A DNA stretch of 64,000 nt from Cryobacterium sp. Y57 (GTDB taxonomy: Bacteria; Actinomycetota; Actinomycetes; Actinomycetales; Microbacteriaceae): positions 32,810-96,809 of the forward strand of contig NZ_PJJL01000066.1 of NCBI RefSeq assembly GCF_002929505.1, in the 5' to 3' direction. This document shows, one piece after another, positions 1 to 64,000 of this stretch. Each line of letters begins with the position of its first letter. Positions within the stretch are counted from its first letter, which is position 1. Both the position numbers and the translations under genes were made by a program. The notes under the pieces are model-generated. The model worked only from the letters and a program-made list of their open reading frames with translations. It ran no database searches and was not told where the DNA came from.

Positions 1-6
1 CGGCCG

Positions 7-28
7 GCAAATTGCAGGAGTTATGCGC
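7..28 (-). repeat. One end of a REPIN-like palindromic repeat
   Basis: These 22 bases are the exact reverse complement of bases 23002-23023. They carry the core TGCAGGAGT followed by TATGCGC, which is the right-hand end of the 82-nt inverted-end elements at 23.0-24.5 kb. The matching left end would lie about 60 bases before the window. Confidence 0.75.
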
Positions 29-95
29 AGAGTGGCGCGGGCCGACAGGGGCACCTGCCCGGGCGCGGGCCGAGGGGGCCGCTCGGGCCGCTCGT

Positions 96-101
96 TAGAC
101 T
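96..101 (+). promoter_or_regulatory. -10 hexamer for leaderless RNA methyltransferase gene
   Basis: TAGACT lies exactly 6 nt before the ATG at 108, and there is no Shine-Dalgarno sequence. This is the leaderless arrangement common in Actinobacteria and supports ATG 108 over the upstream TTG 102. Confidence 0.55.
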
Positions 102-107
102 TTGCGG

Positions 108-914
108 ATGCCCCTGATCGCTATCGATGACCTGAGCGACCCACGACTGGTCGACTACGCCCACCTCACCGACGTGGCCCTGAAGAAAGCCCGCGGCACC
201 GAACATGGGCTGTACATCGCCGAGTCGGCCCTCGTGCTCGAGCGGGCCCTGCGAGCGGGGCATGCTCCGCGATCGGTGCTCGCTCTTGGCAACACGGCCG
301 ACGAGGCACTCGCGGTGCTCGGCGACTACGCAGCCGAAATTCCGGTGTTCGTCGGTCCTGGCGACCTGCTCGCCGATCTCACCGGATATATTCTGCATCG
401 CGGTGTGATCGCAGCGATGAACCGGCCAGAGCTGCCGCACGCCGATGCCCTGCTGGCCAGTGCGCGCCGCATCGTCATCCTCGAAAACGTATCGGACCCG
501 ACCAACGTCGGCGCCATCTTTCGCTCGGCCGGCGCCATCGGGGCGGATGCGATTCTGGTCACGCCCCGCTGCTCCGACCCCTTCTACCGCCGGGCCATTC
601 GCGTGTCGATGGGGACCGTGCTGCAGGTGCCGTGGACCCGGGTCGGCGACTGGATGGAGACCCGCGCCCTGCTCACCCGGCACGGCTTCCACGTGGCCGC
701 CCTCGCCCTCACCCCCGACGCGGTCAGCCTGCGCGATTTCGATGGCACTGGGCATGAGCACCTGGCCCTGCTGCTCGGCGCCGAAGGAGAGGGGCTCACG
801 CCCGAGGCGCTCGCCGCATCGGACAGCGTCGTGCAGATTCCGATGAAGCACGGCATCGACTCGCTCAACGTGGCCGCGGCGAGTGCCGTCGCGATGTGGG
901 CCCTGTCCCAGTAG
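108..914 (+). CDS. TrmH/SpoU family RNA 2'-O-methyltransferase
   Basis: Predicted SAM-dependent RNA ribose methyltransferase of 268 residues. An N-terminal substrate-binding part (about residues 10-95, with ALKKARGTEHGLYIAES) is followed by the trefoil-knot SPOUT domain with its three motifs: NVGAIFRSAGAIGAD, LLLGAEGEGL and IPMKHGIDSLNVAAAS. The last two form the cofactor-binding knot. Length and order match the rRNA/tRNA 2'-O-methyltransferases of Actinobacteria. The target (23S rRNA or tRNA) cannot be told from sequence. It is a single gene with a leaderless-type promoter, and the thiolase gene follows 51 bases later with its own -10 element. Confidence 0.88.
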   Translation: MPLIAIDDLSDPRLVDYAHLTDVALKKARGTEHGLYIAESALVLERALRAGHAPRSVLALGNTADEALAVLGDYAAEIPVFVGPGDLLADLTGYILHRGVIAAMNRPELPHADALLASARRIVILENVSDPTNVGAIFRSAGAIGADAILVTPRCSDPFYRRAIRVSMGTVLQVPWTRVGDWMETRALLTRHGFHVAALALTPDAVSLRDFDGTGHEHLALLLGAEGEGLTPEALAASDSVVQIPMKHGIDSLNVAAASAVAMWALSQ

Positions 915-953
915 CCGGACATCGGCCTCCCGCTGTTGTCGCCCCGGCGGGCC

Positions 954-959
954 TAGGCT
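954..959 (+). promoter_or_regulatory. -10 hexamer for leaderless thiolase gene
   Basis: TAGGCT lies exactly 6 nt upstream of the ATG at 966. No ribosome-binding site fits between them. Confidence 0.55.
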
Positions 960-965
960 GGGGTC

Positions 966-2150
966 ATGAGCAATGAAGCTGTCATCGTGGACGTTCTGCG
1001 CACCCCATCGGGCCGGGGCAAACCCGGGGGAGCTCTCGACGGCATTCATCCGGCCGACCTTCTGGCCACCGTGCTGCGCGAGCTGGTCAGCCGCAACGAC
1101 CTCGACTCGGGGCTCGTTGACGACGTGATCGGCGGCTGCGTCAGCCAGGTCGGCGAGCAGAGCAACAACGTCACCCGCACCGCTCTCTTGAGCGCCGGGT
1201 TTCCCGACACCGTTCCCGGCACCACGATCGACCGGCAGTGCGGATCCAGCCAGCAAGCAACCGCCTTCGCCGCCCAGGCCGTCATGAGCGGCAGCGCTGA
1301 CGTCGTCATCGCGTGCGGCGTCGAGTCGATGAGTCGCGTTCCGCTCGGGTCATCGGCCGGCTCTCAAGACCCATACGGCACTCTCATGCATGAGCGCTAT
1401 CCCGACGAACTGGTGAACCAGGGCGTCTCCGCCGAGCTCATCAACCAAAAATGGAACCTCGGCCGCGACGCCCTCGACAACTACGCGGCCCGCTCCCACC
1501 GGCGCGCAGCAGCGACGGCCGAACGGGGAGATTTCTCCGGCGAAATCGTGACCGTCACCCGGCCGGACGGCAGCGTGGTCAGCGAGGACGAGACCATTCG
1601 CGCCGGCACGTCGCACGCCTCGCTGGTGGGCCTGCTGCCCGCCTTTCGTACCGATGCACTCGCGGCCCGGTTTCCGAAGCTTGGCTGGCATGTCACGGCC
1701 GGCAACTCCTCGCCGCTGACCGACGGCGCCTCGGCGACCCTGATCATGAGCGCCAAGCGGGCTGACCAGCTCGGCCTCAACGCCCGCGCCCGCTTTCACA
1801 GTTTCACCGTGGTGGGAAGTGACCCGCTGCTCATGCTGACCGGCGTGATTCCGGCGACCCAGCGCATCCTCTCGCGGGCCGGTCTGAGTATCGACGACAT
1901 CGACGCTTATGAGATCAACGAGGCCTTCGCGAGCGTGCCGCTGGCGTGGCTGCACGAGCTTCACGCCGACCCCGATTGCCTCAACCCGCGTGGCGGCGCC
2001 ATCGCCCTGGGCCACGCGCTCGGTTCCTCGGGTACCCGCCTGCTGGGGACCCTGCTCAACCACCTCGAAATGACCGGAGGTCGATGGGGGCTGCAGGCCA
2101 TGTGCGAGGGAGGCGGCATGGCCAACGCCACCCTGATCGAGAGGCTCTGA
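966..2150 (+). CDS. Acetyl-CoA C-acyltransferase (thiolase family)
   Basis: Thiolase of 394 residues catalysing thiolytic cleavage of 3-ketoacyl-CoA (or the reverse condensation) in fatty acid or steroid side-chain degradation. The acyl-accepting cysteine is near residue 92 in [23 protein letters not shown], the catalytic histidine motif [16 protein letters not shown] and the second cysteine in [13 protein letters not shown] follow in the usual order. Its stop codon overlaps the start of an SDR dehydrogenase by one base. This thiolase plus type-10 hydroxyacyl-CoA-dehydrogenase pairing suggests two consecutive beta-oxidation-like steps. The substrate is unknown; actinobacterial members with this QCGSSQ signature are often annotated as steroid 3-ketoacyl-CoA thiolases. 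Confidence 0.9.
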
Positions 2151-2947
2151 TGCACGCCGTCAATGTGCTCAATAGCGGATGCTCCGCCCTCATCACCGGA
2201 GGCGCCTCCGGCCTCGGCCTGGCCTGTGTTCGCACCCTGCACGAAGCCGGGGCATCCGTGGTGTTGCTGGATCTGCCCGGTGCCCCCGGCGAGGAGATCG
2301 CCGCCTCCCTTGGCGAACGGGCCCGGTTCGTCGCCGGCGATGTGACGAGCGCCGGCGATGTGCAGACCGCCGTCGACGTCGCGGTGGCCCAGGGTCCGCT
2401 GCGCATCGTGGTCAATTGCGCCGGCATCGCGCCGGGCGCTCGCACGGTCGGACGCGATGGGCCGCTGCCGCTCGAAGACTTCGAACGCGCTATTCGCATC
2501 AACCTCGTGGGTACGTTCAACGTCGTGCGACTGGCCGCCGCGGCAATGCAGCGCACCGAACCCGTCGGTGACGCGGACCGCCACGGCGGCGCCGAACGCG
2601 GCGTTATCGTCAACACGGCATCGGTCGCCGCGTTTGACGGGCAGATCGGGCAGGCGGCCTACGCTGCCTCCAAGGGTGGCGTCGCCGCGATGACCCTTCC
2701 TTTGGCCCGCGAGTTCGCGCAAAGCCTGATTCGGGTTATGTCCATTGCGCCCGGAATCTTCGACACTCCCATGCTGCAGGGGCTGCCGCAGCCGGTGCGG
2801 GACTCCCTGGGCGCCCAGGTGCCGCACCCGTCCCGACTCGGCGACCCCGACGAATTTGCATTCCTAGTGCGGCATATCATCGAAAATCCCATGCTCAACG
2901 GAGAAACCATCCGTCTCGACGGGGCGATTCGGATGCAGCCGAAGTAG
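2150..2947 (+). CDS. SDR family NAD(P)-dependent dehydrogenase (3-hydroxyacyl-CoA dehydrogenase type 2-like)
   Basis: Classical short-chain dehydrogenase of 265 residues. The TGxxxGxG cofactor loop reads [11 protein letters not shown] after the second strand suggests NAD preference, [10 protein letters not shown] is the NNAG-like strand, and the catalytic Ser-Tyr-Lys set lies in NTASVAAF...[21 protein letters not shown] and the C-terminal end resemble human HSD17B10 and bacterial 3-hydroxyacyl-CoA dehydrogenases. The ATG overlaps the thiolase TGA by one base, implying translational coupling and a shared acyl-CoA pathway. A same-frame upstream extension inside the thiolase gene has no SDR features and is not used. 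Confidence 0.88.
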
Positions 2948-2952
2948 TCATT

Positions 2953-2967
2953 GGCGGCCTGGCCGCC
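2953..2967 (+). terminator. Possible terminator hairpin after the SDR gene
   Basis: GGCGGCC-T-GGCCGCC is a perfect inverted repeat with a 1-nt centre just after the stop codon. There is no T-tract, so termination is only possible. Confidence 0.35.
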
Positions 2968-3051
2968 CTCAGCCGCCCGCAGCCAGATAGTCGCGCCCGG
3001 GACTTCTGAGCGTTTAGAGTCGTAGTATCGACACAATGGGGGCGCGACCGC

Positions 3052-3246
3052 ATGGCAGCGATATTCGGCACCATTCTGGTTCTGGCCGGGTTGGCCGGCG
3101 GCATCGGTTACGCCGTCTGGCTGGTCCGCGCGAATGCCGAGGTTGGCCCGTGGGCGTTCGTGCTGCTCGGCATCGCCGTTCTGGTTCCGTTCGACCTGGT
3201 TCGGGTCTGGCATAATCGGCGCGTCACCGCGCAGAGGCAGCACTGA
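3052..3246 (+). CDS. Small membrane protein, unknown function
   Basis: Predicted protein of 64 residues with two hydrophobic segments (about residues 3-24 and 33-52) separated by a short charged loop, ending in a basic tail (RRVTAQRQH). I do not recognise the family. The stop overlaps the ATG of the next small membrane gene by one base, so the two are probably co-translated. A TAGTAT element at 3023-3028 could be the promoter. No strong Shine-Dalgarno precedes the ATG. Confidence 0.55.
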   Translation: MAAIFGTILVLAGLAGGIGYAVWLVRANAEVGPWAFVLLGIAVLVPFDLVRVWHNRRVTAQRQH

Positions 3247-3539
3247 TGGATCTCCTGCTCGGCTTTGCTCTCATCACTGTCTCGACGGCAATCGGTCTGG
3301 TCGAAGCCGTGAGGATATCCGGGCCGAACCGGGGCCGGCAAACCTTCGTGGGACCCACGGTTCGCCAAAAATTGCTGATGCTGGGCTGGAGAATGCTCTA
3401 CATCGGTCTGCTGGTTTTCGGCGTTTCGCTCGTGCACAAAGAGTGGGGTGATTCGGCGTATCTGATTGTCGGAATCGTCCCCGTTCTGCTACTCATCTTC
3501 GCCCTGTGGCGCAATTGGCGTCTGCCGGCTGACGCCTGA
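3246..3539 (+). CDS. Small membrane protein, unknown function
   Basis: Predicted protein of 97 residues with three hydrophobic stretches (about residues 3-22, 46-62, 70-87), a basic loop between the first two (NRGRQTF...RQK) and a tryptophan-rich end (LWRNWRLPAD). It overlaps the preceding 64-residue membrane gene by one base. I recognise no family, and the pair may form a small membrane complex. It is followed by about 90 bases without clear signals before the convergent regulator gene. Confidence 0.6.
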   Translation: MDLLLGFALITVSTAIGLVEAVRISGPNRGRQTFVGPTVRQKLLMLGWRMLYIGLLVFGVSLVHKEWGDSAYLIVGIVPVLLLIFALWRNWRLPADA

Positions 3540-3630
3540 TCAGGCCGTCCCGGAGGGGCCGCAATCAGACGCATACTGTTTTCTAGAAATTCTGCGCGAT
3601 CAGCTACCGGCGTCACACTATAAAGTGCCG

Positions 3631-5073
3631 CTACTCCGCCGCGTGTGCCTCGAGGAACGCGTACACCTCGGAATCGTCAACGCCGGGAAAAGTTCCGGAC
3701 GGCAACGGCGACAACACGTGCGCGTGCAGCCGGGCGCTCGGCCAGGCCCGCCCAGCCCAGCGGGCGGCGGCATCCGAATCGGGTCGACGGCAGCACGACT
3801 CATCGGGGCAGCGCGATACCGTGCGCTGCGTGGTCTCCCGCCCGCGAAACCACTTGGCCTGCGCAAACGGAACGCCGACGCTGATCGAGAACTCGCCGGC
3901 ATCCGTCGACCCGGTCTGCGTCGCCGACCAGTACGTGCCGGCCGGGGTGTCGGTGTACTGGTAATACTCGGTGGTGCGGTTGGTGTGGGTGAAGGCGCTG
4001 CGGGCGCTCCACTGCTTGCAGACGTACTGCCCTTCGATCGACCCGGTGACGTCCACCGGAAACGGCAGGTCGTCGTTCTCGTACCCCTTCTGCAGAGCGC
4101 CGTCGCCGTTGACTCGCAGAAAATGCAGCGTCATGTCGAGGTGGGACGTGGCGAGGTTGGTCAATCGCAACGCCGCCGCCTCATGGGTCACGCCGAAGGC
4201 GTCGCGAAAGTCTTCCACGGCCAACTCCCGCTCCTGCTTGGCATGTGCAAGAAAGGCAACGGACGCTTCGCGCGGCATCAAACACGCCGCCGCGAAGTAG
4301 TTGATCTCGAGTCGCTGCCAGAGGAACTCGGCGTAGCTGACGGGCCGTTCGTGCCCGAGCAGCCGGTGGCCCATCGCCTGCAACGCCATCGATCGCAGGC
4401 CATGCCCGCCGGGAATCGAGGCCGGCGGCAGGTAGATGCGACCGTTGGCGAGGTCGGTGACCGATCGGGTGGAGCCCGGCAGGTCATTGACATAGATCAG
4501 GCTGAAGCCGAGCTGATCGGCCATGACACTGACCTCGCGGTGGGTGAGGGCACCCGAAGTATGCCCGCTGGCGCGCACCCGCTCCTCCACGAGCTTTTCG
4601 ATCTCGGGCATGTAGTTGCCCTGCTCGCGCATCCGTTCGCGCAATTCGGTGTTGGCACGCCGCGCCTCCTCCGGCGTCGCGATAGCTTCGCTGGCCCGGC
4701 GCGACAGCTCGCGGTGCAGGCCGAGAAGCGACTCGATGGCCGGCAGAGGCATCCCCTTCGTGACTTTGACCATTGGCAGTCCCAGCGCCCCGTACAGCGG
4801 ATTCTTCTGGGCCCGATCCAGTTCGATCTCCAGCGCCGCACGGTTATTGGGCGCTTCCCGGCGCAGCAGCTCGGCCAGATCGACCGACAACGCGGTCGCG
4901 AGGTCCTGCAGGGTCGACAGTTTCGGTTCGCGGCGGCCATTCTCGATCAGGGACAGCTGGCTGCCGGCGAGGCGGACCCGCTCACCGAGCTGGTCGAGGG
5001 TCAGACCGCGCTCGCCACGAAAATGACGGATGCGATGACCGAGGGTGATCAGATCGGAAGCTTGAGGCGACAT
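3631..5073 (-). CDS. ramB: RamB/ScfR-like transcriptional regulator (XRE HTH + degenerate IrrE-like domain)
   Basis: Regulator of 480 residues. The N-terminal HTH_3/XRE domain (about residues 8-66, with LTLDQLGERVRLAGSQLSLIENG) is followed by a helical linker and an IrrE/ImmA-like domain around residues 210-260. Its zinc-peptidase HExxH is degenerate (LQAMGHRLLGH), so it is probably a ligand-binding rather than a catalytic domain. The C-terminal part has clustered cysteines (CPDESCC). This layout matches RamB of Corynebacterium/Mycobacterium and short-chain fatty-acyl regulators controlling acetate, glyoxylate and gluconeogenic genes. It is divergent from pckG, a known type of RamB target. 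The start is supported by AAGGA directly upstream and by a TATCGT element 6 nt before the ATG. The gene symbol rests on family and context only. Confidence 0.82.
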   Translation of the reverse strand: MSPQASDLITLGHRIRHFRGERGLTLDQLGERVRLAGSQLSLIENGRREPKLSTLQDLATALSVDLAELLRREAPNNRAALEIELDRAQKNPLYGALGLPMVKVTKGMPLPAIESLLGLHRELSRRASEAIATPEEARRANTELRERMREQGNYMPEIEKLVEERVRASGHTSGALTHREVSVMADQLGFSLIYVNDLPGSTRSVTDLANGRIYLPPASIPGGHGLRSMALQAMGHRLLGHERPVSYAEFLWQRLEINYFAAACLMPREASVAFLAHAKQERELAVEDFRDAFGVTHEAAALRLTNLATSHLDMTLHFLRVNGDGALQKGYENDDLPFPVDVTGSIEGQYVCKQWSARSAFTHTNRTTEYYQYTDTPAGTYWSATQTGSTDAGEFSISVGVPFAQAKWFRGRETTQRTVSRCPDESCCRRPDSDAAARWAGRAWPSARLHAHVLSPLPSGTFPGVDDSEVYAFLEAHAAE

Positions 5074-5079
5074 TCCTTA

Positions 5080-5085
5080 ACGATA
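5080..5085 (-). promoter_or_regulatory. -10-like hexamer of the RamB-like regulator gene
   Basis: On the minus strand TATCGT stands 6 nt before the ATG at 5073. It sits beside the palindrome at 5090-5105, which would allow autoregulation. Confidence 0.35.
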
Positions 5086-5089
5086 TCTA

Positions 5090-5105
5090 AAGAATGATGA
5101 TTCTT
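5090..5105. promoter_or_regulatory. Palindromic operator candidate between ramB-like gene and pckG
   Basis: AAGAAT-GATG-ATTCTT is a perfect 6-bp inverted repeat with a 4-nt centre in an otherwise GC-rich intergenic region. It lies next to the regulator's putative -10 and about 150 bases upstream of the pckG start. It could serve both divergent genes. No binding data are implied. Confidence 0.4.
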
Positions 5106-5251
5106 AACCTGCAATATCGCGGTTTCTCATCTGAAGGGGGGCCACTCTGAAGATGTGGCCAAAATTCTGGTCGTAGGCAATGTCCTGCACACAACGCAGC
5201 CCGGCGTCCCACAACTTTGTACCTACCCGAGCAGTACAGAAAGGCCAGACG

Positions 5252-7099
5252 ATGACCCTCACCCATTCCCGCCAGAGCGCCGGGGACGCCAACCCGCGTC
5301 GCACGGGGAGCACCGACCCCAACCTGCAAGCCTGGGTCGACGAGATTGCACGCCTGACCGAACCCGACGCGATCGTCTGGTGCGACGGCTCCAAGCGCGA
5401 GGCCAACGACCTCTCCAAACTGCTCGTCGCCTCCGGCCAACTCATCCGGCTGAACCCGGAATGGCGCCCCAACAGCTTTCTTGCTCGAACCAATCCGACG
5501 GACGTCGCCCGCGTCGAGAACCGCACCTTCATCTGCTCCAACGCTGAAGCGGATGCCGGCCCCACCAACAACTGGGCCGAACCGTCCGCCATGCGCGCCG
5601 AACTGCGCGGAGTCTTCGCCGGCTGCATGCGCGGTCGCACCATGTACATCGTGCCGTTCTCGATGGGCCCGCTTGGCGGGCCCATCTCGCAGCTCGGCGT
5701 CGAGATCACCGACTCTCCCTACGTCGTCCTCAACATGGGCATCATGACGCGCATGGGTGAGACCGTGCTGACCATGATCGAAGCCGGAGAACCGTGGGTG
5801 CACACCGTACACAGCGTCGGCTACCCGCTCGTCGACCAGTCGGGCATCACCCGCCCCGAGGTGGAGTGGCCCTGCAACGACGACAAGTACATCGTGCAGT
5901 TTCCCGACACCCGCGAGGTCTGGTCCTACGGTTCCGGCTACGGTGGAAACGCCCTGCTGTCGAAGAAGTCCTTCGCTCTGCGCATCGCATCGGTGATGGG
6001 ACGTGACGAGGGCTGGCTCGCCGAGCACATGCTGCTCATCAAGCTGATCTCGCCCGAGGGCGGCGTGTTCCACATGGCGGCCGCGTTCCCGTCGGCCTGC
6101 GGCAAGACGAACCTGTCGATGCTGCGCCCGACCATCCCCGGTTGGACGGTCGAGACCATCGGCGACGACATCGCCTGGCTGCGCCAGGGCGAAGATGGTC
6201 GCCTGTGGGCGATCAATCCAGAGGCCGGCTTCTTCGGAGTCGCCCCCGGCACCGGTGAAACCACCAACCCGACCGCCGTCTCCACCATGTGGGGCAACAC
6301 CATCTTCACCAACGTCGCACTGCGCGACGACGGAGACGTCTGGTGGGAAGGCCTCACCGATAAAGCTCCCGACCACCTGATCGACTGGCAGGGCAATGAC
6401 TGGACGCCCGACTCCGGCCGCACCGCCGCCCACCCCAACTCGCGTTTCACCGTCGCGGCCGCCCAGTGCCCGTCGATCGCCGACGACTGGGAAGCTGCCG
6501 GTGGCGTACCGATCGACGCCATCGTGTTCGGAGGCCGTCGGGCGACGAACGTTCCGCTGGTCGCGCAGGCGCGCAGCTGGAAACACGGTGTATTCATGGG
6601 AGCCACGATCTCGTCGGAGAAGACCGCCGCCGCTGACGGCATCGTCGGCGAGCTGCGACGCGACCCGTTCGCGATGCTCCCGTTCTGTGGCTACAACATG
6701 GCCGACTACTGGGGCCACTGGCTCAAAGTCGGCAAGGAACTCGGCACCAACGCCCCGGCGATCTTTCAGGTCAACTGGTTCCGCAAGGGTCCGGACGGCG
6801 CTTTCATCTGGCCCGGTTTCGGCGAGAACTCGCGGGTACTCGAATGGATGATTCGCCGCATCCAGGGCACCGCCGACGCCATCGATACCCCGATCGGCCT
6901 GCTTCCGGCCGAGGACGGCCTGAATCTCGACGGTCTCGACCTGTCGAAGGAAGCCGTCGACCAGTTGTTCGCGATCGACCAGAACAGCTGGCTCGCCGAA
7001 TGTGACCTGACCGAGGAATACTTCGACAAGTTCGGTGACAAGGTCCCGCCGGCGCTCCGGGCCGAGCTCGCGAGCGTGCGGTACCACCTGAAGGACTAG
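5252..7099 (+). CDS. pckG: Phosphoenolpyruvate carboxykinase (GTP)
   Basis: Enzyme of 615 residues converting oxaloacetate plus GTP to PEP, GDP and CO2, the entry step of gluconeogenesis. The kinase-1a P-loop region reads [13 protein letters not shown], with the GTP-family omega-loop and nucleotide regions [23 protein letters not shown] and [12 protein letters not shown]. The metal/substrate-site motif [17 protein letters not shown] is also present. Length matches actinobacterial enzymes (about 600-620). ATG 5252 is chosen because AGAAAGG lies 6-12 nt upstream and the protein then begins at the normal family position. It is divergent from a RamB-like regulator, consistent with carbon-source control. 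A strong hairpin follows. Confidence 0.96.
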
Positions 7100-7112
7100 T
7101 TTCTGCAGCAGT

Positions 7113-7150
7113 AACGGCCCTGTCGCCTCACGCGGCAGGGCTGTTCGCGT
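7113..7150 (+). terminator. Rho-independent terminator of pckG
   Basis: A 14-bp stem (left arm 7113-7126, loop CTCAC, right arm 7132-7145) with two G-T pairs starts 14 bases after the stop codon and is followed by CGCGTCCTTTC. Confidence 0.75.
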
Positions 7151-7219
7151 CCTTTCAGTCCGACTCCGGTGGCTGAGACGAGCCGATACCGGTTTGAGGC
7201 ACCCGGCCGGCGCGGCTGG

Positions 7220-9187
7220 CTAGACCAGAAGCTGGTGCTTGGCGAGATCCCGGTACAGGGGCGTAGAGACAACGAGTTCGGAGTGCGTGCCGACGCCGAC
7301 AACCTCACCGTGGTCGAGCACCACGATCTGGTCGCTGTCAACGACGGTCGACAAACGGTGCGCGATGACGATGAGCGTGCGGTCGGCCGCAACGGCATCG
7401 ATGGCCTCCCGCATCATCTGCTCATTTTTGCCGTCGAGGCTCGACGTCGACTCGTCGAGCAGCAGAATCGGCGGAGCCGCGAGCAGCGCCCGGGCGATGG
7501 CGAGTCGTTGGCGTTCGCCACCGGAGAGCTTGACTCCCGATTCGCCGACAGCAGCTCCCAGCCCAGCGGGGTCGCGCTCGAGCACCTCGCCGAGATTGAC
7601 GGCATGCAGCACCTTGATGCAGTCCTCGTCGGTGGCGTCCGGGGTGGCGAGCGTCAGGTTGTCGCGCAGCGATCCGGCGAGCACCGGGGCGTCCTGCTCG
7701 ACATAGCCGATCTGGGACCGCAACGCGGTGCGATCCAGCGAACGGATGTCCAGCCCACCGAGCCGCACTGTGCCATCGGAGACGTCGTAGAACCGTTCGA
7801 TCAGGGCGAGGATCGTGCTCTTGCCGGCACCGCTGGGCCCGACGAGCGCCGTGCGCAGCCCGCGCGGGGCACTGAAGGAGACTCCCTTGAGCACGGGACG
7901 GGCTTCCACGGCGCCGACGGGGTCGGCGGAAGCGACCGAGCCGGCGGAAGCGACCGTGCCGGCAGCATCCGTTGTCGTCGGTTTGTCATGATCTGCTTCG
8001 GCGTCAACCTCGACTGGCACCGCAGCGTACCCGAAATGCACATTCTCGAAGCTGATTGCGGCGGCTTCGGGGTTGACCTTCTCGTTGGCGGCGCCGACCG
8101 TCATGGCCAGTGGTGCGATATCGCGGTCGAACTGGTCTTCGGCGGGCAGGTCGATGATTTCCTGGATACGGCCGAGGGCGCCGAGCGCCGCGTTGACCGA
8201 GGTGATGGCGCCGAAGAACTGGCCGAGCGGCATGATCATCAGGAACAGGAACAGAATGAACGCGACCAGGTCGGCGATCGTGATGGCGTCGCTGGCGACG
8301 CGAAAACCGCCGACGCCGAGCACCACGAGAAACGACACCTGCATGGCGATACCCGCGATCGGCACGACGAGGGCGCTGATCTTGGCGACCTTGATGCCCA
8401 TGCGCCAGGCGCCGCGAGCGTCTTCTTCGATCACGGCGACTTCGCGCTCGGTCGCATTGGACGCACGCACGGTGCGAATGGCACTGATGGCACGCTCAAC
8501 GCTCGCGGCGAGGTCACCGACCTTCGCCTGGGCTGCCGTGCTCGCCGTGCGGATGCGACGCGAGAGCAGGATGACGGTGACCACCGACACCGCGATGACG
8601 AGCACGGTCAGTCCGAGCAGCACCGGGTCGATGATGAGCATTGCCACGAGAGCGCCGATGAAAGTGAGTGATCCGCCGATGGCTTCGACCAGGCCCTGGG
8701 TGAGCACTGCGCGCAGCAGGGTGGTGTCGCTGCCGACGCGGGAGACGAGGTCTCCGGTGCGACGCGCGTCGAACTCGCTGATCGGCAGGCGCAGCAGACG
8801 CCCGACCAGTTTGCGACGGCTCGAGAGCACAACCCCCTCACCGGTGCGCTGCAACAGGTAGTGCTGGTAGCCGCTGATCAGGCCCGAAATGACTACGAGG
8901 GCGATCAGCAGGCCGACGAGCGATCCGAGCGGATCGTTAGCCTGCACGATCGTGATGACCCGGCTGACGAGCAGAGGCTGGGCCAGACTCGCGGCAGCGC
9001 CGAGCACGCTCAATACGATGACGACGCTGAGCACCTTTTTGTGCTCGAACAGGTAGGGCAGCAACTGGCTGAACGTCGCCCTCGGCCCGGTAGGAGCGGC
9101 ACGGCCGCGGCGGCCGCGCGGCGGCTTGGCTGCGGTGGGCGAAGCTGGGGCAGCGGAGGTTTCGGGCACACGGCTAGCGGTAGTCAC
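7220..9187 (-). CDS. ABC exporter, fused membrane and ATPase domains
   Basis: Half-transporter of 655 residues, type IV exporter fold. A basic, proline-rich N-terminus is followed by six predicted membrane helices (about residues 45-330). The nucleotide-binding domain has Walker A GPSGAGKST, signature LSGGERQRLAIARALL, Walker B ILLLDEST and the H-loop IAHRLST. Such proteins export lipids, peptides or drugs as homo- or heterodimers; the substrate is not inferable. Unusually, about 45 residues rich in Ala, Val, Asp and Thr (around 387-430) separate the aromatic A-loop (VHFGY) from the next strand (VLKGVSF). A TAAGAT element 6 nt before the GTG start suggests a leaderless transcript. The gene is divergent from an ABC-2 export operon. 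Confidence 0.9.
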   Translation of the reverse strand: MTTASRVPETSAAPASPTAAKPPRGRRGRAAPTGPRATFSQLLPYLFEHKKVLSVVIVLSVLGAAASLAQPLLVSRVITIVQANDPLGSLVGLLIALVVISGLISGYQHYLLQRTGEGVVLSSRRKLVGRLLRLPISEFDARRTGDLVSRVGSDTTLLRAVLTQGLVEAIGGSLTFIGALVAMLIIDPVLLGLTVLVIAVSVVTVILLSRRIRTASTAAQAKVGDLAASVERAISAIRTVRASNATEREVAVIEEDARGAWRMGIKVAKISALVVPIAGIAMQVSFLVVLGVGGFRVASDAITIADLVAFILFLFLMIMPLGQFFGAITSVNAALGALGRIQEIIDLPAEDQFDRDIAPLAMTVGAANEKVNPEAAAISFENVHFGYAAVPVEVDAEADHDKPTTTDAAGTVASAGSVASADPVGAVEARPVLKGVSFSAPRGLRTALVGPSGAGKSTILALIERFYDVSDGTVRLGGLDIRSLDRTALRSQIGYVEQDAPVLAGSLRDNLTLATPDATDEDCIKVLHAVNLGEVLERDPAGLGAAVGESGVKLSGGERQRLAIARALLAAPPILLLDESTSSLDGKNEQMMREAIDAVAADRTLIVIAHRLSTVVDSDQIVVLDHGEVVGVGTHSELVVSTPLYRDLAKHQLLV

Positions 9188-9193
9188 TGGTAA

Positions 9194-9199
9194 ATCTTA
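9194..9199 (-). promoter_or_regulatory. -10 hexamer of the ABC exporter gene
   Basis: TAAGAT on the minus strand is exactly 6 nt before the GTG start at 9187. The protein start matches a leaderless mRNA. Confidence 0.5.
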
Positions 9200-9242
9200 A
9201 CCGTCCCAGATGCGAACCATCCCCACTAAAGCGGGGGCGGTC

Positions 9243-9248
9243 TAGGTT
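9243..9248 (+). promoter_or_regulatory. -10 hexamer of the ABC-2 export operon
   Basis: TAGGTT lies exactly 6 nt before the GTG at 9255. There is no Shine-Dalgarno, so the transcript is probably leaderless. Confidence 0.5.
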
Positions 9249-9254
9249 AGAGCT

Positions 9255-10196
9255 GTGCCAGCGCCTGTCATCGCCGCCCAGAATCTCGTCAAGAGTTATC
9301 CGGTCAAAAACTCGAAGGAGTTCGTCGCCGTCGACGGCATTAGTTTTGAGGTCGCGCCGGGGGAGTCTTTCGGGCTGCTCGGCCCCAATGGCGCGGGCAA
9401 GTCCACGACGATGCGCATGATCGGCGCGGTCTCCACCCGAACGAGCGGTGACCTCGACGTGCTCGGCCTCGACCCGAACCGGTATGGTCCCGAGATTCGT
9501 TCGCAGCTCGGCGTCGTGCCGCAGGAGAACAACCTCGACATGGAACTGAAGGTGCGCGAGAACCTGCTGGTCTACGGCCGGTACTTCGGACTGCCACGCG
9601 CCCGCGTCGCCCGCCGCGCCGACGAACTGCTCGAATTCGCCCAGCTCGCCGACAAGGCCGGTGCCAAGGTCGATGATCTCTCTGGCGGTATGAAACGCCG
9701 CCTCACCATTGCCAGGGCGCTCATCAACGACCCGCGCATCCTGCTGCTCGACGAACCCACGACCGGCCTCGACCCGCAGGCGCGCCACATTCTGTGGGAC
9801 CGTCTGTTCCGCCTCAAGGAGCAGGGCACGACGCTGCTTCTCACCACCCATTACATGGACGAGGCTGAACAACTCTGCGACCGCCTCGTCGTGGTCGATC
9901 AGGGTCGTATCATGGCCGAGGGCTCCCCGGCCGACCTCATTCGCCGCTATTCGTCCCGTGAAGTACTCGAAGTGCGCTTCGGTTCTACCCAAAACGCTGA
10001 GGTCGCCGGTCGCATCCAGGGCTATGGTGAGCGAGTCGACGTGCTGCCCGACCGTATTTTGGTCTACAGCGACAGTGGCGAAAACGAATTAGAGCGGATG
10101 ACCGCTGCCGGCCTCCACCCGATCACCAGCCTCGTACGCCGCCCCAGCCTGGAAGACGTGTTCCTGAGGCTCACCGGCCGAAACCTGATCGAATGA
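9255..10196 (+). CDS. ABC-2 type transporter ATPase subunit (DrrA/NodI-like)
   Basis: ATPase of 313 residues energising an export system. Walker A is GPNGAGKST (about residue 40), the Q-loop VPQENN, the signature LSGGMKRRLTIARALI, Walker B LLLDEPTTGLDPQ and the switch histidine is in LLTTHYMDEAEQ. A C-terminal extension of about 90 residues is typical of DrrA/NodI ATPases that load substrate. The GTG start follows a -10 element by 6 nt. Its stop overlaps the ATG of the first permease (ATGA), giving a three-gene coupled operon. Substrate unknown (drug or glycolipid efflux are family roles). Confidence 0.9.
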   Translation: MPAPVIAAQNLVKSYPVKNSKEFVAVDGISFEVAPGESFGLLGPNGAGKSTTMRMIGAVSTRTSGDLDVLGLDPNRYGPEIRSQLGVVPQENNLDMELKVRENLLVYGRYFGLPRARVARRADELLEFAQLADKAGAKVDDLSGGMKRRLTIARALINDPRILLLDEPTTGLDPQARHILWDRLFRLKEQGTTLLLTTHYMDEAEQLCDRLVVVDQGRIMAEGSPADLIRRYSSREVLEVRFGSTQNAEVAGRIQGYGERVDVLPDRILVYSDSGENELERMTAAGLHPITSLVRRPSLEDVFLRLTGRNLIE

Positions 10197-11056
10197 GCAA
10201 TCAAACGGAAGGCATCAGCGACGGCAAGCGCGCAGAGACGCTCGCGGCGGCCGTTAAAGCCGCGGCGCGCACTCGGCGTTACGGCTCCTGGTATGTGGCC
10301 GAGCACCGGTTTCGGGTCATGCGGTCGTACGCCCAGACCGTGCTCTTCACCGCCGTCGGCAGCCCGTTCGTCTACCTCTACGCGATGGGCGTGGGCCTGG
10401 CCGGCCTCGTAGACGGCAATCTCGGGGATGACGCCGTCACCGGGGTGAGCTACCTTGCCTTTCTGGCGCCGGCGCTGCTTGCAAGCAGCGCGATCGCCGT
10501 AGCCACTGAGGAGTTCACGTACCCGATCATGCTCGGCTTCAGGTGGAACCCTACCTTTTTCGGTATGAATGCGAGCTCCATCCAGCCCGGCCAGATCATC
10601 AACGGCCTCGTCATATCGGTCGCGGCTCGCATGCTCGTCACCTGCACTATTTTCTACGTGTTCATGCTCGTCTTCAGTGCGGTGCCCGGAAGGTTCGGGT
10701 TCGTCGCCGCGCCGGTGGCGCTACTGACCGGGCTGGCCTTTGGCGTGCTCGTGATGGCCTACACGGCCACCCTGAAAGATGACACCGGGCAGCTAGTTAT
10801 GGTGGAACGCTTCGTGGTTCTACCGATGACTCTGTTTTCGGGCACGTTCTTCCCGCTCGACGTGCTGCCGCCGTACCTGCAGTGGATCGGCTGGATCTCG
10901 CCGCTCTGGCACGGCACGGAACTCTCTCGCGTCTTCGCCTACGGCCTGCCGGAGCCGATCTGGCTGAGCCTGGTGCACGTGCTCTATCTGGCCGCCCTGC
11001 TGGCCATCGGCTGGATCTGGGCCCGCCGCCTCGCGACCAGACGGTTGAACAAATGA
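10193..11056 (+). CDS. ABC-2 type transporter permease
   Basis: Membrane subunit of 287 residues with six predicted helices. A cytosolic N-terminus (about 45 residues, with RYGSWYVAEHRFRVM) precedes the first helix, and the final third has the ABC-2 signature region FSGTFFPLDVLPPYLQWIGWISPLWHGTEL. It overlaps the ATPase gene by 4 bases upstream and the second permease by 4 bases downstream. It is homologous in layout to the following permease, so the two probably form a heterodimeric channel. Confidence 0.85.
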   Translation: MSNQTEGISDGKRAETLAAAVKAAARTRRYGSWYVAEHRFRVMRSYAQTVLFTAVGSPFVYLYAMGVGLAGLVDGNLGDDAVTGVSYLAFLAPALLASSAIAVATEEFTYPIMLGFRWNPTFFGMNASSIQPGQIINGLVISVAARMLVTCTIFYVFMLVFSAVPGRFGFVAAPVALLTGLAFGVLVMAYTATLKDDTGQLVMVERFVVLPMTLFSGTFFPLDVLPPYLQWIGWISPLWHGTELSRVFAYGLPEPIWLSLVHVLYLAALLAIGWIWARRLATRRLNK

Positions 11057-11892
11057 CCGGGCCTCAGCTCTCCCCATCGACCGTAGCGGCATCCGCTGCC
11101 GCTCCGGACCGGTTTGGCAGTCTGTATGCCGGCAACGCGCGCAGTGTGATGGCGCGCGGGTGGCGGGCCACGCGCAGCACCAACTTGCTCGTGGTGCTCA
11201 GCGGATTCGTCGAGCCCATCTTCTATCTGTTGTCGATGGGCCTCGGCCTGGGAGCCCTGATCGGCCAGGTGCAGACCGCTGACGGCACTCAGATGTCCTA
11301 CGCGGCGTTCATCGCCCCGGCCCTGCTCGCCGTCGCCGCGATGAACGGCGCGATCTACGACTCGACCTGGAACGTGTTCTTCAAGATGCAGTTCGCCAAG
11401 CTCTACGAGGGCATGCTGTCCACATCGCTTGGCCCGCTGGACGTTGCGCTTGGCGAGATCTCGCTCGCCCTGCTGCGCGGGCTGCTCTACGCGACCGGAT
11501 TCCTGCTCGTGATGCAGGTGCTCGGGCTCAACCTGTCTTGGTGGGCGCTTCTGGCCTTGCCGGCGGTCGTGCTCATCGCGTTCGGCTTCGCGAGTATCGG
11601 GATGGCGGTGACGAGCTACATGAAGACCTTCCAGCAGATGGACTGGATCAACTTTGTACTGCTGCCGATGTTTTTGTTCTCGGCCACGTTCTACCCGCTC
11701 AGCGTCTACCCGCAGGGCGTCCAGTACGTGATCCAGGCGCTGCCGCTCTGGCACGGTGTCGACCTCGTACGTGGCCTGACCACCGGGCAGATCGAACCCG
11801 GAATGCTCTGGCACGTGCTGTACTACGCCGTGATGATCGTGATCGGCCTGGTCTTCACCACTCGCCGCCTCAAGGCCCTGTTCTTGAACTGA
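11053..11892 (+). CDS. ABC-2 type transporter permease (NodJ-like)
   Basis: Second membrane subunit, 279 residues, six predicted helices. SGFVEPIFYLLSMGLGLGALIG and FSATFYPLSVYPQGVQYVIQALPLWHGVDLVRGL are characteristic of NodJ/DrrB-type permeases. The ATG at 11053 overlaps the TGA of the preceding permease. In-frame codons further upstream lie inside that gene and lack permease features. A strong hairpin follows the stop and separates this operon from the convergent MFS gene. Confidence 0.85.
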   Translation: MTGPQLSPSTVAASAAAPDRFGSLYAGNARSVMARGWRATRSTNLLVVLSGFVEPIFYLLSMGLGLGALIGQVQTADGTQMSYAAFIAPALLAVAAMNGAIYDSTWNVFFKMQFAKLYEGMLSTSLGPLDVALGEISLALLRGLLYATGFLLVMQVLGLNLSWWALLALPAVVLIAFGFASIGMAVTSYMKTFQQMDWINFVLLPMFLFSATFYPLSVYPQGVQYVIQALPLWHGVDLVRGLTTGQIEPGMLWHVLYYAVMIVIGLVFTTRRLKALFLN

Positions 11893-11898
11893 AGAAAC

Positions 11899-11933
11899 GC
11901 ACCCCCCTCCTCGCAATCGCGAGAGGGGGGTGC
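11899..11933. terminator. Bidirectional terminator between convergent genes
   Basis: A hairpin with arms 11899-11914 and 11919-11933 (one bulged C, AATC loop) lies in the 61-base gap between the ABC-2 operon and the MFS gene. It has no long T-tract on either side but a very stable stem. Confidence 0.65.
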
Positions 11934-11953
11934 GGATGCTGTGCGGCGACAGC

Positions 11954-13306
11954 CTAGCGGTGCAGGTCGAGGTCCTTCGTTTCGCGGCTCAACAGGAGCG
12001 CGATCAGGGTGATGACCGCCATGACCGAGAGGTAGATGCCAACCCAGAACGGGCTTCCCTCGCCGACGGTCCACAACCAGATGGCAATGAATGGGGCGAC
12101 GGCTGCGCCGAGAATTGAACTCATGTTGTAGGCGAAGGCTGAGCCGGTGTAGCGCACGCTGGTCGGGAACAGCTCGGGCAAAAGCGCGCCCATCGGGCCG
12201 AAGGTCATGCCCATGAGCGAGAAGCCGACGATGAGGAACAGTAGCACGCCGGGAAAGCCCGCGCCGAGCAGTGGTACGAACAATAGGCCGAACACGATGA
12301 TGAACAACGTCACGATGATGAGCGCCTTACGTCGTCCGTGCTTGTCCGCCCAGGGTCCAGAGGCCAGCGTGAAGATTCCGAAGAACACCACGCCGAGAAT
12401 CATCATGAGAATGAAGTTGTTATAGCTGAAGCCCAGGCCGGGAACCGGGGCATCCGTTGCGGCCCGGCCGTAGCCGAGCGTGAACGTGGTCATCAGGTAG
12501 AACAATACGTAGGTCGCGAGCATGATGAACGTGCCGAGGATCAGTTCGCGCCAGTTGGACTTGAACACCGCCGCGAGCGGTAGCTTCTCGACCCGGTCGG
12601 CCTTGACGACCTTGGTGAAGACTTCGCTCTCCACCAAGCGCAGACGTACCCAGAGTCCGATGATGACCATCACGGCCGAGAACAGGAACGGGATGCGCCA
12701 GGCCCAATCGAGGAATGCCTCGGACGGACGGGTCGGGTCGGTTGACGGCAACGCGAGGGCAAGGCCAAGAAACAGGCCGTTGGCGATGATGAAGCCGAGC
12801 GGCGCGCCGACCTGCGGGAAGGTGCCGTACCAGGCGCGCTTGCCTGCGGGGGCGTTCTCGGTCGCGACGAGTGCTGCGCCGCTCCACTCGCCGCCGAGGG
12901 CGAAGCCCTGGGCGAGTCGCAGGATGACGAGCATGAACGGCGCCCACCAGCCGATCATGTCGTAGGTCGGCAGCAGGCCGATCAGAAAGGTCGCGATGCC
13001 CATCGTGAGCAACGCGCCGACCAGGGTGGCCTTGCGTCCTTTACGGTCGCCGAAGTGACCGAAGAACAGCGCCCCGATCGGGCGGGCGACCATGGCGGCA
13101 CCGAACACGGCGAAAGAGGCGAGCAGCGCGGTGGTCTCGTTGCCCGTCGGAAAGAACAGGTGCGGGAAAACGAGCACGGCCGCGGTCGCGTAGACGTAGA
13201 AATCATAGAACTCGATGGTCGTGCCGATGAGGCTCGCCATGATGACGCGGCTCTTCGGGTTGAGAGGCGTGGTCGGCGTCGAAACTGACGCTGTGGATGT
13301 TGACAT
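11954..13306 (-). CDS. MFS transporter, metabolite:H+ symporter (MHS) family
   Basis: Twelve-helix permease of 450 residues related to the ProP/ShiA/KgtP proton symporters for osmolytes or organic acids. The N-terminus has the MHS hallmark SLIGTTIEFYDFYVYATAA. The first cytosolic loop reads GHFGDRKGRKATL, and its counterpart between helices 8 and 9 is GPWADKHGRRKALI. ATG 13306 is chosen because the family starts here; upstream in-frame sequence up to 13516 has no homology features. Transcription ends against the ABC-2 operon. The substrate cannot be specified. Confidence 0.88.
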   Translation of the reverse strand: MSTSTASVSTPTTPLNPKSRVIMASLIGTTIEFYDFYVYATAAVLVFPHLFFPTGNETTALLASFAVFGAAMVARPIGALFFGHFGDRKGRKATLVGALLTMGIATFLIGLLPTYDMIGWWAPFMLVILRLAQGFALGGEWSGAALVATENAPAGKRAWYGTFPQVGAPLGFIIANGLFLGLALALPSTDPTRPSEAFLDWAWRIPFLFSAVMVIIGLWVRLRLVESEVFTKVVKADRVEKLPLAAVFKSNWRELILGTFIMLATYVLFYLMTTFTLGYGRAATDAPVPGLGFSYNNFILMMILGVVFFGIFTLASGPWADKHGRRKALIIVTLFIIVFGLLFVPLLGAGFPGVLLFLIVGFSLMGMTFGPMGALLPELFPTSVRYTGSAFAYNMSSILGAAVAPFIAIWLWTVGEGSPFWVGIYLSVMAVITLIALLLSRETKDLDLHR

Positions 13307-13458
13307 GGGGGTGAAACGCTCCGGAAGGTGGCTGGGCGCCGACGAAACCCGCAAGTCGATCTGACTTCCCGCGGAAGCGTTTACGCACGAATAGTGGTGT
13401 GACCTCGTGTAGAGGTCACACCGTAGTTTACCCCGGGGGCTATCGGCTCGAAGTCCGG

Positions 13459-13815
13459 TTACTTCCAGAGCACCGCGATCACGACGTTGGCGAAGGTCAG
13501 GGCGCCGATGGCCCACAGTACGAGGGACGACACGGTCGGCTTCTTGCGATTCACGATCACGAGCACGGTGATAACGATGAGCACCAGAAGCTTGATGCCG
13601 ATTTTGGTGTTGTCGATGTGGCCGAGCGAGCCCATCTCGATGACGCCGACGAGCAGCAAACCGGTGACCAGTTGGGTCAATGCACCGTGGAACATCGCGG
13701 TGACAATGGTGCCCTTGCCGGCAATGATCGGCTTGATCTGCACGAGGAAGCCACCAAGTAGTGAGGCCAAACCGACGAAGTGCAAAATGAGCAGAATGTT
13801 GCGTAGAAGGTCCAT
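13459..13815 (-). CDS. Four-helix integral membrane protein downstream of the riboflavin operon
   Basis: Small membrane protein of 118 residues with four hydrophobic segments (about 5-27, 40-62, 72-88, 95-116). Conserved-looking features are LHFVGLASLLGGF near the start and NRKKP in the last loop. I do not recognise a characterised family. It lies 33 bases after ribH on the same strand but has its own -10 (TAAGCT, 6 nt before the ATG), so it may be transcribed both alone and by read-through from the rib operon. A role in flavin transport would be speculation. Confidence 0.7.
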   Translation of the reverse strand: MDLLRNILLILHFVGLASLLGGFLVQIKPIIAGKGTIVTAMFHGALTQLVTGLLLVGVIEMGSLGHIDNTKIGIKLLVLIVITVLVIVNRKKPTVSSLVLWAIGALTFANVVIAVLWK

Positions 13816-13821
13816 GCGTTC

Positions 13822-13827
13822 AGCTTA
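13822..13827 (-). promoter_or_regulatory. -10 hexamer of the four-helix membrane protein gene
   Basis: TAAGCT on the minus strand sits exactly 6 nt before the ATG at 13815, inside the short gap after ribH. It gives the gene an internal leaderless-type promoter. Confidence 0.5.
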
Positions 13828-13848
13828 AGCAGTCAAACGCGCCCCCAA

Positions 13849-14325
13849 TTACCCAATGTGCTCGCGTAGCTCCCGCAGCACCAGTGCGGTCGCCAGAGCG
13901 GCGGATGCCGCCTCCGCACCCTTGTCTTCCTTCGAACCGGGTAGTCCGGCCCGGTCGAGGCCCTGTTGCTCATCGTCCAGGGTCAGCACCCCAAAGCCAA
14001 CCGGTTTACCGGCGTCGAGCGCGACGCGGGTGAGGCCATCCGTTGCCGCATTCGACACGAAGTCGAAGTGGGGAGTGCCGCCGCGAATGATCACACCGAG
14101 GGCGATGACAGCATCGGCACCGCTGTCCAGGGCGACCTTGCAAGTGACGGGCAGCTCGAAGCTGCCCGGTACCCGCACGAGCGAGAACTCGGCGTTGCTC
14201 GCTTCGAGTACCCGGATGGCACCGGCGATGAGACCGTCGGTGATCACGTCGTGCCAAAGACCTGCCACGATGACCAACCGCAGGCCTGCCGCGTCAACCG
14301 AGATTGTGGGTCCTGTTCCAGCCAT
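13849..14325 (-). CDS. ribH: 6,7-dimethyl-8-ribityllumazine synthase
   Basis: Lumazine synthase of 158 residues, condensing 5-amino-6-ribitylamino-uracil with dihydroxybutanone phosphate. Family motifs are WHDVITDGLIAGA (near residue 25), VPGSFELP, and VIALGVIIRGGTPHFDFVS with the catalytic histidine. Length is normal for the subunit of the icosahedral or pentameric enzyme. The ATG overlaps the ribBA stop by one base. It is the last biosynthetic gene of the ribD-ribE-ribBA-ribH operon. Confidence 0.95.
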   Translation of the reverse strand: MAGTGPTISVDAAGLRLVIVAGLWHDVITDGLIAGAIRVLEASNAEFSLVRVPGSFELPVTCKVALDSGADAVIALGVIIRGGTPHFDFVSNAATDGLTRVALDAGKPVGFGVLTLDDEQQGLDRAGLPGSKEDKGAEAASAALATALVLRELREHIG

Positions 14326-15584
14326 TAGGCGATTCCATTCATAATTTCGATGTTGGAGATATGGTGCCCCATACGGTCACGTTTGGTCGCAACGTACTTT
14401 TCGTTGAACTCCCCGATGCCGACGATAAGCGGGACACGCTCGGTCACGGCGATGCCGTGCAGCTCGAGCTGGCGCACTTTTTCGGGATTGTTGGTCAGCA
14501 GCCGCACCTCGTGCAATCCCAGATCGTGCAGAATGCCCGTGGCCGCGCCGTAGTCGCGGCTGTCACCGGGCAGACCCAGCGCCAGGTTGGCATCAAGGGT
14601 GTCCAGGCCGTCTTCCTGCAGTGCATAGGCCCGCAGCTTGTTGATGAGGCCGATGCCGCGCCCTTCCTGGCCGCGCAGGTAGACGACCACGCCGCCTTCC
14701 GCCTGGATGATGTCGAGCGAAGCGCTCAGCTGCGGTCCGCACTCACACTTGAGCGAGCCGAACGCTTCGCCGGTGAGGCACTCGGAGTGCACCCGCACGA
14801 TGGCGCCGTCGACCGGCGTGCCCGCCACGAGAGCGACATGGTCGGCACCGGTCGAGCGGTCCCGGTAGGCGCGGATCCGGAAAGTTCCGTGCCGGGTGGG
14901 CACCGTGGTCTCCACCTCGAAGTCGACCCGTGGCGCCTTGGTGAGCGGGGAGATTGTCGATAGGGGTTCATCCGGGTGAAACTCATTGACGTAGCTGATC
15001 AGGTCTTTGATCGTGATGACGAGCAGGCCCTCGCGCTCACCGAGTTCGAGCAGGCCGGGGAGGCGCATCATCTCACCGTCTTCGCCGACGATCTCAGCGA
15101 TGGCCGCGACTGGAACCAGACCGGCGAGTTTCATCAGATCGACACCGGCTTCGGTATGGCCGCCACGCTCCCTCACGCCGCCGTCTCTGGCGCGCAGGGG
15201 CAGGATGTGGCCGGGGCGGTGCAGGCTCGCCGGTACCGACGCGGGGTCGGCGAGCACACGCAGGGTGTGGGCTCGGTCGGCGGCGCTGATCCCGGTCGAC
15301 AGTCGGTCGGCGGCGTCGACGCTTACCGTGTAATTGGTGCCGAGCGGGTCTTCGTTGTTCACGACCATCACCGGCAGATCGAGCTGGTCGGCGAGCTCGT
15401 TGGTCATCGGAGCACAGATGAAACCGGAGGAGTAGCGCACGGTCCAGGCGATCCATTCCTGGGTGGCGAGCTGGGCCGAGATGATGACGTCGCCCTCGTT
15501 TTCGCGGCCTTCGTCGTCGGCGACGATGACCGGTCGACCGAGGCGAAGGGCGTCCAGTGCGGCAGGAATGTCGGCGAGGTTCAT
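14325..15584 (-). CDS. ribBA: Bifunctional 3,4-dihydroxy-2-butanone-4-phosphate synthase / GTP cyclohydrolase II
   Basis: Fusion of 419 residues supplying both riboflavin precursors. The N-terminal DHBP synthase (about 1-205) has the acidic metal loop DDEGRENEGD and HTEAGVDLMKLAG. The C-terminal GTP cyclohydrolase II (about 210-419) has the zinc cysteines in HSECLTGEAFGSLKCECG, then GQEGRGIGLINKLRAY and LLTNNPEKVRQL. All catalytic signatures are intact, so both activities are expected. It overlaps ribE upstream by four bases and ribH by one, implying tight coupling. Confidence 0.96.
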   Translation of the reverse strand: MNLADIPAALDALRLGRPVIVADDEGRENEGDVIISAQLATQEWIAWTVRYSSGFICAPMTNELADQLDLPVMVVNNEDPLGTNYTVSVDAADRLSTGISAADRAHTLRVLADPASVPASLHRPGHILPLRARDGGVRERGGHTEAGVDLMKLAGLVPVAAIAEIVGEDGEMMRLPGLLELGEREGLLVITIKDLISYVNEFHPDEPLSTISPLTKAPRVDFEVETTVPTRHGTFRIRAYRDRSTGADHVALVAGTPVDGAIVRVHSECLTGEAFGSLKCECGPQLSASLDIIQAEGGVVVYLRGQEGRGIGLINKLRAYALQEDGLDTLDANLALGLPGDSRDYGAATGILHDLGLHEVRLLTNNPEKVRQLELHGIAVTERVPLIVGIGEFNEKYVATKRDRMGHHISNIEIMNGIA

Positions 15585-16240
15585 GATGCGCTCCTTGGTG
15601 CGGTTGCGTGCTGGGGTTCTGGGGTTTTTGCGGCGGCGCTGAGGGCCAGCATCCGCTCAACGTGGCGGGCCAGAATGTCGGTCTCGATGTTGACGAGGTC
15701 GCCGACCCGGCGCTCGCCAAGCGTTGTGGCGGCGAGGGTTTCGGGTATGAGGGACACCTCGAACCACTGGGTCGCGTCGGTGGCCGGGCTGATGTTGCTC
15801 ACCGTTAGGGAGACGCCGTCGATTGCGATCGAGCCCTTGTCGACGACGAGCTTGGCAAGCTGGGGGAAGAGGCTGAATCGCAGCACCCGCCAGGCTTCGC
15901 CCGGCGTGACGGCGAGCACGGTGCTCGTGCCGTCGATGTGGCCCTGCACGATGTGGCCGCCAAGGCGCCCGCCGACGAGCGCTGCACGTTCGAGGTTGAC
16001 CGGAGAACCGACGCGGGCCTCGGACAGTGTCGACATGTGCAGGGTCTGCGCCATCACGTCGGCGGTGAAAGTCGAGGCGGTGCGCTCGACCACGGTGAGG
16101 CAGACTCCCGAGACAGCGATCGAGTCGCCGTGACCGGCACCATCGACAACGAGCGGGCCGTGGATGGTGAAGCGGGCAGCATCCACTGTGGTCTCGATGC
16201 GCTCGATCTGGCCGAGTTCCTCGATTATTCCGGTGAACAT
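15581..16240 (-). CDS. ribE: Riboflavin synthase, alpha subunit
   Basis: Riboflavin synthase of 219 residues, dismutating two lumazines to riboflavin. It contains the typical internal duplication: the N-terminal barrel begins MFTGIIEELG with GDSIAVSGVCLTV, and the second barrel has GSIAIDGVSLTV. The start at 16240 is the invariant MFTGI methionine; same-frame upstream codons lie antisense-like within ribD and are not used. It lies 8 bases after ribD and overlaps ribBA by four. The Pro/Ala-rich tail after residue 205 is not part of the fold. Confidence 0.95.
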   Translation of the reverse strand: MFTGIIEELGQIERIETTVDAARFTIHGPLVVDGAGHGDSIAVSGVCLTVVERTASTFTADVMAQTLHMSTLSEARVGSPVNLERAALVGGRLGGHIVQGHIDGTSTVLAVTPGEAWRVLRFSLFPQLAKLVVDKGSIAIDGVSLTVSNISPATDATQWFEVSLIPETLAATTLGERRVGDLVNIETDILARHVERMLALSAAAKTPEPQHATAPRSAS

Positions 16241-16248
16241 GGGGTTCC

Positions 16249-17292
16249 TTAGGTAGTGAGGGGTCTGGCGACGATGAGAACATCGTCGCCAATCCGGTTG
16301 AGGGAATGGATGGAGAGGCGACGCTGCTCGCCGATGGTGGTCACGCCGAAGTCGCCGAGAGCCAGCCGGGGACCACCGAGGAGCGTTGGTGCGAGGTAGA
16401 CGAGGTACTCGTCGACCAGCCCGGCGGCGACGAACGCGCTCGCCACGGTGGGCCCGCCCTCGATGAACACGGTGCGCACGGCGCGCTGGTGTAGGTCGGC
16501 CACCAGGCTTGGCAGGTCGAGGCCGTCGAAAAATAGTGGCGCGTGCGGGTGTGCGTAGACCGCAGCGGATGCCGGCAGCGCTCGGCGGCCGACGACCACG
16601 GGAATGGGCTGGCGGGCGAGGAGGTCGCCAGAGGGGTCGCGGGCGGTCAGCGCCGGGTCGTCGGCGAGCACGGTGCCGGTGCCGACCAGGATCGTGCCGC
16701 TGGCGGCGCGACGCCGGTGCACGTCGAGCCGCGCTGCCGCTCCCGTGATCCACCGGCTGGAGCCGTCGGCAGCCGCCGCGCGACCGTCGAGGCTGGAGGC
16801 CCACTTCAGCGTGATGAAGGGCCGGCCGAGGCGGGCGGCGACAAGCCAGTCGCCGAGAAAGGCCTCCCCGTCAGTGGCGAGCAGGCCGCCCTCTACCTCG
16901 ATGCCGGCCGCGCGCAGCCGAGTAGCACCGCCGCAGGAGTGCGCGCCCGGGTCGGTGACGGAATAGACGACGCGGTCGACGCCGGCGTCGATCAGAGCGA
17001 GCGCGCACGGACCGGTACGGCCGACATGATTGCACGGTTCGAGTGTAACGACGACGGTGCTGCCGCGGGACAGGCCGGGGGCGAGGTGGGAGAGCGCGTC
17101 GACCTCAGCGTGCTGGCTGCCGGCACCGCGATGCCAGCCCTCGGCGAGGGTCTCGCCGTTGGCGTTCAGGATGACGCAGCCGACCCGTGGGTTCACGCCG
17201 GTGGCCGGACCGCGGGCGGCGAGTTCCAGGGCGCGGCGCAGTGCGGTCGCCAGGGCAGGGCTATCCAGGCCGACTGCCGCGTTGTTGGTCAT
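16249..17292 (-). CDS. ribD: Bifunctional diaminohydroxyphosphoribosylaminopyrimidine deaminase / 5-amino-6-(5-phosphoribosylamino)uracil reductase
   Basis: RibD of 347 residues. The N-terminal zinc deaminase has VGCVILN, the HAE motif in GSQHAEVDAL, and the paired cysteines in LEPCNHVGRTGPC. The C-terminal NADPH reductase starts near residue 150 (GRPFITLKWASSLDGR) and carries IFVEGG-like EGGPTVASAF. The ATG at 17292 has GAGGG just upstream. The gene is first in the rib operon and is preceded by an FMN riboswitch, so it is expected to be shut off by FMN. In-frame sequence before 17292 belongs to the riboswitch leader. Confidence 0.95.
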   Translation of the reverse strand: MTNNAAVGLDSPALATALRRALELAARGPATGVNPRVGCVILNANGETLAEGWHRGAGSQHAEVDALSHLAPGLSRGSTVVVTLEPCNHVGRTGPCALALIDAGVDRVVYSVTDPGAHSCGGATRLRAAGIEVEGGLLATDGEAFLGDWLVAARLGRPFITLKWASSLDGRAAAADGSSRWITGAAARLDVHRRRAASGTILVGTGTVLADDPALTARDPSGDLLARQPIPVVVGRRALPASAAVYAHPHAPLFFDGLDLPSLVADLHQRAVRTVFIEGGPTVASAFVAAGLVDEYLVYLAPTLLGGPRLALGDFGVTTIGEQRRLSIHSLNRIGDDVLIVARPLTT

Positions 17293-17353
17293 CCCGCCCT
17301 CATCCGTATCGGACGAGCTCCGGGGGTATGGGATGTGCAGCGTGCACAAACCC

Positions 17354-17379
17354 GTCGGTCGACCATAGGGGCCGACCAA
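17354..17379 (-). promoter_or_regulatory. Expression-platform hairpin between FMN aptamer and ribD
   Basis: On the minus strand GTTGGTCG pairs with CGACCGAC over 8 bp (one G-T) across a 10-nt loop, immediately 3' of the aptamer. It has no T-tract, so it may work with the overlapping GTGCAGCGTGCAC palindrome (17335-17347), either by Rho or by controlling access to the ribD start. Confidence 0.5.
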
Positions 17380-17387
17380 CTCGTGCG

Positions 17388-17515
17388 CCTCCCGTCCGGA
17401 CTTTGACCGTCGGTGCTGGAGTTTCACCAGCTCAACCGCTCGTCCCTCGATGGTGCTGGGGGACTAACGGGTCGCGGACTTTAACCGCCGGTTCGGAATT
17501 ACACCGACCCCGGAG
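17388..17515 (-). ncRNA. FMN riboswitch (RFN element) controlling the rib operon
   Basis: Reading the minus strand, the leader contains both conserved RFN arms: CCGGCGGTTAAAGTCCGCGA in the first half and GACGGTCAAAGTCCGGA in the second. GTAATTCCGAA and GGTGAAACTCC stand where the aptamer has its AATTCC/GAAATTCC elements. The order and spacing match the FMN aptamer. It ends about 95 bases before the ribD start. Confidence 0.93.
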
Positions 17516-17605
17516 CACGTGTATTGCAAGTTCTTCTTCTAGTTATAGTGCAACAGCCTGCGTGGCGTGTTATTCCCGGCGACAAGCGCTGTCATGGCAA
17601 CGACG

Positions 17606-18580
17606 TCAGGGGGCCTCGACCAGCGCGCGGGCGGTGCTCTCATCGACGAATAGGTCGGTGATGAGTGACGCGGCGAGGGCGCCGCGCAGACTAGCGAGCT
17701 TGGAGCGGCCAGCCACGACGCAGATGCGGCGTGGCGTGCGGCGCAGCACGGTGAAATCCGGGCCGGTGGACCGCTCGTTCAGGGCGATACCGTCGGCCGA
17801 GCCGTCGGCGCGGTAGAACACTGTCGCCACGTCGCCGACCACGCCGGCTGCGCTGAGCGCATCGAATTCGGCCTGTTCGAGGTAGCCGCCCGCGTAGACG
17901 CGGCTGACCACTCCAGAGAATGGCGAACCGAGGCCGAATAATGCGATATCCATGATGGCCTGCATCTCCAGCAGGCGACTGACGCTGCGCTCCCGCCATA
18001 ATGCGTGCTTGGTCGCCGGGTCGTCAAAGAAGGCGGGCACCGGAAACTGCTGTACGTGCGCGCCGAACGCCGTACCGAAACGGCCGAGAATTTCGCTCGC
18101 GTAACCCAGGCCTGTGGTGCGCATGTTTCCGGCACCGTTCAGCTGCACGATCTGGGAGTTGTGGGTCTGTTTCGGGGTGATGTGCCGGCTGATCACGTTC
18201 ATGGTGGAACCCCAGGCGATGCCCATGGTCATGTTTGAGTCGAAGTATTGACCGAGAATCCGTGCAACCGAGAGGGCGACACGCTCGAGCCGATCGACGT
18301 CACTCGCGCTGTCCGGCACCGGAACGACGTGAGCGGTGATCTGAAATCGAGCCTCGATCTGCTGCTCGAGGTGACTCGGGGCATCCAGTGGAGACTTGAT
18401 CTGAATATCGACCAGGCCGGTCTCGCGCGCGTGGCTGAGCAGGCGCGAGACCGAGGAACGGGAGGTGTGCAGCTCTTGAGCGATGGCATCCATGGTGAGG
18501 TCCTGGATGTAATACAGGTGCGCGGCGGTGAGGGCGTCGCGGCTGCGATCAGACTGTGCGGGATCGATATCGAAGATCAC
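17606..18580 (-). CDS. SorC/DeoR-family sugar-binding transcriptional regulator of glycerol genes
   Basis: Regulator of 324 residues. An N-terminal helix-turn-helix (about 15-50, LTMDAIAQELHTSRSSVSRLL) is followed by a SorC-type effector-binding domain of the NagB/RpiA fold (LSVARILGQYFDSNMTMGIAWGSTM, VVQLNGAG-like VQLNGAGNM, VAGRSKLASLRGAL). These proteins sense phosphorylated sugars. It is divergent from glpD, with glpF and glpK following, so it probably controls glycerol use with glycerol-3-phosphate or dihydroxyacetone phosphate as likely effector (inference). The GTG start has AAGGAG 4 bases upstream. Earlier in-frame methionines lack this and lie in the promoter region. Confidence 0.86.
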   Translation of the reverse strand: MIFDIDPAQSDRSRDALTAAHLYYIQDLTMDAIAQELHTSRSSVSRLLSHARETGLVDIQIKSPLDAPSHLEQQIEARFQITAHVVPVPDSASDVDRLERVALSVARILGQYFDSNMTMGIAWGSTMNVISRHITPKQTHNSQIVQLNGAGNMRTTGLGYASEILGRFGTAFGAHVQQFPVPAFFDDPATKHALWRERSVSRLLEMQAIMDIALFGLGSPFSGVVSRVYAGGYLEQAEFDALSAAGVVGDVATVFYRADGSADGIALNERSTGPDFTVLRRTPRRICVVAGRSKLASLRGALAASLITDLFVDESTARALVEAP

Positions 18581-18589
18581 GGGGCTCCT

Positions 18590-18603
18590 TGCACGTATGT
18601 TCA
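18590..18603. promoter_or_regulatory. Candidate operator in the regulator-glpD gap
   Basis: TGCACG-TA-TGTTCA resembles the better palindrome TGCACG-AA-CGTGCA at 20474-20487 upstream of glpF. The left arm is identical and the right arm matches 4 of 6. It lies just upstream of the regulator's Shine-Dalgarno. Confidence 0.35.
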
Positions 18604-18701
18604 ATCCACTTGAGAAATTGTGTCGGACTGTCAGACTATAGCCATCCACATGACTTGCCCCGTGCAAATCACCGGCAATCCCCGAGACAAAGGTGACAAC
18701 A

Positions 18702-20444
18702 ATGTCGTTCCTCAACTCACAGACCTCGACCGCAATCGCCGATCGCCCGAGCGCCCAGGTGCTCATCATCGGTGCCGGCATCAACGGCATCGCCACCTTT
18801 CGTGATCTAGCCCTGCAGGGCGTCGACGTGGTCATCGTTGAGAAGAACGATTACGTCTCCGGCGCCTCGTCGGCCAGCTCGCACATGATTCACGGCGGCG
18901 TGCGCTATCTCGAAAATGGTGAGTTTCGCCTGGTCAAGGAGTCGGTCGAGGAACGCAACGGCCTGCTCAAGATCGCACCGCACTACGTCAAACCATTGCA
19001 GACGACCATCCCCATCTTCTCGACCTTTTCGGGCGTGATGGCCGCGCCGCTGCGTTTCCTCACCCACAAGCAGGGCGCCAAGCACGTCGAGCGTGGTGCG
19101 ATGCTCATCAAAATCGGCATGATGATCTACGACGCCTTCTCCCGCGACGGCGGAACGGTACCCCGCCACGAATTCAAGGGCCGCACCAAGGCACTCGCCG
19201 CCCTGCCGCTGCTGAACCCGGGACTGAAATACACGGCCACCTACTATGACGCGGCCATGCACGACCCCGAACGCCTCGCGCTCGACGTGCTGCGCGACGG
19301 CCTCGACGCCGGCCCGCACGCTCGCGCCGCCAACTATGTCGAAGCGGCCGGTATAACGGAAAACGGCGTATTGCTTCGCAACAGCATCACCGGCGAAGAA
19401 TTCTCCTTTCGAGCGGACGTCATCGTCAACACGAGCGGGCCGTGGACCGACCTGACCAATGACGCTCTCGGCCAGCCGAGCACTTTCATGGGCGGCACCA
19501 AGGGTTCCCACGTCGTACTGGACAATCCGCAACTATTCGCGGCGACGGGAGGTCGAGAGATCTTCTTCGAGCACGAAGACGGCCGCATCGTGTTGATCTA
19601 CCCGCTCAAGGGCCGCGTTCTCGTCGGCACCACCGACCTCGAGCACGACATCACCCAGCCCATTCGCTGCACCGAAGACGAGATCGATTACTTCTTCGAT
19701 CTGGTCGCGCACGTTTTCCCAACGGTACCGGTCGATCGTTCGCACATCGTGTTCCGCTTCGCCGGAGTGCGTCCGCTACCGCGACACGACGATGAAACAC
19801 CGGGTTTCGTCTCCCGTGACTACCGCATCGAGTCCCGTCCGCTGCCCCGCACCGACGCCGCTGATGGCACCCTGCTCAGCCTGGTCGGGGGCAAGTGGAC
19901 CACCTTCCGCGCCCTCGCTGAGAACCTGAGCACGGACATCCTGAAACTGCTCGGCCTGCCGCGCACGGTCTCTACCGAGGGGCTCGCTATCGGAGGCGGC
20001 CGCGACTGGCCGGCCTCGGACGCCGCCCGCGTGGTTTGGGCCGCAGCCCACGGCGACGAGGTGGGCACCGATCGCGCCGCAGCGCTGCTCGCCCGCTACG
20101 GCACCAGAGCGAGCGAGGTCATCGACTTCCTCATCGATCCGACCGGTCCAGCGGATGCCCCTGTCGTGCACAACAGTGACTACACGCGGCGTGAAATCGA
20201 GTTCCTGGCCGGGTTCGAGGGCGTCGTGCGGCTGAGCGACGTGCTGTTGCGCCGCACCAGCATGGCCTTCGTCGGCGCCGTGACCACTCCTCTGATCGAG
20301 GAGATCGCCCGCGTTGTCGCTCCTGTTCTCGGCTGGGATACCGCACGCCGCGCTGAAGAGATCGAGCTCGCTCGCGCCACTCTGATGGACGTGCACGGGG
20401 TCGACCTCGCCCCGGTCGCCGAAGCCGGTGTTCTGATCGACTGA
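18702..20444 (+). CDS. glpD: Aerobic glycerol-3-phosphate dehydrogenase
   Basis: FAD-dependent, membrane-associated dehydrogenase of 580 residues oxidising glycerol-3-phosphate to dihydroxyacetone phosphate and feeding the quinone pool. The Rossmann motif is VLIIGAGINGIATFRDLALQG. The GlpD signatures are SGASSASSHMIHGGVRYLE, GPWTDL, GTTDLEHD and GVRPL...SRDYRI, and the C-terminal helical domain follows (YTRREIEFLAGFEGVVRLSDVLLRRTSMAF). ATG 18702 has AAAGGTG upstream; a GTG nine bases earlier is possible. It heads the glycerol cluster, opposite the SorC-type regulator. Confidence 0.94.
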   Translation: MSFLNSQTSTAIADRPSAQVLIIGAGINGIATFRDLALQGVDVVIVEKNDYVSGASSASSHMIHGGVRYLENGEFRLVKESVEERNGLLKIAPHYVKPLQTTIPIFSTFSGVMAAPLRFLTHKQGAKHVERGAMLIKIGMMIYDAFSRDGGTVPRHEFKGRTKALAALPLLNPGLKYTATYYDAAMHDPERLALDVLRDGLDAGPHARAANYVEAAGITENGVLLRNSITGEEFSFRADVIVNTSGPWTDLTNDALGQPSTFMGGTKGSHVVLDNPQLFAATGGREIFFEHEDGRIVLIYPLKGRVLVGTTDLEHDITQPIRCTEDEIDYFFDLVAHVFPTVPVDRSHIVFRFAGVRPLPRHDDETPGFVSRDYRIESRPLPRTDAADGTLLSLVGGKWTTFRALAENLSTDILKLLGLPRTVSTEGLAIGGGRDWPASDAARVVWAAAHGDEVGTDRAAALLARYGTRASEVIDFLIDPTGPADAPVVHNSDYTRREIEFLAGFEGVVRLSDVLLRRTSMAFVGAVTTPLIEEIARVVAPVLGWDTARRAEEIELARATLMDVHGVDLAPVAEAGVLID

Positions 20445-20473
20445 CCCGCTCGAACTGACGATTATTGACAATC

Positions 20474-20487
20474 TGCACGAACGTGCA
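20474..20487. promoter_or_regulatory. Palindromic operator candidate upstream of glpF
   Basis: TGCACG-AA-CGTGCA has perfect 6-bp arms in the 158-base gap between glpD and glpF. The same motif in weaker form lies between the regulator gene and glpD, which suggests a shared glycerol-regulator site. Confidence 0.45.
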
Positions 20488-20602
20488 CGAGAAACCTGTT
20501 CACTCCGGCCCCGTCGCCGCTACGTTTTAGACAACACGCACGACAGCCGCGCTCAACAACACTGTTGCGTACGGTGAACAGCACTCCATCTGAAAGGTCA
20601 AT

Positions 20603-21361
20603 GTGGACAATCTCGGTGTCGTCTTTATGTCAGAGGTCGTGGGAACGGCCATCCTCGTATTACTCGGCTGTGGTGTGGTGGCCAACGTCGCGCTCGCCAA
20701 GAACAAGGGCTTCGGCGGTGGCTTTCTCATGGTCACGATCGGCTGGGGCCTCGCGGTCTATGCCGGTGTGATCGCCGCGTACAACTCGGGTGCTCACCTG
20801 AACCCCGCCGTCACGCTCGGCCTGGTCGCGAGTGGGGCTGATACCTTCGGATCCGGCGTTCCGGTCAATGTCGCCTCGACGCTCGCCTACATCGGCGCGC
20901 AGATGATCGGCGCTATTCTCGGTGCCGTCGTAGTCTGGCTCGCCTACAAGCCGCACTTCGACCAAGAGCCGGACGCGGCAAACAAGCTCGGTGTCTTCGC
21001 GACCGGGCCGGCCATCCGCTCGTACGGGTGGAACCTCGTCACCGAGATCATCGGCACTTTTGTGCTCGTCTTCGTCGTCATCGGATTCGGCCGCAACGGC
21101 GATGCCGGCGGGCTCGCGGCGCTCGGCGCGCTGCCGGTGGCGCTGCTCGTGATCGCCATCGGTGCCTCGCTCGGTGGGCCGACCGGCTACGCCATCAACC
21201 CCGCGCGTGACCTCGGTCCCCGCATCGCGCACTTCCTGTTGCCGATCAAGGGCAAGCGCGGCAGCGACTGGTCCTACTCCTGGGTTCCGGTTCTCGGACC
21301 TATCATCGGCGGTGTGCTCGCCGGAGCATCATCGGGTGTGCTGCTGCCGGTTTTGGGCTAG
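20603..21361 (+). CDS. glpF: Glycerol uptake facilitator (aquaglyceroporin)
   Basis: MIP-family channel of 252 residues with six membrane helices and two half-helices. Both NPA boxes are intact: NSGAHLNPAVTLGL and GYAINPARDLGPR. The aspartate after the second box is typical of glycerol-permeable GlpF rather than water-only AqpZ. GTG 20603 is chosen because GAAAGG lies 5-10 bases upstream; an internal ATG at 20627 would remove the start of helix 1. It stands between glpD and glpK with its own upstream region. Confidence 0.93.
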   Translation: MDNLGVVFMSEVVGTAILVLLGCGVVANVALAKNKGFGGGFLMVTIGWGLAVYAGVIAAYNSGAHLNPAVTLGLVASGADTFGSGVPVNVASTLAYIGAQMIGAILGAVVVWLAYKPHFDQEPDAANKLGVFATGPAIRSYGWNLVTEIIGTFVLVFVVIGFGRNGDAGGLAALGALPVALLVIAIGASLGGPTGYAINPARDLGPRIAHFLLPIKGKRGSDWSYSWVPVLGPIIGGVLAGASSGVLLPVLG

Positions 21362-21444
21362 GGCGGCCGACGTAGCCTGCGGCATCCGCTTTCGTTATCC
21401 TTTCACCACCGTATTTCTCACCTGGAACAACAAAGGAGTTACAC

Positions 21445-22959
21445 ATGGCCAAGTACGTTCTCGCCATCGACCAGGGGACCACGAGCTCCCGCGCAATCAT
21501 CTTCGACAAGGCCGGGTCGATTATTTCGACCGGTCAGCTTGAGCACGAACAGATTCTGCCGCAGGCCGGCTGGGTTGAGCATGACCCAAAGGAAATCTGG
21601 GACAACACCCGAGAGGCCATCGGGCAGGCGCTGTCGAAGGCGAATATCACGCGCCACGACATCGAAGCCATCGGCATCACCAATCAGCGCGAAACCGCTG
21701 TCGTCTGGGACAAGACCACCGGCGTGCCCGTCTATAACGCCATCGTCTGGCAGGACACCCGTACCCAGCCGATCGTCGACCGGTTGGCAGCGGATGGCGG
21801 CGTCGATCGGTTCAAGTCGACCGTCGGCCTGCCGCTGGCCACCTACTTCTCCGGGACCAAGATCGTCTGGATCCTGGAAAACGTCGAGGGAGCACGCGCG
21901 AAAGCGGATGCCGGCGACCTTTTGTTCGGCACCACCGATTCCTGGGTGCTGTGGAACCTGACCGGCGGCACCGAGGGCGGTGTGCACGCGACCGACGTCA
22001 CCAATGCGAGCCGCACCATGTTCATGGACCTCAAAACTCTGCAGTGGGACGACGAGATTCTCAGCATTTTCAATGTGCCGAAGTCGATGTTGCCCGAGAT
22101 CAAGTCGTCCTCAGAGGTATACGGCACTGCCAGCGGACACAGCCTGCTGCGCGAGGTGCCGATAGCCGGCATCCTCGGCGACCAGCAGGCCGCGACCTTC
22201 GGCCAGGCTGCCTTCGACCAGGGCGAAGCGAAGAACACCTACGGCACCGGAAACTTTCTGATCTTCAACACCGGCACCGATATCATCCACTCGAAGAACG
22301 GCCTGCTCACCACCGTGGGCTACAAGCTCGGCGATGCGCCGGTGCACTACGCGCTCGAGGGTTCGATCGCGGTAACCGGCTCGCTCGTGCAGTGGCTGCG
22401 TGACCAGCTCGGCATCATCAAGGACGCCTCTGAGATCGAAGACCTCGCCAAGACGGTCGACGACAATGGTGGGGCCTACTTCGTGCCGGCCTTCTCGGGC
22501 CTGTTCGCGCCGTACTGGCGGTCGGACGCGCGCGGAGCGCTCGTGGGACTGACCCGCTACGTGAACAAGGGCCACATCGCCCGGGCGGCGCTCGAAGCCA
22601 TCGCGTATCAGACGCGAGAGGTGCTCGATGCGGTCAACGCGGACTCCGGGGTGCCGCTGACCGCGCTCAAGGTCGACGGTGGTGCCACGGTCAACGACCT
22701 GCTCATGCAGTTCCAGGCCGACATCATCGGCGTGCCCGTCGTGCGCCCGGTTGTCGCCGAGACCACCGCGCTCGGCGCCGCGTACGCGGCCGGCCTCGCT
22801 GTGGGCTTCTGGAGCGGTCTCGACGATCTGCGCTCCAACTGGCAGGAAGACGCCCGCTGGGAGCCCTCCATGGACCCGAAGGAAGCTGCTCGTCTCCTGC
22901 GCAACTGGAAGAAAGCCGTCACGAAGACCCTCGATTGGGTCGACGAGGACGTGAAGTAG
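21445..22959 (+). CDS. glpK: Glycerol kinase
   Basis: FGGY-family kinase of 504 residues phosphorylating glycerol to glycerol-3-phosphate. The N-terminal phosphate loop is [15 protein letters not shown]. The FGGY signature regions are [11 protein letters not shown] and [34 protein letters not shown], with [19 protein letters not shown] near the C-terminus. Length matches the family (about 500). AAAGGAG stands 6 bases before the ATG. It lies 83 bases after glpF, and the three glp genes form a complete uptake-to-DHAP route. Downstream is a palindrome-rich stretch. Confidence 0.96.
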
Positions 22960-22988
22960 TCCACACCTCTTTCCCCGCCCGGCCGCTT

Positions 22989-23002
22989 CCCCTCTTTCGG
23001 GG
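22989..23002 (+). terminator. Small hairpin after glpK
   Basis: CCCC-TCTTTC-GGGG stands 30 bases after the glpK stop and runs into REPIN-like element A. It may act with that element as the glpK terminator. Confidence 0.35.
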
Positions 23003-23095
23003 CGCATAACTCCTGCAATTTGCCGCGTCAAGTTTTCGGAGGCCCGTGTTTTCGCGGTCCGTAGAAACAGTGCCTGCAATCTGCAGGAGTTATGC
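23002..23095. repeat. REPIN-like palindromic element A
   Basis: Inverted ends GCGCATAACTCCTGCAATTT and AATCTGCAGGAGTTATGC bound a 94-base element. ACTCCTGCA (from 23009) to TGCAGGAGT (to 23090) spans 82 nt, exactly as in elements B and C. The interior has a further fold-back, GGCCCGTG opposite CGCGGTCC across TTTT, so the element is one long imperfect hairpin. Confidence 0.8.
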
Positions 23096-23135
23096 CTCGG
23101 TGACTGCCGGTGACCGCCCGTGACCGGTGATGCAT

Positions 23136-23163
23136 GATCGGTGATCGGTGATCGGTGATCGGT
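23136..23163 (+). repeat. Tandem 7-mer repeat (GATCGGT x4)
   Basis: Four perfect copies of GATCGGT follow each other between REPIN-like elements A and B, preceded by the looser TGACCGCCCGTGACCGGTGA. No gene is affected. Confidence 0.85.
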
Positions 23164-23218
23164 GAACACGGCTCGATCGCCCTTCGGGTGACCGTTGTCA
23201 CTCCGGGATGGCCCGATC

Positions 23219-23312
23219 GCGTAACTCCTGCAATTTGGTCTCTCGGACCGGCCGACCCGAGTGCGTCCGGCTTAGATTGCAGACGAGTGCGGAGATTGCA
23301 GGAGTTATGCGC
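23219..23312. repeat. REPIN-like palindromic element B
   Basis: The ends read GCGTAACTCCTGCAATTTGG and AGATTGCAGGAGTTATGCGC. The core-to-core distance (23224-23305) is 82 nt as in A and C, while the interior sequence differs and contains its own fold-back (GGCCGAC opposite GTCCGGC). An extra partial end, AGATTGCAG, lies inside at 23273. It lies upstream of the endonuclease-like gene. Confidence 0.8.
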
Positions 23313-23330
23313 TTAGGCGAGAGGTGCGAC

Positions 23331-23358
23331 ACGAAAGAGTAAGCACGAAAGAGTAAGC
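23331..23358 (+). repeat. 14-bp tandem duplication
   Basis: ACGAAAGAGTAAGC occurs twice in direct succession, followed by a decayed third copy (ACGGAAAAGTTATGC). It lies between REPIN-like element B and the endonuclease-like gene. Confidence 0.8.
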
Positions 23359-23432
23359 ACGGAAAAGTTATGCACAGGCGGCTGGAAGTGCTGTCCCCAG
23401 ATTGCTTTCGGGGAGGTCCTCGTAACTGGAAA

Positions 23433-24374
23433 ATGACGACGATCGTCTGCATGAACCCATTTCTGACCTCCTTCGCTGGCCAGTGCCGCATCGTCAGCCG
23501 ACAAGACCTATTGAACAGCGGCATGCGAGCCAAACACATCACGGCTGCAGTGCGTAGCAATACGCTCATCCGAGTGCGCCGCGATCACTACGCTCTGCCG
23601 GGAACCGATCGCCACACCCTCGAGGCGGTTCGCATCGGCGGGCGCGAAGCCTGCGTTTCGGCGGCCCGGGAGATCGGCTTCTTTGCCTTCGACTCGCAAT
23701 TCACCCACGTGCATATCCCGCGGGAGGGCTCCCGTCTGCGCAGTCCCCAAAGTCGCCACGTTCCGCTGGCGGCCGCCCCGCGGGACGGCGTCGAGCTGCA
23801 CTGGTGGCCGCTCATCGACAGCACTGATGGCACCGAGTACTGCGTCGGGCCCCGCGACGCCCTCGCCCAGATCATCCAGTGTCAGGAACCTCGCTTCGCT
23901 CTCGCGGCACTCGACACAGCCCTGCACGAGCACAAGATTCGGGAAGCTGACCTCGACGAGATCTTCGCCCATGTCCCCGACAAGCATAGAGGGCTGCGGT
24001 CCCGCATCGACGCGCGAGTGGATGCCGGCCAGGAGTCCGTCCTACGCGACCTGTTCCGGGCCGCCGGGTACCGCTGCGACATTCAGGTGCACATCGACCG
24101 GGTCGGCCGCGTCGATGTGCTGGTCGAGGACTGTGTAGTCGTCGAGGCGGACAGCCAGAGTCATCACAAAGCCTGGGAGGAGCACATTCGCGACCGCACC
24201 CGAGACCGGTTGCTGGCAACCCTCGGCTACGTGACGCTCCGCGTGCTGTATCAAGACATCATGTTCGATCCGGAGGGGGTGCTTCGGGCAATTCAGAAGC
24301 TCGTCGACATTTGCCGGTATGGGAGCCCCCGAGTCTTCACAGCTGCCCAAGCCACGGACATCCGCGGCGCATGA
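23433..24374 (+). CDS. AbiEi-type N-terminal domain + DUF559/Vsr-like endonuclease-fold protein
   Basis: Protein of about 313 residues, start uncertain (ATG 23370, 23433 or 23451; none has a convincing ribosome-binding site). The N-terminus resembles the winged-helix domain of AbiEi-type antitoxins (CRIVSRQDLLNSGMRAKHITAAV...LIRVRRDHYAL). The C-terminal third looks like the DUF559/Vsr restriction-endonuclease fold: SVLRDLFRAAGY, VDVLVEDCVVVEADSQSHHK and RDRLLATLGYVTLRVLYQDI fit the D...ExD/K-type core. Such genes are frequent single genes in Microbacteriaceae with no proven function. There is no toxin partner beside it. It is bracketed by palindromic elements B and C, and its TGA lies within element C. 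It could be a defence, repair or repeat-mobilising nuclease, which is inference. Confidence 0.72.
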   Translation: MTTIVCMNPFLTSFAGQCRIVSRQDLLNSGMRAKHITAAVRSNTLIRVRRDHYALPGTDRHTLEAVRIGGREACVSAAREIGFFAFDSQFTHVHIPREGSRLRSPQSRHVPLAAAPRDGVELHWWPLIDSTDGTEYCVGPRDALAQIIQCQEPRFALAALDTALHEHKIREADLDEIFAHVPDKHRGLRSRIDARVDAGQESVLRDLFRAAGYRCDIQVHIDRVGRVDVLVEDCVVVEADSQSHHKAWEEHIRDRTRDRLLATLGYVTLRVLYQDIMFDPEGVLRAIQKLVDICRYGSPRVFTAAQATDIRGA

Positions 24375-24460
24375 CTCCTGCAAATTTCGAATGACTCGAA
24401 GTAGAAGGCCCACAATTCTGGGCTTTATCGAGTCTAGGCGGCAATTTGCAGGAGTTATGC
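24367..24460. repeat. REPIN-like palindromic element C, overlapping two stop codons
   Basis: The ends GCGCATGACTCCTGCAAATT and GGCAATTTGCAGGAGTTATG are 94 bases across and 82 nt core to core (24374-24455). The interior folds again (AAGGCCC opposite GGGCTTT). The left end supplies the TGA of the endonuclease-like gene and the right end the TAA of the convergent HAD gene. It probably also acts as a bidirectional terminator. Confidence 0.8.
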
Positions 24461-25226
24461 TCCCCGGAGGGCGGCGAACAGGCCCGGCAGGCTGGCGAGA
24501 GTGTCGATGCGGAGAACTCCGAGGCGTGCGGCATCGTCGGTGTCGGCAACGGCAACGGCAACGGCGACTGCGGATGCGCCGGCACCGGCGCGGGCGAGCC
24601 AGACTCCCGTCAGCCCCGCAGCGGAAGCGCCCACAGCATCCGTGCGCAGCCGATCTCCCACGTAAACGGCCTCTTCGACGGGCACGTCGAACAGCGCGCA
24701 GGCGTGCTCGAAGATGCGCGTGTCGGGCTTGGCAAAGCCGAGCGCGCCCGAGGCGATGACATGCTCGAACCGGTCAGCCAGGCTGACGCGGCGAATCTTC
24801 TCGCCCTGAAAAACCGGGTCGCCATTCGTGATGAGGCCAAAGCGCACTGCGGGAATCACCTCGGCCAGCGCATCGAAGCAGGGGAGCGCATCGTCGTGCA
24901 GCCGCCACCGGGACCGGTAGCTTTCGAAATATTCGTCAAACCACTCATCTGCTTCGGCGTCGGTCAGCACGATGTTGAACGACGACGCGAAATCCTGGGC
25001 GCGGGCGCGGCGCTGGCCGGCAAAGGTGAGAGTGCCCGCGAGGTAGGAGTGATAGTGCTCTTCCTCGAGCGCACTCCACAGCACCGTCGCTGCTGCGCGG
25101 TCGGCGGCTGCAAAGGCACCGCCGATCCGGTCGAGGTGTAGCAGAATACCGGCAGCGACCGCGTCCCGGTGAGCGAACAAACAGGGTGTCGTCGAGGTCG
25201 AACAGTACGACGCGCGGCACGGTCAT
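24455..25226 (-). pseudogene. HAD-family hydrolase disrupted by a 4-bp duplication frameshift
   Basis: The reading starts at ATG 25226 with the HAD catalytic motif VVLFDLDDTLF, then shifts frame. The rest of a HAD hydrolase continues in the frame ending at 24455: AHRDAVAAGI, motif II FGLITNG, GALGFAKPDTRIFEHA with the motif III lysine, and motif IV VYVGDRLRTDAVGA. At the junction (25176-25183) the plus strand reads AACAAACA. Removing one AACA restores a continuous protein of about 255 residues (DDTLFAHRDAV). The ATG overlaps the upstream GNAT stop (ATGA), confirming the original start. Read as a recent inactivation, or a sequencing error if not confirmed. The 3' end lies in element C. The substrate would be a small phosphorylated metabolite. 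Confidence 0.8.
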
Positions 25227-25828
25227 CGGGCGAGGGCCGCTGCTGGCCAGCCGGGCTGCTGGCTGCGGTCATCGCCGGCTGCGAGGTGGCCGTGCCAGGA
25301 GTCGGGAAAGGATCCGTCCCGGTAGGCGGTAACGGATGGCCCCGTGCGGGAATATCGAAATCCCGACTTCCATGCCGCTCGGGCCGACGCGACGTTTCCG
25401 ACCAGGCATTCCCAGTTCAGCACGTCGATGATTCCCCCCGCGAATGCCCAATCGGCGACGAGCCGCTGCGCTTCGGGTATGAGCCCGGAGCCGCGGTACG
25501 GGGCGCCGAGCCAGAAGCCGATGGAGCCCACCCGGTGAACGGATGCGTCCGCCGCGACGGATTCCCCGCTCAAGCGCAGGCAAATCACGCCTCGCAGTTC
25601 CGGCGCGGCCGGGTCTCGCACCGCCCAGGTATATTCCCGATCGGACATCCATCCGGAGGGGACATACTCAGCGAGGAATCCTTCGGCGTGCTCCAGACGA
25701 TAGGGCCAGGGAACGGTCAGGTAACGCTCAAAAAGCGGGTCCTGGCAGTATTCGAAGACCCGATCGGTGTCTCCGGCGACAGGCGCATCAAGCAGTACCA
25801 GCCGGGAGGAGAGCGAGAACGGCTGCAT
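25223..25828 (-). CDS. GNAT family N-acetyltransferase (RimJ/RimL-like)
   Basis: Acetyltransferase of 201 residues. The N-terminal strand SSRLVLLDAPVAGDTDRVFEYCQDP is typical of RimJ/RimL-type enzymes acting on protein N-termini or small molecules. The acetyl-CoA region is GSIGFWLGAPYRGSGLIPEAQRLVADWAF, and NVASARAAWKSGFRYSRTG is the C-terminal GNAT segment. It is the middle gene of a trpS-GNAT-HAD run, overlapping trpS by one base and the broken HAD gene by four. The last 20 residues (PGWPAAALAR end) are not conserved-looking. Acceptor unknown. Confidence 0.82.
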   Translation of the reverse strand: MQPFSLSSRLVLLDAPVAGDTDRVFEYCQDPLFERYLTVPWPYRLEHAEGFLAEYVPSGWMSDREYTWAVRDPAAPELRGVICLRLSGESVAADASVHRVGSIGFWLGAPYRGSGLIPEAQRLVADWAFAGGIIDVLNWECLVGNVASARAAWKSGFRYSRTGPSVTAYRDGSFPDSWHGHLAAGDDRSQQPGWPAAALAR

Positions 25829-26832
25829 CAGCGAGGGGGGAGAAAGCCAACGCGGTCGTAGGCGGTGGCCAGGGTCTCATTGGCAACATCCGAGGCCCGG
25901 GCCGCGTTGGACGCGAGAACCCGGTCGAGCTCGGCCGGGTCATCCAGCAGTTCGGCCACGCGCTGGCGAATCGGATCGAAGGTACCCAGAACCACCTCGA
26001 CGAGTCCCTTTTTCAGGTCGCCGTACCCGCGGCCAGCAAATTCGTTTTCGATCGACTCGATCGATTGGCCGGCGAGCACGGAGTAGATCGTGAGCAGGTT
26101 GGCCACACCCGGCTTGTTCTCGCGGTCGAAGATTACGCCGCCGTCGGCATCCGTCACGGCCCGCATGATCTTCTTTCGAGTGACGCCGGGCTCATCGAGC
26201 AGCCAGATGATTCCGGCCTGCGACTCGGCCGACTTCGACATTTTCGACGTGGGATTCTGCAGGTCGTAGATCTTCGCGGTCTCCTTCACGATCGCCACTT
26301 CGGGAATCGTGAAGGTGTCGCCGAAGCGTGAGTTGAAGCGCAGGGCGAGGTCGCGGGTGAGTTCCACGTGCTGGCGCTGGTCTTCCCCGACCGGCACCAC
26401 CTCGGTTTGGTACAGCAGAATGTCCGCCGCCATCAGTGTCGGGTAGGCGAACAGGCCAACGGATGTCGCGTCGGCGCCGTGTCGCACGGACTTGTCCTTG
26501 AACTGCGTCATGCGACTCGCCTCACCGAAGCCGGTGATGGTGTTGAGCACCCAGGCCAGCTGGGCGTGCGCGGCGACGTGCGACTGCACGTACAGCGTTG
26601 ACGCCGACGGGTCGATCCCGGCCGCAATATACTGCGCCGCTGTGCGACGCGTGTTCTCGCGTAGCTTGGCGGGCTCCTGGGCGACCGTGATGGCGTGCAG
26701 GTCGACGATGGAGAAGAACGCGTCGTGCGTCTGCTGCAGCGACTTCCAGTTCAAAAGCGCGCCGATGTAGTTGCCGATCTGCAGGGACTCGGCGGAGGGC
26801 TGCATGCCCGAATACAGGCGGGGTTTGGTCAT
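25828..26832 (-). CDS. trpS: Tryptophan--tRNA ligase
   Basis: Class I aminoacyl-tRNA synthetase of 334 residues charging tRNA-Trp. The nucleotide-binding HIGH-like motif is [10 protein letters not shown] near residue 17, and the KMSKS loop is intact ([12 protein letters not shown], near residue 195). The tryptophan-pocket regions SIVDLHAIT and [25 protein letters not shown] are present. Length is normal for bacterial TrpRS. Its ATG overlaps the xthA stop by four bases, so it is translated from the same mRNA as xthA. Confidence 0.95.
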
Positions 26833-27686
26833 GAGTGTGCTTCCTTCGCGAGGTCATAGTCGACCACGACGGGGGAGTGGTCGCTCCAGCGCTGGTCGTA
26901 GGCGGCGGCCCGGTCGACCGCATAATTCAGAACGGATGCCGCCAGCTTGGGGCTGGCCAGATGGTAATCCAGGCGCCACCCGGTATCGGTGTCGAAAGCC
27001 TGCCCGCGCTGCGACCACCAGGTGTACGGTCCTGCAACCTCGCCGGCCCACTTACGGCCGACGTCTACCCAGCCGAGTCCCGCCCCCGCGTTGTACTCCG
27101 GCTCGCTTTCGCCGCCGAGGATACGGTCGAAATATTCCCGCTCCTCCGGGAGAAAACCCGCGTGCTTCTTGTTGCCGCGCCAGTTCTTGATGTCGAGGGT
27201 GCGATGGCCCACGTTGAGGTCACCCAGCACGAGCGCGAGCGGGCTGTGCTCGGTCAGCTCGGGCAGCCGGGCTAACATGGCGTCGAGAAACTTGTACTTC
27301 TCGATCTGCTTCGGGGTGTCGGTCTCGCCGGAGTGCACGTAGGTGCTCACGACGGTGATCATCTGGCCGTCGACCTCGTAGTCGGCTTCGAGCCAGCGGC
27401 CGGCGCTGTCGAACTCTTCGGCGCCGAGGGCAACCCGGTGAATGGATGCGCCCGCCCGGCTGGCGAGGGCGACACCGGCCCGGCCCTTGGCGGTGGCGGC
27501 GTCGTGCAGAATATTCCAGTCCGGCCCGAGCAACCCCTCGAGGTCTTCGGTCGAGGCGCGCACCTCCTGGATGGCCAGAATGTCCACGTCGCGCTGGTTC
27601 AGCCAGTCGCCCATTCCCTTGCGGTACGCGGCTCGTACCCCGTTTGTGTTGATGCTGGCAATGCGGAGCGGTTTGGCAGAAGACAT
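26829..27686 (-). CDS. xthA: Exodeoxyribonuclease III
   Basis: AP endonuclease and 3'-5' exonuclease of 285 residues in base-excision repair. The endonuclease/exonuclease/phosphatase fold motifs are [17 protein letters not shown], the metal-binding glutamate in [33 protein letters not shown] and the catalytic [16 protein letters not shown] lies exactly 6 nt before the ATG, indicating a leaderless mRNA covering xthA, trpS, the GNAT gene and the HAD remnant. Confidence 0.94.
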
Positions 27687-27692
27687 GGGTCA

Positions 27693-27698
27693 AGTCTA
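27693..27698 (-). promoter_or_regulatory. -10 hexamer of the xthA-trpS operon
   Basis: TAGACT on the minus strand sits exactly 6 nt before the xthA ATG at 27686. It lies in the 13-base gap after the YihY-type gene, whose last codons it nearly touches. Confidence 0.55.
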
Positions 27699-27699
27699 G

Positions 27700-28770
27700 T
27701 TAGGGCGCATCTGCCGAATCGGCCAGGGCGTAGTCCGCCACCCGCGCGTTTGCCGCCTTCAGCCGGCGGCCGGCGGCCCACCGGGCGTACCACGGCGACG
27801 CATCGAGGTCGGCCTTGGCTGCCGTGAGCTCGGCCTGCGCGGTCAACCGGAGGGCGTCGTGCATCCGTTTCTCCTGCCGGTCTGCGGCCTCATCGGCACT
27901 CAGCGTGTGCGGCGGAATGCCCGCGTCGGCCATGCCGACCGCGATCCACGAGGCGGCGATGAGCGTGACGGAACTCACGAGGTTGAACCAGACCAACAGA
28001 CCGATGATCACGGCGAAGGTCGCCAGCAGCGGGTTGCGGCTGGCGCCACCGAGGAGCACTCCACCGAGAATTTTCAGGAGTCCGAGCGCGACACCGCCGA
28101 GCAGTGCCCCGGCGAACAGCCGTGGCACCGGAATACGCACCCGCGACAGCACCCGGAACAGGCCGGCGAGGGTGAGCGTGTCGATGACGAGCACGACGGC
28201 CAGGCCGATGCCGCGAGCAGACGCCTCGTAGAAGAACGAATCCTGCGCAATCTGAAAGAGCCGAAACAGGGCGCCGAGCAGCGCGGTGCTCGCGACGGAG
28301 ACGAGCGCCGACACGACCAGGGCGAGCCCGAAGATCAGCCCCAGGCCGAGCTCGCGCAGCTTGACCCAGATGAAGAACGTGATCTGCGGTGGCATCCCGA
28401 AGACGGTGCGCACCGCCTGTGCGGTGGTCGAGAGCCAGCCGAGGGCGGTCAGGAGCAATCCCGCCAGGGCGATGGCGCCGGTCCAGGTGAGAATGCCAGC
28501 GGTGGCGAGTACCTTCGGATCGATGATGGCGTCGGTGCCGATCAGGCCCGGAACCGACTGGTTGATGATCGCGTACAGGGCGTTCAGCAGTCCCTGGTTC
28601 GCGGTGAGAAACAGGCCGGCGATGGAGAACCCCACCCAGACTGCCGCGAAGATGGCGAAGATGGCTTGGTACGACATCCCGCCGGCGAGGATGCCGCCAC
28701 CCACGTTGGTGAAGTGGGCGAATACCCGCACCGGACGCCACGCTTGGATGCGCGCCAGAAACTCTTTCAC
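27700..28770 (-). CDS. YihY/BrkB family integral membrane protein
   Basis: Membrane protein of 356 residues with six predicted helices. The family hallmark GGGILAGGMSYQAIFAIFAAVWVGF covers the first helix, WLSTTAQAVRTVFGMP the region after helix 2, and SVTLIAASWIAVG the last helix. The C-terminal 75 residues are cytosolic and Ala/Arg-rich (ADRQEKRMHDALRLTAQAELTAAKADLDA), probably helical. Despite the old RNase BN name, the family has no proven nuclease activity, and its function is unknown. The GTG start has TAAGCT exactly 6 nt upstream. Confidence 0.85.
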   Translation of the reverse strand: MKEFLARIQAWRPVRVFAHFTNVGGGILAGGMSYQAIFAIFAAVWVGFSIAGLFLTANQGLLNALYAIINQSVPGLIGTDAIIDPKVLATAGILTWTGAIALAGLLLTALGWLSTTAQAVRTVFGMPPQITFFIWVKLRELGLGLIFGLALVVSALVSVASTALLGALFRLFQIAQDSFFYEASARGIGLAVVLVIDTLTLAGLFRVLSRVRIPVPRLFAGALLGGVALGLLKILGGVLLGGASRNPLLATFAVIIGLLVWFNLVSSVTLIAASWIAVGMADAGIPPHTLSADEAADRQEKRMHDALRLTAQAELTAAKADLDASPWYARWAAGRRLKAANARVADYALADSADAP

Positions 28771-28776
28771 GGAGTT

Positions 28777-28782
28777 AGCTTA
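28777..28782 (-). promoter_or_regulatory. -10 hexamer of the YihY-type gene
   Basis: TAAGCT on the minus strand is exactly 6 nt before the GTG start at 28770. Confidence 0.5.
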
Positions 28783-28823
28783 ACGGGGCGTGTGGAGGGA
28801 CGTCGGCAAGCCTGGACGCAGAA

Positions 28824-28850
28824 TCACCCCCGTCGAATTGACAGGGGTGA
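28824..28850 (-). terminator. Terminator hairpin after sdhB
   Basis: TCACCCC pairs with GGGGTGA across a 13-nt loop, about 20 bases after the sdhB stop on the minus strand. The T-tract is weak. Confidence 0.55.
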
Positions 28851-28870
28851 CTCTTCACACAATCGAACAG

Positions 28871-29632
28871 TTACGCCTTGCCGCGCATAATGGCCTGCTT
28901 GACCTCGGAGATGGCCTGGGTCACCTGGATGCCGCGGGGGCAGGCATCCGTGCAGTTGAAGGTCGTGCGGCAACGCCACACGCCCTCCTTGTCGTTGAGA
29001 ATGTCGAGGCGCACGGCCGCATTCTCATCGCGGGAGTCGAAGATGAAGCGGTGCGCGTTCACGATCGCGGCCGGGCCGAAGTACTGGCCGTCGGTCCAGA
29101 AGACCGGGCAGCTCGACGTGCACGCTGCGCACAGAATGCACTTCGTGGTGTCGTCGAAGCGCGCGCGCTGGGCGACCGTCTGGATGCGTTCCTTGCCCTT
29201 GACCGGCGTGACGCTGTTCATCAGGAACGGCTGCACGGCCCGGAAGGAGTCGAAGAACGGCTCCATGTCAACGATGAGGTCCTTCTCCAGCGGCAGGCCT
29301 TTGATAGCTTCCACGTAGATGGGCTTGGTGATGTCGAGGTCTTTCATCAGCGTCTTGCAGGCCAGACGGTTGCGGCCGTTGATGCGCATGGCATCGGAGC
29401 CGCAGATGCCGTGTGCGCACGAGCGACGGAAGGTCAGTGAACCGTCCTGCTCCCATTTGATCTTATGCAGGGCGTCGAGCACGCGGTCGGTCGGGTATAG
29501 CTGCACATCGAAATCCTGCCAGTGCGGCTCGTCGTCGACCTCCGGGTTGAACCGACGAATAATAAGCGTCACCGTGAAGGATTTGATCTCCTCGGGAACG
29601 GCGGGCTTCTGATCAATCGTGGCGGAACTCAC
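28871..29632 (-). CDS. sdhB: Succinate dehydrogenase iron-sulfur subunit
   Basis: Electron-transfer subunit of 253 residues carrying the three Fe-S clusters of complex II. Ligands are visible for [2Fe-2S] (RRSCAHGICGSDAM plus RLAC), [4Fe-4S] (CILCAACTSSCP) and [3Fe-4S] (FNCTDACPRGIQVTQAI). The GTG start overlaps the sdhA stop by one base. It is the last gene of the sdhCDAB operon, followed by a hairpin. Confidence 0.95.
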   Translation of the reverse strand: MSSATIDQKPAVPEEIKSFTVTLIIRRFNPEVDDEPHWQDFDVQLYPTDRVLDALHKIKWEQDGSLTFRRSCAHGICGSDAMRINGRNRLACKTLMKDLDITKPIYVEAIKGLPLEKDLIVDMEPFFDSFRAVQPFLMNSVTPVKGKERIQTVAQRARFDDTTKCILCAACTSSCPVFWTDGQYFGPAAIVNAHRFIFDSRDENAAVRLDILNDKEGVWRCRTTFNCTDACPRGIQVTQAISEVKQAIMRGKA

Positions 29633-31458
29633 TAGTACTTCCTCTCCATCGGCTGGTAACGGGTGATGACAACCGGTTTCCAGTCGAGTTTGATGTGGTC
29701 GGCGGCATCCGCGCTCATGGCGTCACCCTTGAGGTAGGCCATGGTGTGCTTGAGGTAGTTCTCGTCGTCGCGCACGAGGTAATCCTCACGCTGGTGTCCG
29801 CCGCGGCTTTCCTTGCGGTTGCGGGCGGAGTAGACGACAACCTCAGCGAGGTCGAGCAAAAAACCCAGTTCGACCGCCTCGAGCAGGTCGGTATTGAAGC
29901 GTCGGCCCTTGTCCTGCACACCGATGTTCTTGTACCGCTCACGCAGCAGGTGAATGGTCTCGGTGACCTCAGCGAGGGACTCGTCGGTGCGGAACACCTG
30001 GGCCTTCTTATCCATCTCTTCCTGCAGAATCTTGCGCAGCACAGCAATGCGTTCGGTTCCCGTCGATGAGCGGATGCCCTCCAGCAGTTCGCGCACCTCC
30101 TTGGCCGGGTCTTCCGGCAGGGGCGTGAACGAGGCCGTCTTGACGTACTCGACCGCGTTGTTGCCGGCGCGCTTGCCGAACACGTTGATGTCCAGCAGCG
30201 AGTTGGTGCCGAGGCGGTTGGAGCCGTGCACCGAAACGCAGGCGCATTCACCGGCGGCGTACAGGCCGGGAACGACCTCTCCGTTGTTGCGCCAGACCTC
30301 GGCCTTCACGTTGGTGGGGATTCCGCCCATCGCGTAGTGCGCGGTCGGCATGACCGGCACCGGTTCGGTGACCGGGTCAACGCCGAGGTAGGTGCGGGCG
30401 AACTCGGTGATGTCGGGCAGCTTGGTCTCGAGCAGTTCCTTGCCGAGGTGCGTGCAGTCGAGGTATAGGTAGTCCTTTTCCGGTCCGGCGCCGCGACCCT
30501 CAGCGACCTCCTTGAGCATGCAGCGCGAGACGATGTCACGCGGGGCGAGGTCCTTGATGGTCGGCGCGTAGCGTTCCATGAAGCGTTCACCGGAGGCGTT
30601 GCGCAAAATGGCGCCTTCACCGCGGGCTCCCTCGGTCAAGAGGATGCCGAGCCCGGCCAGGCCGGTCGGGTGGAACTGGAAGAACTCCATGTCCTCGAGT
30701 GGGAGACCCTTGCGCCAGACGATACCGACGCCGTCACCGGTGAGGGTGTGCGCGTTCGAGGTGGTCTTGTAGATCTTGCCGAAACCGCCGGTGGCGAAGA
30801 TGAACGCCTTGCCCTGGAAGACGTGCAACTCGCCGCTCGACAGGTCGAGGGCGACCACGGCCGATGGCTGGTCGACGCCATCGACGTTGGTCATGACGAG
30901 GTCCAGCACGTAGTACTCGTTGAAGAAGTTGATGCCGCGCTTGACGCAGTTCTGATACAGCGTCTGCAGAATCATGTGGCCGGTGCGGTCGGCGGCATAG
31001 CAGGACCGGCGAACCGGGCTCTTGCCGTGGTCGCGGGTGTGGCCGCCGAAACGACGCTGGTCGATCTTGCCCTCCGGCGTGCGGTTGAACGGCAGGCCCA
31101 TGTTCTCAAGGTCGATGACCGCGTCGATGGCTTCCTTGGCCAGAATCTCGGCGGCGTCCTGGTCGACCAGGTAGTCACCGCCCTTGATCGTGTCGAAGGT
31201 GTGCCACTCCCAGTTGTCTTCCTCGACGTTGGCCAGGGCGGCAGCCATGCCGCCCTGAGCCGCACCGGTGTGCGAACGCGTCGGGTAGAGCTTGGAGATG
31301 ACCGCTGTGCTGGCGTGGGGGCCGGCTTCGATGGCGGCACGCATACCAGCCCCACCCGCTCCCACAATGACGATGTCGTGCTGGTGGTAGTGCACGCCGT
31401 CTACGACGGTGGACTCCGGAGCCGGATTGGGAACGGCGGGTGAAGTGGAAGAAGTCAT
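29632..31458 (-). CDS. sdhA: Succinate dehydrogenase flavoprotein subunit
   Basis: Catalytic subunit of 608 residues oxidising succinate to fumarate. The FAD-binding loop is [15 protein letters not shown], and the histidine covalently attached to FAD lies in [16 protein letters not shown]. Active-site regions are [31 protein letters not shown] and [20 protein letters not shown]. Length is typical of actinobacterial type A/B enzymes. It sits 17 bases after sdhD and overlaps sdhB by one base. Confidence 0.96.
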
Positions 31459-31475
31459 ATGTGTGTGTGCAGCTC

Positions 31476-31928
31476 CTAGAGGGACTTACAGAACGAGGCG
31501 ACGAGGTCGGCGGGCGCACCGGCGGGGCAGGGATCGAAGGTGAACACCACAAGGGTGCCGAGCACGATCAGCGAGACAACACTGACCAGAATGGCAACCT
31601 TGAGGATGCCGCGGCTGATTCGCGAGGTCGCGTAGTCATTGACCAGGGTGCGCATACCGTTGCCGCCGTGAATCAGGGCAAGCCAGAGCATGATGACGTC
31701 CCAGACCATCCAGAACGGGTTGGTTAGCTTACCGGCGACGAACGCGAAGTTCAGGGCGCTGACGCCCTCGCCGATCATGAGGTTGACGAACAGGTGGCCG
31801 AAGATGAGCACGACCAGCACGACGCCGGAGACACGCATGTAGATCCAGCCCCACTTTTCCCAGTTGACACCGCTCTTCTTGGTGGAGCGGGTGTACGGGC
31901 TGCGGGGAGCTTCGATTGTTGAAGTCAT
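31476..31928 (-). CDS. sdhD: Succinate dehydrogenase membrane anchor subunit
   Basis: Membrane anchor of 150 residues with three helices. [20 protein letters not shown] contains a histidine likely to bind haem b or quinone, and [18 protein letters not shown] is the second conserved region. ATG 31928 is chosen because the cytosolic start MTSTIEAP fits the family; upstream in-frame codons overlap sdhC. Function follows from position between sdhC and sdhA and from helix pattern, as sequence conservation in this subunit is low. Confidence 0.88.
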
Positions 31929-31939
31929 AATGTCGCCCC

Positions 31940-32353
31940 CTAGTGGCTGAACACGTTGATGAGGTGGCGCGGTACGAAGCCCAGCATGGTGACGACCCAC
32001 AGGCCGATGACGACGTAGAACAGTACCCGCTGGTACTTGGCGTTCCAGAAGTCGATCAGAATGATCCGCAATCCGTTGAACGCGTGGAACACGATGGCTC
32101 CGACAAGTGCGACCTCACCGAGACCCATGATCGGCGTCTGGTATTGCGCGATAACAGCGTTGTACGCTTCGGGACTGACCCGCACGAGCGCCGTGTCGAG
32201 AATATGAACAAGCAGAAAGAAGAAAATCGCGACGCCCGTGATGCGGTGCAATACCCACGACCACATCCCCGTGTTACCCCGATACAGGGTGCCGGCGGGG
32301 CGACGTGACGTCGTCTTCTGCTGAGAATCTAGGGTTCCTGCCGTCTGTGGCAT
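31940..32353 (-). CDS. sdhC: Succinate dehydrogenase cytochrome b556 subunit
   Basis: Haem-binding anchor of 137 residues with three membrane helices. The SdhC signature is MWSWVLHRITGVAIFFFLLVH (Arg and His at the quinone site), and FHAFNGLRIILIDF holds the second conserved histidine. The ATG at 32353 is preceded by GGGAGGG, a strong ribosome-binding site, so the TTG two codons earlier is rejected. It is the first gene of sdhCDAB. A possible promoter (TTGTAG, 16 nt, TATAGC) lies at about 32404-32431 on the minus strand. Confidence 0.92.
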   Translation of the reverse strand: MPQTAGTLDSQQKTTSRRPAGTLYRGNTGMWSWVLHRITGVAIFFFLLVHILDTALVRVSPEAYNAVIAQYQTPIMGLGEVALVGAIVFHAFNGLRIILIDFWNAKYQRVLFYVVIGLWVVTMLGFVPRHLINVFSH

Positions 32354-32453
32354 GAACAACCCTCCCTGGCTGAATAATGGCTCTCTAATGAGACCGAGAA
32401 TGCGCTATAAGCACATGTGATTATTCTACAAGCGCGCCGCCCGCTCGTGTCAG

Positions 32454-32470
32454 TTAGGTTGCCCTAACGT
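32454..32470. promoter_or_regulatory. Iron-box-like inverted repeat upstream of sdhC
   Basis: TTAGG-TTGC-CCTAA is a perfect 5-bp inverted repeat whose left half matches the DtxR/IdeR half site. The spacing (4 nt) is shorter than in the two genuine iron boxes of this window. It overlaps the 3' end of the glycosyltransferase gene. Confidence 0.25.
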
Positions 32471-33648
32471 TGCAGCGAGGGCGGGACGTGCGTGCCGGCG
32501 CGCACGGCCAGACGCTCGTCGACGGCTTGCTCGTAGTACTCGACCAGTTCGGCGCAGACCGTCGGCCAGGAGCGCCCCAGCACTGCGCGACGCCCAGCTT
32601 CGCCCATGCGTGCCCGCAACATCGGGTCACGTGCGAGCTGGCACACCCAGTGCCGCAGGTCGGAGTCGTCGTCCGGCCGAAACAGGTAGCCGTTCACGCC
32701 GTGGGTCACGAGGTCGATCGGTCCACCAGCGTGCGGGGCCACCACGGGCAGGCCGGCGGCGTGCGCCTCTTGCAGCGTCTGACCAAAGGTTTCCTCGGTA
32801 CCCGCGTGCACGAACAGGTCAAAGCTCGCGTAGGCAACGGCAAGTTCGCGGCCCGACAGGCGTCCGAGCCAGGTGACGGGCATGCCCGAGAGAGCGCGCC
32901 GAATGGACGGGACGCTCGGCCCGTCTCCGACGAGAGCTAGACGGATGCCCGGGACCCCGCGCAGCGCACGCAGTCGCTCCACCTGCTTCTCCGGGGCCAT
33001 GCGGCCGACATACCCGACAATCACGTCACGTTCAGCGCCAGAGCCCGTCGGTGCTTCGTGCTGCGGCGCAATTCGTTCCCGCAGGGCGGCGACCGCCGGG
33101 TCATTCTTCAGATTCGGGTGGAACCCGGCGAGATCGACGCCGCGAGTCCACATCGCCAGACGGGGAACGCCGAGGCGCAGCAGGGCAGCCATCGACGACG
33201 ATGACGGAACGAGAGTGCGGGTGGCGCCCTCGTGCACCCACTTCACGAACCGCCAGGCCAGGGCCGTGGCGGGACCGAGGTGGTTTCGGTGCGCGTAGCC
33301 GGCGACATCCGTCTGAAAGATTGCAACCGAGGGAATGTCGAGCCGGTTGGCGGCGCTGATGCCTTGGGCGCCGAGCAGAAACGGCGAGGCTGCGTGCAGG
33401 ACATCGGGCCGAAAGTCAGCGAGCAACTTCTGCACCTGCGGGCTCGGCATGCCGACCGGAAATTCACGGTAGTTGACCGCCGAAACGGTGTGCACTGGAA
33501 AACCGGAGTACTCGACGGGGGCGCCGTGGGGGGCGATGACCATGGCCTCATGACCGGCGGCAGCCAGGTGCTCGAGCACCTGGCAGACGCTCGTGGTCAC
33601 GCCGCTCACGGTGGGGAGAAAACTTTCGCTGATTACTGCAATCCGCAT
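32464..33648 (-). CDS. GT4 family glycosyltransferase (GDP-mannose-dependent mannosyltransferase-like)
   Basis: GT-B glycosyltransferase of 394 residues resembling MgtA/PimB-type alpha-mannosyltransferases of actinobacterial glycolipid synthesis. The N-terminal acceptor domain begins MRIAVISESFLPTVSGVTTSV. The donor domain has VGYVGRMAPEKQVERL and the GT4 nucleotide-sugar motif HAGTEETFGQTLQEAHAAGLPVVAP (EX7E). It is divergent from manC, which makes GDP-mannose, supporting mannose as donor. The ATG at 33648 has TACCCT 6 nt upstream; in-frame sequence further upstream lies antisense to manC and is not real. Confidence 0.86.
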   Translation of the reverse strand: MRIAVISESFLPTVSGVTTSVCQVLEHLAAAGHEAMVIAPHGAPVEYSGFPVHTVSAVNYREFPVGMPSPQVQKLLADFRPDVLHAASPFLLGAQGISAANRLDIPSVAIFQTDVAGYAHRNHLGPATALAWRFVKWVHEGATRTLVPSSSSMAALLRLGVPRLAMWTRGVDLAGFHPNLKNDPAVAALRERIAPQHEAPTGSGAERDVIVGYVGRMAPEKQVERLRALRGVPGIRLALVGDGPSVPSIRRALSGMPVTWLGRLSGRELAVAYASFDLFVHAGTEETFGQTLQEAHAAGLPVVAPHAGGPIDLVTHGVNGYLFRPDDDSDLRHWVCQLARDPMLRARMGEAGRRAVLGRSWPTVCAELVEYYEQAVDERLAVRAGTHVPPSLQR

Positions 33649-33654
33649 GATTTG

Positions 33655-33660
33655 AGGGTA
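33655..33660 (-). promoter_or_regulatory. -10 hexamer of the glycosyltransferase gene
   Basis: TACCCT on the minus strand is exactly 6 nt before the ATG at 33648. Confidence 0.4.
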
Positions 33661-33732
33661 AACAACGAGCATTGCCGCCGAGTAACGGGCGCGTGAACAG
33701 TGGTCTCGCGCCGTCGTAGTGCGGGCGCCGGA

Positions 33733-33738
33733 TAGTCT
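33733..33738 (+). promoter_or_regulatory. -10 hexamer of manC
   Basis: TAGTCT lies exactly 6 nt before the ATG at 33745, with no ribosome-binding site. Confidence 0.55.
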
Positions 33739-33744
33739 GGGCCC

Positions 33745-34866
33745 ATGATTACGTCCTCTGAGCCCATCGACCGCCTGTACAGTGTGATTCCCGCCGGCGG
33801 CATCGGGTCCCGACTGTGGCCGCTGTCGCGAGCGGACGCCCCCAAATTTCTGCACGACCTCACCGGCTCGGGCCAGACGCTGCTGCGCGACACCTGGGAT
33901 CGTCTGGTTCCGCTCTCGAGCGAGCAGCGCATCATGGTCGTCACCGGACGGGCGCATCGTGCTGCCGTTGAACAGCAGTTGCCCGAACTGACCGACCCGA
34001 ACGTCGTTCTCGAGAGCGAACCGCGCGACTCGACCGCCGCGATCGGCCTCGCGGCGGCAATCTTGCAGCTGCGCGAACCCGGAGTGATCATCGGATCGTT
34101 CCCGGCGGACCAGGTCATCAAGGGCGACGCCCTGTTCCGCTCGGCCGTGACCGAGGCGGTGGCTGCGGCGGATGCCGGCTATATCGTCACGATCGGCATC
34201 CGGCCGACCGAAGCCGCGATCGGCTTCGGCTACATCAAGAGCGCCGCCGCGCTGGCGGTCGATGGCGCCCCGACCGCACTGGCCGTCGACTCCTTCGTGG
34301 AGAAGCCGAGCCCCGAGGTTGCTGAACGGTACCTCGCCGATGGCAATTACCTGTGGAACGCGGGGATCTTCATCGCCCGCGCCGACCGCTTGCTGGACGA
34401 GATCGCGTCGACTGAGCCCGAGTTGCACGCCGGGCTCATGAGGCTCGCCGAGGCATGGGACACCCCGGCCCGCGGCGCCATGGTCGATCAGGTCTGGCCG
34501 CGCCTGAAGAAGATCGCCATTGACTATTCGGTCGCTGAACCGGCCGCGGCGGCCGGCAAGCTCGTGGTGATTCCCGGCCAGTTCGACTGGGACGACGTCG
34601 GCGACTTCGCGTCGATCGCCAAGCTGCATTCAGGAGGCAGCAAGTCCAACCTCGCCATCCTCGGCGACGGTGCCCGGGTGCTCGCCGACTCGTCGAGCGG
34701 CATCGTGGTCAGCAACACCGGCCGCATGATCGCGCTGATCGGTGTCGAAGATATTGTCGTGATCGACACGCCCGACGCGTTGCTGGTCACCACGAGTGCG
34801 AACGCCCAGAAGGTCAAGGCGGTCGTCGACGCGTTGAAGCTCTCGGGTTCGAGCGATGTGCTCTAA
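33745..34866 (+). CDS. manC: Mannose-1-phosphate guanylyltransferase
   Basis: Nucleotidyltransferase of 373 residues making GDP-mannose from mannose-1-phosphate and GTP. The signature loop is IPAGGIGSRLWPLSRADAPKF near residue 15. Further motifs are ESEPRDSTAAIGLAAA, FPADQVI, FVEKPSPE and YLWNAGIFI. It lacks the C-terminal phosphomannose isomerase domain of bifunctional enzymes. Divergent from a mannosyltransferase-like gene, it supplies the donor for mannolipids or glycan. It has a leaderless-type promoter. Confidence 0.92.
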   Translation: MITSSEPIDRLYSVIPAGGIGSRLWPLSRADAPKFLHDLTGSGQTLLRDTWDRLVPLSSEQRIMVVTGRAHRAAVEQQLPELTDPNVVLESEPRDSTAAIGLAAAILQLREPGVIIGSFPADQVIKGDALFRSAVTEAVAAADAGYIVTIGIRPTEAAIGFGYIKSAAALAVDGAPTALAVDSFVEKPSPEVAERYLADGNYLWNAGIFIARADRLLDEIASTEPELHAGLMRLAEAWDTPARGAMVDQVWPRLKKIAIDYSVAEPAAAAGKLVVIPGQFDWDDVGDFASIAKLHSGGSKSNLAILGDGARVLADSSSGIVVSNTGRMIALIGVEDIVVIDTPDALLVTTSANAQKVKAVVDALKLSGSSDVL

Positions 34867-34929
34867 ACCTGTACCGGTGTTCGGCTCGCACTGACTAGAA
34901 TTCCAGATCATGCTTAAGGGAGTGTCTTT

Positions 34930-35991
34930 ATGCGTCACTTGATTGCTGTTTCTGCCCTTGCGGCATCCGCTCTGCTGCTGGCCGGGTGCGCGCAGGCGCC
35001 GACACCGACCGCGACAACGGATGCAACAGCGCCCGACTACTGCGCCCGCATGGTCACGAACTCGGGCGGTCTCGACGACCGGTCCTTCAACCAGTCCAGC
35101 TGGGAAGGGCTGCAGGAAGCGGCGACGAAGTACAACATCGATACTCAGGCGATCGTGTCGACGTCGGAGGCCGATCTGGCACCCAACGTGAGTCAGGCCG
35201 TTTCGACCGGATGCCAGTTCGTTCTCACCGTCGGTTTTGAACTCGCCGAGGCCACGCTCGCCGAGGCGACGGCCAACCCCGACATACACTTCGCGCTCGT
35301 CGACGAGGTCGTCGATGCGTCCAACGTGAAACCGATCGTCTTCGACACCGCGCAGGCATCCTTTCTGGCCGGCTACCTTGCGGCCGGCGTGAGCAAAACC
35401 GGCATAGTGGCCACCTTCGGTGGCGGCAATCAGCCGCCGGTCACCCTGTTCATGGACGGTTTCGTCGACGGCGTCGCCATGTACAACGACAAACACACAG
35501 CTGCCGTGCAGGTGCTCGGCTGGAACAAGGACACCCAGGACGGCAGGTTCACCGGCGATTTCGAAGACGTCAACAAGGGTAAGGCTCTTGCGCAGGCGTT
35601 CATCGACCAGGGCGCTGACATTATCTTGCCGGTGGCCGGCCAGGTTGGTCAGGGTGCCGCCGCCGCCGCCATCGAGAATCCGGGCGTGTCGATCATCTGG
35701 GTAGACAACGACGGCTACGTGACCCTGCCGGAGCAGTTTCAGTCCGTCGTACTCACGAGTGTGCTGAAGAACACCTCGGCTGCGGTAGTGGAAACTATCG
35801 GGTCCGACCTTGACGGCACCTTCGACAACACGGCTTTCGTGGGTACGTTGAAGAACGGCGGCGTCGAGATCGCCGACTTCCACGACCTAGCCTCGCTGGT
35901 CACCCCCGAACTGAGTGCCGAGCTCGACCAGATCAGAGCTGCGATCATAGCCGGGATTATCTCCGTAGAGGGCCCCAGTACACCCCAATAG
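34930..35991 (+). CDS. BMP family nucleoside-binding lipoprotein
   Basis: Substrate-binding lipoprotein of 353 residues. The signal peptide ends at the lipobox LLAGC (cysteine near residue 20), followed by a Thr/Ala-rich linker. The body is the PnrA/Med-type BMP fold: DDRSFNQSSWEGLQEA, QFVLTVGFEL, FGGGNQPPVTLFMDGFVDGV and GADIILPVAGQVGQG. BMP proteins bind purine or pyrimidine nucleosides. TAGAAT (34896-34901) and AAGGGAG before the ATG give the promoter and ribosome-binding site. It is the first of two tandem paralogues ahead of the ABC genes and salvage enzymes. Confidence 0.9.
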   Translation: MRHLIAVSALAASALLLAGCAQAPTPTATTDATAPDYCARMVTNSGGLDDRSFNQSSWEGLQEAATKYNIDTQAIVSTSEADLAPNVSQAVSTGCQFVLTVGFELAEATLAEATANPDIHFALVDEVVDASNVKPIVFDTAQASFLAGYLAAGVSKTGIVATFGGGNQPPVTLFMDGFVDGVAMYNDKHTAAVQVLGWNKDTQDGRFTGDFEDVNKGKALAQAFIDQGADIILPVAGQVGQGAAAAAIENPGVSIIWVDNDGYVTLPEQFQSVVLTSVLKNTSAAVVETIGSDLDGTFDNTAFVGTLKNGGVEIADFHDLASLVTPELSAELDQIRAAIIAGIISVEGPSTPQ

Positions 35992-36128
35992 GGGCAGAAC
36001 TTCTTCGGCAATGTCGCGGCTTGGTAACGACTCGCTCGCGCACCCACATTGCTCATCCGCGCAGCGTCTCTTTGGGTAACGTGGTCTACGTCCATGCGAT
36101 CTCGCTGGGCTGCATCCTGGAGGTCCTC

Positions 36129-37235
36129 TTGACAATTTCGACCCGTAAGACCGTAATTGCCGGTCTCGCAATGTTCGGTACCGCGGCGATGTTGGCCGCC
36201 TGTGCTCAGGCGCCGGCTGCCACCGACGACACCAACTCCGCCGCAGCCAGCGACTTTCTGCCCTGCATGGTGTCTGACGCCGGTGGATTCGACGATCAGT
36301 CCTTCAACCAGCTCGGCTTCGAGGGCCTCAATGAGGCCGCCGGTGAACTCGGCGTGACGCCGATCACGGTTGAATCCGCCGCTGAGACCGACTACCAGTC
36401 GAACGTGCAAAACCTCGTTGACCAGGGCTGCAGCCTCATCATCACCGTAGGGTTCGACCTCGCCGCCGCGACCGTTGAGTCGGCCCTCGCGAACCCCGAA
36501 GTGAATTACGCCCTCATCGATAACGCTGCCGACCTCGACGATGACCACAAGGTCGACGCCCCGAACATCAAGCCGCTGCTCTTTGACACCGCACCGGCCG
36601 GCTTCATGGCCGGTTACGCCGCTGCCGGTTACAGCGAGACGGGCGTTGTCGGCACCTATGGCGGACGGCAGATTGCGCCGGTCACCATCTTCATGGACGG
36701 CTTCGCCGACGGCGTTGTGTACTACAACGAGAAGAACGACACCGCCGTTAAGACCATCGGCTGGGACGTCGCCTCGCAGACCGGCTCCTTCACCGGTGGT
36801 TTCGCTGCCGGCGTTGATTCCTTCGCCAAGGCACAGGCCCTGATCGACCAGAATGCCGACGTGCTCCTGCCCGTTGGCGGACCGATCTTCCTGAGCGCGA
36901 TCGAAGCGATCAAGAGCTCGGGCAAGGACATCGCGATGGTCGGTGTAGACGCCGACCTGTTCGAAACCAACCCGGCCAATTCCAGCCTGTTCCTCACCAG
37001 CATCCTCAAGGATATCAAGCTCGCCGTGTCCACCGTGGTAGCCGCCTCCGGATCCGGTACGTTCGACGCGACCGCCTATCTCGGAACCCTCGACAATGAA
37101 GGCGTTGGCATCGCACCGTTCCACGACTTCGAGTCCAAGGTTCCCGCGACGGTGATCGAGGACATCGACGCCATCAAGGCCGGCATCATCGACGGTTCGA
37201 TCACGGTCGAATCGCCCGCTTCGCCCAAGCAGTAA
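36129..37235 (+). CDS. BMP family nucleoside-binding lipoprotein, second paralogue
   Basis: Paralogue of the preceding BMP lipoprotein, 368 residues. The TTG at 36129 is taken as start because GGAGG stands 5 bases upstream and the signal peptide then runs from a basic N-region to the lipobox LAAC. The earlier in-frame ATG at 36021 would add about 36 residues without signal-peptide character. Body motifs are FDDQSFNQLGFEGLNEAA, TYGGRQIAPVTIFMDGFADGV and VGGPIFLSAIEAI. Two binders before one ABC core suggest different nucleoside preferences. A good terminator follows, allowing more binder than transporter. Confidence 0.88.
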   Translation: MTISTRKTVIAGLAMFGTAAMLAACAQAPAATDDTNSAAASDFLPCMVSDAGGFDDQSFNQLGFEGLNEAAGELGVTPITVESAAETDYQSNVQNLVDQGCSLIITVGFDLAAATVESALANPEVNYALIDNAADLDDDHKVDAPNIKPLLFDTAPAGFMAGYAAAGYSETGVVGTYGGRQIAPVTIFMDGFADGVVYYNEKNDTAVKTIGWDVASQTGSFTGGFAAGVDSFAKAQALIDQNADVLLPVGGPIFLSAIEAIKSSGKDIAMVGVDADLFETNPANSSLFLTSILKDIKLAVSTVVAASGSGTFDATAYLGTLDNEGVGIAPFHDFESKVPATVIEDIDAIKAGIIDGSITVESPASPKQ

Positions 37236-37251
37236 TAGGCTCGTTGAACTG

Positions 37252-37285
37252 GGGAGGCCTGATTGTCGGCCTCCCTATTTCATTT
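37252..37285 (+). terminator. Attenuating terminator between BMP gene and ABC transporter genes
   Basis: GGGAGGCC (37252-37259) pairs perfectly with GGCCTCCC (37268-37275) across an 8-nt loop, followed by TATTTCATTT. It probably makes the lipoprotein mRNA more abundant than the downstream transporter mRNA. Confidence 0.8.
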
Positions 37286-37329
37286 CCCACGTACAGTTTC
37301 GCCGTGCTCGACCCAAGAATTCAGGATGA

Positions 37330-38850
37330 ATGAAGCTCGAACTTCGCGGCATCACCAAGCGCTTTGGTGCGCTGGTCGCCAACAACAACATCTCCCTCAC
37401 CGTCGAGTCGGGTGAAATTCATGCCCTTTTGGGTGAGAATGGCGCTGGCAAGTCCACCCTGATGAACGTTTTGTACGGCCTGTATATCGCCGAAGAAGGC
37501 GATATTCTGCTGGACGACGTGGTGCAGAAGTTTGCTGGCCCTGGCGACGCTATGAACGCGGGAATCGGCATGGTGCACCAACACTTCATGCTCGTTCCGG
37601 TGTTCACTGTCGCCGAGAATGTCGTGCTTGGCCACGAGCAAACCACCTTCGGCGGCCGCCTCGACCTGAGCGCGGCCCGGGCCAAAGTGCGCGAGATCTC
37701 CGACCGTTTCGGCTTCGACATCGACCCCGACGCCCTGATCGAAGAACTTCCGGTCGGCGTGCAGCAGCGAGTGGAGATTATCAAGGCGCTGTCTCAGGAT
37801 GCGAAGGTGCTGGTGTTCGACGAACCGACCGCCGTGCTCACTCCGCAAGAAACCGACGAGCTCATGATCATCATGCGACAGCTCGCCGAGTCCGGCACCT
37901 CGATCGTGTTCATCACGCACAAACTGCGGGAGGTGCGCGCCGTCGCCGACCGCATCACCGTCATCCGCTTGGGAACCGTCGTCGGTGACGCGTCGCCAAC
38001 CGCGACGAACGCGGAGCTGGCCTCGCTCATGGTCGGCCGCGCCGTCGAGCTGACGGTGCACAAGAACGCTCCCGAACTGCGCGGACCCGCCCTGACGGTG
38101 AAGAACCTCTCGGTGATCGACTCTCGCAACCAGAGCGTCGTGAACAATGTGAGCTTCGACGTGCAGGCCGGCGAGGTGCTCGCCATCGCCGGCGTGCAGG
38201 GCAACGGTCAAACCGAGCTGACCGAAGCCCTGCTCGGCCTGCAGCATCACGTGACCGGATCAATCGAACTCGACGGAAAACCGTTGCGCGGCTACAGCGT
38301 GCGGCACATTCTTGATTCTGGAGTCGGGTTCGTGCCCGAAGACCGCACCGAGGACGGCCTGATCGCCGACTTCAGCATCGCTGAGAACCTCATGCTCGAT
38401 CGCAGTTCCGGGGCGCCGTTCGTGAAGGCCGGCAATCTGCAGCTGGGATTTCGGGCTAAATTCGCCGCGGAAAAGATTGCGGAATTCGATATTCGGTCGC
38501 AGGGCAGTGAGATGGAAGCCGGCCGGCTGTCCGGCGGCAACCAACAGAAGGTCGTGCTCGCGCGGGAACTGAGCCGAGAACTGCGATTGTTCGTGGCGGC
38601 GCAGCCGACGCGCGGCCTCGATGTCGGGTCGATCGAATTCGTGCACACGCGCATCATTGAAACCCGGGACTCAGGCATTCCGGTGATCGTTGTATCCACC
38701 GAGCTCGACGAGGTCGTCGCTCTCGCAGACCGCATCGCGGTGATGTATCGAGGAGAAATCGTGGGAATCGTGCCCGGCAACACCCCCCGCGCCACGCTCG
38801 GCCTCATGATGGCGGGCGAACACGCCCCGGCAACGGAGTCCGGACTATGA
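37330..38850 (+). CDS. Nucleoside ABC transporter ATPase (double ATPase domain)
   Basis: Tandem ABC ATPase of 506 residues, like RbsA/NupA/BmpB-type proteins. Domain 1 (about 1-235) has Walker A GENGAGKSTLMN and Walker B VLVFDEPTAVLTPQE, with the degenerate signature LPVGVQQRVEI usual for this group. Domain 2 (about 255-500) has the weak Walker A GVQGNGQTEL, a canonical signature LSGGNQQKVVLARELS and Walker B region LFVAAQPTRGLDVGS. It powers the two following permeases, overlapping the first by four bases. Confidence 0.93.
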   Translation: MKLELRGITKRFGALVANNNISLTVESGEIHALLGENGAGKSTLMNVLYGLYIAEEGDILLDDVVQKFAGPGDAMNAGIGMVHQHFMLVPVFTVAENVVLGHEQTTFGGRLDLSAARAKVREISDRFGFDIDPDALIEELPVGVQQRVEIIKALSQDAKVLVFDEPTAVLTPQETDELMIIMRQLAESGTSIVFITHKLREVRAVADRITVIRLGTVVGDASPTATNAELASLMVGRAVELTVHKNAPELRGPALTVKNLSVIDSRNQSVVNNVSFDVQAGEVLAIAGVQGNGQTELTEALLGLQHHVTGSIELDGKPLRGYSVRHILDSGVGFVPEDRTEDGLIADFSIAENLMLDRSSGAPFVKAGNLQLGFRAKFAAEKIAEFDIRSQGSEMEAGRLSGGNQQKVVLARELSRELRLFVAAQPTRGLDVGSIEFVHTRIIETRDSGIPVIVVSTELDEVVALADRIAVMYRGEIVGIVPGNTPRATLGLMMAGEHAPATESGL

Positions 38851-40121
38851 GCGCCACGACGACGACTGCACCGGCGGGCCGTGACAGCAGGAAGGACGGT
38901 TCCGAGCGCTGGACCCAGACCCTGCGTGACATCACCGGCGGCAGCGCCATGATCTCCGTCCTCGCTGTTCTCTTCGCGCTTGTGGTCGGTGCCATACTGA
39001 TTGCGTTCACCAACGAACGCGTACAGGAGACCGCCGGATACTTCTTCTCGCGTCCGACCGACCTGCTTCGAGCCGTCTGGGACGCTGTCGCGGGGGCGTA
39101 CTCCGCCCTGTTCCAAGGTTCGATTTACAACTTCCGCGCCACGAACTTTCTCACCGCGATTCGCCCAATGACCGAGACTCTCACCTTCGCTACCCCGCTG
39201 ATCGCGGCCGGTCTCGGTGTCGGACTCGCTTTCCGGGTCGGCATGTTCAATATCGGCGGCCGCGGGCAGATGCTCATCGCTGCCGGGGCCGCCGGGTGGG
39301 TTGCCTTCGCGGTGGAGCTGCCCGCTGGCATCCATTTGATCGTTGCCATTCTGGCCGGACTGCTCGGCGGCGCCATCTGGGGCGGAATCGTGGGCCTGCT
39401 CAAGGCGCGTACCGGAGCCCACGAGGTGATCGTCACGATCATGCTCAACTTTGTGGCCCTCTATCTCATTCAGTTCCTGCTGCGTACCCCGGGTGCCCTG
39501 CAGGCTCCAGGGAGCAACAACCCGAAGACCCCGGCCATGGCGGCCACCGCGGTGTTTCCTGACCTGTTCGGGCCGAGGTACAACCTGCACGCCGGTTTTC
39601 TCACGGTCGTCGCGGCCACGATTTTCGTCTGGTGGTTGCTGAGTCGCTCCAACCTCGGGTTTCAGTTTCGCGCCGTCGGGCAAAACCCGAGCGCGGCTCG
39701 GGTGGCCGGCATCAACGTGAAGAACGTCTACCTGTATGCGATGGCCATCTCGGGCGCGCTCGTGGGCCTGGCCGGCATCAATCAGGTGCTCGGCACGGTG
39801 ACCACCGGGTTCGGGTCCGGCATCGACGCTGGTATCGGCTTCGACGCCATCACCGTCGCCCTGCTCGGTCGTTCAAAACCCTGGGGCATCTTCGCCGCCG
39901 GCATCCTCTTCGGTGCATTCAAAGCCGGTGGGTTCGCCATGCAGGCTGCTGAGGGTGTGCCGATCGATATCGTCGTGGTCGTGCAGGCTCTCATCGTGCT
40001 GTTCATCGCGGCCCCGCCGCTGGTGCGCGCCATGTTCCACCTGCCCACACCCGGCACTTCCAGGAAACCGACAATTCGCGCTGTCAAGACGCGCCAGACC
40101 AACGAGGTGGTGGCGAAATGA
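38847..40121 (+). CDS. Nucleoside ABC transporter permease 1
   Basis: Permease of 424 residues, BPD_transp_2 type (RbsC-like). It has a hydrophilic N-terminus of about 30 residues, roughly ten membrane helices and the family segment RAVGQNPSAARVAGINVKNVYLYAMAISGALVGLAG. The C-terminal tail is basic and cytosolic. It overlaps the ATPase gene upstream and the second permease downstream by four bases each, so the channel is a heterodimer translated as a unit. Confidence 0.9.
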   Translation: MSATTTTAPAGRDSRKDGSERWTQTLRDITGGSAMISVLAVLFALVVGAILIAFTNERVQETAGYFFSRPTDLLRAVWDAVAGAYSALFQGSIYNFRATNFLTAIRPMTETLTFATPLIAAGLGVGLAFRVGMFNIGGRGQMLIAAGAAGWVAFAVELPAGIHLIVAILAGLLGGAIWGGIVGLLKARTGAHEVIVTIMLNFVALYLIQFLLRTPGALQAPGSNNPKTPAMAATAVFPDLFGPRYNLHAGFLTVVAATIFVWWLLSRSNLGFQFRAVGQNPSAARVAGINVKNVYLYAMAISGALVGLAGINQVLGTVTTGFGSGIDAGIGFDAITVALLGRSKPWGIFAAGILFGAFKAGGFAMQAAEGVPIDIVVVVQALIVLFIAAPPLVRAMFHLPTPGTSRKPTIRAVKTRQTNEVVAK

Positions 40122-41410
40122 GCACTCTCACACAGAGCTCCGCTCCGGCTTCGGCCCCGATCGTGAAGCCAACGGCGCAGATTCGCAGTTGGAAGATTCC
40201 GATCACCTTCGGCAGTTTTGCCGTGCTGTCGCTGATTCTGTTCGTCGTACTCGGGCGCGGCCAGCGCGGTGAACTCAGCACCTTCCGCCTGTCCGAAGGA
40301 CGCGACCTGATTCAACTCCCCGAGGTTGCCCTGCCGACCTTCGCTACCGGAATGTTCGTCGCCGTCGTCCTCGTGCTCATGGCCGCGGCGTCGGCCTGGC
40401 TGGTCTACCGTCATGCCAAGATTCCGATCGTGTTGACCATCCCGTTCGCGCTGCTGTTCCTGGTCGGATTTCTGGCTTGGGCGGCGTCCGGCTCCACGAT
40501 TCCGGTGCCCGGACTGCTGATCGGAACGGTTACCCTGAGCGCACCGCTCATCTTTGGCGCCCTCGGCGGGGTGCTCTCAGAACGTGCCGGCGTCGTCAAC
40601 GTGGCCATTGAGGGGCAGCTGCTGGCCGGAGCTTTCAGCTCGGCCGTTGTGGCCTCCGCCACGGGCAACTCCTACCTCGGCCTGCTCGCGGCCATGGTCG
40701 CCGGTGCTCTCGTGTCGATGGTGCTGGCCGCCTTCGCTCTCAAATACCTCGTCGATCAGGTCATCGTCGGTGTCGTGCTCAACGTGCTCGTGATCGGCCT
40801 GACCAGTTTTCTCTATTCGCAGGTGCTCGCGCCGAGCGCCAACCTCAACTCTCCGAATGTCTTTGCCCGGCTCAACGTTCCGTTCCTCAGCGAGATCCCC
40901 ATCATCGGTCCGGTGCTGTTTCGCCAGACCATCATCGTTTACGTCATGTACGTCGCGATTGCCCTGGTGTATTTCGGTCTGTTTCGCACCAAGTGGGGCC
41001 TGCGCGTGCGGGCCGTGGGTGAGCATCCGCAGGCTGCCGACACGGTCGGCATCAATGTCAACCGCACGCGCTTCATCGCCGTCACCCTGGGCGGCGTCAT
41101 CGCCGGATTTGGCGGGGCGTACTTCACGCTCGGCGCGGTCGGTGCATTCAACAAAGAAATGACCAGCGGGATGGGCTTCATCGCCCTGGCCGCGGTGATC
41201 TTCGGCCAGTGGCATCCGATCAAGGCCACCCTCGCGGCGCTCCTGTTTGGCTTCGCGACCAACCTGCAAAACGTGCTGGGTATCATCGGCTCGCCGGTGC
41301 CGAGCGAATTCATGCTCATGTTGCCCTACGTCGTGACGATCTTCGCTGTCGCCGGGTTCGTCGGCCGCTCGCGGGCGCCCGCCGCCGACGGAAAGCCATA
41401 CATCAAGTGA
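40118..41410 (+). CDS. Nucleoside ABC transporter permease 2
   Basis: Second permease, 430 residues, about ten helices. GALGGVLSERAGVVNVAIEGQLLAGAF and RVRAVGEHPQAADTVGINVNRTRFIAVTLGGVIAGFGGAYFTLG are the diagnostic BPD_transp_2 regions (NupQ/BmpG-like). It overlaps permease 1 by four bases and its stop overlaps the GTG of cytidine deaminase. That link between transport and salvage supports nucleosides as the substrate class. Confidence 0.9.
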   Translation: MSTLTQSSAPASAPIVKPTAQIRSWKIPITFGSFAVLSLILFVVLGRGQRGELSTFRLSEGRDLIQLPEVALPTFATGMFVAVVLVLMAAASAWLVYRHAKIPIVLTIPFALLFLVGFLAWAASGSTIPVPGLLIGTVTLSAPLIFGALGGVLSERAGVVNVAIEGQLLAGAFSSAVVASATGNSYLGLLAAMVAGALVSMVLAAFALKYLVDQVIVGVVLNVLVIGLTSFLYSQVLAPSANLNSPNVFARLNVPFLSEIPIIGPVLFRQTIIVYVMYVAIALVYFGLFRTKWGLRVRAVGEHPQAADTVGINVNRTRFIAVTLGGVIAGFGGAYFTLGAVGAFNKEMTSGMGFIALAAVIFGQWHPIKATLAALLFGFATNLQNVLGIIGSPVPSEFMLMLPYVVTIFAVAGFVGRSRAPAADGKPYIK

Positions 41411-41832
41411 TTACGGTGACCGTCAACTGGCCCGCCCTGCGTGAGGTCGCCCTCGCCGCCATGAAGACGGCCTACGTGCCGTACTCGAAGTTTCCGGTCG
41501 GTGTTGCCGCGCTCGTCACAGACGGGCGGATCATCAGCGGATGCAACGTGGAGAATGCCTCCTACGGCCTCACCCTCTGCGCCGAGTGCGGTCTGGTCTC
41601 GGCGCTCCACCGTAGCGGCGGTGGCCAGCTCGTCGCGTTCACCTGCGTCGATGGCAATGGCAACATCCTCATGCCGTGCGGTCGCTGCCGGCAGCTGCTC
41701 TACGAACACTCCGCTCCGGGCATGCTGCTCGAAACGGTGTCGGGCGTCAAGACCATCGACGAGGTGCTTCCGGATGCGTTCGGGCCTCGCCAACTCGCCG
41801 ACTACCGCGTTGTCAAGGAGTCCACGCCATGA
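41407..41832 (+). CDS. cdd: Cytidine deaminase
   Basis: Homotetrameric-type deaminase of 141 residues converting (deoxy)cytidine to (deoxy)uridine. KTAYVPYSKFPVGVAALV, SGCNVENASYGLTLCAECGLV (catalytic Cys-Ala-Glu) and MPCGRCRQLLYE supply the three zinc cysteines and the catalytic glutamate. The start is GTG 41407, overlapping the permease stop; in-frame upstream sequence lies in the permease gene. The stop overlaps deoA by four bases. Confidence 0.94.
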   Translation: MITVTVNWPALREVALAAMKTAYVPYSKFPVGVAALVTDGRIISGCNVENASYGLTLCAECGLVSALHRSGGGQLVAFTCVDGNGNILMPCGRCRQLLYEHSAPGMLLETVSGVKTIDEVLPDAFGPRQLADYRVVKESTP

Positions 41833-43133
41833 CCGCCATCGAAGCGTTTGACGCCGTCGACCTCATTCATACCAAGCGCGATCGCGGCGAACTCAGCGAG
41901 CCGCAGATCAACTGGCTGATCGACGCCTACACGCGTGGTTTTGTCGGTGATGAGCAGATGGCCGCCATGACCATGGCCATCTTTCTTAACGGCATGAGCC
42001 GAAGCGAGATTCGTGCGCTGACCATGGCCATGCTCGCGAGCGGCGAGCGGATGAGTTTTGCCGGCCTCGGCAAGCCGACCACCGACAAGCACTCCACCGG
42101 CGGTGTCGGCGACAAGATCACCCTGCCGCTGATGCCGCTCGTCGCGGTGTTCGGCGCGGCCGTTCCGCAGCTCTCCGGCCGTGGCCTTGGCCATACCGGA
42201 GGTACCCTCGACAAGCTCGAGTCCATTCCAGGCTGGCGTGCCAATCTCACCAACGCCGAGATGCGGAAGCAGTTACAGGACTTCGGCGGGGTGGTGTGCG
42301 CGGCCGGCAGCGGATTGGCTCCGGCCGACGGTAAGCTCTACGCCCTGCGCGACATCACCGGCACGGTCGAGTCGATTCCGCTGATCGCGTCGTCGATCAT
42401 GTCGAAGAAGATCGCCGAGGGCACCCGTGCGCTCGTGCTCGACGTGAAGTTCGGCTCCGGTGCCTTTCTCAAAGACATCGAGCGGTCGCGGGAACTGGCG
42501 CGCACGATGGTCGAGCTCGGCGAAGATGCCGGGGTGGCGACATCCGCTCTGCTGACCAACATGAACGTGCCGCTCGGTTTCGCCATCGGAAACGCCAATG
42601 AGGTGCGCGAGTCGGTCGAGGTGCTCGCTGGCGGCGGCCCGGCCGACGTGGTCGAGCTCACCGTCGCCCTGGCAGAGGAGATGCTGTCCCTGGCCGGGAT
42701 CACCGGCGTCGACGTGGGCGCGGCCCTCACGGACGGTCGGGCTATGGATAAGTGGCGCGCGGTGATTCGGGCGCAGGGCGGCGACCCGGATGCCGCGTTG
42801 CCGGTCGCCCGCGAAACCCACGTCGTGCTCGCCGAGAGGAGCGGCGTGCTGGTCGAACAGCAGGCACTGCCCTTCGGCATCGGCGCCTGGCGGCTCGGGG
42901 CTGGCCGGGCGCGCAAGCAAGATCCCGTGCAGCATGCCGCCGGAATCGACCTGCACGCCAAGCCCGGTGACACCGTCGTGGCAGGTCAGCCGCTCTTCAC
43001 ACTCAGTGCCGACGAGCCCGAGCGGTTCGCCCGGGCGCTTGCCGCCGTCGAGGGAGCCTGGCGCATCGGTGACCCGGGGGAGCCCGTGCAGGATGGCGGT
43101 CCGTTGATCGCGGAACGCATCGGGAGCCGCTAG
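41829..43133 (+). CDS. deoA: Thymidine phosphorylase
   Basis: Pyrimidine nucleoside phosphorylase of 434 residues splitting thymidine or (deoxy)uridine with phosphate. The N-terminal helical domain carries LIHTKRDRGELS and the phosphate-binding TTDKHSTGGVGDKITL. The signature SGRGLGHTGGTLDKLESIPG follows near residue 120. LYALRDITGTVESIPLIASSIMSKK lines the active site, and the C-terminal domain is complete. ATG 41829 overlaps the cdd stop. It completes the uptake, deamination and phosphorolysis route. Confidence 0.95.
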   Translation: MTAIEAFDAVDLIHTKRDRGELSEPQINWLIDAYTRGFVGDEQMAAMTMAIFLNGMSRSEIRALTMAMLASGERMSFAGLGKPTTDKHSTGGVGDKITLPLMPLVAVFGAAVPQLSGRGLGHTGGTLDKLESIPGWRANLTNAEMRKQLQDFGGVVCAAGSGLAPADGKLYALRDITGTVESIPLIASSIMSKKIAEGTRALVLDVKFGSGAFLKDIERSRELARTMVELGEDAGVATSALLTNMNVPLGFAIGNANEVRESVEVLAGGGPADVVELTVALAEEMLSLAGITGVDVGAALTDGRAMDKWRAVIRAQGGDPDAALPVARETHVVLAERSGVLVEQQALPFGIGAWRLGAGRARKQDPVQHAAGIDLHAKPGDTVVAGQPLFTLSADEPERFARALAAVEGAWRIGDPGEPVQDGGPLIAERIGSR

Positions 43134-43160
43134 CGCGGCGCCCTCTTGCGCCCCAATAGT

Positions 43161-43220
43161 GGCGTGAGATGTCAACCTTGGCCCCTTGATCTTGGTGAGG
43201 TGCCACTTTTGGCCGCTTGA
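43161..43220 (+). repeat. Two direct copies of a 25-bp repeat (part of a five-copy cluster)
   Basis: TGAGATGTCAACCTTGGCCC (from 43165) and TGAGGTGCCACTTTTGGCCG (from 43196) start 25-bp units that match at about 19 of 25 positions, 31 bases apart. They are inverted relatives of the three units that follow. Confidence 0.7.
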
Positions 43221-43234
43221 CGCGCTTTCATGGT

Positions 43235-43345
43235 GTTAAAGGTGGCATCTCGCCTGGATCGGGAGGTGCTGTTGGGGTTAAAGGTGGCATCTCGCCGGGG
43301 TCGGGCAGTGCTCGTCGGGCTAACGGGGGCGCCTCGCGTGGCTCA
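43235..43345 (-). repeat. Three 42-bp-spaced copies of the same repeat in inverted orientation
   Basis: GTTAAAGGTGGCATCTCGCC occurs at 43235 and 43277, identical over 20 bases, and as a decayed copy (GCTAACGGGGGCGCCTCGCG) at 43319. The period is exactly 42 bases. Its reverse complement GGCGAGATGCCACCTTTAAC matches the two upstream direct copies, so the cluster is arranged as two forward and three reverse. Confidence 0.75.
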
Positions 43346-43434
43346 CGCGACGTTTCAGGGCGAGATCGCATACGACTGCCCGCAACCCTGTGGATAACTG
43401 CCGGGCCGGTCGTCGACCGTGGCACTCTCAGGCC

Positions 43435-43551
43435 ATGAATATCCCAACTTCCCTCCCTCCCGGCTTCGAGTCCGGAGCGTTCACCTCTGCCGAGGCGCTG
43501 GCAGCGGGCATCTCGGCTAAGCGCCTGCGGTCGCGCGGGTGGCGCCCGTAG
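43435..43551 (+). pseudogene. N-terminal remnant of an AbiEi/DUF559-type gene
   Basis: A 38-residue reading starts MNIPTSLPPGFESGAFTSAE and continues ALAAGISAKRLRSRGWRP before a TAG. This resembles the first winged-helix segment (start, then AEALAAG...KRLRSRG) of the AbiEi/DUF559-type proteins common in Microbacteriaceae, such as the full-length gene at 23.4-24.4 kb. Nothing of the endonuclease part follows before the aldo/keto reductase gene. It lies directly after the repeat cluster. Assignment is by pattern only. Confidence 0.5.
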
Positions 43552-43585
43552 CTTCGCCGCCGTCACAAAACGGGGCGCCGGTGCC

Positions 43586-43591
43586 TAAGCT
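43586..43591 (+). promoter_or_regulatory. -10 hexamer of the aldo/keto reductase gene
   Basis: TAAGCT lies exactly 6 nt before the ATG at 43598. Confidence 0.5.
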
Positions 43592-43597
43592 GGGGGC

Positions 43598-44584
43598 ATG
43601 CAAAAACGAATCCTCGGAAGAACCGGCCGCACTGTTTCTGTGATTGGTCTCGGCACCTGGCAGCTCGGGGGCGATTGGGGCGCCGTGACTGACGCCGACG
43701 CGACCGCCGTGCTGGCGGCATCCGCTGATGCCGGAATCACCTTCTTCGACACAGCGGATGTCTACGGTGACGGCCGCAGCGAGCGTTTGATCGGGCAGTT
43801 TCTCGCGAACGGCGCTTCAGGTGCTGAAATCACCGTCGCCACCAAAATGGGCCGCCGCGCCGAACAGCTGCCGGAGAATTTTGTGCTCGCCAATTTTCGC
43901 GAGTGGACCGACCGGTCGCGCACCAACCTCGGCAGGGATACCCTCGACCTCGTGCAACTGCATTGCCCGCCGAGCGCGGTCGTTGAATCCGGCGAGGTGT
44001 ACGACGCGCTCGACACCCTCGTCAGCGAGGGTGTCATCAAGAACTATGGTGTGAGCGTGGAGACCTGCGACCAGGCTCTCGCCGCGATCAGCCGCCCGGG
44101 CGTCGCCACGGTGCAGATCATCCTGAACGCTTTTCGGCTCAAGCCGCTCGAGCAGGTGCTGCCCGCCGCGCGCGCTGCCGGGGTGGGCATCATCGCCCGG
44201 GTTCCGCTGGCCAGCGGGCTGCTCACCGGCAAATATTCTCACGAGACCGTCTTCGCCGACAGCGACCATCGAAACTTCAACCGTGACGGCAGCCATTTCG
44301 ACGTCGGCGAGACCTTCTCCGGCGTCGACTTCGAGGTCGGCCTGGAGGCCGCCATCGAGTTCACTGCCCTGGCCCCGGTCGGCCTCACCCCGGCCCAGGC
44401 CGCACTGGCGTGGGTCGCCCAGATCGACGGCGTGAGCACCGTCATCCCGGGAGCCCGTTCGGTCGCGCAAGCGCAGGCCAATGCCGCCGCCGGCGTAACT
44501 GAGCCGCTGGGCGTCGCCTTCAACGAGGGCGTTCAGGACATCTACGACCGGCTCCTGCGGGAGCAGATCCACCCGCGCTGGTGA
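43598..44584 (+). CDS. Aldo/keto reductase (YajO/general-stress type)
   Basis: NADPH-dependent (alpha/beta)8-barrel reductase of 328 residues. It starts RILGRTGRTVSVIGLGTWQLGG. Catalytic residues lie in FFDTADVYGDGRSE (Asp, Tyr), VATKMGRR (Lys) and LVQLHCPP (His), and the cofactor end has VIPGARSVAQAQANAAA. The group acts on small aldehydes, and the physiological substrate is unknown. Single gene with a leaderless-type promoter and a hairpin downstream. Confidence 0.9.
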   Translation: MQKRILGRTGRTVSVIGLGTWQLGGDWGAVTDADATAVLAASADAGITFFDTADVYGDGRSERLIGQFLANGASGAEITVATKMGRRAEQLPENFVLANFREWTDRSRTNLGRDTLDLVQLHCPPSAVVESGEVYDALDTLVSEGVIKNYGVSVETCDQALAAISRPGVATVQIILNAFRLKPLEQVLPAARAAGVGIIARVPLASGLLTGKYSHETVFADSDHRNFNRDGSHFDVGETFSGVDFEVGLEAAIEFTALAPVGLTPAQAALAWVAQIDGVSTVIPGARSVAQAQANAAAGVTEPLGVAFNEGVQDIYDRLLREQIHPRW

Positions 44585-44588
44585 ATCC

Positions 44589-44623
44589 GACCGGCCCCGG
44601 TTGAGGCCCGGGATCAGCCGGTC
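44589..44623 (+). terminator. Hairpin after the aldo/keto reductase gene
   Basis: GACCGGC (44589-44595) pairs with GCCGGTC (44617-44623), and inner CCCGG/CCGGG extends the stem. There is no T-tract. The following 190 bases to the next gene show nothing clear. Confidence 0.45.
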
Positions 44624-44813
44624 ATTCCAATGCGTCAGGGTCGCCGCGGCTGTCGACGGGCCGGCTTCGGAGGACGACACCGGCGCGACTGCACGCAGGA
44701 CGTTCACGATCAGGGTCCGCCCAGCATAGCGTCAAACATCTGAGCCCGATGATGACGATAAGCGGTTGGGCCTACGACCACCTCCCGCGGTTCCGGGCTC
44801 GGCCCGCGGCCGC

Positions 44814-45629
44814 TCAGTCGAGGTCGTCGGGGTCCTTACCGGTGCGCTCGCCGCTGTCGAGTGCCGCAATCGCCGCAAGATCCTGCGGATCGAGCACAAT
44901 GTCGAACACGTCAATGTTGGCGCGAATGCGCGCTGGTGTGACCGACTTGGGAATGACAATGTTGCCGAGCGACAGGTGCCAGGCGATCACGATCTGCGCC
45001 GCCGATTTGCCGTGCCTGGCGCCGATCGCGTCGAGGATCGGGTTGCCGATCGCGCGCCCGCGGGCCAGCGGTGACCACGCTTCGGTACGGATGCCGCGGG
45101 CCGCGTCATACACGCGCACTTCGGTTTGCGGCAACCACGGGTGCAACTCCACCTGGTTGAGCACGGGCACGACCTCGGTCTCGGCCAGGAGCCGGTCGAG
45201 GTGGTGCGGGTGAAAATTGGAAACGCCGATCGAGCGGGCCCGGCCCGTGGCGCGGATCGCTTCGAGGGCGCGATAGGTGTCGACATAGCGGTTCTGCTTC
45301 GGGGCCGGCCAGTGGATCAGGTACAGGTCGACGTAGTCCAGGCCCAGCTTGGCGAGGCTCTCGTCGAAGGCTTTCAACGTTTTGGCGTAGCCGTGGCGGT
45401 CATTCCAGACTTTGGTCGTCACGAACACGTCTTCCCGAGGCACACCGGAACGCATGAGTCCCTGCCCGACGCCGACCTCGTTCTCGTAGAGCGCGGCGGT
45501 GTCGACGTGACGGTACCCGGCGTGGAGCGCGACCTGCACGGTTTCGGCGGCGAGGTCATCCGCTACCTTGTACACCCCGAGACCGAGCTGGGGAATCAGG
45601 TGGCCGTCGTTGAGGGTGAGTGAGTTCAT
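44814..45629 (-). CDS. Aldo/keto reductase (2,5-diketo-D-gluconate reductase-like)
   Basis: Barrel reductase of 271 residues, AKR5-like. The catalytic tetrad is visible: Asp in AGYRHVDTAALYENE, Tyr in the same motif, Lys in VTTKVWNDRHG and His in [10 protein letters not shown]. The NADPH-binding end is IVIPKSVTPARIRANIDVFD. It is a clear paralogue of the gene at 59.2-60.0 kb. TAGCAT lies exactly 6 nt before the ATG, and GAAGGG in the gap could also act as a ribosome-binding site. Confidence 0.92.
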   Translation of the reverse strand: MNSLTLNDGHLIPQLGLGVYKVADDLAAETVQVALHAGYRHVDTAALYENEVGVGQGLMRSGVPREDVFVTTKVWNDRHGYAKTLKAFDESLAKLGLDYVDLYLIHWPAPKQNRYVDTYRALEAIRATGRARSIGVSNFHPHHLDRLLAETEVVPVLNQVELHPWLPQTEVRVYDAARGIRTEAWSPLARGRAIGNPILDAIGARHGKSAAQIVIAWHLSLGNIVIPKSVTPARIRANIDVFDIVLDPQDLAAIAALDSGERTGKDPDDLD

Positions 45630-45635
45630 CCCTTC

Positions 45636-45641
45636 ATGCTA
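45636..45641 (-). promoter_or_regulatory. -10 hexamer of the diketogluconate-reductase-like gene
   Basis: TAGCAT on the minus strand is exactly 6 nt before the ATG at 45629. Confidence 0.45.
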
Positions 45642-45653
45642 GGAGAACAGGGG

Positions 45654-46862
45654 CTAGGAAACCTGCACCTGAATGGGCTCGGTATCGGGGATGGGGCTGA
45701 TGTCCCGGCCACGCAGGTCGGGGTGCCAGCGACGACCGAGCGCGGGAATGATGCAGCCGAGGGCGGCGAAGCCCGCGGCGACATAGATCGCCGAGACCGG
45801 TCCGGATTGGTCGATCGAGAACCCGGCAATGGCAGAGCCCATAGCGGCGCCGATCAACTGGCCGGTACCGACCCAGCCGTAGGCCTCGGCGGTGTCGCTG
45901 AACTTCACGCTCGCCGAGACGATGCCGAACAAGACCGCGAAGGCGGGGGCGATGCCGACCCCGGCCACGAGCAAGGCCAGGGACAGCCACCAGAAGGTGA
46001 GCCAGAGGCTTGCCAGGGCCAGTCCGATCGTGACGATGAGCATGCGGGAGGCCAGTGCCCACGGCCCGATCGGGGTGTGGCCGAGCGCGAGCCCGCCGAT
46101 CAGGGAACCGACGGCGAAGATGCCCAGCACCCAGCCAGCGTCAGCGCTGCCATGCCCGAACACCGCGACCACTCCGGCTTCGACGGCGGCGCAGGCGGCG
46201 ACGAGGGTGAACCCGACGATGGTGCTGAGCAGCACAGCGGGCTTTTTCAGCACCACACCGAGCTTGCGGCGGCTGCGCGGAATGCGCACCCGCCCCACCT
46301 CCGGCAGGGAGACGAACCAGATTCCGCCGGCGACCAGAAAGAATGCGGCGAGCAGGATGCCCGCGGTCGTCGAAACCTGCAGCGCCACGAAGGTCGCGAT
46401 GACGGGGCCGAGTACCCAGATGATCTCCTGCGCCGAGGCGTCGAGTGAGAACAGCGGGGTGAGCTGGCGAGAGTTGACGATTTTGGGATAGATGGTGCGC
46501 ACGGCCGGCTGAATCGGCGGCGTTGACAGGCCGGCCACGAATCCGATGAGCATGAGGCTCAGCACCGACAGCGGAACCAACGCCATAACGACGATCGACA
46601 CCGCGCAGATGAACATGGTCGCGATGATCACCGGGCGCATTCCGAGCTGTCCCATCAGACGACTGGTGAGGGGGCCCGCGATGGCCTGGCCGATGCTCAT
46701 TGCGCCGAGAACCAGCCCGGCAGCACCATAGGAATCAAAGATCTGCTCGATGTGAATGAGAAAAGCGAGTGAGAGCATGCCGAACGGAAAACGGGCCGTC
46801 AGCTGCGCGCCGATCAGGCGGGACACGCCGGGGGTGCGCAGGAGCGTCCAGTAACTTTTCAC
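45654..46862 (-). CDS. MFS transporter
   Basis: Predicted 12-helix MFS permease of 402 residues. It starts WTLLRTPGVSRLIGAQLTARFPFGML, with the short central loop VGRVRIPRSRRKLG between the two halves and GTGQLIGAAMGSAIAG in helix 11. The pattern fits drug or metabolite efflux permeases of Actinobacteria. The start is GTG 46862; TAGACT stands 9 nt upstream, slightly further than in the leaderless genes of this window. Substrate unknown. It lies 24 bases upstream of, and on the same strand as, the diketogluconate-reductase-like gene. Confidence 0.83.
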   Translation of the reverse strand: MKSYWTLLRTPGVSRLIGAQLTARFPFGMLSLAFLIHIEQIFDSYGAAGLVLGAMSIGQAIAGPLTSRLMGQLGMRPVIIATMFICAVSIVVMALVPLSVLSLMLIGFVAGLSTPPIQPAVRTIYPKIVNSRQLTPLFSLDASAQEIIWVLGPVIATFVALQVSTTAGILLAAFFLVAGGIWFVSLPEVGRVRIPRSRRKLGVVLKKPAVLLSTIVGFTLVAACAAVEAGVVAVFGHGSADAGWVLGIFAVGSLIGGLALGHTPIGPWALASRMLIVTIGLALASLWLTFWWLSLALLVAGVGIAPAFAVLFGIVSASVKFSDTAEAYGWVGTGQLIGAAMGSAIAGFSIDQSGPVSAIYVAAGFAALGCIIPALGRRWHPDLRGRDISPIPDTEPIQVQVS

Positions 46863-46910
46863 AATGATTTCAGTCTACGGTCGTGCGCGTCGATAACCGG
46901 GGCGTCGCCA

Positions 46911-46945
46911 CTGGGACGCTCAGACTGGGACGCTCAGACTGGGGC
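46911..46945 (+). repeat. 14-bp tandem duplication
   Basis: CTGGGACGCTCAGA occurs twice in succession with a partial third copy (CTGGGGC) in the gap between the MFS gene and the siderophore operon. Confidence 0.8.
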
Positions 46946-47020
46946 AGTGAAATCGGGGGAGACAGGTGGCCATGCTGAGTCCCTGGGCGACAGAGCGGCC
47001 CACTGTGAGGCAAGGCATGC

Positions 47021-47026
47021 CATACT
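47021..47026 (+). promoter_or_regulatory. -10 hexamer of the siderophore operon
   Basis: CATACT stands exactly 6 nt before the ATG at 47033, touching the iron box. Binding of an IdeR/DtxR protein would block it. Confidence 0.5.
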
Positions 47027-47044
47027 TAGGTAATGCTTACCTTA
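47026..47044. promoter_or_regulatory. Iron box (DtxR/IdeR site) of the siderophore operon
   Basis: TTAGGTAATGCTTACCTTA matches the 19-bp DtxR/IdeR consensus closely (TTAGGTAA-type arms on both sides). It spans the predicted transcription start and the ATG at 47033, so repression under iron sufficiency is expected. Confidence 0.88.
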
Positions 47045-48016
47045 CCGATTCGGAGCAGATTGGGCGCCCCGGCGGTCACTGACCGCCCGGCTTACCGGCC
47101 CTACCGGGGCACCGTGGTCGGCATTCGCGCGCTGAGTGATCATTTCACCCGGGTGACGTTTTTCGGGGCGCAGTTCGATACCTTCGGCACGGCGGGGCTC
47201 GATCAGCGCATCAAAATAGTGTTACCGCTGCCCGGCTGCGGCCTGTCCGATATCGGCGAAGATGATGAACGCGCCGGCGCCGACGCCGACGGCACCTGGT
47301 ACGACCGCTGGCGTGCGTTGCCCGACGCCGAACGTAACCCCCTTCGCACCTACACGATTCGAGCAGTGCGCCCCGAAGCGCGCGAAATCGATGTGGATTT
47401 CGTGACCCACGCCGGCCACGGCGCCCCCGGGCCGGCCGCGCGCTGGCTGCAGGCTGCGTCCATCGGGAGTGACGTAGTCATCGTCGGCCCCGACGAACGC
47501 AGCCCGGATCGTGCGATCGGCCTCGACTGGCACCCGGCCCATGGGACCGACCTGCTGCTGGCCGGTGATGAAACCGCCGCCCCTGCTATCTGCAGCATCC
47601 TCGAGAGCCTGCCCGCTGGCCGCCGCGCCCGCGCCTTCATCGAGGTGCCTGTCGAAGCGGATGCCCTACCCCTCGTGTTACCGACCGGTTGTGAGATCAC
47701 CTGGCTGGCCCGCGATACAGCGCCGCACGGAGAACGCCTGGATGCAGCCGTACGGGACTGGGTCGCCGACAACGACGCGCTGATCAATCTGGCGGTCGCC
47801 GCACACGCGCAGCCGCTCGTCGAGGTCGACGTGGACTGCGACCGGCTCTGGGAATCACCGAACGACGAAAGCGGCACCGGTTTCTACGCCTGGCTTGCCG
47901 GCGAATGCGGCATGATCAAATTGCTTCGACGTTTTCTGGTGAGCGAAACCGGCATCGACCGTTCACGGGTGGCTTTCATGGGTTACTGGCGGCGGGGCCG
48001 GTCCGAAGCTCAATGA
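47033..48016 (+). CDS. Siderophore-interacting protein (FAD-dependent ferric-siderophore reductase)
   Basis: Reductase of 327 residues of the ViuB/SIP family, releasing iron from imported siderophores. The FAD site is LRTYTIRAVRPE (RxYTxR), the flavin/pyrophosphate region ARWLQAASIGSDVVIVGP, and the NAD-side motif DLLLAGDETAAPAICSILE. The end GYWRRGRSEAQ is the typical SIP C-terminus. The start may be ATG 47033 on a leaderless mRNA or TTG 47060, which has GGAG upstream. It is the first gene of a four-gene operon and is under an iron box. Confidence 0.91.
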   Translation: MLTLPIRSRLGAPAVTDRPAYRPYRGTVVGIRALSDHFTRVTFFGAQFDTFGTAGLDQRIKIVLPLPGCGLSDIGEDDERAGADADGTWYDRWRALPDAERNPLRTYTIRAVRPEAREIDVDFVTHAGHGAPGPAARWLQAASIGSDVVIVGPDERSPDRAIGLDWHPAHGTDLLLAGDETAAPAICSILESLPAGRRARAFIEVPVEADALPLVLPTGCEITWLARDTAPHGERLDAAVRDWVADNDALINLAVAAHAQPLVEVDVDCDRLWESPNDESGTGFYAWLAGECGMIKLLRRFLVSETGIDRSRVAFMGYWRRGRSEAQ

Positions 48017-49065
48017 CCCGGACTCTCGAACGACCTGCACCCGCTGCACCGGCGCCGGCCCGCGTTCACCCGCGCCGCGTCGTCATCGGCTTCATCATGG
48101 CGCTCGTGCTGCTGGGGCTCAGTATCGCCGCGTCGCTCCTCGTCGGCACCCGCGAGATCTCCCCGGTCACCGTGTGGAGCGCGCTGTTCAACCCGGACCG
48201 CACCCTGACCGACCACACCGTCATCCTCGACCTGCGAGTGCCGCGCACGGTCGTGGGCCTACTGGCAGGCCTCGCCCTCGGCCTGGCCGGCGCCCTCATG
48301 CAGGGCGTCACCCGCAACCCGCTCGCCGACCCCGGCCTACTCGGCGTCAATGCCGGAGCCTCCCTGTTCGTCGTTGCCGGCATCGCCTGGTTCGGCGTGA
48401 CGTCCTCGCTCGGCTACGTCTGGTTCGCCTTCGCCGGCGCCGCTGTGGCGGCAACGATCGTCTACCTGATCGGATCGCTCGGCCGTGAAGGCGCGACGCC
48501 GGTGAAGCTCGCCCTCGCCGGAACCGCGCTGACGGCAGCGTTCACCTCGCTCATCACGATCGTGTTACTGGCCGACTCCGAGGCTTTCGACCGCTACCGA
48601 TTCTGGGCGGCCGGCTCTCTCGTCGCCCGCGGCCTCGACGCCGCCCTACCGCTGGCCCCGTTCATCCTGGTGGGGACGATTCTCGCCATCGTGGCCGCCC
48701 GCATGCTCAATACCCTCGCCCTCGGCGACGATCTCGCCCGTGGTCTCGGCCAGAACCTGGTCACCGCACGCATCGTCTGCGCCGTCGCGATCGTGCTGCT
48801 GTGTGGCTCGGCGACCGCGATGGCCGGTCCGATCGTGTTCGTCGGCCTCGCCGTGCCGCACGTGGCCCGCTGGATCACCGGCCCCGACTACCGGCTCATC
48901 ATCGCGTTCTCCGCTTTCTTCGGGCCCACCCTGCTCGTCACGGCGGACGTACTCGGCCGCATCATCGCCCAGCCGGGGGAGATCCAGGCCGGCCTCGTCG
49001 TCGCGTTCCTCGGGGCACCGGTACTCATCGCCCTTGTGCGCCGCGTGAAGCTGGCCGGTCTGTGA
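48013..49065 (+). CDS. Iron-siderophore ABC transporter permease 1 (FecCD family)
   Basis: Permease of 350 residues with about nine to ten helices. Family signatures are LRVPRTVVGLLAGLALGLAGALMQGVTRNPLADPGLLGVNAGAS and GPIVFVGLAVPHVARWITGPDYR. ATG 48013 overlaps the end of the SIP gene by four bases. An in-frame reading inside the SIP gene is not used. The N-terminal 25 residues are Pro/Ala-rich and cytosolic. Confidence 0.92.
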   Translation: MTRTLERPAPAAPAPARVHPRRVVIGFIMALVLLGLSIAASLLVGTREISPVTVWSALFNPDRTLTDHTVILDLRVPRTVVGLLAGLALGLAGALMQGVTRNPLADPGLLGVNAGASLFVVAGIAWFGVTSSLGYVWFAFAGAAVAATIVYLIGSLGREGATPVKLALAGTALTAAFTSLITIVLLADSEAFDRYRFWAAGSLVARGLDAALPLAPFILVGTILAIVAARMLNTLALGDDLARGLGQNLVTARIVCAVAIVLLCGSATAMAGPIVFVGLAVPHVARWITGPDYRLIIAFSAFFGPTLLVTADVLGRIIAQPGEIQAGLVVAFLGAPVLIALVRRVKLAGL

Positions 49066-50120
49066 TGACCACCCGCAGCGAGGTGAAAACGGATGTCGCG
49101 CCCCTCAGCCACGCGCGCGCCCGGCAGATCAGGCGCGAGCACCGGCTCGTGCTCGCGCTGCTCGGTGCCCTCGTTCTCGTGGCCGCCTTCAGCCTCGCGG
49201 TCGGCGCGTACTCGCTGGGCGTGCCCGACCTGCTGCGCACCCTCACCGGTCAGGGCACCCAGAGCGAGAACTTCATCGTGCTCTCGCTGCGCCTACCCCG
49301 GCTGACCCTCGCCGTGCTGGTCGGGGTAGCGTTCGCGATCTCTGGCGCACTGTTCCAGACCGTGCTGCGCAATCCGCTCGCGAGCCCCGACATCATCGGG
49401 GTCACCGGGGGAGCGAGCGCCGCCGCGGTGTTCGGCATGCTCATCCTCGGTTTCGGAAGCGTCGCCACCTCCCTCGCTGCGTTTGCCGGCGCCAGCATCG
49501 TTGCCTGCGCCATCTACCTGCTGGCGGGCCGCGGCGGCGTGGTCGGCTACCGCTTCGTGCTTATCGGCGTTGGCGTCGCGTTCATGGTGCAGGGCCTGCT
49601 CGGCTACTTATTGTCCCGCGCCGATCTCAACGACGCCCAGGGCGCTCTGCTCTGGCTAGTCGGCAGCGTCAACGGCGCCGGATGGCAAGAGATCGCGGTC
49701 GTGGCCGTCGTGCTACTCGCGCTGCTGCCCGTCGTTCGTGTTCTCAGCGGCCGCCTGCGCGTACTGCAACTCGGCGATGACCTCGCCACGAGCCTCGGCG
49801 TCGGTGCCGAACGCACCAGGCTCGTGCTGCTCGTAGTCGCTGTCGCGCTCGCCGCGACGGCGACCGCCGCCGTCGGACCGCTCGCCTTCGTGGCGTTCGT
49901 GGCGGCACCGATCGCCCGGCGCCTGCTCGGCACCGGCGGTCTGGCCCTGATTCCCACGGCGCTTATCGGAGCGCTCATCACGACCGTCGCCGACTTCACC
50001 GCCCAGCACCTGCTGCCCGGGCAGCTCGAACTGCCTGCCGGAATCATCACGGGAGCCATCGGCGCCCCCTACCTGCTCTGGCTGCTCGCCACCAGCAATA
50101 CAACCGGAAAGAGCGCCTGA
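49065..50120 (+). CDS. Iron-siderophore ABC transporter permease 2 (FecCD family)
   Basis: Second permease, 351 residues, partner of the previous gene. It carries LRLPRLTLAVLVGVAFAISGALFQTVLRNPLASPDIIGVTGGAS and VGPLAFVAFVAAPIARRLLG in the same positions. The ATG overlaps the upstream TGA by one base and the stop overlaps the ATPase gene by one base. Translation starting inside the first permease is not supported. Confidence 0.92.
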   Translation: MTTRSEVKTDVAPLSHARARQIRREHRLVLALLGALVLVAAFSLAVGAYSLGVPDLLRTLTGQGTQSENFIVLSLRLPRLTLAVLVGVAFAISGALFQTVLRNPLASPDIIGVTGGASAAAVFGMLILGFGSVATSLAAFAGASIVACAIYLLAGRGGVVGYRFVLIGVGVAFMVQGLLGYLLSRADLNDAQGALLWLVGSVNGAGWQEIAVVAVVLLALLPVVRVLSGRLRVLQLGDDLATSLGVGAERTRLVLLVVAVALAATATAAVGPLAFVAFVAAPIARRLLGTGGLALIPTALIGALITTVADFTAQHLLPGQLELPAGIITGAIGAPYLLWLLATSNTTGKSA

Positions 50121-50959
50121 TGACCCACCTACTGCGCGCCGAGAGTGTCAGTCTCGGCTATGACCACACTCCCATCATTGAAAACCTCGACCTTGAGATC
50201 GTTCACGGTGCCGTCACGGTCATCGTCGGAGCCAACGCCTCGGGCAAGTCCACCCTGCTCAAAGGCCTCGCGCGCCTGCTGAAACCGGATACCGGCCAGG
50301 TCACCCTGAACGGGCGCAACATCGCCGCGCTCCCCGCAAAAAAGGTCGCGACCATCGTGGGTCTGCTGCCGCAACAGCCCATCGCGCCCGACGGCATCAC
50401 CGTGGCAGACCTCATCAGCCGCGGCCGCTACCCGCACCAGGGGTGGTTTCGGCAGTGGTCGAGCACCGACGACACGATCGTCGCCGCAGCAATGGCCGCC
50501 ACCAACACCCACGAACTCGCCGAGCGCCGCCTCGAAGACCTCTCCGGCGGACAGCGCCAGCGCGTCTGGATCGCCATGGCGCTCGCGCAGGACCCCGAGA
50601 TTCTGCTGCTCGACGAACCGACCACGTTTCTCGACGTAACCCACCAGATCGAGGTGCTCGACCTTCTGCTCGAGCGCAACCGTGAGCGCGGCACGACCGT
50701 CGTGATGGTGCTGCACGACCTCAACCTGGCCGCCCGCTACGCCGACCACCTCGTCGTCATGTGCGCCGGACGCATCGTGGCGAACGGAACGCCCGCCGAG
50801 ATACTCAGCGCAGACATCGTGCGTAAGGCCTTCGACCTCGACGCCACGATTGTGTCCGACCCGGTCTGCGGCGCGCCCATGGTCGTGCCGATCGGCCGGT
50901 TCCACGGACTTGTTCCGCCGGGCTCACCGAGGCTGAACGTCCCTGCCCTTGAGTATTAG
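50120..50959 (+). CDS. Iron-siderophore ABC transporter ATPase (FecE/FepC-like)
   Basis: ATPase of 279 residues. Walker A GANASGKSTLLKGL, the Q-loop LLPQQPIAP, signature LSGGQRQRVWIAMALAQ, Walker B ILLLDEPTTFLDVTHQ and the switch histidine in VMVLHDLNLAARYAD are all intact. The C-terminus (DPVCGAPMVVPIGR) is typical of siderophore ATPases. Last gene of the SIP-permease-permease-ATPase operon. Confidence 0.94.
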   Translation: MTHLLRAESVSLGYDHTPIIENLDLEIVHGAVTVIVGANASGKSTLLKGLARLLKPDTGQVTLNGRNIAALPAKKVATIVGLLPQQPIAPDGITVADLISRGRYPHQGWFRQWSSTDDTIVAAAMAATNTHELAERRLEDLSGGQRQRVWIAMALAQDPEILLLDEPTTFLDVTHQIEVLDLLLERNRERGTTVVMVLHDLNLAARYADHLVVMCAGRIVANGTPAEILSADIVRKAFDLDATIVSDPVCGAPMVVPIGRFHGLVPPGSPRLNVPALEY

Positions 50960-50970
50960 CACATCGGAAA

Positions 50971-50989
50971 TTAGGTTAGGCTAACCTTA
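50971..50989. promoter_or_regulatory. Iron box (DtxR/IdeR site) of the siderophore-binding protein gene
   Basis: TTAGGTTAGGCTAACCTTA differs from the classic TTAGGTTAGGCTAACCTAA at a single place. It lies 49-67 bases before the GTG at 51038 and gives the binding protein its own iron-controlled promoter, probably with TTATAT (50987-50992) as -10. Confidence 0.93.
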
Positions 50990-51037
50990 TATTGGCGGGG
51001 CACCCTGTCGCCCGCGCCCGACGAACTGGAGAACTTC

Positions 51038-52039
51038 GTGACCCGACGCCTGACCCTCACGTTTGTTGCCGCAGCGAGCATCCTTGCCCTGGGCCTGAGT
51101 GGTTGCACGGCCGCCAACGATACGGCTGACCCTGTCGACGCCGCGGCATCCGGCAGCTTTCCCGTCACCATCGAGCATGCCTTCGGTGAAACCACGGTCG
51201 ACTCGCAGCCCGCCCGCGTGGTGGCCTGGGGATGGGGCAGCGCCGACGACGCGATCGCGCTCGGCGTGATCCCGGTGGCTATCCCGTTCCAGAGTTACGG
51301 TGGCGACGAGAACGGCGTGCTGCCGTGGATCGTCGAGGCCCTTCAGGGTGAAAAGATGCCCGTCGTGCTGCCCGATACCCAGGAGCCGCCCTACGAAGAC
51401 ATCGCAGCAGCAGCCCCCGATGTGATTCTCGCCGCCTACTCCGGCATCACCGAGCAGGAATACGACCTGCTCAGCAAGATCGCCCCCGTTGTCGCCTACC
51501 CGGGCGACGCCTGGGCCACCCCGTGGCGCGATCTGATCGAGATCACCGGAACCGCGCTCGGCAAGACCGACGAAGCGAGCGCCCTGCTCGCGTCGATCGA
51601 CACCGAAATCGCCGACCAGGCCGCCGCGCATCCCGAATTCGCCGGCAAGACCATTGCCCTCACGAGCGACAGCGCCGGCAGCTTCTACGTCTACAAGAAG
51701 CACGACCCGCGCGTCGATTTCACCCTCGACCTCGGCTTCGTCAGCGCGCCCGCCGTCGATGAGCTCGCAACCGACGAGGCGAGCTTCTACTACACGCTCA
51801 GCTACGAACAGCTCGACCAGCTCGGCAGCGACCTGCTGGTGAACTTCGGTTCCACCCCGGAGGAGTCCGACGCGTTCCTTGCCGCCAGCTACGCGCAGGC
51901 CATGCCGCAGGTGCAGGCCGGCACGGTCGCATCCCCGGTCGGCGCGGCCTTCATCACCTCGGTCTCCCCGCCCACGGGACTGTCGTTGTCCTGGGGCCTG
52001 GACGACTACGTCGCCCTGCTCGCAGCCGCGGTCAAGTAG
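51038..52039 (+). CDS. Iron-siderophore ABC transporter substrate-binding lipoprotein
   Basis: Class III (FecB/FhuD-like) binding protein of 333 residues. The signal peptide ends at lipobox LSGC (cysteine near residue 24). The N-lobe starts FPVTIEHAFGETTVDSQPARVV, the usual opening of iron-siderophore binders, followed by VAWGWGSADDAIALGVIPVA and PDVILAAYSGITEQEYDLLSKIAPVV. The GTG start has GGAG (ACTGGAGAAC) 8 bases upstream. It is transcribed separately from its transporter but under the same iron control. Confidence 0.92.
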   Translation: MTRRLTLTFVAAASILALGLSGCTAANDTADPVDAAASGSFPVTIEHAFGETTVDSQPARVVAWGWGSADDAIALGVIPVAIPFQSYGGDENGVLPWIVEALQGEKMPVVLPDTQEPPYEDIAAAAPDVILAAYSGITEQEYDLLSKIAPVVAYPGDAWATPWRDLIEITGTALGKTDEASALLASIDTEIADQAAAHPEFAGKTIALTSDSAGSFYVYKKHDPRVDFTLDLGFVSAPAVDELATDEASFYYTLSYEQLDQLGSDLLVNFGSTPEESDAFLAASYAQAMPQVQAGTVASPVGAAFITSVSPPTGLSLSWGLDDYVALLAAAVK

Positions 52040-52055
52040 GACTGTTTTCGAAACG

Positions 52056-52073
52056 GATGCGGCCGCATCCGCT
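52056..52073. terminator. Perfect palindrome after the siderophore-binding protein gene
   Basis: CGGATGCGGCCGCATCCG is fully palindromic, 17 bases after the stop codon, and built from two copies of the CGGATGC heptamer. It may act as terminator, though there is no T-tract. Confidence 0.4.
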
Positions 52074-52205
52074 CGTCAAAATTTCCCCCCGGGGTAAACG
52101 CTCGAATTTGCCGCGCCGCGCGTGCACTAAGCTCGACAGGTCATACCTGCGTGTGGGTTCATCGGCGAACCCACGCATTTTCGACCATCCAGAGAAGGAA
52201 GTGCC

Positions 52206-53099
52206 ATGCGCGCACGATACATTATTCCAGCATTCGCTGCCGTCGCCGTCGTGCTGCTGACCGGCTGTGTCGACAACTCCACTCCTGCAGCCACGACGAC
52301 GCCCGATGCTGCAAGCTCCATTGAAGCGGATCCCGCCGCTGTCGCACTGCTCCCCGCGGACATTAAAAGTGCAGGGGTGCTCGTCGTCGGAACGGACGCG
52401 GCCTACCCGCCGAACGAGTTCAAGGACCCGTCCGGTGCACCGATCGGCTGGGGTATCGAGCTCGCCGACGGTATCGCCGCCAAGCTCGGCCTCACCACCA
52501 AGTATCAGATCGCGTCGTTCGACACCATCATCCCGAGCATCACCGGTGGCACCGTCGACATTGGCGAATCCTCCTTCACCGACAACCTCGAGCGCGAGAA
52601 ACAGGTTGACTTCGTCAACTACTACAACGCTGGAATTCTCTGGGCCGCGCCCGTTGGCAACACCGTCGACCCCGACAATGCCTGCGGTCTGACCGTCGCC
52701 GTGCAGGACAACACGGTTGAAGAGACCGACGAGCTGCCCGCCAAGAACGCGGCCTGCGTCGCCGCCGGCAAGGAGCCCATCGATGTGCTGCCCTACGGCT
52801 CCCAGGACGAAGCGACCAATGCGGTCGTGCTCGGCAAGGCCGATGCCCTCAGCGCCGACTCGCCCGTCACCCTCTACGCCATCAGCAAGGCCGACGGCGA
52901 GCTGGAGCCCGCCGGCGAGAGCTTCGACACGGCGCCGTACGGAATCACCGTCGACAAGGGGTCCGAGCTGACGGCGGCCGTGCAGGCCGCCCTGCAGTCC
53001 ATGGTCGATGACGGCTCCTACGGCAAGATCCTTGACGCCTGGGGTGTCACCGACGGTGGCATCGACACCATCACCATCAACGTCGCCTCCAAAGGCTAG
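52206..53099 (+). CDS. Polar amino-acid ABC transporter substrate-binding lipoprotein
   Basis: Family 3 (SBP_bac_3) binding protein of 297 residues. The signal peptide has lipobox LTGC (cysteine near residue 21) and a Thr/Ala-rich linker. The mature start is VLVVGTDAAYPPNEFKDPSG, followed by GWGIELADGIAAKLGL and the ligand-gripping region SFDTIIPSITGGTVDIGESSFTDNLER. GAAGGAAG precedes the ATG. Permease and ATPase follow on the same strand. Ligand type (Gln, Glu, Arg or Cys) cannot be fixed from sequence. Confidence 0.92.
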   Translation: MRARYIIPAFAAVAVVLLTGCVDNSTPAATTTPDAASSIEADPAAVALLPADIKSAGVLVVGTDAAYPPNEFKDPSGAPIGWGIELADGIAAKLGLTTKYQIASFDTIIPSITGGTVDIGESSFTDNLEREKQVDFVNYYNAGILWAAPVGNTVDPDNACGLTVAVQDNTVEETDELPAKNAACVAAGKEPIDVLPYGSQDEATNAVVLGKADALSADSPVTLYAISKADGELEPAGESFDTAPYGITVDKGSELTAAVQAALQSMVDDGSYGKILDAWGVTDGGIDTITINVASKG

Positions 53100-53120
53100 A
53101 AAGAGTAAGCGACCCACATC

Positions 53121-54104
53121 ATGACTCACACGACCGCGACCGGCGTCGAGACCGAGCCCGGTATTAAGGCCATCCGCCTGCGCCACCCCTGGCGCAACAT
53201 CTTCGCGGTCGTGTTACTGATCATCGTTGCGCTGTTCATCACCGATGCGGCGATGCGCCCGGCCTACGACTGGCCGGCGGTCGGCAAGTACCTGTTCGAC
53301 CAGCGCATCTCGCAGGCGGCGTTCATCACCCTGCAACTCACGGTCTACTCCATGGTCATCGCGATCATCCTCGGAGTGACCCTCGCCATCATGCGGCTCT
53401 CACCCAACACGGTCGTCAGCAGCATCGCCTGGGTCTACCTCTGGATCTTCCGTGGTACCCCGGTGTACGTTCAACTCGCATTCTGGGGCCTGATCGGCAC
53501 GATCTACCAGACCATCGACATCGGGTTGCCCTTCACCGAACCGTGGGTGTCTTTTCCGACCCGCGTCGCGCTGAGCGCGTTCATTCTCGCCATCGTGGGA
53601 CTGGCCCTGAACGAGGCCGCCTATATGGCCGAGATTGTGCGCGCCGGCCTGCTCTCGGTCGACAGCGGGCAGGAAGAAGCGGCGACCGCGCTGGGTATGA
53701 GCTGGTTCCAGACCATGGTGCGCATCATCGTTCCCCAGTCGATGCGGGTGATCATTCCGCCGGCCGGCAACGAGGTCATCTCGATGCTCAAGACCACCTC
53801 GCTGGTGACGGCCATTCCGTTCACCCTCGAGCTCTACACACGTTCCCGCGACATCGCCGCAGTGACCTTCGAAACAGTGCCGATGCTCATCGTCGCGTCG
53901 ATCTGGTACCTGTTCTTCACGTCTATTCTCATGGTCGGCCAGTACTTCCTCGAAAAGCGGTTCGCCCGCGGTATTGGCGACCGTCGCCCAGACAAGAAAG
54001 CGGATGACGCGGCCGCGTCGCTCACGGGGGCCACCCCGGTCGTCGGCAGCGGCCAACCCACCGTGGTGCTGCCCCCCACCGACCCGCCCCAGGGAGATCG
54101 CTGA
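53121..54104 (+). CDS. Polar amino-acid ABC transporter permease
   Basis: HisM/GlnP-type permease of 327 residues. An N-terminal extra helix (about 28-48) precedes the core of five helices. The EAA loop is [22 protein letters not shown], contacting the ATPase, and [14 protein letters not shown] is the typical opening of the core. The last 35 residues are soluble and Ala/Pro-rich. The stop overlaps the ATPase ATG by one base. A single permease gene implies a homodimer. Confidence 0.92.
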
Positions 54105-54871
54105 TGCTCGACACACCCATGGTCGTCGCCGACCGCGTCTCCAAGAGCTTCGGCTCCAACGAGGTGCTCAAGAGCATTTCGCTCGAGGTCAAGCGCGGCG
54201 AGGTCATGTGCCTGGTCGGCCCCAGCGGTTCGGGCAAGTCCACCTTTCTGCGTTGCATCAACCATCTCGAAGTCGTCTCGTCCGGGCGGCTCAGCGTCGA
54301 CGGAGAGCTCATCGGCTACCGCGAGACCAATGACAAGCTCTACGAGATGCACCCGAGGGAAGCGGCCCGGCAGCGCCGGGACATCGGCATGGTGTTCCAG
54401 CGGTTCAACCTGTTTCCACACATGACCGCGCTGCAGAACGTGATGGAGGCACCCATCCGGGTCAAGGGCCTGTCGAAGGCCGGGGTCGAGGCCAACGCCC
54501 GGACTCTACTGGCGCGGGTCGGTCTCGCCGAACGCGCTGACTACTACCCGGCGCATCTCTCCGGCGGCCAGCAGCAGCGGGTCGCGATCGCCCGCGCCCT
54601 GGCGATGGAGCCCAAGCTCATGCTGTTCGACGAGCCCACCAGCGCGCTCGACCCCGAGCTCGTCGGCGAGGTGCTCGACGTCATGCAGGGCCTGGCCCGC
54701 GACGGCATGACCATGATCGTGGTCACCCACGAGATGGGTTTCGCCCGTGAGGTCGCCGATTCGCTGGTCTTCATGGACGGCGGAGTCGTCGTCGAGAGCG
54801 GCGTGCCCACCGAGGTGCTCGCCAACCCGCAGCACCACCGCACCCAGGCCTTCCTTTCCAAGGTGCTCTAG
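54104..54871 (+). CDS. Polar amino-acid ABC transporter ATPase
   Basis: GlnQ/HisP-type ATPase of 255 residues: Walker [20 protein letters not shown]-loop [17 protein letters not shown], signature [17 protein letters not shown], Walker [20 protein letters not shown] and switch histidine [14 protein letters not shown]. Length and motif spacing are normal. It is the last gene of the three-gene importer and is followed by two tandem hairpins. Confidence 0.95.
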
Positions 54872-54910
54872 CCCCACCCACCCCCACCCACACCCGCACC
54901 AACGAATGCG

Positions 54911-54930
54911 GACGGGGCCCGGGCCCCGTC
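54911..54930. terminator. Perfect 20-bp palindrome after the amino-acid importer
   Basis: GACGGGGCCCGGGCCCCGTC is fully self-complementary. It is directly followed by a second hairpin, in the 115-base gap between convergent genes. Confidence 0.55.
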
Positions 54931-54960
54931 CGCGGGCCCAGTTTATAGACTGGGCCCGCG
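54931..54960. terminator. Perfect 12-bp stem terminator between importer and hrpA
   Basis: CGCGGGCCCAGT pairs completely with ACTGGGCCCGCG across the loop TTATAG. It stands between the convergent importer operon and hrpA, probably stopping both. Confidence 0.7.
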
Positions 54961-54986
54961 TTCATAAGGTGGGCCGGGGGCGCGAA

Positions 54987-57900
54987 CTATCCGGCGAGCG
55001 CCTTCTGAATGCGCTGCAGCGAGACGGGCTCCGCCGCCCTGAGCTCCTGCGCGAACAGGCTGATGCGCAGCTCCTCGATCATCCAGCGGGCGCGCAGAAC
55101 GGATGCCGTGGCATCCGCTTGGAGCGGCATGGTACCGCCGGCGTTCTCGAACCGGGCGGTGGCCGCCTGGGTTTCGTTCATCCAGACCCGGTCGCGGTTC
55201 GGGTTGTCGACGAGTTTGGGTACCCGGGCGCTGATGCCGCCGAGGTAGCGCGGCAGGTGGCGCAGCTGGACGAGACCGGTTTCGCTGACGAAGCCGGGAT
55301 AGACCAGGGCGGTGAGCTGTTGGCGGGCATCGCTGATTCCCGGCAGCAGCGCCATGCTGGTTGCGGCCTTGAGCGCCTTATCAGCCAGGCGCTGCGCGGT
55401 GAGGATGCGGGCGACCAAACCCACCGTTTCGAACATGGAATCCATCACCACCCCGGACACCCGGTCACGGATGGTGTCGAACTCCGCCTTCATGAACACC
55501 TGCCCGTCGGGGCGCACCCGAAACAACACGTCGTCGACCGCGGCGGCCAGGCAATCCGCGAACAGGGCCTGCGTGGTTGTGTATGGGCTGGTTGCAAGGC
55601 TGAGCTTTTCGGCGGCGGTGAGGTGCTGCTGCACGTACGCGGCGGGTGACGGCGTCGCGAGCAACAGCAGCCGGCGCACACCGCGGGGCAGAGCGCGGGC
55701 CTGCTCCAGCTCGGTGCTCATCATGCGAATAGAAACGGATGCCCCATCATCGACGAGCGTCGGATACCCGCGAATCGTGTTGTCACCCTGCTTGGTGTCC
55801 AGGAAGCGGGGGAGTTCACCGAGGTCCCAGGTCGTGAGGCCGCCCCGCTCGATCGCGTTGCTCGGCGCAGCGGCGCTCGTCGCCTTCGCGACGCTCTCGC
55901 GCACCCGGGTGCCGAGCCGGCGTTGCAGGTCGGCGAGGTCCTTGTCGGCGGCGACCGTGCGACCGCGCTCGTCGGTGACGACGAAGGTCATGCGCAGGTG
56001 CGCGGGAATTCGGTCGAGCTCGAAATCGCGCATGCTGACCGGCACGTAGGTGAGCTTCTGAATCAGTGCCGCGAGCGTCTCGGCGAACGATGCTTCCGGC
56101 ACTGCTGTCGGCAAAGTCTCGACGATGCCGGGCTCGCCGGGCAGTTCGCCCAGCAGCCGAACGGCCCAGTCGGCAGCGGGGACGACATTACGCCGGATAC
56201 TTTTCGGCAGCGACTTGATCATGGCGGTGACGAGTTCGGCGCGCAGGCCCGGTACCTGCCAGTCGAAACCGTTCGGTGACAGGCGGGCCAGTAACGCGAG
56301 CGGAATGCGCACGGTCACTCCGTCGTCCTCTTCGCCGGGCTCGAAGCGGTAACCCAGGTTCAGGCGCTGGTCGCCCTGCTGCCAGCTCGGCGGAAAGAGT
56401 CCCTCGTCGATTTCGGGGGAGTCCTCGGCCACGAGGGCGTCGGCGGTCATCGTGAGCAGGTCGGGGGTGTCGAACCTGGCCGTACGCCACCAGCCCTCGA
56501 AGCTTTTGGTCGACGACACCTCGGCCGGAATACGGCGCTGATAGAAGTCGAAGACGGCTTCATCATCAAAGAGGATGTCCCGGCGCCGGGTGCGTTCCTC
56601 CAGCTCGGCCAATTCCTCCCGCAGCCGTGCATTGGCGCGTTCAAACGCCCACATGCCGGGGTCGCCCGTTTGGCCGGGCCGTCCGCCACGGCTCGCGCTC
56701 GAGCCGACGGCGGGCGCGCCGTCTGATCGGCCAAAACCGCGCCCACTCGACGCTGTGCCGCCGTCGACCGCGATGCCGACGCGTTCGTTGCGCGACGGCC
56801 CGCGACCGCCGCGATCCGCTTCCTTTTCCGCCACGGGCGTTTGCGGCCCCGAGGCCCGGTCCCACTCCCCGGCGACCAGCGCATGGCGAATGAACAGCTC
56901 GCGGGCATAGGCCGCGTCGATCCGCGAGAACTGCACCCGACGGCGGGCCACGATCGGCACGCCGTATAGCGTCACACGTTCGTAGACCACGGCGGCGCCC
57001 TGCTTCATTTCCCAGTGCGGTTCGGAGTAGCTGCGCTTGCACAGGTTGCCGGCGAGCGGTTCCGCCCAGGCCGGGTCGACGACCGCGTTCATGCGGGCGA
57101 ACAGCCGGCTGGTTTCGACCAGTTCGGCGCTCATGACCGCGTTCGGCTGCTTCTTGGCCAGGGTCGATCCGGGAAAGAGCACGAAACGCTGCGCTCGAGC
57201 GCCGACATAGTCCTTCTTCGCGACGTCTTTCAGGCCGATGTGCGAGAGCAACCCAGCGAGCAGCGAACGGTGGACGCCGTCGGGGTTCGCGCTCGGCTCA
57301 CCGAGATGCAGGCCGAGCGGCTTGGCCAGCTGGCGCAACTGCCGCAACACGTCCTGCCATTCGCGCACCCGCAGGTAGTTGAGGTATTCGTTCTTGCACA
57401 ACCGCCGAAAGGCGCTCGAGCCCAGCTCGGACTGCTGTTTTTCGAGGTAGTTCCAGAGATTGAGCAGGCTGAGAAAGTCGCTCGTGGGGTCGGCGAACCG
57501 GGCATGGAACTGGTCAGCCTGGGCGCGACGCTCGAGCGGGCGCTCCCGCGGGTCCTGGATGGTGAGTCCGGCCACGATCGCCATGACCTCCCGGCTGGTG
57601 CCCTGCGTCTTCGATTCGATCACCATGCGGCCAAAGCGCGGGTCGATCGGCAGTTGCGCGAGTTGCTGGCCGATGCGAGTGAGGCGCGGGGTGGCCGGGC
57701 CGGTGGTGACGGCCGGCGCCGCGGCATCCGCTGCACCGCGGGCAGCGCCGCGACCGCTCTTGGTGCGCCCGGCGCCCGCGGCCTCGATGGCGCCGAGTTC
57801 GGCGAGCAGGTCAAGGCCATCCTTGATATTGCGGCTGTCCGGCGGGGTCAGGAATGGGAACGAGGCGATGTCGCCGAGGCCGAGCGAGATCATCTGCAAA

Positions 57901-59084
57901 ATGACGGCGGCGAGGTTCGTGCGCAAAATCTCAGGCTCGGTATATTCCGGGCGGCGCATATAGTCTTCTTCGGAGTACAGCCGAATCGCGATGCCGTCGC
58001 TGGTGCGCCCGCTGCGGCCGCTGCGTTGGTTGCCGGAGGCCTGGGAGATCGCCTCGATCGGTAGTCGTTGCACCTTGGAGCGCACGCTGTAGCGGCTGAT
58101 GCGCGCGGTTCCCGCGTCGATGACATAGCGGATGCCCGGCACGGTCAGGCTGGTTTCGGCCACGTTGGTCGCGAGCACGATGCGTCGTTTCACCCCCGCC
58201 ACGGTCGACGGCTGGAACACCCGGTGCTGGTCGGCCGACGACAGTCGGCCGTAAAGCGGCAACACCTCGGTCGGGTTACGGCTGGCCGAGGAGACGTATT
58301 TGCCCTGCAGCGCGTCGGCGGCGTCGCGAATCTCGGTCTCGCCGGAAAGAAAGACGAGAACGTCGCCGTTGGACTCCCGTTCAAGCTCGTCGAGAGCCGC
58401 GGTGATGCCCTCGATGTAGTCGCGGTCAACCGGGGGAGCGGAGTCCGTCGTGTCGTCATCGTCATCGATTCCCGGCTCGGCGACGAGTGGTCGGTAGCGA
58501 ATCTCGACCGGAAAGGTGCGGCCAGACACTTCGACAACCGGCGCCGGGGTGCCGTCGGCGGCGGCGAAGTGCTTCGCGAAACTGGCCGGGTCGATGGTGG
58601 CCGAGGTGATGATGAGCTTGAGATCGGGGCGTTTGGGCAGCAGCTGCCGCAGGTAGCCGAGCAGAAAGTCGATGTTGAGGCTGCGTTCGTGCGCCTCGTC
58701 AATGATGATCGTGTCGTACTTGCGTAGCATGCGGTCGCGGTGAATCTCATTCAAGAGGATGCCGTCGGTCATCAACTTGATACGGGTGTCGGCGCCGACC
58801 TTGTCGGTGAACCGCACCTGGTAGCCGACCAGCTGCCCGACTTCCTGCCCGAGCTCCTCGGCGATCCGTTCGGCGATGGTGCGCGCGGCGAGCCGGCGCG
58901 GCTGGGTGTGGCCGATGTTCTTGCGGCCGAGCTCCAGACAGATCTTGGGCAACTGGGTGGTCTTGCCCGACCCGGTCGACCCGGCGACGATCACGACCTG
59001 GTTATCGCGAATCGCGCGGGCGATGTCGTCCCGACGCTGGCTGACCGGCAGTTCGGGCGGGAAGGTGATATTCAGCGTTTCCAT
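54987..59084 (-). CDS. hrpA: ATP-dependent RNA helicase HrpA
   Basis: DEAH-box helicase of 1365 residues. RecA domain 1 has GSTGSGKTTQLPKI, IIIDEAHERSLN and ITSATIDPASF. Domain 2 has DVLVFLSGETEIRD, ATNVAETSLTVPGIRYVID and QRSGRSGRTSDG. Winged-helix, ratchet, OB and the long DUF3418 C-terminal region follow (RRRDILFDDEAVFDFYQRRIP...). Two low-complexity insertions are odd: about residues 445-475 (Arg/Ala/Gly-rich) and about 750-811 (Gly/Arg/Ser-rich, RGGRGPSRNER...). HrpA resolves stalled ribosomes on mRNA. The ATG has TATTAA 6 nt upstream, a weak leaderless-type signal. Confidence 0.95.
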   Translation of the reverse strand: METLNITFPPELPVSQRRDDIARAIRDNQVVIVAGSTGSGKTTQLPKICLELGRKNIGHTQPRRLAARTIAERIAEELGQEVGQLVGYQVRFTDKVGADTRIKLMTDGILLNEIHRDRMLRKYDTIIIDEAHERSLNIDFLLGYLRQLLPKRPDLKLIITSATIDPASFAKHFAAADGTPAPVVEVSGRTFPVEIRYRPLVAEPGIDDDDDTTDSAPPVDRDYIEGITAALDELERESNGDVLVFLSGETEIRDAADALQGKYVSSASRNPTEVLPLYGRLSSADQHRVFQPSTVAGVKRRIVLATNVAETSLTVPGIRYVIDAGTARISRYSVRSKVQRLPIEAISQASGNQRSGRSGRTSDGIAIRLYSEEDYMRRPEYTEPEILRTNLAAVILQMISLGLGDIASFPFLTPPDSRNIKDGLDLLAELGAIEAAGAGRTKSGRGAARGAADAAAPAVTTGPATPRLTRIGQQLAQLPIDPRFGRMVIESKTQGTSREVMAIVAGLTIQDPRERPLERRAQADQFHARFADPTSDFLSLLNLWNYLEKQQSELGSSAFRRLCKNEYLNYLRVREWQDVLRQLRQLAKPLGLHLGEPSANPDGVHRSLLAGLLSHIGLKDVAKKDYVGARAQRFVLFPGSTLAKKQPNAVMSAELVETSRLFARMNAVVDPAWAEPLAGNLCKRSYSEPHWEMKQGAAVVYERVTLYGVPIVARRRVQFSRIDAAYARELFIRHALVAGEWDRASGPQTPVAEKEADRGGRGPSRNERVGIAVDGGTASSGRGFGRSDGAPAVGSSASRGGRPGQTGDPGMWAFERANARLREELAELEERTRRRDILFDDEAVFDFYQRRIPAEVSSTKSFEGWWRTARFDTPDLLTMTADALVAEDSPEIDEGLFPPSWQQGDQRLNLGYRFEPGEEDDGVTVRIPLALLARLSPNGFDWQVPGLRAELVTAMIKSLPKSIRRNVVPAADWAVRLLGELPGEPGIVETLPTAVPEASFAETLAALIQKLTYVPVSMRDFELDRIPAHLRMTFVVTDERGRTVAADKDLADLQRRLGTRVRESVAKATSAAAPSNAIERGGLTTWDLGELPRFLDTKQGDNTIRGYPTLVDDGASVSIRMMSTELEQARALPRGVRRLLLLATPSPAAYVQQHLTAAEKLSLATSPYTTTQALFADCLAAAVDDVLFRVRPDGQVFMKAEFDTIRDRVSGVVMDSMFETVGLVARILTAQRLADKALKAATSMALLPGISDARQQLTALVYPGFVSETGLVQLRHLPRYLGGISARVPKLVDNPNRDRVWMNETQAATARFENAGGTMPLQADATASVLRARWMIEELRISLFAQELRAAEPVSLQRIQKALAG

Positions 59085-59173
59085 GAAGCCTTAATATTAC
59101 GTCGGCCACATCACCGCTTTCGCGGTGAGTGAACATTGGGCGTTCACGGGGGTTGCGGCAGAACAACAGCCAA

Positions 59174-60019
<846 letters not shown>

Positions 60020-60037
60020 CACGCAGCGTGCATGTGA

Positions 60038-60081
60038 GGCCGTGGCCCCGCTGACTCATGGTCGGTGGGGCCACGGCCTTC
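60038..60081 (+). terminator. Terminator of the aldo/keto reductase gene
   Basis: GGCCGTGGCCCC (60038-60049) pairs perfectly with GGGGCCACGGCC (60067-60078) across a 17-nt loop, followed by TTCT. Confidence 0.72.
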
Positions 60082-60140
60082 TGCTCGGCTGGATTCGGCC
60101 CGCCAGCGGCGTACATTGGGATGCGTTGCGTTTTTTATGA

Positions 60141-60162
60141 GGCGCGGGCGCGCGTCCGCGCC
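60141..60162 (+). promoter_or_regulatory. Hairpin in the pnuC leader
   Basis: GGCGCGG pairs with CCGCGCC across an 8-nt GC loop, ending 18 bases before the pnuC ATG. It is preceded by a T6 run. It could mask or space the ribosome-binding site AGAAAG. Confidence 0.35.
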
Positions 60163-60180
60163 GATAGGCAGAAAGATCCC

Positions 60181-60846
60181 ATGAATCCGATTGAATGGCT
60201 GTTCGACGCCCAGTTGCAGATCGGCACCCAGACCATTCTCTGGCGCGAGGTTGTCGGCAATGCGTTTGGAATCGCGAGCGCGGTCGGCGGCATGCGCCGC
60301 AAGATCTGGGCCTGGCCGGTGGGCATTATCGGCAATGCGCTGCTGTTCACCGTGTTCCTCGGAGCCGTTTTCGGCACGCCCAATCCGGTGAACCTGCTCG
60401 GGCAGGCTGGCCGCCAGATCATGTTCATCGTTGTGTCGATCTTTGGCTGGGTGCAGTGGCGCCGCAGCCGTATCTCCACGGTGCAGGTGGCCGTCGTGCC
60501 GCACTGGGCCAGCAATCGCACGCGTGTTCTGCTGGGTCTTGGCCTCGTCGCCGGCACGCTGGTGCTCACCCCGATCTTTCGCGCGCTCGGCTCCTTCGAG
60601 CCGGTCTGGGCGGATGCCTGGATCTTCACCGGCTCCCTGCTGGCGACCTACGGCATGGCCAAGGGCTGGACCGAATTCTGGCTCATCTGGGTGGCCGTCG
60701 ACATCGTCGGGGTGCCGCTATTGATCAGTGCCGGCTACTACGCCTCCGCCGTGCTGTACCTGTTCTACGGGGCGTTTACCGTCATCGGGTTCATTGTCTG
60801 GGTGCGGGTGCATCGCCGCGCCCAAGCACTCACGATACGTCGTTGA
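60181..60846 (+). CDS. pnuC: Nicotinamide riboside transporter PnuC
   Basis: Facilitator of 221 residues with seven predicted helices, importing nicotinamide riboside for NAD synthesis. Recognisable PnuC regions are VVGNAFGIASAVGGMRRKIWAWPVGIIGNALLF, IFGWVQWRRSR (tryptophan pair near the ligand site) and ILIWV-like FWLIWVAVDIVGVPLLI. The start is ATG 60181 with AGAAAG upstream; in-frame codons further 5' lie in the leader. It is a single gene; the deamido-kinase partner NadR is not adjacent. PnuC homologues for thiamine or riboflavin exist, so the ligand is likely but not certain. Confidence 0.87.
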   Translation: MNPIEWLFDAQLQIGTQTILWREVVGNAFGIASAVGGMRRKIWAWPVGIIGNALLFTVFLGAVFGTPNPVNLLGQAGRQIMFIVVSIFGWVQWRRSRISTVQVAVVPHWASNRTRVLLGLGLVAGTLVLTPIFRALGSFEPVWADAWIFTGSLLATYGMAKGWTEFWLIWVAVDIVGVPLLISAGYYASAVLYLFYGAFTVIGFIVWVRVHRRAQALTIRR

Positions 60847-61051
60847 GCGTCTTCTCCATCGCCGTGAGCCGGCTCTCAAGCAGTCGCCACTGTTCGGCAA
60901 CGTCGCGTTGGGCGGTTATGCCCTCCCGCATCACTTGCAGGGTCTCCTGGGTCGTTGCCGCGCTCGCGCCATTGTGACCCTCTGTCCCCAATCCACACGA
61001 GAACCACGGCATATCCGGGAGAGCCAGCTCGAACCAAGTTTTGATTGTCAA
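60830..61051 (-). CDS. Possible small protein with C-terminal coiled coil
   Basis: A reading of up to 73 residues from a TTG. The C-terminal half (ETLQVMREGITAQRDVAEQW and RLLESRLTAMEKTLNDVS) has a regular, charged, coiled-coil-like pattern unlike antisense noise. The N-terminal half looks poorer and a later start is likely. It overlaps the 3' end of pnuC by 17 bases, convergent. I know no family. The rest of the 390-base gap up to 61238 shows no other feature. Confidence 0.4.
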   Translation of the reverse strand: MTIKTWFELALPDMPWFSCGLGTEGHNGASAATTQETLQVMREGITAQRDVAEQWRLLESRLTAMEKTLNDVS

Positions 61052-61238
61052 ACGAACATTTGATGTCGACTTCTTCTACATGAAATCGTCCGACGGTTTA
61101 TTTTGCGAGCATGTGATGGGATTTCTGATTCATCACCAGAGCATTCTTCGCTGCAATGTGCCCATCTGTTGTCACGTGTGCCGAGACAGCGATCGAGCGC
61201 GGGTACCCTAACCTGCGCGGTCGGAGCACAATGGAAGA

Positions 61239-63518
61239 ATGCCCAACCACCTAGCTGATGCCATCAGTCCATACCTGCGTTCCCACGCAGAAAACCCCGT
61301 GCACTGGCACAGCTGGGGCATCGAAGCCTTTGTCGAGGCAAAAAAACGTGATCTGCCCGTTCTGGTATCGATTGGATACTCGACCTGCCATTGGTGCCAC
61401 GTGATGGCTCGGGAAAGCTTCAGCGATCCAGATATCGCCGGCTATCTCAACGAGCACTTCGTGAGCATCAAGGTGGACCGTGAGGAACACCCCGATGTCG
61501 ACGCGAGCTACCTCGCCGCCGCGAGCGCCTTCGTGCAGGGCCTCGGCTGGCCACTGAACGTGTTCGTCACGCCCGACGGGCAGGCCTTCCATGCCGGAAC
61601 GTATTTTCCCCCGGTCGGTCAGCCGGGACATCCATCATTTCGCGACGTACTGTCCGCGGTGACGGATGCCTGGCTCACCCGCCGCGAGGAGGTGACGGCG
61701 GGTGCAGCTCGGGTAGCCGAAGTGCTCGCCGAGTCGGCTCGGCAGCTTGCCGCGGGGTCGGAGTCGGTTGGAGGGGATGGTTCCACGGCTGACGCCCGAC
61801 CCAGCGCGGAAGAACTCGACCACGCCGTCGCGGAGCTCGTCGGCTTCGAAGACACCCTTTTCGGCGGTTTCGGCGGCGCGCCGAAGTTTCCGGCGTCGCC
61901 GACGCTCTCGTTTCTGCTCGGGCACGGCAGGGTGTCGAGGCGCGATATCGAGGTCGCCCCCGAGCACGAGCACGAGCACGAGCCCGAGCACGAGCCCGAG
62001 CCCGAGCACGACGCCGCGCTGAGTAGCGCGGTCCCAAGCGACGGCACGGCCCTTGCGCTGCGCACGCTCAAGATCATGGGTGCATCCCCGCTGCGGGACT
62101 CGATCGAGGGTGGCTTCTTTCGCTACGCGGTCAACCGGGATTGGAGCGATCCGCACTACGAACGTATGCTCTACGACAATGCTCAACTGCTCGGCCTCTA
62201 CACGCGCGCCTGGATGCTCACCGGCGGGGCGTGGGCACGCCACGTGGCCGAGGGCGTCGCAGGTTTTCTCACTGATGTGATGCAGCTTCCGAGCGGCGGG
62301 TTCGCCAGCGCGCAAGACTCTGAGAGCACGGTTGATGGCGTGCGGGTCGAGGGGGGCTACTACGCGCTCGCGGCGAGTGACCGCGAGCGGCAAATTCCTC
62401 CCGCACTGGACGAGAAAGTGCTGACCGGCTGGAACGGCCTCGCCATTCAGGCCCTGGCCCGAGCCGGTTTCGTCTTCGACCGCCCCGACCTCATCAGCGC
62501 CGCCCGTCGTGCCGCTGATTCCCTGCACGAGCAACACGAGCGCGCCGACGGTACCCTCGTGCGCGCCTCTGTTGCCGATGTAGGCGCCGCCCGGGTCAAC
62601 GCGCGCCGCGCCACCCGCGATGACATCGCTGCCGCCGCCACTGCTGCTGCCGATGGTATCGCTGCCGACGCCGCTGCTGCCGATCGTGCTCTCTCCGGCC
62701 GTACGTCAGCGGCCAAAGCCACGCTGGAGGACTATGGCATGTACTCACGCGGGCTCCTCGAACTCGCACTCGTTACCGGTGACGTGACCTACGCCAGCCG
62801 GGCTCGCCGCCTGCTCGACAGCACGATCTCAAACGCCCCCTCCGCCGCCGAATCGCCGCAATCAGCGACGCGGTCCGGAGCCAGTGGCACGCACCAATCC
62901 GCTATTTTCCGCCCGCCGCACGGCGCGGATCCGGTGCTCAGTGCGCAAGGGCTGGTCAGCGTTGTCGATCCCTCCGAAGGGGCCTACCCGTCCGGACTGT
63001 CCGCGACCGCCGACGCCGCCCTGCTGTTGTACCGCCTCACCGGCGACGATCGCTATCGCCGGGCCGCGCAGGCGGGCCTCAGCCTGGTGGCCTCACCCGC
63101 GCCGCGGCAGCCGCTTGCCTTCGGCGCCGCACTGCACCTGTTCGACGAACTGAGCACCCCGATCGAGCAACTCGTAATCGTCTCGCCCGACCGGAGCGAC
63201 GAAAACCAGCAGACCGTCACGCCGCACCCCGTCACGCCGCACCCCGTCACTCTCTCCGACCTCGCACGGCGGCATCCGGCGCAGGTCGTCGCATCCGTTT
63301 CAGAGACCCAGGCCCGGGCCTTCGCCGCCGCCGGCTTCGCCCTGTTCGACCAGCGCGCCGCGCCGAGCGGTCTACCCACCGCGTATCTCTGCCGCGATTT
63401 CGTCTGCCAGCTGCCGGTGACCGACCCGGGCGAGCTGCCGTTGCCGGCGGCGACGACCGACCTGATCGCTCGCGTGGTGGCCGAACGGCAAAACCCCGAC
63501 TCGGCGCCCACACACTAA
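61239..63518 (+). CDS. DUF255 thioredoxin-domain protein (YyaL/SPATA20 family)
   Basis: Protein of 759 residues. The N-terminal thioredoxin-like DUF255 domain (about 1-165) starts [17 protein letters not shown] and has the redox motif [10 protein letters not shown]. The rest is an (alpha/alpha)6-barrel-like, cellobiose-epimerase-related domain ([72 protein letters not shown]). Biochemical function of the family is unknown. Unusual insertions are a Glu-His/Glu-Pro repeat (about 242-257), an Ala-rich stretch (about 463-490) and a duplicated TPHPV near 670. The ribosome-binding site GGAAGA touches the ATG. A short tail of intergenic DNA follows. Confidence 0.92.
61962..62009 (+). repeat. In-frame hexamer microsatellite (GAGCMC x8)
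   Basis: Eight units of GAGCAC or GAGCCC encode alternating Glu with His or Pro inside the DUF255 protein, between the thioredoxin and barrel domains. The copy number is likely to vary between strains. Confidence 0.85.
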
Positions 63519-64000
63519 CTTCGGCCAACCCGTCCCCTATCCGAAAAACCCATCGAAAGAACCGTCATGGTTCCCGAAATCAAAATCTGGGCCGGATTCA
63601 CTGCAGCGCACAAGGTCACGCACGTTACGTTCGATCGCCGCCCGGCCGGCCTCAGCGGCTTACCCTCGCCCCAGAACGGGGGATGATTTTGTTGATGGCC
63701 CTGATCAGGGGCCTCTTCGATATCGCCGCGCTCTGGCCCCGTTAAACCGGCGAACGGATGCCGCAGCATCCGTTCATGCGCGGCCGGTCTGTTGGTCGGT
63801 CGCGGCACCGAATTGCCGACGTCAAGACGTACACTAAGTACAAATGCCACCGCGTTTCACAAAACGCCAGTCGCTCATCGAGAACCTCGTCGCTTCTCGA
63901 GAAGATCGTCGCTGCAAAACACCCTGAATCATTCACGCCGGCAATTTCGATGCACTCCTCGGTGTCAGCCCTGGCTGGTCCACGATCGTGCGCACCACTT
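63519..64000. other. Window end without a confident gene
   Basis: There is a 39-codon reading from ATG 63567 (MVPEIKIWAGFTAAHK...) with weak GAAAGAA upstream. A perfect hairpin GAACGGATGC-CGCA-GCATCCGTTC lies at 63752-63775. A 27-codon reading from ATG 63844 (MPPRFTKRQSLIENLVASRE...) is preceded by GTACACTAAGTAC, with TACACT 8 nt before the ATG. None matches a family I know. The stretch may hold the decayed or frameshifted start of a gene reaching beyond the window. Confidence 0.4.

Follow-up and report, generated by a model that had tools for sequence, protein, structure and literature searches.

REP elements are common bacterial repeats. In the REPtrons, each palindrome type has one enzyme gene, the gene is flanked by its own palindromes, and enzyme and palindrome differ together; the cited sections of this literature tie REP elements to a single enzyme class, HUH (PMC3116915; PMC6006769; PMC8266576). 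Two protein groups outside this class also bear on the locus described below. Monomers of AbiEi, the antitoxin of type IV toxin-antitoxin systems, bind cooperatively to paired inverted repeats and bend the DNA, and the repeat pairs of a relative are spaced 13 rather than 3 bp apart, according to the sections cited (PMC7319586). The EDxHD homing endonuclease I-Bth0305I is described, in the part of the source used here, as a dimer whose target measures almost 60 bp (PMC3943268). A literature search returned no family of palindromes linked to DUF559/Vsr-like genes; its coverage leaves out bioRxiv and the majority of subscription papers, and prior art is possible. The RepRanger study tabulates three Actinomycetota, and the words "endonuclease" and "RAYT" are absent from its main text (PMC12306157). 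Term searches of a MITE review (PMC10969869) and of a paper on Cryobacterium genomes (PMC7381226) gave nothing on such a pairing.

The window analyzed here is a stretch of 64,000 nt from Cryobacterium sp. Y57. A preliminary description, made from its letters, had listed three palindromes with a fixed core-to-core distance of 82 nt and one end of a fourth. All of them are present (Table 1), and the distance is exact in the three complete copies. The fourth is a real element of 94 nt that contains a G-run and an N, with the rest of it lying just outside the window. The main clue, which that description missed, is that palindromes 2 and 3 enclose a gene for a predicted nuclease. The two convergent genes at this site take their stop codons from the arms of palindrome 3, the nuclease gene its TGA (24372-24374) and the HAD hydrolase gene its TAA on the minus strand (24455-24457).

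Table 1. Features of the window around the nuclease gene, with the single Rfam match.
Feature	Position	Strand	Remarks
Palindromic element 1	23004..23095	.	92 nt; cores 23009-23090; between the FGGY-kinase gene (21445-22959) and element 2
Palindromic element 2	23219..23310	.	92 nt; cores 23224-23305; upstream flank of the nuclease gene
Palindromic element 3	24369..24460	.	92 nt; cores 24374-24455; downstream flank of the nuclease gene
Palindromic element 4, right end only	1..26	.	remainder left of the window (locus L043, 6943-7036)
Nuclease gene, single-copy	23451..24374	+	307 aa; bracketed by palindromes 2 and 3
Tandem GATCGGT short repeats	23128..23165		between palindromes 1 and 2
FMN riboswitch	17380..17521	-	Rfam RF00050, 95.6 bits

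The motif recurs well beyond the window, in keeping with the family of elements first proposed. The half-site TAACTCCTGCA has 51 exact matches in the whole genome (25 on the plus and 26 on the minus strand), and the same pattern read backwards has none. The matches form 27 inverted pairs of 92 nt (17), 93 nt (8), 94 nt (1, with an N), and 81 nt (1), besides one solitary half-site on contig C52; the search required an exact half-site at one end or both and may have passed over decayed copies. According to ORF prediction, 26 of the 27 elements lie outside coding-like ORFs. Their neighboring genes are convergent in 11 cases, codirectional in 11, and divergent in 4. The 81-nt copy (L053, 6952-7032) belongs to a shorter length class, which in Microbacterium measures about 70 nt core to core (G008, G040); interiors of the shorter class look unlike those of the long class, whose center is seemingly absent from them. 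The palindromes also contain GTTATGC, which may resemble the attC site of integrons.

The nuclease gene has one match in its own genome. The listed ORF starts at 23370, and homologues favor the ATG at 23451. The N-terminus of the protein (residues ~1-187) is an AbiEi-like winged-helix domain, and the C-terminus (~190-290) is a predicted DUF559/MTES_1575 nuclease domain of the Vsr/EDxHD type, which scores 30.9 bits for DUF559, above the curated cut-off of 20.6, and 35.1 bits for MTES_1575, just below the cut-off of 38.2. Both the AbiEi fold and the Vsr/EDxHD catalytic fold were found in the protein, and NCBIfam offers names for none of the four family members tried. Residues E195, D222, D234, H239, and D248, which we take to form the EDxHD motif, are invariant across 40 intact sequences. 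Within the matched stretch, the frame is interrupted at 7 of 80 homologue loci. In several members (e.g., L070, L071, L075, and L078-L082), CACACTG, GACACTGG, and GACAGTGG recur a few bases upstream of the ATG, which suggests a leaderless start with a conserved promoter.

The gene lies beside an FGGY kinase gene and a convergent HAD hydrolase gene, and no toxin partner (nucleotidyltransferase) adjoins it. Aligned flanks place it between the same neighbors in four near relatives (G009, G020, G010, and G013). This stable position bears on the proposal that the protein is a selfish homing or defense nuclease, cutting DNA that lacks or carries the palindrome, with the palindromes as scars or protective marks. 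We consider that proposal improbable, since the neighbors do not change, Rfam detects no intron at the locus or elsewhere in the window, and a single gene is set against many palindromes.

The palindromes at the gene change with the gene. The search of 40 genomes gave 11 homologues with 65% identity or more, and each of them has palindromes with the type-1 core or a variant of it on its two sides. Six homologues of 45-50% identity carry palindromes of another kind (for example GTGGCTAACTCAGGA or GTTGCTACTTCAGGA), on both sides in five cases and on one side in the sixth (L068). A wider comparison used 80 named loci from Cryobacterium, Microbacterium, Leifsonia, Agromyces, Plantibacter, and others, which partly overlap the 40-genome homologue set and of which 78 could be tested. 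Palindromes with matching arms occur on both sides at 49 of these 78 loci versus 1 of 430 offset control windows from the same loci, at a score threshold of 8 that was picked after the scores were seen; a score of at least 6 gives 50/78 versus 9/430. Under these criteria, 29 of the 78 loci show no matched pair. Recomputation with a slightly different score retained 48 loci, over which protein identity and shared arm length are correlated (Mantel r 0.788, reached in 0 of 2000 permutations). Four genomes carry two paralogues with unlike arms, whose longest shared runs are 4, 4, 7, and 4 nt, and several distant paralogues have arms of their own, including some in other families of the order (G026, G033, and G035). 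Arm sequence thus tracks the gene, not the genome. Two homologues from other families of the order (L083 and L084) have near-identical palindromes on both sides, with arms of up to 36 nt at L084. A motif at the center of the palindromes (half-site CCCGNAA) scores above threshold in 26 of 37 type-1 flanking palindromes versus 13 of 87 others, with 4 of the 128 palindromes in neither group and an off-center rate of about 1%; given its rarity among the other palindromes, the center motif is not universal.

Copies away from the gene follow a similar pattern. Type-1 pairs occur in 18 of the 40 genomes, all within the genus, and type-2 pairs in 10 of 40, including all six in which the 45-50% gene had such flanks. 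Pairs with the variant core are restricted to the two genomes whose gene has variant-core flanks; these contain 2 and 3 copies, of which one per genome is a flank of the gene. In Microbacterium, five genomes whose gene carries TTCAGTC contain 13, 13, 7, 13, and 5 copies of the TTCAGTC palindrome (11, 11, 5, 11, and 4 once the copies at the gene itself are set aside), versus 0 in three control genomes. With gene flanks excluded, copies are commoner where the matching gene is present, both for type 1 (9 versus 14 genomes, p 0.001, or 0.014 with the two variant-core genomes counted) and for type 2 (6 versus 19 genomes, p 1.2e-4), by p values that ignore the relatedness of the genomes. Some populations look like orphans: the near-complete genomes G005 (7), G014 (9), G018 (6), and G019 (8) yielded type-1 pairs but no type-1 gene. 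A strict pattern for a third type matched in none of the 40 genomes. At two places in G014 (C29:71920-72110 and C30:27886-28078), type-1 and type-2 palindromes adjoin with gaps of ~15-25 bp, and REPINs likewise form side-by-side clusters. One of the 27 elements of Y57 (L050) has a type-2 half-site ~104 bp to the left of position 6946.

Comparison with relatives separates the behavior of arms and spacers. Relative to the nearest relative (G009), 16 orthologous elements are all of equal length with 0 indels, versus 14 indels in flanks of the same summed length; substitutions amount to 2.4% in arms, 14.0% in spacers, 9.9% in the center, and 13.1% in flanks, the spacers diverging about as fast as the flanks. 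Equal length is found in 8 of 11 pairs with G020 and in 5 of 6 with G010, and indel events number 11 in elements versus 21 in flanks (G020) and 4 versus 12 (G010). In these two comparisons, spacers change faster than flanks (24.7 versus 20.3% and 30.4 versus 18.7%), and arms are again the slowest-changing part. The orthologue counts exclude collapsed and truncated copies, and the copies were located by their ends (at most 4 mismatches of 14), which favors conserved arms; a looser first set was dropped for doubtful pairs, with flank identity down to 0.68. These rates indicate that the arms are kept and that the spacer is free to drift in sequence while largely keeping its length. The lengths fall into classes of 75/86, 79/91/100, and 70/82/93 nt for the three arm types; the classes take in 182 of 183 copies, in ranges bounded by the search patterns and, for type 1, among the matches listed. 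Steps of ~10-12 bp between classes suggest that the two arms need to be on one and the same face of the helix.

To explain this constancy, selection for a folded hairpin had been put forward. The preliminary description had each copy folding back on itself, which is true in part. Whole elements do fold strongly (mean z -6.15, n=26), and this is owed to the arms. The interior alone folds close to random on average (mean z -0.66, with 6 of 26 below -2, and -0.84, +0.86, and -3.80 for window copies 1, 2, and 3). Nor do partner positions covary: across positions 21-46 of the halves in 25 elements, 211 are identical versus 226.9 +/- 10.9 with shuffled partners. Hairpin selection therefore finds no support in the interior, and a hairpin made of just the arms may yet form in single-stranded DNA. 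The same results bear on whether the elements are ordinary bidirectional terminators or folded RNA elements. The strong arm hairpins and the 11 of 27 copies between convergent genes would suit such a role, but the interior lacks compensatory pairing, the arms track a nuclease gene across genera, 4 of the 27 copies lie between divergent genes, and the Rfam scan of the window found no family at the elements, the FMN riboswitch being its single match. We judge this role very unlikely.

The copies in Y57 are old. Two copies of equal length share at best 67% interior identity (median 36%), so recent spreading is not seen in this genome. When 23 of its elements are compared with four relatives, 13 appear in G009 as exactly 81, 92, or 93 extra bases, and the other sites there show flank indels, one half alone, or no match. 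None of the 23 has a clean empty site in any of the four. Where elements are absent (L045 in G010 and G013, L033 in G013, and L040 in G010), wider intergenic DNA is lost or changed too, and L046 is truncated in G010 along with changes in the surrounding intergenic DNA. The initial idea of a length-measuring mobilizer fits well with the spacer length kept relative to G009 and the ~10-12 bp classes. One G010 copy (L244; C8, 227800-228700) has collapsed to two fused arms of ~31 nt and has lost its entire interior. In G016, four 97-nt type-2 copies stand at the edge of dispersed ~1.85 kb repeats that are 93-96% identical, and this position means that they are not proof of palindrome mobility. These repeats (L198-L202) start from about 2979/3060; homology begins exactly at the palindrome end in L198, extends ~40-70 bp beyond it in L199-L201, and covers parts only in L202. 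Hints of turnover come from interspecies differences in occupancy, the fused-arm copy in G010, the tandem copies in G016, and the adjacent type-1 and type-2 elements.

Short, dispersed, extragenic elements with inverted repeats also invite the view that these are MITEs of an unrelated insertion sequence that flank the gene by chance. Flank repeats of 2-7 nt show no clear excess over shuffled flanks (n=27), although old copies could have lost target duplications through decay. Chance flanking would leave unexplained why, across many genomes, members of one gene family repeatedly have palindromes of the matching type, and we hold this view to be extremely unlikely.

A further alternative is that the palindromes are sites of a chromosome-wide regulator or architectural protein, in which case the AbiEi-nuclease would repress its own gene and bend or bridge DNA, with no mobility involved. 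AbiEi proteins repress their own genes on inverted repeats, as stated in the part of the source cited (PMC7319586). Palindromes do lie upstream of the gene, and the sites are old, many of them individually conserved at fixed length relative to G009. However, the putative nuclease residues do not vary among 40 sequences, the 3' side of the gene is flanked too, and copies are more frequent between convergent (11) or codirectional (11) than between divergent (4) genes. Occupancy also varies among species, and palindromes occur without the gene. Pure regulation is accordingly a possibility that we think rather unlikely.

The explanation that we consider probable is a REPtron-like system with an unrelated nuclease, in which the AbiEi-EDxHD protein would recognize and nick or cut its own palindromes and thereby maintain or spread them. 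It builds on the association of gene and palindrome, the gene-specific arms, the dispersed copies, the conserved arms, the length kept while the spacer drifts, and the helical-turn classes. Because the gene is flanked by palindromes, shares its genome with 27 of them, and has relatives elsewhere with different palindromes of their own, the enzyme likely recognizes these sites and possibly spreads them. Several observations weigh against this explanation: the type-1 pairs in genomes that yielded no type-1 gene, the 29 of 78 unmatched loci, the 7 of 80 interrupted frames, the third-type pattern at 0 of 40, the age of the copies in Y57, the search results for clean empty sites and target duplications, and the looser length and faster spacer change relative to G020 and G010.

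By analogy with AbiEi on paired repeats, two subunits might each bind one inverted arm, both on one face of the duplex, which would bring the nuclease domains to the DNA between the arms or to its center. The protein would then likely read duplex DNA in place of a single-stranded hairpin. The arm-bound protein could bend the DNA or bridge it, with a cut or nick between the arms or at the ends, and repair of the break or nick might copy palindromes between sites or preserve them. A fusion of AbiEi and a nuclease facing two arms ~80 bp apart would be the natural reading of the locus when set beside AbiEi and I-Bth0305I. Whether the AbiEi-EDxHD nucleases of Micrococcales amount to a second, independently evolved kind of REPtron is, in our estimation, evenly balanced; each would have its dispersed two-armed palindromes, read as duplex at whole-helical-turn spacing, and would copy, or be exploited by, short elements, with no known class of transposase at work. 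If so, the pairing of one captive nuclease with a host of tiny elements would have arisen at least twice, and many actinobacterial genes now named "DUF559" or "very-short-patch-repair endonuclease" would gain a function. The proposal is directly testable, with many natural gene-palindrome pairs, two in some genomes, and a spacing rule that predicts which altered spacers should fail.

Unlike AbiEi antitoxins, the protein of the Cryobacterium locus adds a nuclease domain, and unlike AbiE type IV toxin-antitoxin systems, the locus has no adjacent toxin gene and its sites are genome-wide. It differs from Vsr, I-Bth0305I, and DUF559 proteins in having dispersed cognate palindromes and no intron found at the locus. 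The elements resemble MITEs in being short and dispersed with inverted ends, but they show no clear target duplication, and what they accompany is a nuclease gene family, not a known IS transposase; the nuclease gene is the only gene noticed between such ends. The likeness to REPINs, which was raised at the outset, holds for the design of inverted ends, variable spacer, near-constant length, and dispersed extragenic location, but not for membership. The HUH Y1 transposase (TnpAREP/RAYT, PF01797) is found in none of 25 genomes including Y57 (16 of the genus and 9 of the order), by a search that gave matches in 5 of 14 known genomes as a control, and RAYT/REPIN membership is rejected on this count. 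The GTAG-type tag of REPs (20-50 nt) is likewise absent, with neither GTAG nor CTAC among the outermost 20 nt at the two ends of any of the 27 elements. With REPtrons, the locus shares a single-copy gene flanked by palindromes and dispersed extragenic inverted pairs at set spacing. It departs from them in its enzyme, a predicted Vsr/EDxHD-type nuclease joined to an AbiEi-like domain in place of a HUH Y1 transposase, and in its elements, which consist of two long ends at spacing classes of about a helical turn around a drifting, non-pairing spacer.
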